DNA of 64,000 bases. It comes from Thunnus maccoyii. Taxonomy: Eukaryota; Chordata; Actinopteri; Scombriformes; Scombridae. This document shows positions 1 through 64,000 of the stretch, piece after piece; positions within the stretch are counted from its first letter, which is position 1; each line of letters starts with the position of its first letter. Below the pieces are notes generated by a model. That model saw only the letters and a list, made by a program, of their open reading frames with translations. It did no database searches and was not told where the DNA came from. Both the position numbers and the translations under genes were made by a program. The stretch is taken from positions 25,328,505-25,392,504 of the forward strand of contig NC_056535.1 in NCBI RefSeq assembly GCF_910596095.1, given 5' to 3'.

Positions 1-780
1 TTAAGATAGGAATAATTATGGATTCTTTCCATTGAGTGGGCAAGGATCTCACTTCCCATATTATATTATGCAACTTTAATAATACTTCTTTACTCCTATC
101 ACCACGATTATTTGTGACAATATTTGTTTTAGTGGTTTCTATAGTGATGACTTATATGTTCAAGGTGTTGACTGAGAAAAAATGGCTGTCAAATGTTCTC
201 ATTGAATTACAGATTTTGAGAACTCAGGAGTGTTCACTGTACACATGACGACATGGCTAGACCTTGACAACAAGTGTTTCGCAAAAAATAAGAAAAAGTA
301 TGAGTTCACTGTATTGTTGCTATATTTCAATCTTTCTCAAGTAGTCTTACATAAGGTAATAGGGGATTTTGAGTTTGCGAATGGATGGGCCTTATTAAAT
401 GTTTATCACTGAAGTCAGAGACACTGTAACCTGCTATTGTTGTCTTTTGTAGTACACTGTTCTATCACTGTGGACAAAGTCTTAGAGTTTTGTATGATTT
501 TGTGCAATATTGTTCTCCTGTTGGTAATTTTCATTTTATCAGATATTTATTTTATATAAACCACTGGAGGTGTCAGCAGTCACTTATTTCATCTGAATGT
601 TTGTCATCTCTGGTGGAACACACATGTATTGCATCCAGCTGTGGAGGTCTGACAGCTCTGACTATAAAATATGATTAATTCTCATCATTTTGCCGCAGTT
701 TTAAATTGCAATAACCCAGAGACCTAACTGCTGATTTTGTTTAAATCAATTCATTTGAGCATTTTACATTTTCACGCTAT
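1..780. other. Intergenic DNA, nothing recognised
   Basis: AT-rich sequence downstream of ncoa5. The open frames here are short, have no recognisable protein similarity and lack splice-site or codon-usage support. I see no RNA gene or clear repeat boundary. Confidence 0.5.
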
Positions 781-789
781 CTTACCATC

Positions 790-1110
790 AAAAATGGGTT
801 GCCACAGGGGTCTATCCTTGGTCCATTGCCGTTTACATTATACATTGATAACATAATTCGTCCTAATTATTGCTTCAATGTCCATTTCTTTGCAGATGAT
901 ACAATTTTATATGCCCAAGGCTCCACCCCAGCCCAGGCCCTGACTCACCTTCCTTTGATGCTTTCCAATTATCACTCCTTAATCACAGACAAGTTTTAAA
1001 TGCAGAAAAGACCAAGTAGATGGTATTCTCCACCTCTACCAGGGACTCTGACTATCCTGCCATTAAAACTTTAAATGGCACCCATATTACTCTTGCTGAG
1101 TCATACAAAT
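790..1110 (+). mobile_element. LINE (non-LTR) reverse transcriptase fragment, decayed
   Basis: The plus-strand frame from about 796 reads a typical LINE reverse-transcriptase core: LPQGSILGP, then a FADDTILY catalytic block (Y/F-A-D-D box) about 35 residues later. A stop follows at about 997. In another frame the sequence resumes with NAEKTK and a block ending ESYK, which is the usual continuation in L2/Rex-type elements. Stops and frame changes show it is dead. The 5' part of the element and any endonuclease domain are absent. It lies just past the 3' end of ncoa5. The family is inferred from motif spacing only and could be another CR1/L2-group LINE. Confidence 0.75.
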
Positions 1111-1586
1111 AATTATAGTGTTTGTCACTCAATCTGTGAGGTGAGCCTTCCCAGAATCCCTCCTCCACCCAGAAAGCCAAATCTTACAAAAATTTTAGCC
1201 AAGAGATTAAATTACTATTTCAATGTGGAAAAACAAGAAGAATCAGAAGTGTCAAAGTATCAGAAATGCCTGGAAATCCACAATTTGGATTTAAGTTGTA
1301 GAAAAAGGCAGCATCTGCTTTTACTCCCTCTTCACTCCCACAGGGGGGTGTGTGTTTGTGGGCGAGGGTGGGAGGGGGCTACGTGTAAATAAATCAAATA
1401 CAGTTAGTGTGGAGGTGTTTATTTTTTTGTGTCAGTGTAAGTTAATATTCTCTAATTAAAAAAAAATCTATTGTACACTAAAAAGAGGAAAAAGTAGTTT
1501 TATCCTACATTTCAAATGCTTATATTAAATGCTTACTGTTCCATTTTATAGATTTATCAGCACAAAATGCAATAAACCAATACCAT

Positions 1587-1592
1587 TTTATT
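1587..1592 (-). terminator. ncoa5: Candidate ncoa5 poly(A) signal
   Basis: AATAAA on the minus strand about 395 nt after the ncoa5 stop. A second candidate is at 1418-1423. Which is used is unknown. Confidence 0.4.
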
Positions 1593-1985
1593 ACAGTAAT
1601 TGTCTGGAGTTTTTAATCACGTCTTGTTTTGACAATGAAAATGTTCCAAATTACAAAGACACTGTGCAAAAACTGTAAAACACAACAGATCATGGTTGGA
1701 AAAGAACTAAGGGGTTCAACTTGCACCAAAACTTACTGTACACATGCAACATTGCCTCATAGTTTCACTCAAAAGTAAGAAGACTGAACAATGATCTTCT
1801 GTCTCATAACCATTGAAAATACAGGCCAGTTTAACCAACTAAACACAAGGTCCAGAATAAAATTAAAAACTTTTATAAAACATCCCTACAGTCTACGTAT
1901 ATTCAGCTGGTAAATTCACTGCACAGAAAATTGATGTGGTGTCTACTTGTATCGGAGGGAGAGGAGATTCATTCACTACAACCCG

Positions 1986-3574
1986 TCAGTAATGTCGAGG
2001 ATACATAGACATGGGTGGGATCTGGCCCATGCCGGGTGCCGGCCTTGGTGGTTGTGGTTGAGAGGCCCCACTGCCCACCAGGTGGTTGAGAGACGGTCCA
2101 CTCTGAATGAGGGTGTCCAGAGCTTTCTGGACGCTCGGGTTGTCAAAATTGATACCTGAAGTAGAGCTGGGGGGTCTCGGACCACCTGGTGTGACTGGCA
2201 TGCGGACTGATGGGGCACCATACCCCTGGGATCCAGCTGAAGGAGGGCCAGGCATGGGTGGGCGAGATGGGTTCTGGAGAGGGGATGGGCCGAGGGAGCC
2301 GTACAACTGGGACTGTGAGGAGGTGGAGGAGGGTGGACCTCCAGAGGCTGCTGACACTCCGGTGCCGCTGTTGAACAGGCTGAGGATTTTAGCCTGCAGC
2401 TCCTGCTGGTGGCTGGGATTAGTTGAGGCACTTGGACCAGCTGACAGGCCAAGGTGGCTGGACTGTGACGGTGTGTGAGTAGAGTGGGATGGAGGCAGTC
2501 CTGCAGCCGAGGGCGGAAGGTCATGATGTGATGCTGCAGAAGGTGCAGCATGGACTGCAGCTGTAGGGTAATAAGTGCACAGATAAAAATGTGTTGCTTT
2601 GCGGACAAGAATACAGCATTCAACACAGAAAACCATAGAAGTACACCAATAATTTGATTAAAATCAACTTTAGCAGAACATTAATGATCCTTTTCCAAAT
2701 AAGGACTTCTTACCTGCATGAGGGTCTGCAGTGCTTCGTAGCAGCCGTGCTCTTTTTTCCTTCAGATATGCAACAAGACCATCCAGCTCGTCTGGAGTTA
2801 CAAATCTACCCAGCAACCACACAGAAAAGAAATGATTCCAAGTGCAGCCTGAGTGATTGAAATTATAATCTTCTAAGCATGCAAACTGTAACTGAGGTAT
2901 TACGGAATTTTACATTACACTTTAAATTCTCCTCAGCTCCAATTTCTACACATTAATTCAAGAAATTAGTTATTCAAGATGTTAGAAGATATTAAACCAG
3001 ATACCTGTTTTCAGACAGCAGTGTGATGGCAGTGAGCACAGAAATCGGATGGCTCTCTCTGTCGGGCTCCCGGAGTAACACATCGTCCGCCATCTTGGCA
3101 GCCTTCCTGGCAATCTCCTCACGTTCTTTTTCACGTTTTTCAACTTTGTAGGTGTCATAGTTGTGGGCAACTAGCATCATGGCATCCTGCATTGGCATGT
3201 TTCGATGCTCTACGGCAGTGAGAAAAAAAAAATCTTTTGTAATACTGTGCTGTTTACTTTTGGAGTTACTAATTTTAAAGCTAGCTTAAGATCCAACAAA
3301 TGTCCAACCAAATGCACACTGTCTTGCATTACCTTGAGGTGTCCCGAACAAGATGTTGACTGTGCAGGATCGGTGAACCTGGTGCTGCTGGGTAATGATG
3401 ATGGCAAATGGTGTGCGGGCTCGGCCTACATCCTCCAGTGCCTGAGTTAGTGACACTTCTGTGTTGAGGAAGATCAGGTCCACCACCATGCCCAAGTCAC
3501 GGACTTTCCGCCCGACCGTCTCAGCATACTCCCTACAGTTGTTTTTGAAGCAAAGGTACACAGAGCCAGGCAGA

Positions 3575-3628
<54 letters not shown>

Positions 3629-6600
3629 AGCAATATGAAATGAAAACATACTATGTACTGATTGATTTACAAAAACGCTTCTGATTTGAGTTCTGTTTTC
3701 CCCATAAAGAACAGAGAGTGGACATACTTCTGTGCCTTGTTGACGACAATCACAGAGCAGTCAACAGGACGGTCAGTTTCGTAGCGCCGCTGGAGTTGTT
3801 CATAGTACTGTCGATACAACTCATTACGCCGACGCTCTTCTGGTCGAGCACGATCATCCGCTGTTGGGGAGGGTACCACAGAGTATAATGTCAGCATGAT
3901 TTCCTGCATTTGAATACAATTCTAGATAGACTTTAAAAACAACCTTTTAAAAAAGCAGTCCAAGGATGAAATAAAAAGATGGCTGGACACAGTGACATGA
4001 AGCCAGCTGCTGTGACGATTACAGGGCAGCTGACGGTGATGCGTTCACGGACGTCAACTCCAGCTTGGCCCTTTCCACACCAGCCCCCCATGGGTCAAAT
4101 TTCCATTTATGGAAGGTTTAGCAGCAGGGTGGGCCGCATTGGAATATCAAAGCTTTCAGGCCGCTGCTCCTCCCTCTGATGCAGTTTCACAAGGAATGTC
4201 GACGCAGCTGCGCATTGACAGAATGAATGAACAGAACACTGAGACTGGGTTATTCTCTCCAGTTCTGCCGTGTCCCTCTTCCATTCATGGACATCAAGGG
4301 GATAAATCTATCCTCCAAGAGGAGATAGATTTTCTCTCCACAGTCTATCGTTTCCACTCATGACAGACAAAAGGGGTTTTACCCTGTGTAATTCCTGGTT
4401 CCCAAGAGGATGGGAGGTTTCAGACCCATTTTGGATCTCTCATATTCTGAACAAGTGCATTGCCCGCAATACATTCATTATGTTAATCATCAGGAGGTTC
4501 CCAGAAATGGTTGAGCCAGGCGACTGGTTCACCACCATCGTGGCACCAAAACACAGGAAGTTCCTGTGTTTTGCCTTTCAGGGGATAGCCTACAAGTACA
4601 ACAGACTTCTGTTCGGTTACTGCCTGGCTCCCCTCACCTTCAGCAGATGTGAGAACGCAATATTAGTCTCATGTGGTTCAGTACTCTGACCAACTAAGAG
4701 TAGGTAAACGTAATAACGACCTTTAGCAGTAATTAGTATTAGTATTGTACATGCATACCTTCTGGCTCACGCCGTCCGTTCCACGGATCTCTGTACGGGT
4801 CCCTGTAGGGTTCATCCTTCCTCCGGTAAAAGTCTTCTGCACCACTTCCACTGCGGTAGTATCGATCATAGTCTTCTCTGCTGTATGGAAACATTTCAAG
4901 TTCAAACAAAAACATAACCACTTAACTATGGAGTTTGTCTATTCATCGGTTCCAGCTAATGGGCTGAGATTTAGAAGTCACCTGTAAGCAGGATCCCGTG
5001 GGTCACTTCGGAGGTCCTTGTCTCTGCTCTCTGAACCACGGTAACGGTAATCGGGATCACGAGAGTGGCCACCTGACCTAGGCTCTCTACTTGAGCCCCT
5101 CCCATCACGGCTGTCCCGGGGCTCACGTCCATCACGTCCGTCACGTCCATCACGTCCATCTCGTCCGTCGCGTCCGTCACGCCCCCCATCACGCCCATAC
5201 ACGGGTGAACGGGACCGAGGCCGGGCCTCCTTGCTGTCCCCATAACCGCTATACGGGGCCCTGAGAGAAAAGTTATGAATTAGTGCAAGAAGGTTGATGT
5301 TCAGACTGCCTATGAAATACTCCAGTGGGTTACAGTAACTTCTGTCCATGATTGGCGAGGATAGGCCTACAGATTGTATTGTAAATTTTAATTAATCTGC
5401 ATTTATTAGATGTGAAAAGATGGAAAAAATTTAAACGCACAACTGCAGTAACAGAAAACAGCTATATCGTTCGCACAGGGAAATAGCCCGGCAGATAAAT
5501 GCAACGAGTTCAATCCAGGAATCCAGGTTCCAATGTGTGATCTTTCAACAACGATCTTTTAAGAAAGTCCAGTGGTCCGCATACGAAAAAATGTCAATGT
5601 CTTAATAATATGAGGTTTACTGACCATAAATCCAGCCCTCAAAATACACGGGTACCTATGTTGTTAAACTTTTTTGAACAAGGCTGTTTATTTTGCGTAT
5701 TTCTCTCAACTTGCTTAAGATGATTTGAGGTTTGTTCTTCAGTAAGTCACATTTTAAGGCTGTAAATATGAGGTCACAAAAAATGCTCAAAAAAAAATAA
5801 AAATAAAAATAAAAATGCAGGTTTGTGCGAATTTTTCATCTCGGAGAACTCCCAAGAAGGAAAATGCTCTGTAAAGAACATTCAACTGTTTCTACACATG
5901 AAGCTGTTATAAATTGGGATGTGTGACGTTTTTTAAGCAATTCGAAGGTCATTTGTGTGACTTTCATGACTTGGATTCCTAAATACGTGAAGTGACTAAA
6001 TCCAAGCGTTAACCCCTTCAGAGCAGTTTGTGCTAACTTTCAAATGTATCAGCACACACTCTTCTGTTGCCTTTAGGGTAGAATAGGGCCATGCTTTACT
6101 AAAGGATACTGTCCAACAATTCTTTGCTATAGCACATTTAAAGATGATGGCCATTCTTAGCAGCTTCAGGTGTTGCACAACGATAGTTTTACTTCAGTCG
6201 GATTCTCTCGGCATTGTGTCTTTTCCAAAACTTTTATGATTTGCCCTCACGTCTTCTCCTTCAATGTGTCTTCCACTGAAGTCAAGGAAAAGCGGTCAGA
6301 AAAAGATTTTGGATGTTTTTGGACTAGCAAGCATCTTCTTGTAACAAAATGAAATTTATTTTGCATAATGCATCAACAGTGAGGCTCAAAGTAAATGTTT
6401 TAAATGGAAAAGGTCTGTTTTATAAAAGTCTAGCACTAAATCGATCCCTCTAATTCCCAGACAGTACTGTGTATCAAGACTGTTGAAGTTTACGATAGGG
6501 AAGAGGTAGATAATAAAATAAGCATCATACACTTGCATTGGTCTGTGATCCTGTGTTTTTTCAATACACATGTTGGGCTTTAGGCCAGTTGTTTCTCAGA

Positions 6601-8517
6601 CTAAATGCAGTATCAATGTAAACCCCTGTTGTAGCTATAAAAATGAAATCCAGGACCAAAAGAAAAAAAAAAAGAAAAAAAAAAAAAAAAAAAAATATCA
6701 CAGAGACACCAATGCTGAAACGTCATAAGGCATGACCCTTTGAGACGAAGACAAAATAGCATAGACACGGCTCTTTTCTTTATTTCAACAGATCTGGAAA
6801 TGTCAATTTAGGATGAAAGATTGGCTGTCCCATAAACCTTCATAAATCCATCTAATGGTACGGCAGCTTCCATCAAGCAAACTGGTGGAAATGACACTTG
6901 TGGTAAAAGTTAAATACGCTTTTGTTTTTTTACCAGCCCCTCAGAGGCGATGGTAGTTCTTCACACCCATTTCGCGTTACTTTACCTTCGTGGAGGGCTC
7001 TGCTGGGATTGAGGTTTAGCTTGCCGTCGCTCCACTGCCATATTTACATCTGAAAATAAATCAATCCAAACGTTGAACAAAACAGTGACATGTCAATCAG
7101 CTTATGTGTTCACGCAGAATGGAGTGGCCGCGCCAATACTTCCACGATCCAAATGAAATTGAACTCCATTATTCCGAGCTTGAAAATCCAAACTGGACGA
7201 GGTCAAAATGCAGCAAATCGAGTTGCTGAATCTGTCAAATTGAGTTTAAGATGAAGAAACGAAATATTTTTCCCCCGTCAAAATTGGGTAAACACTGGTG
7301 CAAATTAGATTTTCAACTTCAGAAATTCCAAAAACTACTGGCGTCAAACTTTAGTGACACATTTAAATCCATGTTGAAGAAAATGCCAAGACACTGTTGC
7401 AAATAAGACAAAACCAAAGATTCCAGCTTTGCCAGAATTTAATATTGCACTTGTTTATTTGTGTTGTATGCCAATAGTGCAACATGTCTGCACCAAAAAG
7501 GTTAAAGCAGAAACGTCAGAGAGACAAATCGATATTTTAATGAGTGGTAGGTTATATTACCTACACTTTGTGAGGTCAATTGCGGAGAAGCGGAGGGCTC
7601 CACTTTTATTGGATGCAGCTTCTTACACCATTTGAGTGACTTTTTATAGAAGGTGCTTTTTCTAGACCTGTATGTATACATAACTATATGCCTGAGAAGA
7701 TCTCTAGCTTTCATTCAAAGTTATCCATAGACAACTATTGGTCTGGTCAAATGTTAATCCTTGAGATACCATATTATGTTTTCTGCGTTGACATTTTTGT
7801 ATCCAAATCCACAGATACAGATCTTTAGGATTCACCATCATACCCAGTCATTGTATTTACACAAAAACTCAGTAACCATCATATGTTTAATTCATTAATT
7901 TGGTGTTCTGTATGCATGTTGCTGGCTGTTCTTTGGCCAGACAGTCACACCCACTGCAGTTAAGGCTTACCTATTTTATAACCTTTATATATTCGACCCT
8001 TTTGGGCCGCCTTTGCTGCTTCGGCTTCCTCAATGCGCTCAAATTGTACAAATCCGAACCCACGAAACATGGATACGCCTGAAAGAGGAAAATTTTAAGT
8101 GGTACAAACTTGTCAATAACATTTTGGATACCTACCAATAAATCCAAAAATTATTAGTAGGAATATCCAATATTATATGCTTGCATTTCACGACTCATAA
8201 TAAGTTAATGTTACTAGACATCTAAATGCACTTTGGCCATTACTTACAAAAATTACTCCAACCACTGTGACATTTGGGGACAATCTGATTGATTCAAATT
8301 ATGAATTCAATTGACAACTTATTGTTTGTTTATGTTGTGTTTACTGACCGACTATCTTTCCATATGGGTGGAAAATGTCTTCCAAATCCTTCTTTTCCAT
8401 GTCAGAGGTCGGCAAATTCCCAACAAAAATCCTCCTCTCCAAATCTCTAGGATCGTTACTGCTGCAGGAGCGTGAATAACGCCCTGGAGATGCACTGCGG
8501 CTTCTTCGGCGAGACAT
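1986..8517 (-). CDS. ncoa5: Nuclear receptor coactivator 5, RRM-containing form
   Basis: Nuclear coactivator/RNA-associated protein, 648 aa. Coding exons 5'->3': 8349-8517, 7971-8078, 6986-7049, 4982-5260, 4759-4880, 3728-3860, 3333-3532, 3005-3209, 2714-2805, 1986-2560. All introns are GT-AG and the frame is continuous. Residues about 28-98 form an RRM with RNP2 IFVGNL (30-35) and RNP1 RGFGFVQF (62-69). An Arg/Asp-rich stretch of GRD repeats follows. Next comes the NCOA5 anticodon-binding-like fold starting near RPVDCSVIVVN (278 on), then a Ser/Pro-rich tail ending with INFDNPSVQKALDTLIQSGP and PRHY, as in mammalian NCOA5. The start is the first in-frame ATG (8515-8517); the frame stays open upstream of it. 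From memory, human NCOA5 (579 aa) begins near the Tyr-Gly-rich segment encoded here by the 4982-5260 exon and lacks the RRM. The human LXXLL box is AITLL here (419-423). Identity is strong; the exact N terminus is less certain. Confidence 0.92.
3576..3626. repeat. (CA)n microsatellite in a short ncoa5 intron
   Basis: About 25 uninterrupted CA units. It lies in the 195-nt ncoa5 intron 3533-3727, only about 45 nt from the acceptor of the 3333-3532 exon. On the transcript it reads (UG)n. Confidence 0.97.
3980..4695 (+). mobile_element. DIRS-like retrotransposon fragment, broken
   Basis: A plus-strand fragment inside a ncoa5 intron (3861-4758), opposite to the gene. Across frames it carries typical DIRS reverse-transcriptase blocks: LQEEIDFL, then FLVPK and GGFRPILDL in another frame, then EPGDWFTTI followed directly by APKHRKF, FAFQGIAY and FGYCLAP. 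Stops and frameshifts interrupt it. The segment normally between the DWFTTI block and the HRKF block, which includes a catalytic Asp, is missing. The element is therefore an inactive internal piece; no termini, recombinase or RNase H are visible. The family call rests on the HRKFLxFAFQG motif typical of DIRS/Ngaro elements. Confidence 0.7.
4877..4883 (-). other. ncoa5: Tandem NAGNAG splice acceptor in ncoa5
   Basis: On the minus strand the acceptor of the exon ending at 4759 reads CAGCAG|AGAA. Exon starts at 4880 or 4877 are both in frame, so isoforms of 648 and 647 residues differing by one residue (Ser-Arg versus Arg) are expected. Confidence 0.6.
5124..5182 (-). repeat. ncoa5: 9-bp tandem repeat encoding GRD units in ncoa5
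   Basis: Seven or so near-identical 9-nt units within the 4982-5260 exon encode Gly-Arg-Asp triplets. It belongs to the low-complexity Arg/Asp region that is also found, with a different repeat, in mammalian NCOA5. Confidence 0.85.
5261..6985 (-). other. ncoa5 intron, no embedded gene
   Basis: A 1.7-kb intron. It holds a 34-nt A-rich tract at 6662-6695 and otherwise unremarkable AT-rich sequence; I see no coding exon, RNA or clear mobile element. Confidence 0.6.
6662..6695. repeat. Poly(A) tract
   Basis: Nearly pure A run with one G interruption, in a ncoa5 intron. Confidence 0.9.
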
Positions 8518-8620
8518 GACTTGATCCAAAGGTTTACCGGTTCTTTCTTCGTACGTCTCAAATGCTTGAAAAAGTTTGTTTTGTTTGCTTCTAAGCGTCT
8601 TTAAATGGTCGTCCACGATT
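8518..8620 (-). other. ncoa5: ncoa5 leader part of exon 3, open in the main frame
   Basis: The exon containing the ncoa5 start codon begins at 8620 after a CAG acceptor. The 34 codons before the ATG are open in the main frame and look protein-like (charged, with YEERTGKPLDQV just before the Met). No ATG occurs in this stretch. It is annotated as 5' leader, with N-terminal extension as the alternative. Confidence 0.5.
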
Positions 8621-10696
8621 CTGAAACATCAGTGAGTTAATAGAAGAGATAAAATTCCTTGGATGGATAAAAAGTTTTAGTGGAGCAAAAGTTGCAGATC
8701 AGAAATCACATAAAAATTCAGTCAAATACAAACGATGTGGTAAATTCATTATCAAATGTAGCAAATATTAAAATTTGAAATAAACAGTGCTCAAATCGCA
8801 AGTTCTTCTGATACCATGTGCATTCTTTAATGCATTCTGCATTTCTCTGTTGCTCATTTGCACGACAGGACGATTTAACTCTGTACTGGACCTCTATGCA
8901 TATGAGAGCTCAGGGTTTCCACCAGAAAAAGGTAGTTGGCTTGGGAACATGTTGCTGTGTGTAAAGCTGTTACCGGTGATACACAGTGTTCGGGCATACA
9001 CTGATTACACTACTTGCCCACCATTGTTTTGCTTTTTTCATAAAAATAAAACCCATTTGGTTCATTTTCATGTACCAGTGCCCACATTCATCAAATAAAA
9101 AAAACTATAATTTGTAAAATACTAAGCGTGTTATCAATGATGCTGCAACTATAAACTGAAAGTGTCTGCTCTGTGACCGTCCGCAGCAGCAGCGTCTGAG
9201 CACAGAGTAGCAGAGACGTCTGTCCTCCCTCCTGCTCTCTGCTGTAAACACACGTAGCTGTTAGCAAGCAGCTGCTCTCATGACTCCCCAGGTCTCGGTG
9301 CTTGTTTTCGGCAGAAACTCTCCTGCTCTCTGCCTACTCTCGGATGGCTGCAATCCACTGTGTGAATTTAGTGATTCAATAGGATTTCCGTCCAATTTTC
9401 CCTCTTGAAGAGGTGTCACAGCCTTACATAACCAGCCTATAATTTCACTTCACTCACTTTGGTTTGGCATGGCTCTTTCGCTATGTCAAATGCACACTTG
9501 GCGGGCTTTCGCTGGTCTTTACTCTCTATTGTCCAGCATGGTTGCTGCTTTGGAAATGTCAAACTCTTCTTCAACTATCCACAAAAATCAGTTTCTGATA
9601 ACATCTAGTTAAAATTGTTTACTGCATCCAGAGGTTTTGTAAGACGGTAAACAGCGTTATCAAAGCACTTCCCCATGCTGACAAATTCCATATTATTGTT
9701 TGGGCTCAATCTATTGTCATTTCACGTTTCCAAGACTTAAATCCTGCAGTGAAAACCAAGCTTGAAAAATGTACACACCACGACTCACTAAATATTCACC
9801 AGTGAGCATATACTTTATTTTATGGTAAAAGAAATGAAGAAATTTCCATGCTAAGAAATGGTGAGTGAAGAAACAGCGCCAGAGAGGCAGGAGCAATCGG
9901 TCAGGAAACATGTCATTAGGAACTCTTGAGAAAGTGCTCCAGCTCTGGACAAGTAGCTCTCACGATTGTGTGGAAAACAAACACTAAAATGTACACACCA
10001 TTGCCTGAGTTACTGGCTAGTCGCTTCTGCATAGAGGCATCGTGCCCGTCCAAACTGTTGAAAAATGCTTTTATGGCAACGGTGAAAGGCGTTTCATGGT
10101 AGGCAAATTAAAGCCACTAATATTCCACACAAAACAAAATCCAAAAGTTGGGCTGCAGCTGCTGTGAGAAGCGGAGCTAAAGGGACAGATACCCACATAG
10201 ACAGACACAGCATCAACTGAGCAGTATGATAAGCTGTTTTGAAACGGTGCCTCCACAACTACTGTGAAGTAAATTACTTTAAATTTACTCAAGGAATTTG
10301 TAAATTAGCATCAAACATCCAAAAATCGTAAATGCTGCCTTTGTTTAAATCTCCTCTTCCTTCCAAATGGTAAAATTGAAATATCTTGATGAAAATCGCA
10401 TTGGTTGAAATTAAATCATGAGCTTATAGTCCCCTTCAAAATGGCAAAATTCAAAGGCTTCTTTTGTTCCAACAAACCAAAGCTCTTAAGGTCTTGAAAG
10501 GATCATCAGGGTAAACTGATGTTTTTGTAAAGCACAGAAATTTTCAGCAAAAGAGAATGTACAGAGGTTTTAAGTCCTGACAAACAAAAACCACAAACTT
10601 TGAGAAAATTTAAAAAGGTAAAGTTTTTTCGTCACATTACATTTATGATTGAGGGTAACTGACATAATGCTGTTCAGAGAGCAGCCTCACACATAC
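8621..10696 (-). other. ncoa5 intron 2, no embedded gene
   Basis: A 2.1-kb intron between the leader exon 10697-10750 and the start-codon exon. A GC-richer patch at about 9170-9350 is not identified. The open frames are short and unconvincing. Confidence 0.5.
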
Positions 10697-10750
10697 CTTA
10701 ACTTGAACCTGGATGACCTGGACTCTGTGTCCACATAATTTACAAACCGT
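10697..10750 (-). other. ncoa5: ncoa5 exon 2, probable 5' UTR
   Basis: A 54-nt segment with a pyrimidine-rich CAG acceptor on its upstream side and an AAG|GTATGT donor downstream. Joined to the 8620 exon it stays open in the ncoa5 frame (…DTESRSSRFKLR). An in-frame TGA arises from the proposed exon 1 sequence, so it is scored as leader. Confidence 0.5.
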
Positions 10751-10901
10751 CTGAAAAGGGAGAAAAATAAATCAATAACCACTTTGCACAGTTTAAGAAA
10801 TAAAATACATCAAAATCAATTGTTAGACTGACAAGATTCAGTTGTGATAAGTATCTATGGTATTTATCATAAAAAGTAATAAACATTCATATATACACTA
10901 G

Positions 10902-10965
10902 AGTTGCAACGATTAGTTGATTAATCGATTAGTCAATCAACTGAAACAATATCTTCATCACCTGA
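10902..10965. repeat. Fragment of the TAGGGCTGCAA hAT-like MITE
   Basis: The terminal motif, GTTGCAACGATTAGTTGATT, followed by nested ATCGATTAG words matches the ends of the fuller copies at 46661-47000 and 51618-51904. Only one end is kept. Confidence 0.45.
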
Positions 10966-11169
10966 GAAATGCAATCTAGTACCCCACAGCCGTGCAAATA
11001 CTGCCTAGCTATGCGTAGCCTGTAATGTTCAATATTTGATGAGATATTAAGGTGTCAATTTAACTTAGCAGAAAGTTAGACCAGTGGTCTGTTAGCTCGT
11101 TATAGGTAGCTACTTTTGTGTGTCTGACTTGATGCTTTGAAGACTTCATACATGGTGATATCCCTTGTG

Positions 11170-12024
11170 TTAAAGGACGGGTTCACAATTTTTGAAGTCT
11201 GTCTTAAATCAATAGTCAGGTGCACATCTGAACACTGAAAGAGGTTACCTTGCTATAATCATTCCTCATGTTTATATTGGCTATAAAGATACCCTTCAAA
11301 TGCACTTTCAATGTAGAGGCCAATTCATGCTTTCTGAGTAAATGTGATGTAAATTTCGTCACCCACCCGCGAAGATCGCTCTACAGACATCTGCACACAG
11401 CCAAAAATTTGAGACTGCATGGACTGTATGTATATGCTGTAAAACAATGCAAGGGGCTTTTTTGGTGTGGGCGTGCTGTTTAAAGTATTAGTGACACAAT
11501 GAAATACAATCCAGCAAGTCCGGAAAGCACGAATTGGCCTTAAGTAACGGGGGCCAAAATCCACAATGTCTTTTAAAGTTTATCTGAAGCTTATATGAGG
11601 CTTCAGCAGACTGAGTTAGCCATATCAAGTGGATATCTGCCACATTTACAGTCTCTCTAGTGTAAAATTCCATCTTTGTGTTTCCTCAGACAGTATTTCC
11701 CTGTTGAACAGCAGTGGAAGTATAGTAACAAAAAGAGGGACTGAAAACACTGTAACAAAGATATCTACTTGGTTTGACTAAATTGTGCGACTGTAGCTTC
11801 ATTTTAGCTTCACATAGGCTAAACTTTCAAATACATGTTTGCACAGAAGGAAGGCTGTGGATTTTGTCCCCCATCAATAACATTGCCAATTCATCGTGAA
11901 TGGATCTTCTAATGGTCAGTGTGAACAGTAGGAACGATTATGGCAAGAAAAACTTTCAGTGTTCATTTGGGCACCTGATTGTTGTTTTAAGACAGACCTG
12001 TATAACGGTGAACCTGTCCTTTAA
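11170..12024. mobile_element. Long palindromic MITE with TTAA target duplication
   Basis: About 855 bp in ncoa5 intron 1. It starts TTAA-AGGACGGGTTCAC and ends GTGAACCTGTCCT-TTAA, so the termini are inverted repeats flanked by TTAA on both sides. The two halves are broadly inverted copies of each other: CAGGTGCACATCTGAACACT on the left matches the complement of the AGTGTTCATTTGGGCACCTG region on the right. TTAA duplication is known for piggyBac and Kolobok families. No transposase ORF is present, so it is non-autonomous. Related copies are at 12721-12890 and 16787-17335. Confidence 0.8.
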
Positions 12025-12516
12025 GAATGGGCCGCTCTTTCATTAGTAAACTTTACCGTTAACGTTATCCTGGCTAATTAACTGTCGCGTAGTCGTTAGA
12101 GTCAGATGTGGTCAAACTTCAATCACAGACATCGTTAAGGAAACAACACAAATCAGATGCTGGCGTCAGTTAACCTGCGTGTTAGCGGCAGTTATTTAAA
12201 TATGGAGTCCACGATGCAAATGGGTTGGCACACACTCAAACACCGGGTCATGTGAACGGAAAAAAATAAATTTTGATGTTCCGCTTTTAAAAACTGACTA
12301 AATATTGACATTTCTGAACTTAAAATATCTATTCCCGAGTGTGCGGTCCATTTATGGGGTTATGATTTACACGTAGCTATGTTAGATATTAGCTACTTCA
12401 TGTTAGCTTAGCTACCTGTTATCTTACAACCAAACGAACTAGCTTAGCAGTGAAGTAGCCAACTGCATAACGGTAATGTTGTTATGCTAAAGACAGCAGG
12501 GCGATTTTTCACTCAC

Positions 12517-12650
12517 CTTCAACGTGCATTTAATCTGTTTTCAGTCGCTTCAGGCTGCGGACAGAACTCGACTGATCACTATCTTCTCACAAAGCTTCTT
12601 TCCTCTTATTTGCTTACGGCATGGACGTATAAAGGTTTACGGCAGCTTCT
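12517..12650 (-). promoter_or_regulatory. ncoa5: ncoa5 first exon and promoter region (approximate)
   Basis: On the minus strand a strong donor GAAG|GTGAGT ends at 12517, suggesting a non-coding first exon that starts somewhere around 12600-12650. It contains a short upstream ORF (ATG CAC GTT GAA) which would end soon after splicing to the 10697-10750 exon. The transcription start is not determinable from sequence alone. Confidence 0.4.
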
Positions 12651-12720
12651 TCTTCTGTGGTCAAAGCCACTACTAAAGATATAAATAGCCACCTACTGGC
12701 GACTCAAGGGGAATTTGGTA

Positions 12721-12890
12721 TTAAAGGACAATTTTTCAAGACTGTCTTAAAACAAGTCACTCAGGTGCCCCAATAAACGTTGAAATAGATTTTTCTTGCC
12801 ATAATAATTCCTCCTTTTCATACTGGCCATTAGAAGATCCCTTCATAATGCATTTACAATGTAAGTGATGGGGGACAAAATCATGCTAGT
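12721..12890. mobile_element. Half copy of the TTAA palindromic MITE
   Basis: Begins TTAA-AGGACAATTTTTCAAG and runs through the same left arm (TACTGGCCATTAGAAGATCC, AAGTGATGGGGGACAAAATC) before similarity stops. It lies just upstream of the presumed ncoa5 first exon. The right arm is missing. Confidence 0.65.
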
Positions 12891-12899
12891 TCCTTTTGC

Positions 12900-13315
12900 C
12901 CCACACTATACCTTTTCCTACATGGAATACCTTAATGAACGGCTCCATACTGTTGTTTTTGCATAGAAGTCAGTAATTATGCAAACCACAGACATCTATA
13001 ATGCAAACATTTACATACACACTCAAACACACACAAGAATGCATACATAAACACAAAATGAGGTTTATTGGACACAATTTTGCTACATTTATTTTAAGGC
13101 AAAGAAATAAATACATTCAACACTGTGCACAATGCATATTTGTCACCGTTTTTTGTCTCATACTGTATATGTTTGTCCTCATGAAGTAGCTGAGGAAATT
13201 GCCTAATCTTGTGTCTCTGATGAAGTATTATCCCCTCTGAGACGCGTTATGCTCCCGGGCAGTTTGTTTTTGCAACTGTGTTGGTGCATAGCATGATCAA
13301 CACTAGTAACTAGCT
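12900..13315. other. Gap between ncoa5 promoter side and THAP gene 3' end
   Basis: Contains the probable 3' UTR of the THAP gene, with minus-strand AATAAA signals at 13088-13093 and 13064-13069, and a short CA-rich patch near 13015-13035. Nothing else recognised. Confidence 0.5.
13064..13069 (-). terminator. Candidate poly(A) signal of the THAP gene
   Basis: AATAAA on the minus strand about 250 nt past the stop codon; 13088-13093 is an alternative. Confidence 0.4.
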
Positions 13316-16300
13316 CTATTGCATCACCATTGCTACACAGGGGCCATTTAAGCCAACAGTGGTTTGTAAACAATCTGCTAATTCAGTGGGTGCTTGTTCC
13401 TCTGATGCAGCATCCTGTTCAAGTCTTTTGTTCTTCACTGAAGTCCTCTTTTTCAGACATCTTAATGATGGCAGTGGTTGGTTCTGTGCCCTCAGCAACA
13501 TGTATCCCTGAACTCCACAAGTGGCCAGCAGCTGTCTTGCCTTCTCCATGGTCTCGATGGACCACTTCACTCCTCTGTCGCTCTTTTGCTCGAGTCTCTC
13601 CATCTGATTAGCGTTGAAGACTTTCTCGATGTTCTGGATAAGATTTTGTTTCTCTCTTTCTAGTTTGTGTTTCTCCCGCCTTTCTTTCACAACAGCTTTA
13701 AGCAGCATCAATATTCTCTCGTCCTTCTTTCGGATGATGTTTTTAAGATGTGCTATTTTACAATCCACAGAGTCAGTGTTTTCCACAGGTGTGGAGTATT
13801 GTGTCTCAGGCTCTACACACTCGCAGTGCTCATCAGCTCCTTTCAGTTGTGGTTCCTCTGAGGTGTCACATTGAGCTGCTGTAAAATCCTGGTCATCCAA
13901 CACACACAGAAACTCACAATGTAAAGGGAGTCCAAAGCATTCAGGTTTCAGTATGTTCTCTACTGGGTCTTCATCCACACTAAAGGGATCTGCAATTGAA
14001 GAAATGTACATTGTAAAATAGCAATACAAATGACATTAGACCTATGTTATCATCATAATTATAACTCTCATGTGTATAACCAAGAACATCAGTTCAATTT
14101 TGAAACACAATATGTATAAAAATCCCCAGAAGCATTAAATTGTACCGCCAACTAAAGAATGAAACATAAACTCTAAGCTGCCAAATAAACTAATTTTTCT
14201 TGAGAAAAAAAAAGCAGATTATTTAATTGGTTCCAAGGAAATCCCCCAATGAATAGTGGTATTTATAGAGAAACTTTTACTTCTTTGAATGGAAAGCTTC
14301 AGTGTCGAGATAAAAGGTAGTAAGAGCAGCTCCGTAAATGTATGGCAGTGTTGCCCAGTGATGTACAATAAGTGACCTGATTTAAAGATGGATGAGCACA
14401 CTAGACTCTAGGGTTCCTGTCTATATCATGAGTGGATTTACTTGTACACAGTGACATATAAGGAATGTGTAAGTTCATTTAGATTTATTATTTATCCTCA
14501 CCTCTTTTACTTTCTCTTTCAATCTTTTGTTTTTGTCTTAATACCTTTTAAAATTATTTTTCTCTTTATTCTCAAACCTGTAATATATGACTATCTCATA
14601 ACATGACTCAAATCACATCAGCAAACTGCCACTAAGACTAAGATGATCTGCTTCAAAGAAACTTTCACTGGATAAACAGTATTTTTTGTTTAGGATAGTA
14701 ACCAAACTTCAGTCTCACCACTGTCCTCTGTGTCTGACGGCTCCTTCTCCACACTCTGGCTGTAGGAGTGTTCAACACTGTGTCTCTCCAGCGCAGGAAA
14801 CTGGACCTGTGTTTTGTTCAAAGTCTTATTTTGTGGGAAGTGGGTGAACTTGGTTGGTACAGCGTTTGGCTTCAACTTCCGCAGGTTGTCCATGCGCCTG
14901 GATTCGTACTGTGACTCCTCAAAGTGGTCCTAAAAACAGAGACACATGTAATGCAGATATGTTTTACCACCAACAATAAGCTTGTTCACAGTAGATTCAC
15001 ATGATAAAGCAGACTGAGCTTTTGTTTATCTGTTTGGCTGCCACTTTTCTGGATCTACAAAGTGTTTGGCTGCATCTCACAATATGCCTATTATAAGACT
15101 GTCAAAATGAAATGAGTAACATGCAAGCTGATGTTAATGGGAACACCAGTTGTAAAGCAGCAGTAACCTGACACCAAACAAACAACACTGTCTAAACTCA
15201 CTCTTCGGTAAACATGTTAAAATATCTCGGGAAATGTTTCTCTTGTATCCCAATGTAAAGCTTTTAAGCTGTGGAAATACAGCCAAACAGTTTCTTACTC
15301 CAGGCAAGCAAGTGGCAAATCATGTTTTTCTTATATACTGCTGGAAAAATCCCTGTGAAATGGTCAAGCATAAATCTGTTGTTTAATTCCCGATTCTCAA
15401 ATACTACAATATGATTAGTTGATTATTCTGCTAACAGAAAAAGAATGAACAATTATTTTATGATATATTATAACTAAGGCTCTGAATGCTAAACACTTAA
15501 TGGTCCCACTTGTCTCTGTTTTAGGCTATTATAAACTGAATATCTCTAGGTTTAGGACTGTTGTTGGTCAGACAAAAGAAGCAATATGAGCATCACCTTT
15601 TATAGACGAAAAATGTATCAATTAAATGAAAAGTAATCAACTGACTAAATGATAATGCAGTTAGTTTTCATAATTAGTTAGTTGCCAAGGGCACCAAAAT
15701 GTCCAGCAATTAGTGATTGTGCATCAAAATAGCTTGATCCTTTCAGAGACATCGGTGTCAGCTCCAGCATCTTTCCTCATATGCTGTTGCTAAGTAACTA
15801 GTGACCACTGGCTCCGTGGCAACCAGGCTGTCACTAAGGGTTGTAATGCTTGACAGCTCAGCATATAGCTGTCTGCAGATTACACGTTTTGTTTGCTCTG
15901 AAAACTGCAGGAATAATGTATCTACAATACATCCTAGTCAAACTACTGTTTACGGCGATTAATACAAAAGTGTCATGGTGGTATAATCAGCTTAAAACGG
16001 ATGCCACACTTATCCAGCTCCATAAACACCTTTTCTCATGACATTATCAAAACTCCATCACCAATACTGATGTGAATAACTCTTATATTGTCATTCAGCG
16101 GTGTTTGTACTCTTACATGAAGTACTACTGAGGTTTGTGGGACGAGATGATGAAGCATATTTGGAGAAAGCGGATCACCTCGCACAGCCTCGAGCTGTCG
16201 TGCGCTTTCCAGTTGCGCCTCCCAACCATCTTTTCCCAGATCTCTCTTCTGACGGGATCACGGGGGAAACAGTGCAACTTCTTGCCCCTCTCGTTACGAC

Positions 16301-16331
16301 TAGAGCAGCCTGTAGCCGAACAACCTCCCAT
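13316..16331 (-). CDS. THAP zinc-finger protein with P-element transposase-like C-terminal region
   Basis: Predicted 345-aa DNA-binding protein. Exons 5'->3': 16179-16331, 14719-14929, 13316-13989; both introns are GT-AG and in phase. The N terminus is a THAP domain: C4 and C9, W32, C50 and H53 form the C2CH zinc site, and the closing AVPTKF box is at 74-79. The split after LCE matches the common THAP exon junction. The middle is acidic. From about residue 205 comes a charged Lys/Arg/Glu helix, likely a coiled coil (KKDERILMLLKAVVKERREK). Then comes FNANQMERLEQ…VKWSIETMEKA…LLATCGVQGY…QPLPSLRCLKKR. This order (WSxET, CGxxGY, PLPSxRxL) is that of THAP9/P-element transposases before their RNase H-like domain, which is absent here. 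Function is unknown; probably a domesticated nuclear DNA-binding protein. The start has upstream in-frame Met codons but MGGC fits THAP N termini best. Confidence 0.82.
14930..16178 (-). other. THAP gene intron 1
   Basis: A 1.25-kb intron with no coding signal. Two patches (about 15405-15440 and 15610-15690) share ATTAGTTGATTA-type words with the hAT-like MITE but are too decayed to bound. Confidence 0.5.
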
Positions 16332-16532
16332 GATGACACTCAAATCTCCTACTTCCTCTACCTCTGGGGCCACCGTTAATAAAAAGCGACTCTTCTCCGA
16401 ACTGACAACCGACTTCAGCGGTCACACAAGTTACACCTTCTTGCTCATTGACACCCTGACAAGATACAAACATATGAAAACACGTGTTGTCCAAATTGTG
16501 TGGTTATTTTGCTCTATCCGGTCACGCCACAT

Positions 16533-16533
<1 letters not shown>

Positions 16534-16563
<30 letters not shown>
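16534..16563. repeat. Poly(T) tract upstream of the THAP gene
   Basis: Uninterrupted run of T, about 200 nt upstream of the THAP start codon. Confidence 0.95.
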
Positions 16564-16565
<2 letters not shown>

Positions 16566-16592
16566 CTTTTTTGTTTCGCTGATGTTCGCTGT

Positions 16593-16602
16593 CACGTGAC
16601 GT
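16593..16602. promoter_or_regulatory. E-box/CRE composite CACGTGACGT upstream of the THAP gene
   Basis: A CACGTG E-box overlaps a TGACGT half-CRE about 265 nt upstream of the THAP start. Such sites are common in vertebrate core promoters (USF, ATF/CREB). The role here is inferred from position only. Confidence 0.35.
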
Positions 16603-16615
16603 ATAACTTCAACCT

Positions 16616-16735
16616 GATGCTGTGTTCAGGTAATGTCGGAGTTATGAGGATTACTAGTCTGACTTGTAAAAATGGGGCTCACCTATTACCATCCAAGTCG
16701 TAATTATGACTGAGAGACACAATGGGAAACATACC
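16616..16735. repeat. Short MITE-like repeat, copy 1
   Basis: Shares TGTTCA…TCGGAGTTA, GACTTGTAAAAA and CCAAGTCGTAATTATGACTG with the sequence at 43329-43470, on the same strand. Present twice in the window, so interspersed; family not named. Confidence 0.5.
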
Positions 16736-16786
16736 AAACAAAGTTTTTTTCCTGTGAAAATTATGGTATATCGTGCTTAGTAATGC

Positions 16787-17335
16787 TTAAAGAACGGGTT
16801 CACAATTGTTCAAGTATCTTAAGACAATAGTCAGGTTCCCAAATGAACACTGAAATAGATTTTTATTGTTGTAGATAATCATTCTTACCTTTCATACTGG
16901 CCATTAGTAGATCCCTTCATAAAGCACTTACAATGTAAGTGATTGGAGCCAAAATCCACAGCCTTTCTTCTGTGCAAAAATGTATTTAAAGGTTTATCTG
17001 AAGCCAATATGAAGGGAAATAAAATGAGTGACTTTTGTGATAAAAAAAAAAAAAAAAAAAAAGACTGGAAATGTGGCAGATATCCATCTGATATGACTAA
17101 CTCAGACTGCTGAAGCCTCATATAAGCATATACGTTTCAGATAAACTTTTAAATGCATTTTTGCACAAAATAACTGTGTGGAGACACTGTGGATTTTTAC
17201 CCTCATCACTTACATTGGATCTCCTAATAGCCAGCATGAACAGGAGGAATGATTACAACGAGGAAAACGTCTTTCAGTGTAGATGTGGGCATCCGACTGT
17301 TTAAGAATTGAAAAAATTGTGAACCCGTCCTTTAA
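16787..17335. mobile_element. Second TTAA palindromic MITE
   Basis: Runs from TTAA-AGAACGGGTTCACAAT to GTGAACCCGTCCT-TTAA with the same inverted halves as 11170-12024, including TACTGGCCATTAGTAGATCC on the left and its inverted match on the right. An A-rich run (17041-17060) sits near the centre. It lies between the divergent THAP and capza1 genes. Confidence 0.78.
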
Positions 17336-17889
17336 GCATATAGGGTTGCCTGCGTTTTTTTTTGTTTTGTTTTTTTTTACATATGCAAACTTCACCGTTA
17401 TCCTGGCTATTCAACTGCCGTCCAAAGTCCAGTGCAATTAAGCCCAAAATTTAATGGATATGGTGCTACATTATAGTATTGTTTAACCCTGGAGTCATAC
17501 AACCGTCTTCAGTTGTCCTATGATGTGATGTGAACACTCGCCACTCGCAAACTCCCATCACTACCATTCATCCCATAGAACGTGAACGCAGCAGGGTTGC
17601 CAGGTTGTGAAACTGTCTGCGTCACTTTTGTAGATGAAATCAATGCAAGTTACAATCTATTTTATTCAAGCCTTTTTGAGATTAAACTAGCTAACGTTTA
17701 TACGATGTTCAGCCATTCTAATATTTATTAATCTAAGCTAGTAATTTCTATGGTTTCATTAAATATATTTTATGTTGATTCAGGACAACGTGAAAAGTGA
17801 GTTTGTGCAGTAGGGCTGTCGCTGCTGGGAGGAGTCACACATACCTGGCAACATTGACAGTCGCTTTGTTAACACTTCATTGAGCCAAG
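17336..17889. promoter_or_regulatory. capza1: capza1 upstream region and 5' UTR
   Basis: The stretch from the MITE to the capza1 ATG. It must contain the capza1 promoter and 5' UTR. I see no clear TATA box and no other gene. Confidence 0.4.
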
Positions 17890-21494
<3,605 letters not shown>

Positions 21495-22326
21495 AGGACA
21501 AAGTCTGTTGGGGTTACGACAAACTGAATTGGGGAGAAGCTGATGCTCGCGCGAAGATGTGTGATGCAACATAATGTACTGTATGTCCTTCTAAAACAGA
21601 CATTTGTTGAGGGGGGGTGGTTTTTCCAGAGAATGACAGCTTCTGTTGAGCACTAAGATGGGATGCCTTCATTTAAAAATTACATTGAGTGGTGTAACTG
21701 TCGCTCATTTACAAACACATATTATTATTTTTTCAACAAATAATGCCTTTTTTTTTTTTTTTAGTGACACTGTGAAAGTTTGGGTGATTTCCCCGCCATT
21801 CAAATTCTCACAGACACAGTTTCTGATCCCTCAGTGCTTCAGTCGGCTACACATCCTCCCAAACCCCATGACTTTCATGTAGCAACTAATTTTCACTCTT
21901 TATATAACATACCTAATATTCTTTTAAGAGCTTCCAATACCTCTATAGTTTTTTATTAACAGAGGGCAAATATGCAATTCGATATGTTGGAGAGAGACTT
22001 AACAGTATCAAATTATACAGTTTCTGTTCCAGTCAAAAAGATCCCATCTGTTTATATTTATGCATTCCTCTGGATGCAGCATTGTGGCCAGCGGGCATGC
22101 CAAAGTATAAATGACTTTTCTTTTTTTTTTTTCACTCACTGACCAGATTCTACCTTCCCTCTTAAAGTTGGACTTTTAGTTAGCAATTTCTCTCTGTTGT
22201 AGAGAGACATTTTCCGTGATAATCCTTCTATTTCTGTAAAAGTATTGGCATCCTCCTGCCAGCTGTTTGCCTTTAGCTTTTGCTATATTTTTTTATACAA
22301 ACTGTAAGTACATTTATTATTCATGA

Positions 22327-22332
22327 AATAAA
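22327..22332 (+). terminator. capza1: capza1 poly(A) signal
   Basis: AATAAA about 830 nt after the capza1 stop, following a T-rich 3' UTR. A few cleavage-compatible bases follow. Confidence 0.6.
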
Positions 22333-22897
22333 AATGTTGCACCAAGTATAATCTTCAAGCAATGGTAATATTTTGTGTTTTACATCATGTTTGGGGTTTC
22401 AAAGGAGCCTGGGCACCAAATGTTTCTTTGGTTGAAGGCTGAATTCAAGGCCGTAGTTACAGTATAATTGAGGGCACAGATATCATGTTTTTTCAGATAT
22501 CTTGTCTGGGAATTTGAGGGAGTTATTGACACATTGACCTGACAATAAGTATACATTTCTCAGTTAAACATAAAAAAAATTGCAGAAAATATAATGAACA
22601 AATAAAAAGTAAAAAAATAAATATTTAAGTGTGGTTGGTCAAAATTCTCTTAGGTGGAAGCAGTTCTGGGGAAATTCGGACTCATGATCTCAACATTTCT
22701 AAAATCTCAGCTATACTGTCATGGCTGCATAGATTTGCAAACATTTAATGCTTTGCTGTGACATTAGCTGTAACATGCAGACCAACGTCCTTTGAGATTT
22801 TCTTTATAATGAAGCACACAAGTATGCAACTGATCATTTTGCTTTAGCTTTGTATTGGCTGTATGTTTATGTGCTTCATGTCCATAATCAACGCTAT

Positions 22898-23706
22898 GTT
22901 TTGAGGTACCTGTACTTGAGTATTTCCATTTTATGTACTTCCACTCCACGACATTTCCGATGGAAATATTGTACTCTGTACTCCACTACATTTATTTGAC
23001 AGCTTTAGTTATTTTTTCAAATGAAGATTTGACACAATGGATAATATAACAAGCTTTTAAAATACAACACATTGTTAAAGATTAAACCAGTGGTTTACAA
23101 CCTTTTTGGCTTTTGATGTCTTACAAAAACTAGTTGGGGTCACATTTCAGATGTCTGAGTTGTTAATAGCTCCACTAAATAGTGATTTTTCCCTCTAAAC
23201 TTCTCCCATGGTTTCAATAAATCTTCAAAGGATCCAATATTTCACCAAAAATCAAAGATTAGAGAAAAAGTCCAAAAACTGAAAACAGATTTGTGTATCA
23301 GAACTTTGTCTTCTTTCTTCTGCCATTAATCATCTCACGACCCCTCAGATTTATCTGGTGACCCTTTGGAGGGGCCAGACCCCTAGGTTGGGAACCACTG
23401 GACTAAACTAGCTAACTGTATATAAAGTAGTTCAAACTAGCTCCACCTCCAGCAGCTACAACAGTGACATGCTGCTTACACACTGATGCTTTAGTAATAA
23501 TAAGTTAATGATGCCATATATAATAATGTAACAGTCAGAGGGACCAAACCACTACTTTTATTATCATACTTATGTACATTTATTTATGTACTTTAACTTA
23601 AGTAGGATTTTTCATGCAGGACTTTCACTTGTAATGGAGTATTTTTACATTGCTGTATTAGTACTTTAACTTAAGTTAATGATCTGAATATTACTTCCAC
23701 CACCGA
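22898..23706. mobile_element. Composite of two hAT-like MITEs, one nested in the other
   Basis: The outer element carries the teleost stretch TACCTGTACTTGAGTATTTC near its left end and ends TTACTTCCACCACCG after GTACTTTAACTTAAGT. The left terminus is truncated compared with the copy at 55103. Inside it, at 23089-23400, is a second element with inverted ends: CAGTGGTTTACAACCT and AGGTTGGGAACCACTG. No transposase is encoded. It lies between capza1 and mov10. Confidence 0.7.
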
Positions 23707-24299
23707 TACTAATGGACTAATGAACTTTGGTCCATTTTACATGACTCCAGTACCTGCTCTGTTGATTATGTAATGAACGCAAACCAGGGAGCGTCAACAA
23801 CAACATGTCTGAGCAAGCCTGTGAACTCCTTATATGACAGTAATAAAAACATTTTAATTTCGGCCCTTTTAAAGACAATTAAAGACAGAACATGTCGCAC
23901 TTAAGTTTTTCGTTTCTATTAGGTATTTTTGCTCTGTCGCCGAAGTGTTTTCGCTCGGTTTGTGTGAACCAGTTACAGACGCTCCCTGGTTTGGAGCCGT
24001 TGGGGAGCGTTCATCAGCTCGACTTTTGCGCTAAACTGCGCCGAGTATGAGATCTATAAATCATGAAACCGATATTTTCACCTATCAAACAGGTGAGAAA
24101 TCGATGCCCGCATTAACGGTTAACGCAAAAGTCACGCAAAATACGTAAAATTTCGGAAATATCCTCCGTGTCAGAGCGCATTTAGACCAGACGCCCACGT
24201 TAATGGTTCAGGAAATTCACAGTGATCGCTGTCCAGCAGCCGATGAACTTCCTGATTTCGGTCAGTTGATTGTCAGCAGCAGCGGCCCGTAACGTCAAC
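23707..24299 (+). promoter_or_regulatory. mov10: mov10 upstream region and 5' UTR
   Basis: The stretch between the MITE and the mov10 ATG, becoming richer in CpG from about 23930. It should contain the promoter. An interferon-response-like motif at 23904-23917 is discussed under findings. No TATA box is obvious. Confidence 0.4.
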
Positions 24300-27200
24300 A
24301 TGCCGTCGGTTATTGACTCGCTTGAATCCGGACTGGACTTCATTGGATATCTGGGAGACAGAATATCCAACAACAGCAAAAAGGAACTTCGGGAAATCTA
24401 CAACTCTGAATTTAAGGGCAGGTGAGCTTCAGAGACAAGTGTGTGACACATGCAGGTGTTGTGTATAACTCTCCTAACTTAATCTCTGTTTTGTATGTCT
24501 GTTCATAGAGAGGGAATAAAACATCCTAGCTTTTCCAGTGTCATCTATGCTCTTCTGAAATTCAACAAAGCCCACATAAAACATGGAAAAATCTACATCA
24601 ATGTCAAACCTCAGGTATGATATGCTCATATATCTCCATAGCTGCCTGCTGCTGTGAGGAAATAAACCTGGACATATTTTGTCTTTTGCTGCAACTGCAA
24701 GAAAACACAGAAATAAAATGAGGACGCATCATTATTATTTTTATTCTCACTGTAGGTTCGAGTGTACTGTGACCAGTGGAGGAAGCCCCGGGCCCCTCAG
24801 CCGCACAGTCCCAGCTCTGGCCCTCAGAAAACAGCTGAGACACCTGCGCCCTCCTCTGTTCCCTCCACCCCGGTGAACCCTGTGCTGACCCCTAAGAAAA
24901 AGCTGGCTACAGAAGTCCTTAAGAAGTTAAAAGCTAACAGGTAAGTTTCTTTGAAGAATCAGATTCCAACTTTATTATCCCACACAGGAAAATTGGTTTG
25001 GTTTTAAGACATACTAATAGTTTTATTTAAGACACATAAAAATACTCTGTAGGTATGGAATCTGCTCTTTCTCTTTCTCTGGAAAAAATGCAGAATCTAT
25101 GAATATGCAAATATTGTTCATTTGAAAGGTTCAACTGCTGGACACAAAATATCTCCTACTCTCTCAAGTGTATGTAAACTGGACACTTAAGGTTTGACTT
25201 GGGAAAGTTGTATATTTTACAGCGATTGGCTTTCAAACGAGTTGTGATGTCACAAATATAATAAATCTGATGTAAGGTGAGCACAGAGAAGCTTTCTCTC
25301 TTTAGCAGATGAATGTGTCAACAGTCTTCTAGTGTCAAACTCAGCACAGTGAAGCTCAAACATCCAGAAAAAACATTTTTAAATGGACGGGGACTTTAAG
25401 AATGAACAGTATAGAGGTGCAACTAACAATTGTTTTTTAATTAACAATTGATCTGCCGGTTATTTTTTATCCATTAATCAGTACGGTCTAGACCTGCTCT
25501 ATGTGAAAAGTGCCTTGAGATAACATCTGTTGTGATTTTGAGCTCTATAAATTAAATTTGGCTCGACTTGAGTTAGTCGTTTTGTCTGTAAAATGCCAGA
25601 AAATAGTGAAAAATGCCCGTTATATCTCTTCAAATGTCATTCAGTTTATCATCACAGAAGACAAAGAAACCCCTAAAATCATCACATTTGAGAAGTTGAA
25701 ACCAACAAATGGCATTGTCTCTTTAAGTTTTTCTGTCGATTGACTAATTGTTGCAGCTCCAGTGCTGTGTAGGATGCTGATATGTTCATCAGACCCATAT
25801 TGCATTCTCACACCAATAGCAGATTTTTTTCACTACAAGAAAAATGTGTTGAAGTTACTGCATGAAATGACTTTTTGGATTATTTCTATGGCAGTCTTGC
25901 TTTCATTTTATAGCAGACAGTCCAGGGAGAAAAAGGGAGGGAAACGGAGGGGAATGCATACGTCCCTGGTCAGACTCAGACTGGGAAAGTTGTAGTTACA
26001 TGGTATGCATTGTATGCTGCTCAACCACTGGGATGCATCGGCTTTTTTACACCATGTCGATTTATAGTAGTAAACTCTGCAGCCTGATTGCGTCTCTCTC
26101 TCACAGGAAAGAGTTGACAGCTGACAAGGGGGGCATTGAGATCACCTCTGACCCCGTGGCGAGCGGTGGCAAGGTTCAGATCACAATGGACCGTCTGAAG
26201 GAGTTGTTCATCGTCAGGTTCCACATCGTGAACAAGGGAGCCGACTGCATCCACTTCACCTACTACACCGCCCTGCACAATATGCGCTGTTTCACTCTGG
26301 AGGACGAGAGGAGAGTCACCAGAGCCTGTCCGCTGTTCCTCTGTCCTGGTGAGACAACTAACACTCATCATCTCCCTCTGAACTGACTGAAGAGGTAATT
26401 AATGCTCACAGTTCCCTCTGTGCTTTTATTTTTGCTTCCACAGGGGAAAGCTATGAGATTTTGGTCCGCTACAAGCTGTACCACTATGGATATTTTCCTG
26501 CCACAATGTACTTTGAGTTCTGCCCGGATCTACCAGCATCTGTGCCCTTCTGCATCGTGAGGGAGATGGAAGCTGCAGCCAGGACTCCGCTGGCTGTGGA
26601 GCTGGGGCCTGTGGCTCCTTACAAACCATTTCAGGTGGTCACACGCAAGCCCGTTGACACTGTGATAGTGGAGGGAGTGCCTCCCGAGAGGTATGCTATT
26701 AAAAACGTATTATATACAAGTCTGAAATTCACATTCGAAATGCACTTTTACGCCTGGTTGTTGAAAAAGAATCATGCTGGTCCCATAGTTTAAGAAATAA
26801 TGTCGCACACTGTCCTGCTATATCCAAATAGAATGAGTAGATTTCATCCACAGCAGCAGGGAATCCATTATTACAGATGTCAGTTCAAATGAAGTTATTT
26901 TCTTCACTTGTAATTTAGATTGATCGGTGACTGCAGCCATACTGGTTACTGAAATTGTGTTTTATTATTGCAGACTACAGTCATGATGTGTTTGTGTTTT
27001 ATTCCTCCCTGCAGTTCTGTTGTCCAGCATCTAAAGATGAAATTAGGAGACTACAAGTACCCTCGTTACCTAAAGGAACTGGCTAAACAAAGGATGGAGG
27101 ACTCTGAGTATCTCTCTGCAGCTGCCAGACAGAACCTGGCATCAGTGAAGTGAGAGGAAGACCTAATTAAACACATTTAACACTTTATGGAGCTAACTAG

Positions 27201-30200
27201 AGCAATGAGTAGCCGATTAATTGATTAGTTGATCGTTAGGTAATTAATCTGCAACTATTTTGAATAATTGTTTTGACCAAAAACAACCAAAAATGCTTAA
27301 AATGCTTAGATTTTGGACTGTTGATCAGATAAAACAAGATATGTGAAGATGTCATTGTGACCTCCAAGAAATTTCAACAGGCATTTCTCACTAGACAAAA
27401 AAGATTAATCAATTATTTGAGAAAACAATCTGCAGAACGTTATTTGCAGCCCTGGAAATAACCTCGCCTTAAACGCAATGTTTGTTTCTGTACTGTTATG
27501 TCCAGGGGTCTCCTCCACTCTCCCTTACAGATGAAGAACTACCTTCATCGATTTCACCTCCTGCTACACCTGGAGGAGATACAGATGGAGGTGGACATTA
27601 GGAAGTATGACCTCCACAGTCAAACCATGACTCAAGACAAGAGCAACAAAAAGCTGCTTGCACTTAGAGTAAGAAAATCCTCATCAGAATACAATATCCT
27701 ACCCACTGACTGTCCTCATTTGTTTGCTTTAAAGTAGCAGCAATCAAGTCAATTCTGTGATCTGAAAGATATTATCTTGTCTCCAGTTTTTCCTGTATGA
27801 AGTTGTGTTATTGAGATTGCTGCACTTTGCCTCTGAAAGCTTGCTAATCTACTGTAAGCTCAGCGATGTGTGTCGGAAAGGAATAAAAATGCATAACAGA
27901 AAGAGGACCAACATTTGTATTCTCCAACAGGTACCTGGTGTGGCTGAGAATCGGCCATCCGTACTTCGAGGAGATTGTCTGAGGGTGTCCAAATCTGAAG
28001 ACACGGTCCAGCCGATCACTGTGTACACAGGATATGTGCACAGAGTAGAGCTAGACAGTGTGAAGCTCGGCTTCTCACGGAGGTAAAAGCTGGACTTAAA
28101 GGCCCTTTTACACTGTGCGATTTATGGCTGTCTGACATGAAAGTTGACAATCGTGAGAGAAATGTGGTAAAATCCAAACTGGAGGTTAGATCGCACTGTG
28201 AGACACGTCCACCAACGACCGATTCAGAGCTTCGGCAACAAAATTCACCGTAAGGCAAAATATTGACAGTGTCAAAATGTGAAGACCGAATTCTTACAAT
28301 GTGACTGCTGCTATGACCCACATCAACAAACGAAGCAATCAGAATACGATATGAAATGACACAGAATACACTGGCCGGTTTCACATTTCATACGTGCAGT
28401 TTTCCGAATAAAGTTTTGGGAGAAAACACACTCATTCTCCTCAAAATGTCCATGGCACAAAAAACAAAATGATGGAGGGGAAACGAAAAAAGAAGTTTGT
28501 GTGACTGCATTTTCAAATACATGCGTGGCGCAGATGGATGACATGAGCTGATGACGTGCCTCTGCTTTCATACGCTTTTTTTCTATTTACATCGTAGCAC
28601 TACGATTCACCACACATTCAGTGTGCAATCTGACATGTCTCAAATAGTTTTGTAAAGTCTGACACAGACTGTGATTGTTGCTACACAGTCTAAAGGTGCC
28701 TTAAGCTTACTTGTCTGCTTAATGCTCAGAATAAAGGCCCTAACACACATGTTCTTTCCTCGCTTTCTGCTCCTTTTTCAGGTTGTTGCAATTTTTCCTT
28801 AGCAATATGAAGTTTGAAGTGGAGTTTACGATCAACCGATACCCCTTGAGGCTGCAGCATCGGGCGATGGACTTGGCAGCAAAACATAAGCTCGGAGATG
28901 TGCTGTTTCCATCTGGTGCAGCAGTGACTAATATCCCCATGCCTAAACTCAGGTATGGTGCCTGTATTTTAAATTTGGCCTCTGCTCCACATTTTTTTAC
29001 TTTAATGTGTTTCACCAATGTGCAAGGTGTAAAAATCCATTCCTACGTTCTCCAGGATGTTCAACCGTCAGCTGGAAAACAACCCGGAGCAACAGGCTGC
29101 GGTCCAGCGCATTGTAGCCGGATCATCAAAACCTGCTCCTCATCTTGTGTTCGGGCCTCCTGGAACTGGAAAGACGATTACACTGGTGGAAGCCATGAAT
29201 CAGGTATTTAGCACCTGTTATAAGTCACCAGTTAGACCCTGAAAATTCAGGAATGTGTTCTCATGAGAGATTTCTGTATTTGCGTTTTGTCTGTGCTCTC
29301 ACTGGATTGAAGTGGTTTGGGCCTTGTTGGTAAAGAGGTGATGTCACCTATTTCCTCCTATCAGATTTTAACAACATGAATCATAATCTGTTGATTTGTT
29401 TGCCTTGGTTGCCAGGGAGACGCCACAGTCAAATCTGATCAAACCATGCCCACGCAGGCTTGAAGAAGCAGATTTGATCATTAAAGTCTCATTAATTTAT
29501 ACCTAAGAATGTTTTTCACAAAGTTGTTGCTTATTTTGTCATAAATATTTAATGGTAAAGAGAAATGCTTTTATCAAAACCACATTTTTTGTTTGCATAG
29601 TAACTGTCTTCGATTGTGGATCTGGAGTATAAACTCTCATATTTATTATTTGTGGGTTGTGCAAGGGGGAGCTGTTCATCAATAAAACAAGAGGCAGCCA
29701 CAAAAAGGAGACTTAATTTCCCATAAAGCCTTGGCTAAATTTAGTAAATTTATTCTGTTAGATATCTGACAAATTGTGGGCTTAATATTTCCTCCCATAA
29801 AACTGGATTTGTAGACTGATGTTCTAAATGTTCTAACATCACTGTGATGGAGGTAAATAACTGGCTGTAATGGGCCTATAAAAGTAAGTCATAGTGTTTA
29901 AAATCATATAACCGCTCTTGAGCTCATAATTGGCCTGAACAAATTCATTAATGCATTAATGTGTTTTAACTATGTATGATTTCATTATTGCTACTAAGAA
30001 GCACACGTTATCTAAAGCCGCAATAAAACCGTTAAGGAGAAGTGGAAAGCGTAACATTGATTTGTCAGTAATGATAAATAATGAATTTCACTCTGCTTAC
30101 ATTGTCAGGTCAGCAGAGCAGATCCATCAGCCCGCATCCTGGCCTGTGCACCTTCAAACAGTGCATGTGACTTGCTCTGTGAGAGACTGATGGTACACAT

Positions 30201-33200
30201 GGATCCTTATCAGGTTTATCGTGTGTACGCCAGCAGCCGTGACCCAAGGACCGTCCCCCAGCAACTACTGGTGAGCATCAGCTGGCTTTTTTTATGTTAA
30301 CAGGATAATGAGCTGTCTGGCCATAACTCAGCTCAGGTCTTATTGGTGTTAAATTGTCTATAAGCACATTTCAGCCTTGATATCCTGTGATTTACATAGA
30401 AATGATCCAATTAACCAAATGTGTATCTGTACGTTTGTAGGACACGAGACGTTTAAGAATAAAAAATGAAATTGAAAGCAAAGATATTTATGTGTCAGAG
30501 TAACTCAAGCAAGTACGCCCGCATCTTAACCAGATACCTCATAATCAGTCATCTGAACGATTTGTGATGTTTGTTTGTTGATCCAGATGTTGTAACTAAG
30601 TAAAGACCAAAAATCTCTGTCATTGTAATCAAAGACATTGTAAATCTGTAGCCTGTTCATTAAAACTCTTGGGGAATAAATGTGTGGATCATAAAACTAA
30701 ACTTTTAATAGAAGAGTCTGAGATAAACAGATATCTGGCTTTTGAATGCTTTAATTAGAGGATGAATAAATGGTTGGATGGAAAATGTACTTTTTCTCAT
30801 GTGTGGTCATATCTTGGCTCTTGCAGAAACATTGTAACTGGGACCAGAGACAAGACGCCTTTGTGCTCCCAGATACGGAGATTCTGATGAAATACACGAT
30901 CCTAGTTACAACTATGGTCACAGCTGGCAGGTAAGTACTAAGTGTTGCATACACTGTAATTATTCAGTATTTTAAAGACACTTTGACATCATCCTTTAAT
31001 GTTTCACAACATGAGCATTTTGGACTTGGATATAACTAAAGTAGTATTACTGCTGTGGGTTTTTGTTTTTAGACTTGTGTCTGGAGGAATCCCCGTTGGC
31101 CATTTTAACTATGTGTTTGTGGATGAAGCAGGACAGGCAGTGGAGCCAGAGTGCGTCATTGCTATTGCAGGTAAATACTGAATATCTAAATTATCAGTAT
31201 AGTACAATAAATCTTCAGTTTTGGTAAAACTTTGATGAAATCTGCAGAGTCTTACATCCAGTTGCCATTAAAAGTTAAAAACAGGCATATTTTGCAGACA
31301 AGAGTAAGTGATAAGTTAAAATGCTGCTATCTGTGAAATCATATATAGATCTTTCATCCATTAATCTGTCCAGCAGGATTTCTCAGATAATATCTAATGT
31401 ACTGCTGGTTGGATTTTAAAACCAGAAGCAGTGATCCTCCTTTGCATCATAATCCAGTACATAAGAATCATATCTTATGAAATCTTACTTTGCCAAAATT
31501 CAAAAGGATAATGAACACTTTTACCACTGTTCTGATGGTTTAAAAAAAAAAAACTAATTTAAAAAACTAATTTCACTCAGATTAAATGATAAAATGTCAT
31601 CTTCTTTGTCTTAAAGACTGCATTTTAAAGAACAAAATATACTCTCTCAGAGCAAAGTCTTATGATGGAGTGAAGGAGGTTCAGAGTCTGTCCGTTGTAC
31701 AGGACTAGATCCAGATTTCTGTTGCACTCCTCCTGTCTCTTCTGTGAAGGCATGCAGCTTCTGTATCGCTGCCAACACAGCTGCCGATGAGTGCGGGTCA
31801 TCAGTGAGCATGTCCAGTGGCGGAAGCAGGAATATGAGAAATGTGGAGGACAGAATTTGCAAAGCATTCGTTGCTCTGTACATTTTCACAACTTTGCAAA
31901 CCTGGCCAACAGTTTGCAGACAGTGAGGGAATAGATTCCCTTAAACCTGTCTTAAACTTAACGAGTAAGTAAGCTTTGCTACACCAGTGGTGTGATATTA
32001 ATGAAAACTAAGTGGAAAATCTTGTTACTCATTGTTTCACAGGTCTGCTCAATCCTGAGAAAGGTCAGTTGGTGCTGGCAGGAGATCCCAAGCAGCTGGG
32101 ACCGATCCTTCGATCACCTCTTGCAATGCAATATGAACTCGGTGAGACGAGGCGGATTAAATCACTGTCTCTAACACTATGATAGTAGTTATTGTGTATT
32201 TTACTGATTAAAGTGTAGGATTAAAGATCATCTGTTTCTATTTCTGTTTAGTTTCATTCTGTCTCGCATTATTCAATTATATCATTTGAATGTTCTCCAG
32301 GGCTTTCTCTGCTGGAGAGGCTGATGAAACAGAACACTTTATATCAGAAGACTACAGACTCTGGCCACTTTGACGGCCGCTTTGTCACAAAACTGCTGCG
32401 AAACTACAGGTGTGTTTTCACTATAATCATAATCACTTGATTTTGTCCTTGAGTGGCTTATTTTGAAAGCTGCTGGTTTGATTAAAACTCTTCAACTTTC
32501 TTGTTTTTCTCCTTCCTCTCTCAGGTCTCACGTGGCCATTCTGAAAATCCCCAACGAGCTGTTTTATGAGAATGAACTGCAGGTATTCGCTGACCAGTGG
32601 GAGCGCGAGGCTTACTGCAACTGGGAATACCTTCCCAAAAAGGTATGCCAGCAAGGACATTTGTTGTTTTTTTTAACTTCTGAAAAATTCTGTAATGATC
32701 TAAACATCTATATCATACAAATGCATAGCAAAACTGATCGAGTGGTGACATGTAAAAATGGCTATGCATATTTCTGACAAACAGTGACCACTACTCTGGT
32801 TTTACATGCCAAAGTCAGAGAATAGTCACACAGAGAATACAAAAGATGCTATAGAGTTACAGTGTGTAAGATCCGGAGTTGTTGGAGCTTGACTCATACC
32901 AGGGACTAAAAGTTAGGATATCTTCACCTCTGCTGCGCTGATTTTATCTGTCACTCAAAAGTCTCCCAACTTTATGGAAGCAAAATACAAATTCACTGAA
33001 TGGTCCCTCTTAATTGAATTTCCAGTTTCATAAGGCATCACCACCTATATTATCCATATTATAAAAAAAAAATCAATAAGACAAATTAGATCTCATTATG
33101 AAAAAAAATCTCATTTGGAAACAAAGCGAGCCATTTCCTCTGATAAAGGCCTGGTGACCAAGAGGATTTATTGTTAAATACTTGAATTGGACCTATTGTA

Positions 33201-35021
33201 AGAGTGCAGAACCTCTCCATATTTGATGTGTGGAGTATTTTTTTCTTCTCACAGCTTAGTCCTGAGTGTGTTGATCTTCACAAACTAAATTCTCATTCAT
33301 AAAAAAGGGCACAGCCTTGAAGGGGCTAGTCAAGGAGGGATGCTCCGTCTCAGACAGTTGAGAGTGACACAGTAGCCAAAAGGGAGATTGAACAACAAAA
33401 ATAAAATAGAAGAATAAACATGTGGGAGTGTTTGGGGTGAACTGTTCAGATTTATCGTGAAGCATCAGCACCGACTCATTCACCATCGTCATCATCGTAT
33501 TCAGTAAAAATAACTGACGGCTGCTGACTCACATCAATGCTACAGGGCTTCCCAGTGATCTTCCACGGGGTGATGGGGAAAGACGAGAGAGAGGCCAACA
33601 GTCCGTCTTTCTTCAACGTGTCCGAGATTGAAATTCTGGTCGACTACCTCACCAAGCTGATGGAAACGCAAGGAAAGAAGGGTATCCCCAAACTCACTGC
33701 AAAAGACATCGGCATAATCGCCCCCTACCGGAAACAAGTGAGCCTGCATGGTGTTGTCATTTTTTGCTTCAGAGATGTGGAAAGTTTAAGGACATTGGTT
33801 TTAACAAGCCATGCTTACTTTTCTAACAGGTTGAGAAAATCCAAAAGGCTCTGAAGTCTGTCTCAGCGTTGAGTAGATGGAACGATCTCAAAGAGCTCAA
33901 GGTTAGCGATGATGCTGTTAAAGACATTATGCTGTAACAGTTGATCTTCTCATGATCTGCTCATATTAAGTCTCTTCTCAGCAGAATCAATACAAGGAAA
34001 TTAAAAGACTTGAGTTCATCTGTTCACAAGTGTAATTAAATGATTAAGGATTGTTGAAAATCTCTGAACTCAGTTTCTCTTCATGGTATCAGGTGGGGTC
34101 TGTGGAGGAGTTTCAGGGACAAGAGAGGAAGATCATCATGGTTTCTACCGTCCGCAGTAGCATCAACTATGTCAAGATGGACGAAGACTTCAACATTGGT
34201 TTCCTGTCAAATGAAAAGGTCTGGACTATATGAAGTGACACTGAAAACAGCAGCTTCTTTAAAACAGTCATTCATTTCTTCTTGTTTCTTTTTTTTTAAT
34301 GTCTATATCTACTTGTAGAGATTCAATGTGGCCGTGACAAGAGCCAGATCCTTGCTGATAGTCGTGGGAAATCCTGTGATCCTCAACAAGGATCCCACCT
34401 GGGAGAAGTAAGGCAAAGCAGGCCACGGACGATGTTCTAGCAGTGTTCAGAGACAGAAAGTTGTCAGAAAACACAACAGCCATTAAAACATGATGTGATT
34501 ATTGATATTGAAAGTTCATTGGAAGCAATATCACCACAAATACTGTTCAGTAGCTGTTCTGGAGCTTTCAATTCCATCACATGATTGTCTTTTTTTGAGT
34601 CCGCTTTAAGGACTTCTCTTCTCTGATGGCTTAATTTGTGTTTTGTTTTGTTTTTTTCATTTGCAGGTTCATCAGCTACTGTGTGCAGGAGAGGGGTTAC
34701 ACTGGATTTGACTTTAAAGATGCAGAAGGAGAAGACGATATTGTGTCAAGACTGGCAAACCTGAAAATCAACGTGGATTCTGGAAGTTAGTACAGCTATA
34801 ACCTCAGTTAAAGTGAGACAGATTACCTTCAAATGATGACCTGCGCTTGGCTGGATCATTGACCAGCTGAGATAGTAACAAGCTGCATCTGAACAAAACA
34901 TATATTCATTCTCAGTCATGAAATTAAACTTTTGTATCTCTCTGCATTTGCTGTAGGTCCTCTGGCAGAGGAGAGTGCCCTCCAGCAGTACGTGAATCCA
35001 GAATGGAAAAATGAGCATTAA
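24300..35021 (+). CDS. mov10: MOV10 RNA helicase
   Basis: Superfamily 1 (Upf1-like) 5'-3' RNA helicase of RNA granules, linked to RISC, mRNA decay and restriction of retroelements. 1007 aa (human about 1003). Exons: 24300-24421, 24509-24614, 24756-24940, 26107-26348, 26444-26690, 27015-27149, 27506-27668, 27931-28082, 28782-28952, 29056-29203, 30109-30270, 30827-30930, 31073-31170, 32043-32141, 32301-32409, 32525-32642, 33546-33737, 33830-33901, 34093-34218, 34319-34407, 34667-34785, 34957-35021. All are GT-AG and in phase. Helicase motifs: Walker A GPPGTGKT (541-548), DEAG (663-666), [30 protein letters not shown] and FNVAVTRAR. The C terminus NPEWKNEH matches human PEWRNEL. It is MOV10 and not MOV10L1 by length, these blocks and neighbours. 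Confidence 0.96.
25413..25765. repeat. hAT-like MITE interrupted by a LINE-type 3' tail
   Basis: In mov10 intron 3. The ends read GAGGTGCAACTAACAATTG and ATTGTTGCAGCTCCAG, matching the TAGGGCTGCAA family. At 25490-25562 it is split by GAAAAGTGCCTTGAGATAAC…CTCTATAAATTAAATT, which resembles the 3' tails of fish L2-type LINEs and related SINEs. Confidence 0.55.
27190..27457. repeat. hAT-like MITE in mov10 intron 6
   Basis: ATTAATTGATTAGTTGATCG near the left and ATTTGCAGCCCTGG at the right, with AGATTTTGGACTGTTGATCAG in the middle. The left terminal is degenerate. Confidence 0.5.
28096..28704. mobile_element. Candidate TTAA-flanked MITE in mov10 intron 8
   Basis: Starts TTAA-AGGCCCTTTTACACTGTG; the reverse complement of its other end reads TTAA-GGCACCTTTAGACTGTG. 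The termini are thus inverted repeats beside TTAA on both sides, compatible with a Kolobok or piggyBac type insertion. It is unrelated in sequence to the 11170-12024 family. No transposase frame. Confidence 0.55.
29204..30108 (+). other. mov10 intron 10
   Basis: A 0.9-kb intron after the Walker A exon, AT-rich, with no coding or repeat signature that I can identify with confidence. Confidence 0.5.
31171..32042 (+). other. mov10 intron 13
   Basis: A 0.87-kb intron between the DEAG exon and the GDPKQLGP exon. Open frames on the minus strand at 31625-31890 are uninterrupted for 80 codons in two registers but show no recognisable protein or splice signals. Confidence 0.45.
32643..33545 (+). other. 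mov10 intron 16
   Basis: A 0.9-kb intron with simple A-rich patches near 33060-33110. No gene or bounded repeat seen. Confidence 0.5.
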
Positions 35022-35311
35022 TATCTTCTTTAGACAACAAACACAAAATGAAGAAGTGTTTGCAGTGTCAACCACAAAAGACCATTAGATACAAGATGTG
35101 TAGCAAGTGTCAGAACTTCATTTTTTCTCTCTTTGTGCTTTAAACACAACATTGGCATTAATTATTTGATTATCCTCTCCTTATGAGCCTTTCTAGGAAA
35201 AATTTGCATATTTTGGTGCAATAAACAGTGCTTTGTTTTTGATGACAATGCCGAAATGAACCATTGCATCTTTTGGAATATACCTTTCAATTTCTCTGCT
35301 CAGTGTCCTTA

Positions 35312-35317
35312 AATAAA
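35312..35317 (+). terminator. mov10: Candidate mov10 poly(A) signal
   Basis: AATAAA about 290 nt after the mov10 stop. Others at 35219-35224, 35388-35393 and 35512-35517 could also serve. Confidence 0.5.
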
Positions 35318-35666
35318 GCTGTCGTTTACAGCAAGTTCATTTAACATGAAGATTGCTGCACATGAGCAATCGATTTTCTGGGTTAGACAATAAAGAGCGA
35401 CTGTTCTATTTCTCAGGAATTTATCACCATGTCTTATTGCTGTTTGCACTTTACAAGTCTGTGTCTCTTTTTAACTCATTTATTCTTTCTAACAGCAGTT
35501 GAGGACTGAAAAAATAAACTTTTGAACCGTATTACATTGCACATTGTCATGACTAACATCCGTTTGTTTAATCATCACACAATTTGCATATTTTGCAAAC
35601 CATATGATGTCACAGTTTTCTAGAAGAACTGGCCAGGGAAAGCAGTCAGTCTTGTCTCAAAAATAG

Positions 35667-35672
35667 TTTATT
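35667..35672 (-). terminator. rhoc: Candidate rhoc poly(A) signal
   Basis: AATAAA on the minus strand about 3.2 kb past the rhoc stop. It implies a long 3' UTR and a transcript end about 150-350 nt from the mov10 end. No convincing closer pair of signals was chosen, so the distance is uncertain. Confidence 0.4.
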
Positions 35673-36029
35673 AACAATGTTCATGTTCACTTCAGATCAA
35701 ACATTCACTACAACACTTTCTGTTTACAAAGCATTATTATAATGAGCTTTTATATAAATCTGGAACCTTTATAATTTCCAAATACTTCCAGAGAAAGAAA
35801 GAAAAGTTACACAACACTGAGCAGAAGCTGTTCCCAAAGACGTGTGCATGTTAGTGCTTGTGTGTTTGTTTGTGTGCACACCGTATAGACCCATGGTTTA
35901 CTCATGCATGCATCGACATCGTAAGGACAATGTTTGATTTAGAGCAACATTATCTGCATACACATAAACAGCAGTATAGTACATGCTTTTAGTGATATGT
36001 TCAACACTAAACTCTCTGCTGCTCTAAGG

Positions 36030-36289
36030 CAGCGGTTCTCAAAATGGCATTCGGGGACCCACAGAGGTCCCCAGAAAAAAAGGGGAATTTATTTGAACTG
36101 TAATTTCATCCATAAGTAACACAAGGACAGAATATATTTTGGTCATGGGTTTCATACAATTTCTGTAATAAAACATGTAAAAACAACAATCTTATCAGAT
36201 GGGGGACCCTGGGACAAAATCTTATCAAATGTTGCTCTAATTTGTGTCAGTTTAAGGGTCCTTGATGTGAGAAAGTTTGAGAACCACTG
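36030..36289. mobile_element. hAT-like MITE with perfect 8-bp target duplication
   Basis: 260 bp. Terminal inverted repeats are CAGCGGTTCTCAAA and, on the complement of the right end, CAGTGGTTCTCAAA. CTCTAAGG is duplicated exactly on both sides (36022-36029 and 36290-36297), the 8-bp duplication typical of hAT elements. Internal sequence is non-coding. Confidence 0.92.
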
Positions 36290-36613
36290 CTCTAAGGGAA
36301 TGCTTTCATCGTTACGCTGTGCTTCCAGCTGTGAAAGTTATTTGATTTTATCTCTGCCAACCTTTAATTTCCAAGAATTCCTTGGAATTAAGCTTGTTGA
36401 GACCCGTGAACATTGTGTCACAACTATGAAATGCAAAACTCAAGACTTGTGTTTTCATTGATAGAAATCTTTAGTCATAAGGATCTTAATCAGTTTGCTC
36501 TCGCCTTGTTAGTGTGCTTCTTCCACATTAGTGCCCAAATTAATGCACAAAGTCCAGAGTTAAAACACAGTATATCCACCCTTTAAAGATCTGAGGTAAC
36601 ATTAACATGGTGC

Positions 36614-36638
36614 TTGTGTATGTGTGTGTGTGTGTGTG
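36614..36638. repeat. (TG)n microsatellite
   Basis: About 12 TG units with one TA interruption near the start. Confidence 0.9.
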
Positions 36639-38931
36639 ATTGCAATCAATGCCCTCTCTCCTCAAAAAAAACAACAAAAGAAAACACATCTACACCTCAA
36701 CTGAGCTGTGGAAAATGCAATTAGTTTCCGAAGTTGTAACCTCTCCACTGGATTACTCAGTGTATTTTCTTGGCCAGTAGAGGGTATAAAGTTGCATTAC
36801 AATATAAAAGATACAGATCTTGCCAGCTGGTAGGTTTGGTGCCTTTACTGACATTATAAGGAGGTTGCATGCAACATCAAAGATATTGTTTTGTCACACA
36901 CATTTCAACATCCATCCTCCATGCAACACAGGAACATGTACAGTACATGAATGAGCAACAGAGGCAGAGAAAAGGAATGCCGTGAAGAGTCTGTGCCTGA
37001 GGACAGTCGCTGGGCCTTTCAAGCATTGTATATCAAGCCGTTCTACTTTCAGGTCAAGTTCACAATCGAGTATTCTGAGAGGACACGTGAGAGAAAACTG
37101 GGACCAGGAGACGGTCTCTGACACGTCTCCATCCATCACACCGCTATACAACAAATTCAGTGTGGGCCCTTGAGGATCAACAGCCACTTTGATGCGAGAC
37201 ATAAAATGTCAAAGGAGGGAAGATCAAGACCAACATAGATCAAGATAAGACAGACGAATCAGCATAATTTTCCTCTTCTCACAGTTGTACTCTTTTTGAT
37301 AGCAAAACAACTCTAAATCGATCAAAGAGCATCTTTATGGCTGCTGATAGATGTTTTTTTTCCAGAATATGTAATGTAAAAAGTTTTGTCATTTTCCCGT
37401 GATTCATTCTTGACGCAAAACTGCATGATGAAAATTGGCATAACCTAGCGCATAAAGGTGAAACTGCATTCCTAGATTCAAATCTTAATATTTAAACTGT
37501 GAATATTGAAACTTTTCTTAACTAATGACACCTTTTGTGGTCATTCTTTGTGAAACATGTGAGAAAGGTCACTCTTGACCCTTTGTCAGTCAGCATCAGG
37601 TTGGCATGGAGCAGCTGGTCTATCTGGTCTGGGAGAGAAACACCAAAAAGGCACACCAGAACAGAGAAGGCACCAGGGAAAAACAAACTCCTCACACACG
37701 ACTCAGCTCTTCTCAAACATGTGAAGAATGTTGTCCGATTGGAAACATCCACACGCAAAGGCTAACAGCTCTGACGAGATGTGATTTACACGACTGGACA
37801 AACCCGTCCGACACACACAGATTCAAACAGCGGGTGTAACCGGCTCACTTGCATTGTGGCAGCAGCAGAGCTGAAGTCAGTCACTCGCAATAAACAAACA
37901 AGGGAGGTTTCACCAGGACTTGGTCTCTATGTGATTTCATTTTCAGTTCTGTCATCTCCCTGTTGGTCCTAACAGCCATTGTGCATAGATGAGTCATATT
38001 GGCTTGTGTCTTTACTTGCCAGTTCTCACTCCTCTTTCTGGGTCCACTGCACAAATTAGCGAAAAGTTATGAGGGATGCGTGTGAATAATCAGATCTTAT
38101 CTCCTATCACATTACAAAAGCAGTTACCTATCTTCAACCTCAACGTGAGCGGACTGAGCATGGAGACTGTCGAGGGAACGCTGATGTTTCACGTCAACAA
38201 AAATGACACAAGCAACCATTTGTTGTGCTTGACGAGTTGTCGACAGCAATGAAAGCCTTAGTTATGGCTTTGCTCAGGTTTCACAATGACAACACTGTGT
38301 AAAATGAGCTACACTACAATGGAGAGGCCCTCAGCTGAAATGTTAGCTAGCTGACACAAACATGAGAAGTAGATGGTGGTGTACAAACTTTAAAAAAAAG
38401 GCACTAGCTGTTATGGTCAAAAGATATCTCCAGTGACTTTCCTTCTCTATCACAAAAGCTACCATAATAAACAGAACTGATATTAAAAGGACTGTTTGGA
38501 CAAGACCTTACTCAAGAAGACTTTATGCTAGCAAGGAGGGATGCTGCTCGCCCAAGCTCATGAAGAACAATATTGCATACAATTATGTGCATCTACCACT
38601 GCCTCGTTACATTACAAATATAAAGAAAAACAAGTAGGAAAACCTTCTATGTGTAAAGACAGATTTTGGGAAGAAAAAAAATGCAAATCAACAAGGAACT
38701 TTAAACATCAATTTCTAACCATGGTTGTAATATAGACAAAGTCTGTTTCCTGTATTGGGTTTATTCGCGTATGATTCATCTGTCTGCGTCTTATCATGAA
38801 ATGCGAGATACAGTACAAAGATGCCATTTGGTAAAAGGTCAGTCCTTTTCATGTGTGGTGGGGTTTTTTTTTTTCTCTCCTATTGGTCAGTTGATTTTAT
38901 GGTGTCTGGACTGGCCGACCGCGCCGGCTTC

Positions 38932-45230
<6,299 letters not shown>

Positions 45231-45390
45231 TCATCTGTGGCTCCAAAGAGACCATTCTGACATCTGACTGACAGTGCTGCATTACTTTGAGGGAGGGCAC
45301 TCTGATCTGCATGTTGTCACAGACAGCTGCAGTCATAGACCTTGAATCCCCAATGCCCCAAATCTAGACTACAAAGGTACATGAAGAACA

Positions 45391-45413
45391 GAGGAGGAGG
45401 AGGAGGAGGAGGA
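45391..45413. repeat. (GGA)n simple repeat
   Basis: Seven GGA units, followed by further purine-rich and G-rich runs to about 45470. Confidence 0.9.
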
Positions 45414-46660
45414 AGACAGTGGAGTGAGGGAGAGAAGAAACAGAGAGGGGGGGTTTGGAGGGGGGGTGGAGACAAGCTGGGACATGAAGGAATGTGCTAT
45501 CAGGCCGTTCACTCCTATTCCCGCCCTGTTTGTTTCCCTCTGCAGTGTGTGTGGAAAAGAAAAGCGTCCAGGAAATCAGAGCAGCTGGTGAAGTACTTGG
45601 TAGTGGTGTCCTAAAAAGCAGACAAAACACTACTCTGCTTTTGATCTCTCTAAATGCTCCTTCAGCCCTCTTTGGGAAATACTTTGATAGTTGACAATTA
45701 TCTCAAAATTATTTTCGCTCAAAGAACAAGAGCTAAACTGTCCAACCCATATGCTGCACTTGTGTTAAGGTGTTATTGCTTACATCGGCTAGTTGCAAGC
45801 ATGTGTTTATGCCGTGTTATAAAAAATACCATGCAAGCACTTCACACTAAAACAATATCATGTCAAACAGATCTAGATGCATCTTTGTCAACAAGATTTA
45901 AATTTTACAACCACACTTCAAGCCTAAAAGGATGAAGCTTTGCTGGTTAACTGTGCACAAAATACAATCCACTGAACCAACTGAATCAAGACACATTTTT
46001 GCAATAAACCCTGGAGGAGAGGACTGGTTTAGCTGATGTGTGTGCAGGCTGCGTGAGGATGAGTTAGCAGGGCAGCTGATGGATGAGCCGGAGCCCTGCT
46101 GCCTGGGAGCAGCTGTGCATATAGTCATTTGGCTCCTCACCTCATCCACTTTCTGCCAGACAGTCTTGACAGCAATCCTCTTCACGAGGGCACCCACTTA
46201 TCAGGGGAAATTCATCTTTCAGTGCTGCGGGCAAAACTTTGAGTTGAGCCTGACCCAACGCCCACTTTTAATCTCTGCCTGGATGCATAGCAACACCAAA
46301 TCTCCCAGTAAAGAGCATCAAACCGTTGACTGAATGTGTGTTGTTGGTTTGGTGCGATGGTGTGACTAATTTCAGTTAAGCCAAAACGTACATGGTTTGT
46401 TTCAAATAGTTCCTTACATGCAACACAAGGTGATATGTGCATTGTGTAAGCATGGTTTAGTCAGTCAATGCTGTACAATCTGAAGAGAATGTGCAATATA
46501 TTAAATATTACATGCACAATTGGAATGAATAGGACACCACAGATTTCATGCATTTTATAACACGAACTGAACCAGTCATCATAATGACCATATGTCCACT
46601 GGATTGTGTCCATTTTTAAATCGAACAGAGTTTGCACTGTATACAGTGGTAAATATACAT

Positions 46661-47000
46661 ATGGCTGTAACTAACGATTATTTTCATTATCAGGTAATCT
46701 GTAAATTATTTTCTCGATTAATCGATTAGTTGCTTGGTCTTTAAAATGTCACAAAATGTTTATCAATACTTCCCAAAGCTGTAGATGCAACCCAGAATGT
46801 CTTGTTTTGTCCTAACAAATAGTCCACAATCCAAATATATTCAGTTTACTGTCATGGAAGACAAAAGAACCTAGAAAATATTCACATTTAAGAAGCTAGA
46901 ACCAGAGCATTTTTTCTTGAGAATTGACTCAAAATGATTAATCAAAATAGTTGCAATCAATTTTCTGTCGATCGACTAATCAATTAACCAACTAATTGTG
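46661..47000. repeat. hAT-like MITE (TAGGGCTGCAA family)
   Basis: GGCTGTAACTAACGATTATT at the left, then CTCGATTAATCGATTAGTTG, AAAATGTCACAAAATG, ATATTCAGTTTACTGTCATG and ATTCACATTTAAGAAGCT, in the family order. The right end is ATCAATTAACCAACTAATTG, without the terminal bases. Confidence 0.65.
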
Positions 47001-48851
47001 AGAGATGAGATACAAGAGGTAAAAATAATCTGAAATATGTACATTTAGTGCAAAAGTGTACATATGGTATAGATGGTTTATGAATTACAAGTAAGCAAAG
47101 TAACCCCAGAAAGAATAAAAAGAAGAGTGTACGAGAGAATAAATTATTACCCTGCCCTATTTCCACTGATATTTAGACTTGGCGTACCCAGTAGGCAAAA
47201 TGGAAATTTTGGGTGTGCTTGCTTCTTTGACAGTTTTATTAACATCTTGGTTACTCTTTCCCTCTTATGGAAATTCTGGTCATGGTTTGATCATATTTTC
47301 TGTCTTTTCCCCTGTGGACTACTCATTCTGGTGCAGTGTACTTTGTTACAGCTCCACAGATTTTGCCAAAGGGTTTTGCCAAAGGCTTGAGTTTGAATTT
47401 AGGCTGCTGTAGCAAATGCTGGTGGTGCTGTTATTTGTATCTTTTTAAATAGGTACTCAAAGATATGCACTCAAAGCTGTTGACAGCCTTTAAACAGATG
47501 AATGTACTGTTAAATGACCATCAAAAATGATCATCATCTGCAGTTGGAAAGGCTTCCTCTGATACTGTATTTTATTCAGCAAATGACAGAATATCTAATA
47601 ATGAAGAGCACTTCCTCTTTTCTTCTTCAAATGTGTTTGATACTGGCATGAACATTGATTCCAGAGAAACTACGCAGCATCTTTTGCTTTCCAGAGATAG
47701 CGTGAACCAAAGAAAGCTCAACTAGATATGATGGGTTCAAAGCCAAACAAATGGGAGACAGCAGCACCAAGGCCTCAGAGGCTCACCCTGTAAAACAAAA
47801 CAATCCACTTCCTGTTCTGTGAAGCCTGGGAGGAGCTCTTGGCTGCAGCTCTGTTTGGACAGGCCTCAGCAGAGCCGGGACACGGAGAGGGCTGCCAGAG
47901 GCGATGCAACACATGAAAGCACGCATGCATGCTTACCCCCACATACATGCCCATGTAAACAGTCCCAGGAATATCTGGGGCCTATGAAGGAACATCTCGA
48001 CACAATGGAAAGAGGAAATTATGCGTGTAAATGCCCCATATAGTCACAAACTGTGCCAGATACTCAGGCTACCTATGACTGATGCCCTCTATTTTAGGCA
48101 CTAATGGATACTAATGACAGCAACAACTGAGGGGGAAGTTTAGGTGGTTGCCAGTGGTAACCGATTTGACCAGAGTTGTAATACAGATGATCAAGCCTGT
48201 TCGTCATGATTCAGCCAGCAATTCATCCTGTCAACATACATATCAAAGTCTAATCTCACCCTGACTCAATCAAAATATGTGAATAGGCACAAATTATCTG
48301 CAACCACTATCAGCTGGGTGACCTTTGACCCCAACGCAACACTGAATGAGAGTAAAGATGTCACGGTGAGATTAACTGTCCTCCTGAAAGCTGCGACAAG
48401 AACAGAAATAGTTCGACATCATTCTTTCGGCTTTACATAAACATCACTCAGTTCAGGGTGCAGACATTTTCATTGGTCTGGCACTGTTACTGTACACAAC
48501 ACAACAGATTTATCGGCTGGTGCAGAGAGATATGCTAGAACATATTCATAACGCCTTTAATCATGCCGAAGTAAACTGTGAGACAGCAGGAACACTGAGT
48601 TACTTACAGAGTCAAACTTCAAAGAGAAATACTGTAAGAAAATCTAACAACATAATACTGAATGATGCTGAGCTGACTGAAGTTCAGTTAACTGGTCTAT
48701 GACAGAGGTTGTATTTACAGTGTTGATAACAGCCTGCATTTTATATCTTTCATTACCGCACTACGAGGCTGAGGAGCAAATTTACGACTTGATACAGTGA
48801 TATGAGCCATGTTCATTAGTGATCTATTACTGTTTTTTCCTTCCATTCTAG

Positions 48852-49183
48852 AGATGCAACGATAAGTCGAATGAAAGAAAATTAATCTGCAATGTTTTTT
48901 GATAATTGAATAATCGGTTCAAGCTATTTTTTAAGCAAAAATGGCAAAAATTCACTGGTGAACTGTGAATATTTTCTTGTTTTCATACTTTTCTATGATA
49001 ATAAACCCCTTATCTTTGGCCTTTAGACTCTGGTCAAACAAAACAAGACATTTTGATGTGTAATCATGGGCTCTGGGAACTTGGGATGGACATTTTTCAC
49101 AGTTTACTGACATTTTACTGATTAATCAAGAAAATAATCTGATGCGTAATTGATAATGAAAATAATTGTTTGTTGCAGCCCTA
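48852..49183. repeat. hAT-like MITE, near complete
   Basis: Runs from TAGAGATGCAACGATAAG to TTGTTGCAGCCCTAG, so both terminal motifs of the TAGGGCTGCAA family are present as inverted repeats. Internal sequence differs from 51618-51904, so it is another subfamily. Confidence 0.65.
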
Positions 49184-49252
49184 GCTCATTCTTCTACCAG
49201 AGGTTCCAACCTTTTGGAAAAAAAAGCATTGTCTAATATGGTGTGAGCAGTC

Positions 49253-49432
49253 AAGTCAATTTTATTTGTATAGCCCAATATCACAAATCACAAATTTGCC
49301 TCATCAGGCTTTATAATCTGTACAGCAATACGACATCCTCTATCCTTAGACCTTTGATTCGAGTATGGAAAAACTCACTAAAAAACGCTTTGACAGGGGA
49401 AAATATGGGAGAAACCTCAGGAAGAGCACAAA
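49253..49432 (+). repeat. Teleost interspersed repeat (LINE/SINE-like)
   Basis: GTCAATTTTATTTGTATAGC, CAATATCACAAATCACAAAT, ACATCCTCTATCCTTAGACC and GAAACCTCAGGAAGAGC are hallmarks of a very common fish dispersed repeat, known to me from other teleost sequence. The exact class is not certain. Confidence 0.6.
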
Positions 49433-51539
49433 AATAACCATAATTTTCTGTTGCAGGAATAATTTCCTTAGAGGCAGGTTTATGTCATGATCAATTAAAT
49501 GTGAAAGTCTAAAATTGGCTTTTTATGTGGAACCAAAGACGCAACCATTCTGTCATAATTATCTTCTGGATTTCCAAGATTATTATTACAATATCAATTT
49601 ATTCATTTCACCATTGTAAAACCCAGAATTTATGTCAGTAGATACTTATTACCTACATACAATTAACATATTTCACTTTCTTGCTTACCAATACACTATT
49701 AAAGGGTGAAAATGAATACCTCTGTGAAGTCACCAAGTACTGAAATGATAAGACAATGAAACTGAATATACTGAAATACTTGATGGACAGAAAATAGAAA
49801 ATTAGTTTCCAACAACTCTCATAATTCATTTGCGTCATTTATCAAGAGAAATAGCCAAACATTCGCTGGTTCCAGCTTCCCAAAGGAGAAGTCTTGTCTC
49901 TGCTTTATATCATTTTAAATATAATATCTTGGGGGTTTGGATAGCCAAATAAAGTAAACTGAAGAGATCCCACTGTGCTCTGGATAACCATTTTGGGGTA
50001 TTTTATCAACTAACTGATAAACTGATTAATCAAAAAAGAATTTACAGATGAATTGATGATAAAAATAATCATCAGGGGCAGACCAAATCATAAGAAAAGA
50101 AAAGAAAGTATGAAAGCCGTAGTAGTCTGTGAGTTTTCAATCAAAACTTGATCCAAAAACAACATGAAGAGTCACTAAAACACACAGGAGAGCAAAGCAC
50201 CATTACTTCCTACAACTATTTGAGCAATGCCCCGGGTTAATGAACACACCACCTCTTTCTTTCTTTCTCTAAGGAGGTTTCCTGAGGCTTAGGGGCCAAC
50301 AGGAGTTATGCAACAAGCTGAGCTTGAGTTAGCACCGTGCAGAGCGTGACCCTGACCAATGAGGCAGAGCTGTCTTTCAATTCTCATATGAGTTTAATAT
50401 CAACAACAACACAGAACATAGACAAACATCAAGCTAATAAAAGGCGTGTTGTTCCTGAGATGATGATGATGATGACTTTTTTGTTCTGAGGTCCTGCAAA
50501 CAAGCAAACATATTACAGGAAATGAGTCCTAGTATGATTGTTTTGCTTGTCTAACAGGCTTTCCAGGGCTGCACCTCTTTCTTTGATAGACTTTCACTAA
50601 ACTCAGAGAGCCCTGAGTTACAGATCAGCTGATATCAACAGTGAAAAGTTATTTCCATGGTTTTCAGCATTATCATTACACAGGAGTTGCCAAGGAGCCA
50701 AACTCTGGTTTTAGATAAAGGCCTCATAACTAAGATAAATGAAGCAACACTGATTTTGACAGTTTGACAGATAAACATTGACCAAGAGATGACTATTCTA
50801 GCCTGGATCTGTGAAAAAACATAAAACTTATTTAACTAGAGAATACAAATTACTTTTAATATACTTCATGGAAATACTTTTTACAAGAATGTCCCCCAAC
50901 ATGTCACATATGACTCATTTCTAAATAGGGAGTTATGTTTTGTTTTCCTTATTTCATTAGCTATCTGAAATCATGGAAGAATTTTCTTCACCTCTGAGAG
51001 TCTGTCTGAGAAATGGGCCAAAGTTCATAAACTTGCAGAGGCTGTGGCTGAGACATAGCAGACAGCCTGCGACACCGGCTGTCTACACCACCTGAACCCT
51101 GGCATGAAAACATCTTATCTGACTAGATCTGACAGGAGCAACAGATCACATGGTGGATCGCACATTTGGTGACCACTCAAAAGCTAATCTTACAGGAAAG
51201 TTTCACACTGTTTTGGATGAAGCACTTGTGACACGATGTAGAGATTCCTGTGGTATAAACTGTGGACTCAAGTGCATCAAATGGAAATGCGAGTGCTTTT
51301 AAACAACAGCAGGAATATACACACAGCAGATCAGGTCAGCCTCTCACATTCTTTGGGCGTATGTTACAAACACACCAGCTCCTTAAATCCTACTGAGTCA
51401 TAACTTTACTGGTACACCCATGGAAATGACCAAATGTACCAACAGTCAGCCAGCCCAGGAAATAAAGCCAGATATGAAATCTCTCTTTAACAACAATGAC
51501 CTCTCTAGAGGAAGATCTCTGTTTTAATGCTTTTTTGTC

Positions 51540-52352
51540 AAAGAAATAGTCCAACATTTTGGGAAATTTATTCTTTTATTAGCTTTCTTGCCAAGAGTTA
51601 GAGCACACACTCATATCTAGGGCTGCAAATAACGATTATTTTCAATATTGATTAATCCATTGGTTGTTTGGGGTATAAAATGTTAGAAAATGGTGAGAAA
51701 TGTCGATCATGGTTTCCCAAAGCCTAAGATCACATCCTCAAATGTCTATTTTTGTCCTGACACAGTCTAAAGATATTCAGTTTATCATCACGGAAGACGA
51801 AAGAAACCAGAAAATATTCACATTTGAAAATGACTCAAAATGAGTAATCGATTATCAAAATAGTTGGCAACTAATGGATTAATCAACTAAATGTTTCAGC
51901 TCTACTCATATCTGTCCAGTAACTACTGTGTAAAGCTACAGCTAGCAGCCAGTTAGCTTAACTTAGCATAAAGAACTAAAGGCTTTCTGGCAGTGTCACG
52001 GTGACAAGACTCCAGGAAGTCACTGCTCTCGGCCAAGAAATAGTCCGTCCCATAACCTCCTGAAAAATCGCAATGAATCGTTTTTACACTTGGGTTTTTG
52101 TACAGATTAAACAAACAAGATATTCTTTGTTAATCAGTGACATTTAGAGGTGCTAATGGGTGGATTTTGTTACCTTTTGGTACCGCTATCTGTTTCCCCT
52201 TGTTTCCATTCTTTATGCTAAGCTAAGCTAACCACCTGCTGTCTGTAGTTTCATATTTACACTACAGATATGAGCGTAATATCAATCTTCTCATCTAATT
52301 CTCAGCACGAAAGCAAATAAGCATAGTTCCCAAAATGTCGGACTGTTCCTTT
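51540..52352. mobile_element. Large foldback element with similar inverted ends
   Basis: Left end AAAGAAATAGTCCAACATTT; complement of the right end AAAGGAACAGTCCGACATTT. Inner blocks such as GTTAGCTTAACTTAGCATAA have inverted partners (TTATGCTAAGCTAAGCTAAC). It is split by the MITE at 51618-51904. Non-coding and non-autonomous. Confidence 0.65.
51618..51904. mobile_element. hAT-like MITE with exact 8-bp target duplication
   Basis: 287 bp starting TAGGGCTGCAAATAACG and ending TTTCAGCTCTA. CTCATATC is duplicated at 51610-51617 and 51905-51912. It is inserted inside the foldback element at 51540-52352, and serves as the reference for the other family copies in the window. Confidence 0.88.
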
Positions 52353-52756
52353 AAATTCAGGTGGTTTTGGTATCTAAACTAGAGCTTTTCTAATAACCGT
52401 ATCGACTGGCCATTTTCAAATTAATGGCTGCAGCCTGGTCACCTTAATAGCTTCCGTCAAGCAGCCATGAATTTACAAATTCACTAAAGGAAGAGGGTCA
52501 CAGATTTTCCTGCTGAAAGCCCACTGAGAGGAAGTAGGACAAAACAAGAGAGTCGAGCCAGCTGGTGGCAGCCGGAGCATGATGACCAGAGACAGAGGAT
52601 ACACTGCACGGGTTTGAGAGAACAGCCACCTCATGACTCACTTTTGTTGAATAACTCAGGTCATGAGCAACAAACAGGGCTGACCACCAGATTTCCTGAG
52701 TCTGGACACTTCTCTTCCTCCCAGAGCAAGTACAAGTTCCATCTACTCTAAGGATA

Positions 52757-52985
52757 CAGCTAATTATTATTCTCATTATCAATGACTCTGTTGTTTATTT
52801 TTTTTTTTCAATTAATTGATTAATTGTTTGGGCTATCAAGCACAAGATGGTGTCTTTAACTTCCTTGTTTTGTCTGACTAACAGACTGAAACCCAAAGAT
52901 GTCTAGTTTATTATTACAGAAGAAAAAACAAATCCTGCAAATATTTTCTCAATTAATCAAATAATCATTTTGTCTATAAATATCC
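52757..52985. repeat. Decayed hAT-like MITE
   Basis: CAATTAATTGATTAATTGTT and the TTGTTTTGTCTGACTAACAG block follow the family order. Both ends are degenerate. Confidence 0.45.
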
Positions 52986-53197
52986 ATGACATTTTTCCAA
53001 ATTTTTTTCCAATCTTTCCCCAGTCATTTCTCCATTTTTCCAGGGTGTATAACATTACATAATCAAATGTCAAACCCAAAGATATTCAGTTTACAACAAA
53101 ATAAAACAGAGAAAAGCAGCAAATCCTCATATTGGAGAATCTGGAAGCAGATAATGTTTGGTGTTTTTGGTGAACAATAAAAACATTTCATAGTGTT

Positions 53198-53485
53198 TAG
53201 GGCTGCAACTAACAACTCATTATAACTCATTAATCTGTTGACTTCTTCTTTGATTAATTGATTTGGCTAATCATTAGGACTATAAAATGCCAGAAAAAGA
53301 ATACATATCCATCATAACTTGTTGTTCAACCAACAGTCCAAAACACAAAGTTTTTCAAATTATAATAATTTTGGCATTTTTTACATTGATAAATGACTTC
53401 TAATATTAGTCTCAAAATTGTTCAAAATCATTATTCATTTTCTGTAGATTGATTAACTGATTAATCGACTAATTGTTTCAGCACT
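53198..53485. repeat. hAT-like MITE
   Basis: Starts TAGGGCTGCAACTAACAAC and ends ATTGTTTCAGCA after TGATTAATCGACTA. Target duplication is not recognisable. Confidence 0.6.
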
Positions 53486-54812
53486 TATACCTTTGCTGTC
53501 AACATCTACCCTCAGGTGTAGCTGGGATATATTTTGCAGGAATGCCACATGTATGTTGATTTTACAGTGTAACACACAAAATAATATCATGTGAATCTTA
53601 TGTTCCAATTAAAATCACATTTTCATCAACATAATTAAACAATTTGTTGTTTTAAACTTGGGTGTTTCAGTCTAAATAACTCCCCCTAGTTCACAGGTTT
53701 CGTCCTCCACATGTTTTGTTATGTTTGAAAAACATTGTTGGCAGTTCAAACAACGCCCTCTAAGAAACGGGAGTGTTAATAATGAGGGAAATTAAGTGTT
53801 CCCAAGAATAGAAATGGCTCATTAGGAGATTTGCCATGTGGAGTTATTTGTCCCTCATCCTACCAACATATTTAACATACAAGAACTACAAACAGGGGTC
53901 TCTGGGGACCCCAAGAATAAACTACTGTAAGAAACAACCATCATAACAAAATGTTAACTTATTTCTTCTCAAAACATTATTAGTTATGTAATTAATGTTA
54001 TCTGGAAAAAAACAGATTATTATTCTAGAAAAGTTACAGTTCATTTGCATTTTGTGTAAAACGAAGCTTTTATTCCAAATACTATCTTTCCACAAAGCCT
54101 TGAAAATGACTGACAGAGTGCCCCTACCCCCCTGATAGTGTGTGACACTTTAAATTAGGACCCATTGCAAACATGAACTCAATAAATAGCTCCATCTATT
54201 AAAACTGCACAGGCAGAACTGGGTGTTTTTGGGTCCCACAGGACCCCCAATACATTGGTGTTTTTACAAAGCACAAATTAAAACAGAAACAGAAAGCAAT
54301 GATCTGAAGTCATTAAGAACAAATTGATTGACGAAGTCATGAAAAATTGGAATGATAGTATAAAGCACCTGTGAAATATGACAGAAAGTAATCCTCTTGG
54401 GGTCTGCAGGGACCCCAGTCAGCAGGATTAATGAGGTCGCAGCAGTTGGACAGACTGTACATACAAACAGGATCTGATGTGCTGCTTTGACTTTGAAACT
54501 AATGAAGCTATCAACAGTTGCACAGAAACACACACGCTGGGTACACTTCATTATAAACGCCAACACAGTCAGGGATTAAACTAAAACCTAAGCAGGAAAA
54601 AGGCGAATGTTAGTGTGAGGACAAGCCACCACCTTGTTCTCTCACCCAAGTATAAGTGAGCTATAATTAGACTGTCGCCTTATGTCAAAAAAAAGAGAAT
54701 ATTTAGTCAAACTACAGCCTTCAGGTTCATAATTACCTGCCGCCAGCCGGATGAGTCCTTTTTATAAATATTAGTCCCTGCTCGCTCTCTCCTCTGACAC
54801 ACTAACACTCAC

Positions 54813-54990
54813 TTCTTGCTGCAGTATTCGCTAATTTCACGGAGAGAGAGCTGAGAAACGGGGCAGGCGGACAGGATCCTCCCACCGACAGCAGGCACAA
54901 GCTGGGCCACATCAACAGACACACACTTCCGTTTATTGCTGTAATAATAAAACATGGGATATAGTTATAATTTAGAGTTGAACACATCAT
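54813..54990 (-). other. rhoc: Possible non-coding first exon of rhoc
   Basis: On the minus strand a strong donor, CAAGAA|GTGAGTG, ends at 54813 in a locally GC-richer patch. It could splice about 9.9 kb to the acceptor before the rhoc start codon. This is only a positional guess; the start of the exon is arbitrary. Confidence 0.2.
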
Positions 54991-55102
54991 GCTTCTGCTT
55001 TATTTGAGCTTTGGAAATTAACTCATACTGAATAAATAACTGAATAATAAACAAAAAACAAAATAATAAACTAGTAAAGTAAAGTATAACTATAGCTGCA
55101 CC

Positions 55103-55432
55103 CAGTGGTGTAAGTGCATTTACTCAAGTACTGTACTTAAGTATAATTTTGAGGTACTTGTACTTTACTTGTGTATTTTCATCGTATGCTACTTTATACT
55201 TCCACTCCATTACATTTAATTGACAGCTTACACAATAGATAATATAACAAGCTTTTAAAATGCAACACATTGTTAAACCAGTTAAATTAATCCAGTGGTT
55301 TACAACCTTTTTGGCTTTTGATGTCTTACAAAAAGCAGCGTGTAGTCTGGGTCACATTTCAGATGTCTTAAGTTGTTAACAGCTGAAATAGTGATTTTTC
55401 CCTCTTAACTTCTCATATGGTGTAATTATGAA
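55103..55432. mobile_element. Second copy of the composite hAT-like MITE, right side lost
   Basis: Starts CAGTGGTGTAAGTGCATTTA with the complete left terminus, then runs through TTTTGAGGTACTTGTACTTT and into the inner element (CCAGTGGTTTACAACCTTTT) at the same junction as 23085. Similarity stops near 55432. Confidence 0.7.
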
Positions 55433-55439
55433 AGGGATG

Positions 55440-55735
55440 TGATAATTGAAAAAGGAAAACTTTGTTAAGTGTAGGCCATCCTGTAAAAGTGTTTTTTAAG
55501 GAGGCACTTAAAAGCTGCAGTGGAGTCTGCCAATCTCACGCTGAGGGGAGGGCTGTTCTAAAGCTGAGGGGTCGTAACTGAACACATGGTGAAACAGCTA
55601 AAAGTGTTTGATCAGCTGATTTTAGAGGCCTGGCTGGGCTGTAAGGGGTTAAAAGTTCTTTAATACAATCTGGAGCCAGACCGTGGATGGCCTTGCACAT
55701 CTGGACACATCCCAAAGACTGATGTCACAACAGCT
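55440..55735. repeat. Teleost interspersed repeat, class unsure
   Basis: GAGGGCTGTTCTAAAGCTGA, GGGTCGTAACTGAA, and GAGCCAGACCGTGGATGGCC resemble a dispersed fish repeat I have seen elsewhere. Assigned by recollection only. Confidence 0.4.
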
Positions 55736-57384
55736 GTTTTCTATCAGCTACCAAAGGGAAAACACCTACTGTGACACAAGTGATATTAATTTATTACTTA
55801 TATCAAATAATCAACACGAATAGTTTTGTTTTATACACTTGTTTTCCCCCCAAAGCAACATTAAAGTTTACATTGTAGGTTGAGAATCTTATTTTGAAGG
55901 CGAAACACCCTTACTTCCGGTGTTGTTATTGGTGACTTGACGGAGCTGTTGCAGGCTCTCGAGTCACCCAGGTCCCTCCTCCCCTCCCCGGTCAAAGATG
56001 ACATCATCCGTAGTACAAGAGGACTCGTGCAACAGGAGGGATAATGGGTGTGGATCTCACCAGTGTGGATCTCTAATGAAACCCTCCGCCACTGACTTCA
56101 TCTGGGAACAGTCACTTCCTGCAGGTGTGTTGCAGACCTGTGAGCTTTGTGTCTGATCAGTATGAACATAGCTGAACATTCAGCATCAACATGTCTCTAA
56201 ATTATAAAATAATTAGGGCTGCAACTGTTTTCACTATAAAAATAATGACATCACTTTACCTGAGCTCAAGACAGACACACAAATATCATGGTGAATTAAT
56301 TTTTTCTCTGACTGACAAATCTGCAGTGATGGAAAGTCACTATGAGCATTTACTCAAGTGCCTATGTACAATTTTGAGGTACATGTGCTTCCATTTTATG
56401 ATACTTTATACATGTACTCTACATTTATTTGACAGTTAGTTATATATTTATAAATTTTACATACAGAACATAGATTATTAGCCTATAAAATATGATGGAT
56501 TAGTATTTATCAAAGGCCCTGCAGAGCCACAGGTGTTTTCAGTTTCTGTGGCCGATTAGATCTCTGTTCAGGTTACAGCTGGTCAGAATGATTCAAAGAT
56601 TAATGTGAGCTCATCATAGTACATCATTTACTAATGAGAATGAAAAATGTGCCTGCTCTTTTCTTTCTTTCTTGTTCTCCTTGCATAGCCCTGCGAGCCA
56701 TGACTTGTGGACGGATAACCAAGATAATGTGGCTTCATATGAATGTTGCTTTTGCAGTGTTGCAGCTAATGTTTTCTTCCTGTGTGGGTGGACAACAAGT
56801 GCCTTTAAACCCGATTTGACTTGCTTCATGAAAATGCTGTATCTAATATAATGTAGTTAATATATATACAATAATGAGCCACATTTTGCATCACGAGTAC
56901 TTTTACTTTTCATAGTTTAGGTGCAGTTTCACGATAATCCTTCTGTGCTTCAACTTAAAAAATTGAACGGACAGTGAGTACTTATTCAGTCATCCGTTAA
57001 TCATTTCTGCACCATAAACAATGCTCCTATTTTATGGTTATTTTTCATTTTTTAAAAATTAGTTCATACAAATTTTGTAAACTTCTTAGACCCTGAAAAA
57101 TATGTGAAAAAACAGAATCTCTTCTCCTGGGAAATGAATTATGTAAACATGTCATTGAATAAATCCTGACTTCAATACTAACTCATAATGCTCATGACGT
57201 TTATGTCAGGAGTCAGTAAAGAGGGAAGTTGAGATACTTAGAATTTGAACACTCAGTAATTTAGTTGTCAGTCTGAACTGTTCTGACTCATCAGTCGGCC
57301 ACACCAAAAGTTCATTTCCGTTTGAGAAGTACATGAGACTGAGTCAGAGACAAAAAAAGTTCAAAACAAATGGGAAAAATCTGA
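55736..57384. other. Intergenic DNA between rhoc 5' side and ppm1j 3' end
   Basis: A GC-richer patch at 55915-56110 may be promoter-like. Short fragments of the two hAT-like MITE families occur at about 56213-56245 and 56340-56440. No gene recognised. Confidence 0.4.
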
Positions 57385-57390
57385 TTTATT
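57385..57390 (-). terminator. ppm1j: Candidate ppm1j poly(A) signal
   Basis: AATAAA on the minus strand about 1.3 kb after the ppm1j stop; the interval 57391-58711 would be the 3' UTR and shows no other gene. Confidence 0.4.
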
Positions 57391-58711
57391 TCTAAACTGG
57401 TACACATTATCCCTCTACCTCGCATTTTGGTAGCTCAATTTCTAGGACAAACCATCTCTCTAAACAAACAGTTATGGATAGAAACATAAAAATAAAACTT
57501 CTGATACAACCAAAGTTTTCTTTAAAAATATATGGATAATCTAAATAACAACATGACATTAACAAAAATGGTACAAAAGAGGTATACGGTACATTTAAGG
57601 GCATACAATATATTTTTGCCATTTTTTACAAGGATCTAATTTAGTGCATCTGAAGAAAAAAACTCCCAAGTCCCTTTCATCTTTTAATAAGGCATATGTG
57701 TGAAGTTTATCACATCTTACTATACCGACACATTTATGAGAACACATTACTTTTTCTCCTCTGAGGGTTAAACAAAAGAAAACATGTAGTTAATGGAAAC
57801 CAATGATCCTGTTCCTTTGTGTTTTACTGAACATATATACAACCCTCTGTTCTCTTAACTGTAACAAAACAAAACAAAACAAAAGATCTATGAACACATT
57901 CAATAAAAAGATACACCGCATCACAAATCAACAGGCTACCACAGAGCATGTCCGACATTCTTCAAGTGCCTCAGGTGTTGTCATTCATTCAGCATTGACA
58001 AAGGAAATACAGCAATACAGACTCAACTGATTCTGTGTGGGTCCATCGCTGAAAAAAGGTCCATTCCTCTGTTTTTACCTCAGTAAACTTCCATTTGTGT
58101 TTAATGTACAGACATGTATCTAATGGACTTTTTCTTTGTCTTATTGTTTTATTCATTCATTTGTACATATTTCCATCCTTATGCCTTAAAGGCACCTCTT
58201 TGGTTTCCTCACATTCTGCAATCCCCTTTACAATATTGATTGTGAAACTTCAGGAGGACTTTTTTCTTTTTTGTTTTGTTTTTTTTACAAAAGGGAGTCA
58301 CATTCAGGGCATGACATGAAAATGCACAATCCATTCAAAGGTTTGAGTAGCAGTCCAGCGTCGAACAAAAACAGGAAAGAAAATACTACAAGGATTTAAT
58401 TCTCACTGGCAACCGTCACAAACAGCAGGTCTGGGAGGAAGAGTGTGACTTCTCTTACAATGTCACTGAAAATCTTTTGTTTACATGACTGAGACCAACC
58501 AAAGGAGATGGGTGACTGCTCCTGGGTCGGGTTGAAGTGAAGCGGTTGGGACTGGGTCCGATCTAGTGGTTGATGAAGGTGCTGCTCATACCCGAGTCTT
58601 CCCTATGACAAAGGTGTTATCTTCTCTCGCAGCCCCGTCAGTCCGGGGTTTAAGGAGCTTGGAGGGACCCTGAAGAGTCAGCTCTGTCATAGCGGCTGCC
58701 ACAGCACCTTG

Positions 58712-61700
58712 TCATGTCTCTGACTCGTGTCCTGCCAGCGGGATGACAAATACAGTGATGTCATCACCTGAGCCCAGTTTTTCATTGGGTAGCCGCCAGC
58801 CACGCTCTTTCAGCACTCCTCTTGACCTCATCAGCAGATCCTGGGCTGCCAGTGTATACCTGAATAACACACAGAGGGCAAAAAGCATAAACAGTCATTA
58901 CAACAGTGAGATGCACTCTATAATTACAGATAAGCACAAACACACATACAAAATACGGATTCATATTCAATCAAGTAAGAATATCAAACTAATGTTTCCT
59001 GATTTTTGTCCACTGCTGATGAAGGGTAACACTTTATTTTATATAAACATTAATCAAACAAGTTATAATACACTTTAACATAGTTGTAAGAAGGTATAAG
59101 CTATTTTTTGAGTGTTAATTGATAGGTTTGTCATTTTATCTCCTGCTGTGAAACATACCAATCCAACAGCTCTGCCATAAATTCTATTTTTACGAAACGT
59201 ACACATTTTCAGATATTGCTGAAATTGTCAGAAAGGTGATAATTCCACTTTGTTTCTTTGTTCTTAATATTTTGTCCACCCCATTAACACACATAAGGGT
59301 ACAATGTCAACAAACACTGAAAAAAGTAGAATTTATGGCAGATTTGTTATATTGGATTAGACTGCACAGATGTCCTTAATAAAGTGCTAGAGTGTATATA
59401 TACTGTATATACTATAACTATATATATGATACCTAAAAATGTGTCACCACCTAGTGGACAAAATAAGTTGAACATTACACCACTGATCTTACTTCACAGT
59501 GGATTTACGAAACTGCCGCTTACATCTAATTTTCCTGAACATGTTCACACGGCACATGACAAATCATACAGCAAGAACAAAAGCCTAATGTAAAGGATTA
59601 CTTGGCAGACTGCATACCTCATGGGATCAGAGGGGTCACAGCAGGATAAGTAGGCTGACACAGCATCTGCCACTTCCCTGTCTGTTGTGACGTCCCACAA
59701 TCCATCTGTGCCCATGACCAAAACGTCGTCAGGGCCATGTTTGTTTTCATCCATGTTATAAACCTGCACCTGTGACATCAAGACATTTTTCTTGATCAAT
59801 ATTTGATTCATTACGGTGTCATGATTTATAAAAACATTTTGAATTGTGTCCAGTAATGTACAGAAAGATTAGAGAACACATGCTTGCATGCAAGGGACAT
59901 AACCTCCATTTGCTCCATAAAGCTGCTCATATTCATTTACATTTTAGACACTAAGCCACTTAATGTAGTCAGATAAGCACATTTCAGGGAATAGAGACCT
60001 GATGATGTTCCCGTAATGCTGAGCAATGCTGACAATGCTTGAAAAGGAAATGAAAAAGTAAAATCTAACAAAAGAGGTAGAGGCTATTTTAACACCATAC
60101 AACAAAAATGAGAAGTGCTATCATGTGTAGGAAGAGATTTTAAAAAAAGGTTGTGTGCACTTCTAACGTCTCTCTCATATCTGAGTTTCTAAAGGCCCAT
60201 TATGAGACACAGCTTTGAGCAACAGGCAACAAAGTGAAGCTCAACAGCTATTCATATGCGAGCAAAAGGCTCCGAGGAGGCTAAAGCAGTGATGTTGAGG
60301 CGACTCCTCCGGCAGCCCTGACAGCCAACTTTGCTTCTGACTCATCGCACTCACCTCAGGGACGCAAGAGAGGAAGGGCTTTATGTAAATGTTGGAGTTG
60401 TACACCTTCAGGTCATGATCTCCGAGCCCACGGGTCACTCCGATTGTTGCCATGACGCGTGCCTGTATACACAAACACACAATCACACAGTAGGGTCACA
60501 CACACACACACACACACACATAATAATGTAGGTTACCGGTTTGAGATGTGCTTCAGTTCAAGGAAAATCCACTTATGAGGGATTATTAAGTGAAGACCAT
60601 GTTCTCTTAGACAATAATGAAAATGAGGTGCATTATGCATTTCTCCCCAGGCAGATGTGGCAGAATTACACGAATGAATTATAGATGTGAAAATGCTTAA
60701 TTTAATTGAATTATCTGCATATACAAAGTATATAATAGATAGCTTGGTGATACAATAATGCATTAGATGTAGACAACCTGTTATAAATACGCATGTTACG
60801 TACATATTGTGATTGAATTATTACTGAGTAGAAACCGTCAGCAGCTTAATATTTAGAAATCTCTACAAGAATTTGTGTATCCAGTTCAGTACGTTAGGTT
60901 TCTTCTTACCTTTTTACCCTCTCCGTATATCAGTGGGAATTTCAGATCATCTTCAACAATTGTCTTATAAGCCCTGCAACAAAGCCAACAGATCTCAGAT
61001 GTAAGCATGTTTGTAATATAGGTTAAATGATTAGTTATCCAACTTCTCAAGTGCGAATATTTGCTTTTTTTTCAAAAGTGAATACCTGCATTTTGACCTG
61101 ACAAGCACCTTGAATATGTCAACTTGATATAGACTGAATGTATAATCAATTTATTAGGAAAATAAATGGAAGATGAATTGATAATGCCCTAGTTTGAAAA
61201 TCCTATGTGAAGAGTTCACTCAAAACATAATTAACTGTCAGAAATGTGAATGAAAAGGATCTCCAGGTTTACCAGCCAGTCATGGTGTGGTCTCTGTAGA
61301 GCATCTTTTTGCCCAGCTCACTGTGCTGGATCCTCCGGGGGAACTCAATGTGAGTGAACTCATTGCCCAGGAGCTCTGGCCTCAGGAAACCCTGGAGTGA
61401 CACACAAAATGGGGCAGGTCACATCAAACTACAGATTAAAAACCTTTACTCAAGTCTAAATGTCTGTCACAACTCAATAGCTCTTACAAAACAGAAAGAA
61501 GCTGAAGAAAACTGCTTGTAGAACAGGAGCCTTGCAGTACAGTATGCTGCATACTGAAGGCACAGAACAGCTCCCAGTTTTAGCAACAAACATCATCCAC
61601 CCACTCCCTGACTCAGAACTACAACCAGCTACTAAAACAGGCAACTGAAGCAATTTATGTTAGCGCAAGAGAGGATTTCCTTCCTCTTCTTCAGGTTGCC

Positions 61701-63460
61701 TGCTTATCTTTCTCAACTAAACTTACAAAGATCAACTTAGAGACTGCCAGGTTTAATGCCACTTCAGAGGAGACTTTGTTGTGTGAGCTAGAAGAAACTG
61801 AGAATGAGGTTCATTTTTGTTTTATTGCCCTGTCCACGAGGACGTAAAGGATGTCCTTTTAGTAAAATGCCCTCCATTTATGTTGATTTCTTTGGGCTGG
61901 ATGATTATGAAAAACTTGAGTTGTGCTTCAGGAAGGGAACCTTTTTTTGTAGCAGGTTTTATTTGCTAAGCTTGGGAGAGAGGGAAGAATATATTGTTGA
62001 AGACCAAGCTGTACAATAATCTGTAATTTTATAATTTAAATAAATGTTTGACCACTGCTGTACTTTCAATGTCTTTCAATGAGGGCTGGGCACTTTGTGT
62101 GCATGCCATGAAAATAAAAGAAAATCAATCAAAGTCAAATCAATCAACTGCTTAAAGCCTGTGAGAAAAATCCCCTCAGCACACTTTTGTTAGTCATGTG
62201 TACCATAAAAGATAAGAATACCAGATACTGTAGCCGCTGTCTCTCTGACTCAGGTGTGAATTCGTTAGTCATGGGAACAACTTCATTATTTCGTATGATT
62301 ATAGCCCTGCAGAGACAAAGAGGGAGGGGAGAAAAGAGTGAGAAAATTCACACTGACAGAATTACATTTTCCTTTTTCTTATTTTTCACAAACAGCTAAT
62401 ATGAAAAGGTTGGTCAGAGAAGAGGGCTGCATTATGCTGCAGTATGCAAAGTGAACCCCAGGTGGCACAAGAAGCTCCAAGTATAAAGCTCCATACGTTG
62501 AACAGTGGAGAGTGAATTACATTTTCTATCTTTATAAAAACCCTTCAGTTAAATTAGTTTTAAATCATTTCTACAGTACATGGTGCAGAGCAGTGCAGAG
62601 ACTTTGATACAGCTAAACTCTCACCTGCTATCTCCAGCATTGGCTACATAGAGTTTCCCCATCATATGGATGGCAGCTAAGGCACAACACCCGCCAGAGA
62701 TGGCATAGGATGCTTTCTCCTTTTCAATTAGGTCATCCTGAAATAAAATGAGAAAAATCAAAGTTAAATTAAAAGGCCACAAAATCTCAGAGGTTTAAGA
62801 ACTCACTCTGCCTCCAATCACACTGTATAGCTAATTATTTTCTCCATACATATTCATATTTAAAACAAAACAGCAGCGCTAATGTAGAGAAACAAAGAGG
62901 CTTTGAAGAAGCCTCAGCTGTAGGTTATTATCAGTATCATCTAAACCAGAAAGTGAGAGCAGAACAGAAACATCTTTTCCACAGTAAGTCAGGTTTGGAT
63001 ACTCATCCACCCAGAAAAACCCCAGAAAAAAAATTAAAAGGCAGTGAAAGAATTAAATATGCAGCTTACAAATGGGCAAAGGATTGTTTTCTTGTTTTCC
63101 TGCATGCACTGTTGGCTAACATCTGCTCACCATCTGTTTGAAGGCGGTCTCTATGACTCCCATCACCAGGCTCTCCAAACTGACAACCTTCTCCATGTGA
63201 AAGCGCACTGAGGAGTCGGTGACAGCATCGGGGTCTTCTGGTTCCTTTTCGGCTCCCTTCTTTGTCTCCGCCTGGTATGGGCTGCCGTTCTTGGCCAAGC
63301 AGATAGGAGGCACACTGTTGGGGTTCTCCAACAAGTGGCAGATTTCTCCCAAACGGTCTCTGATGAGGCGGTGAAGAAGCTTGGAGGCCATGATGGCAGC
63401 TCCACTACCTGCATGTCCATCAAACACGCCCCAGAAGTGGAGAGGGATTCCTGTGCCGTC
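58712..63460 (-). CDS. ppm1j: Protein phosphatase 1J (PP2C family), 5' end outside window
   Basis: Metal-dependent Ser/Thr phosphatase of the PPM1H/J/M group. Visible coding part 372 aa. Exons 5'->3': 63131-63460, 62625-62737, 62222-62306, 61273-61391, 60910-60973, 60355-60462, 59618-59769, 58712-58859; all GT-AG and in phase. PP2C motifs: FWGVFDGHAGSGAA with the first metal-binding Asp, LYVANAGDSR, ATIGVTRGLGDHDL, VLVMGTDGLWDVT with a metal-binding Asp, and GSGDDITVFVIPLAG near the C terminus. The N-terminal exon(s), including the start codon, lie to the right of 64000. PPM1H, J and M share these motifs; J is chosen because the gene follows rhoc, as in human. Two alternative donors exist at the 59618 end, but only AG|GTATGC joins correctly to the last exon. 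Confidence 0.93.
60497..60520. repeat. (CA)n microsatellite
   Basis: Twelve CA units in a ppm1j intron, about 35 nt upstream (on the transcript) of the 60355-60462 exon. Confidence 0.95.
61640..62130 (+). mobile_element. LINE 3'-end fragment in a ppm1j intron
   Basis: On the plus strand about 61726-61840 reads RINLETARFNATSEET and ETENEVHF in one frame. After a frameshift it continues as FSKMPSIYVDFFGLDDYEKL and onward to a stop at about 62019. This order (ETxRF, E-x-E-V-H-F, then a DDYEKL block) resembles the C-terminal region of non-LTR retrotransposon ORF2 proteins in fish. It ends in an A-rich tail with AATC repeats near 62110-62150. Inactive. Confidence 0.5.
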
Positions 63461-64000
63461 CTAAAACAAGTGATGTGGACATAAAAGGTATAGAATAAAT
63501 ATAAAAACAGTAACAGTGATTTATTATATAAATCATAGAAAAAATATTAATTCCTATGGTTACGGGTGTGGTTTAAAAATCTCCCATGAGATTACAACTC
63601 TGAGCCAGAAGGCACAGATTTGTGAGGGTTTAGAGGCTCTGGTGACATTTTTAATGCTAAGCAATATGTTTCTTCCATTTCAGGTCTTACTGAACCTCAG
63701 TTGCAGTAAATCTATATTATAATATTTTGGTAAAGCTGTCAAGATATAAAGATTTTATTTTGAGCTTTTATATGGTGTCATAAAAGTCAAAAACAATATA
63801 GAACAATATAAATAACAGAATTGTTTTACTGGAAGAATAGCACACTGGCCATATAAAATATAAAACATAAAAAATATTATTATCCTATAGTATAAATCAA
63901 ATGTTTTGTGATTCTTGTCCAAAGAGGATCTACACAAGCAATGGAAAGACTACTGGAAGATTATCTTCATCTGAGGGCTTTTTGCTGCTCTACGATGATG
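63461..64000 (-). other. ppm1j: ppm1j intron, partial
   Basis: Intron sequence upstream of the first visible ppm1j exon, running off the window. AT-rich, with no exon recognised. Confidence 0.5.

Follow-up and report, generated by a model that had tools for sequence, protein, structure and literature searches.

A THAP zinc-finger gene occupies positions 13316-16331, on the minus strand, of a 64,000-nucleotide stretch of Thunnus maccoyii DNA (the window). A preliminary description proposed that it is a host gene which keeps the front of a P-element-like transposase and has no catalytic domain. In this study, we asked whether the protein descends from such a transposase, is an ordinary vertebrate-type THAP protein, or belongs to a mobile element.

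Gene model and protein architecture

The gene has three exons with canonical GT-AG splice sites and a product of 345 aa. Exon 1 (16179..16331) starts with ATG and encodes residues 1-51, the N-terminal portion of the THAP domain with its residues C4, C9, and C50 included. Exon 2 (14719..14929) encodes residues 52-121 and the first base of codon 122, and contains H53, the AVPTKF box, and the start of the linker. Exon 3 (13316..13989) completes codon 122, continues through residue 345, and ends with the stop. Intron 1 is in phase 0 and intron 2 in phase 1, the latter bounded in the chosen model by GTGAGA on the donor side and TTGCAG on the acceptor side. This model is one of the 20 longest open models listed (333-347 aa), and its predicted exon junctions are the likeliest among them. 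The stop-free frame with exon 3 is 239 aa long, about 224 of them exonic, and is longer than any run found in 300 control sequences (Markov-1, 9.1 kb each; longest run 122 on average, 221 at most). The position and the intact, in-phase three-exon structure given in the preliminary description were recovered, with every exon open. Beyond the stop lie a candidate poly(A) signal, AATAAA, at 13088..13093 and a second candidate of the AATAAA type at 13064-13069, both on the minus strand. Upstream of exon 1, two palindromes are centered around CACGTG (16591-16600 and 16476-16491), which we take to be possible E-boxes.

A Pfam search of the 345-aa protein returned THAP as the sole match (PF05485), at residues 4-79, with 62.3 bits against a cut-off of 23.9 and the whole profile covered (1-87 of 87). 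Membership of the THAP family is defined by a C2CH finger, conserved P, W, and F residues, and an AVPTxF box, together with PF05485. The protein carries C4, C9, C50, H53, W32, and AVPTKF, and it was assigned to the family, as the preliminary description had held.

The remainder of the protein was examined by structure prediction and by reading the translation. AF2 without an alignment predicted a long helix at about residues 196-257 (13583..13768, minus strand), and a heptad scan placed the strongest heptads at 194-221. Past the helix lies an HTH-like block at residues 264-305 (13439..13564, minus strand), which was delimited by translated motifs and alignment: WSIET at 264, CGVQGY at 279, and PLPSLRCLKKR from 293 to 303. 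The motifs quoted earlier as WSxET, CGxxGY, and PLPSxRxLKKR were thus all read in the translation, and the ORF stops 42 residues past the last of them. In the AF2 model the long helix reached a block pLDDT of up to 94, and most of the rest was of low confidence (mean 54.0 for the model). When the 83-residue piece 230-312 was modeled by itself, helices were predicted at 231-255, 266-286, and 297-301 (mean pLDDT 59.8).

Comparison with P-element transposase

In a phmmer search against the PDB, the Drosophila P transposase 6p5a was matched with an E of 1.2e-5 for the whole chain. The match consists of two stretches in order, residues 15-80 with 12-78 and residues 219-302 with 113-194. The second stretch (13448..13699, minus strand) spans the zipper end and the HTH and is colinear with its fly counterpart at near-equal spacing, with two one-residue gaps; taken alone, it scored 9.0 bits with an independent E of 8.6. 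When Drosophila residues 113-194 were compared by Smith-Waterman with every window ORF of at least 30 aa (1281 in all), the exon-3 ORF scored 61 and the next best ORF 40. With the phmmer filters off, residues 191-345 came out ahead of the shuffles (rank 1 of 10,001) with 15.7 bits and an E of 0.0074, the best-scoring shuffle having 12.5 bits. The HTH block alone scored against the fly HTH above all 2000 shuffles, with a z of 5.25. In a Foldseek search of 350,542 chains, the P transposase complex 6pe2 was the first of 11 matches, which was not significant (E 0.65, probability 0.21). Scans of viral and prokaryote sequences found no relative.

The preliminary description had predicted a profile match past the THAP domain and named the lack of one as a refutation of its own reading. 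No such match was found with Pfam, so that in a formal sense this refutation applies. PF12017, the P-type HTH model, matched neither the full protein (E up to 1) nor two fragments of it (E up to 10). We also searched the genome for PF12017 (782,140,779 bases in 54 contigs, the window being C3:25328505-25392504). The genome gave 13 matches, nine of them with internal stops, and the window gave none at E 0.001. Eight of these copies (L001-L008) were compared with the fish protein; they are defined by PF12017 and not identified as THAP9. The HTH block is unlike them, with Smith-Waterman z values of -0.6 to 0.29 for seven of the eight and 3.17 for L004. Against a profile of the eight copies plus the fly HTH, the C-terminal half ranked 701 and received no score. 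The HTH motif of the copies ends in LPHP, not PLPS, in six of the eight; L008 reads LPHA, and L005 has LPHP in another frame. Internal stops occur in five of the eight.

The similarity to P transposase outside the finger is weak in every single test. The stretch past the helix resembles the front end of a P-element transposase, without strong proof, and these comparisons support, but do not prove, that residues 219-302 derive from a P-type transposase. The gene as a whole probably descended from a P-type transposase and is built like the truncated repressors of the fly.

The same results were weighed against an ordinary vertebrate-type THAP regulator, made of a finger and a coiled coil like human THAP1 and human THAP11, in which the HTH likeness would reflect chance or a very ancient origin with no separate domestication. 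Among PDB chains, the finger is closest to human THAP2 and THAP1 (2d8r, E 1.7e-9; 2ko0, E 4.7e-9), ahead of P transposase, which favors such an origin; the THAP chains matched there are 81-99 aa long and finger only, and the comparison with human THAPs covers the finger alone. According to passages of PMC6402169, a coiled coil is predicted in every human THAP protein except THAP10, and therefore the helix is not diagnostic of P transposase. The missing PF12017 match points the same way, as does the HTH part alone, which was not specific in the comparison of the 1281 window ORFs. Against this reading, the match spans both zipper end and HTH and keeps the order and nearly the spacing of P transposase. 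We consider an ordinary THAP regulator possible, though doubtful. Of the earlier claim of a THAP gene with a transposase front, the part that stands is the zipper-end and HTH-like stretch in fly P transposase order; the profile match does not stand, and the helix does not distinguish the two origins.

Surroundings and mobility of the gene

The absence of a catalytic domain, which the preliminary description had reported, was upheld on the protein and on the DNA downstream of it. No RNase H or GTP-binding domain was matched by Pfam in the protein, and the three minus frames of 9000-13315, on the downstream side, gave no Pfam match, with no catalytic remnant recognized there. A general search for inverted pairs in 12885-16800 gave six, none of which spans every coding exon. 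In 11000-19000, eight of 17 inverted pairs enclose the gene, and all eight run between copies of the flanking palindromic repeats. On these results, no transposase is made from this gene, and nothing clearly marks it as a mobile copy. The term exapted host gene, as read from the sequence, would rest on the intactness of the gene and the lack of a catalytic remnant.

These results bear on whether the gene is a decaying or non-autonomous P-type transposon copy whose 5' end is still open by chance. In favor of such an origin, the genome contains degraded P-type stretches, 9 of the 13 PF12017 matches having internal stops. According to passages of PMC2820524, the medaka non-autonomous P element Izanagi has a degenerate THAP domain in three putative exons. 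However, all exons of the tuna gene are open with consensus splice sites, the downstream minus frames hold no Pfam match, none of the six inverted pairs in 12885-16800 takes in all the coding exons, and the eight gene-enclosing pairs belong to the adjoining palindromic repeat family. We consider a decaying copy improbable.

The palindromic repeats that flank the gene are related to one another and lie at 11165-12030, 12720-12885, and 16783-17340. Four of their ends read TTAA followed by AGGAC (three ends) or AGAAC (one end) and then a GGGTTCAC-like sequence, resembling miniature elements of the Kolobok/T2 type. Kolobok elements have TTAA targets, RR ends, and THAP-bearing transposases, as described in passages of PMC6004289, but descent of the gene from a Kolobok-type transposase tied to these neighboring elements is very improbable, since THAP is the only Pfam match in the protein and TTAA-bordered elements of this sort may just be frequent genome-wide.

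Pfam was also applied to nine chosen neighboring ORFs, of which seven matched at E up to 0.01 and two had no match. On the minus strand, the matches were an RRM (8.3-8.6 kb), a Ras-family GTPase (45 kb), and PP2C (59.5 kb). On the plus strand, they were F-actin capping protein alpha (20 kb) and, at 26-34 kb, a MOV10 Ig-like domain and, in two ORFs, AAA helicase domains, with one AAA match falling slightly short of its cut-off. In 17880-64000, the order of capping protein alpha, MOV10, Ras-family GTPase, and PP2C looks like human 1p13. The human order is CAPZA1, MOV10, RHOC, and PPM1J; the RRM neighbor resembles NCOA5. We know of no THAP gene at the corresponding human place.

Proposed function and relation to known proteins

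We consider it fairly probable that the gene is stationary and encodes a nuclear, dimeric THAP DNA-binding regulator with a P-type HTH-like block. We infer dimerization, DNA binding, and a host function from the parts of the protein. THAP fingers bind DNA, and the finger would read a DNA site. The long helix would pair two copies and thereby place two fingers on one DNA molecule. Coiled coils pair THAP1 and THAP11, as described in passages of PMC6402169. Human THAP1, THAP2, and THAP11 share with the fish protein the finger and a predicted coiled coil. The HTH-like block, if inherited from a P-type transposase, would be either a second DNA contact or a structural remnant. According to passages of PMC7776569, the HTH of P transposase touches the terminal repeats in their inner half. 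Since it has neither RNase H nor GTP-binding domains, the fish protein cannot cut DNA and would be limited to occupying sites, either as a regulator of transcription or as a repressor like the Drosophila KP and 66-kDa P proteins.

Passages of PMC7776569 describe two truncated Drosophila P products that repress transposition, KP (207 aa) and the 66-kDa protein; KP dimerizes and binds P DNA. Like the fish protein, they keep the THAP finger, a likeness of architecture only. They differ in being encoded by mobile P elements, whereas no such element has been seen so far around the fish gene. A further difference is that in the fish protein about 115 residues of linker separate the finger from the helix. 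We consider a role as transcription regulator likelier than one as transposon repressor. It is improbable that the gene is a vertebrate counterpart of KP, that is, a host-owned truncated P-type protein that pairs via its zipper, sits on resident P-type ends, and silences them.

A like order of parts is seen in P transposase and in THAP9. In the Drosophila enzyme (DmTNP; 6p5a and 6pe2), the THAP domain, zipper end (KIF...Q...L versus KVF...Q...L), and HTH block (G...Y..L.....PLPS) follow one another as in the fish protein, but DmTNP has RNase H and GTP-binding domains, and by Pfam the fish protein has neither. According to PMC10983969, THAP9 and zebrafish zfTHAP9 have a THAP domain, a long linker, and then dimerization and HTH regions, and in zfTHAP9 the finger is separated from the dimerization region by about 100 extra residues. 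The finger, linker, predicted helix, and HTH-like block of the tuna protein follow a similar order, with a gap of about 115 residues. The catalytic RNase H domain of the THAP9 type was not found in the fish protein by Pfam.

Most likely, the protein is a regulator of a kind already known, to which the gene adds another member. Recruitment of the THAP domain from domesticated P elements is reportedly the subject of Quesneville 2005. Passages of PMC2820524 state that chordates, in the course of their evolution, gained THAP domains from domesticated P elements time and again. If P-type descent is true, this gene would be one more front of a P transposase recruited as a host DNA-binding protein, and a place to ask whether fish stubs continue to target the P-type elements resident in the genome. 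Relatives nearer to the fly version might then also escape the Pfam P-element HTH model, and truncated P descendants may be undercounted.
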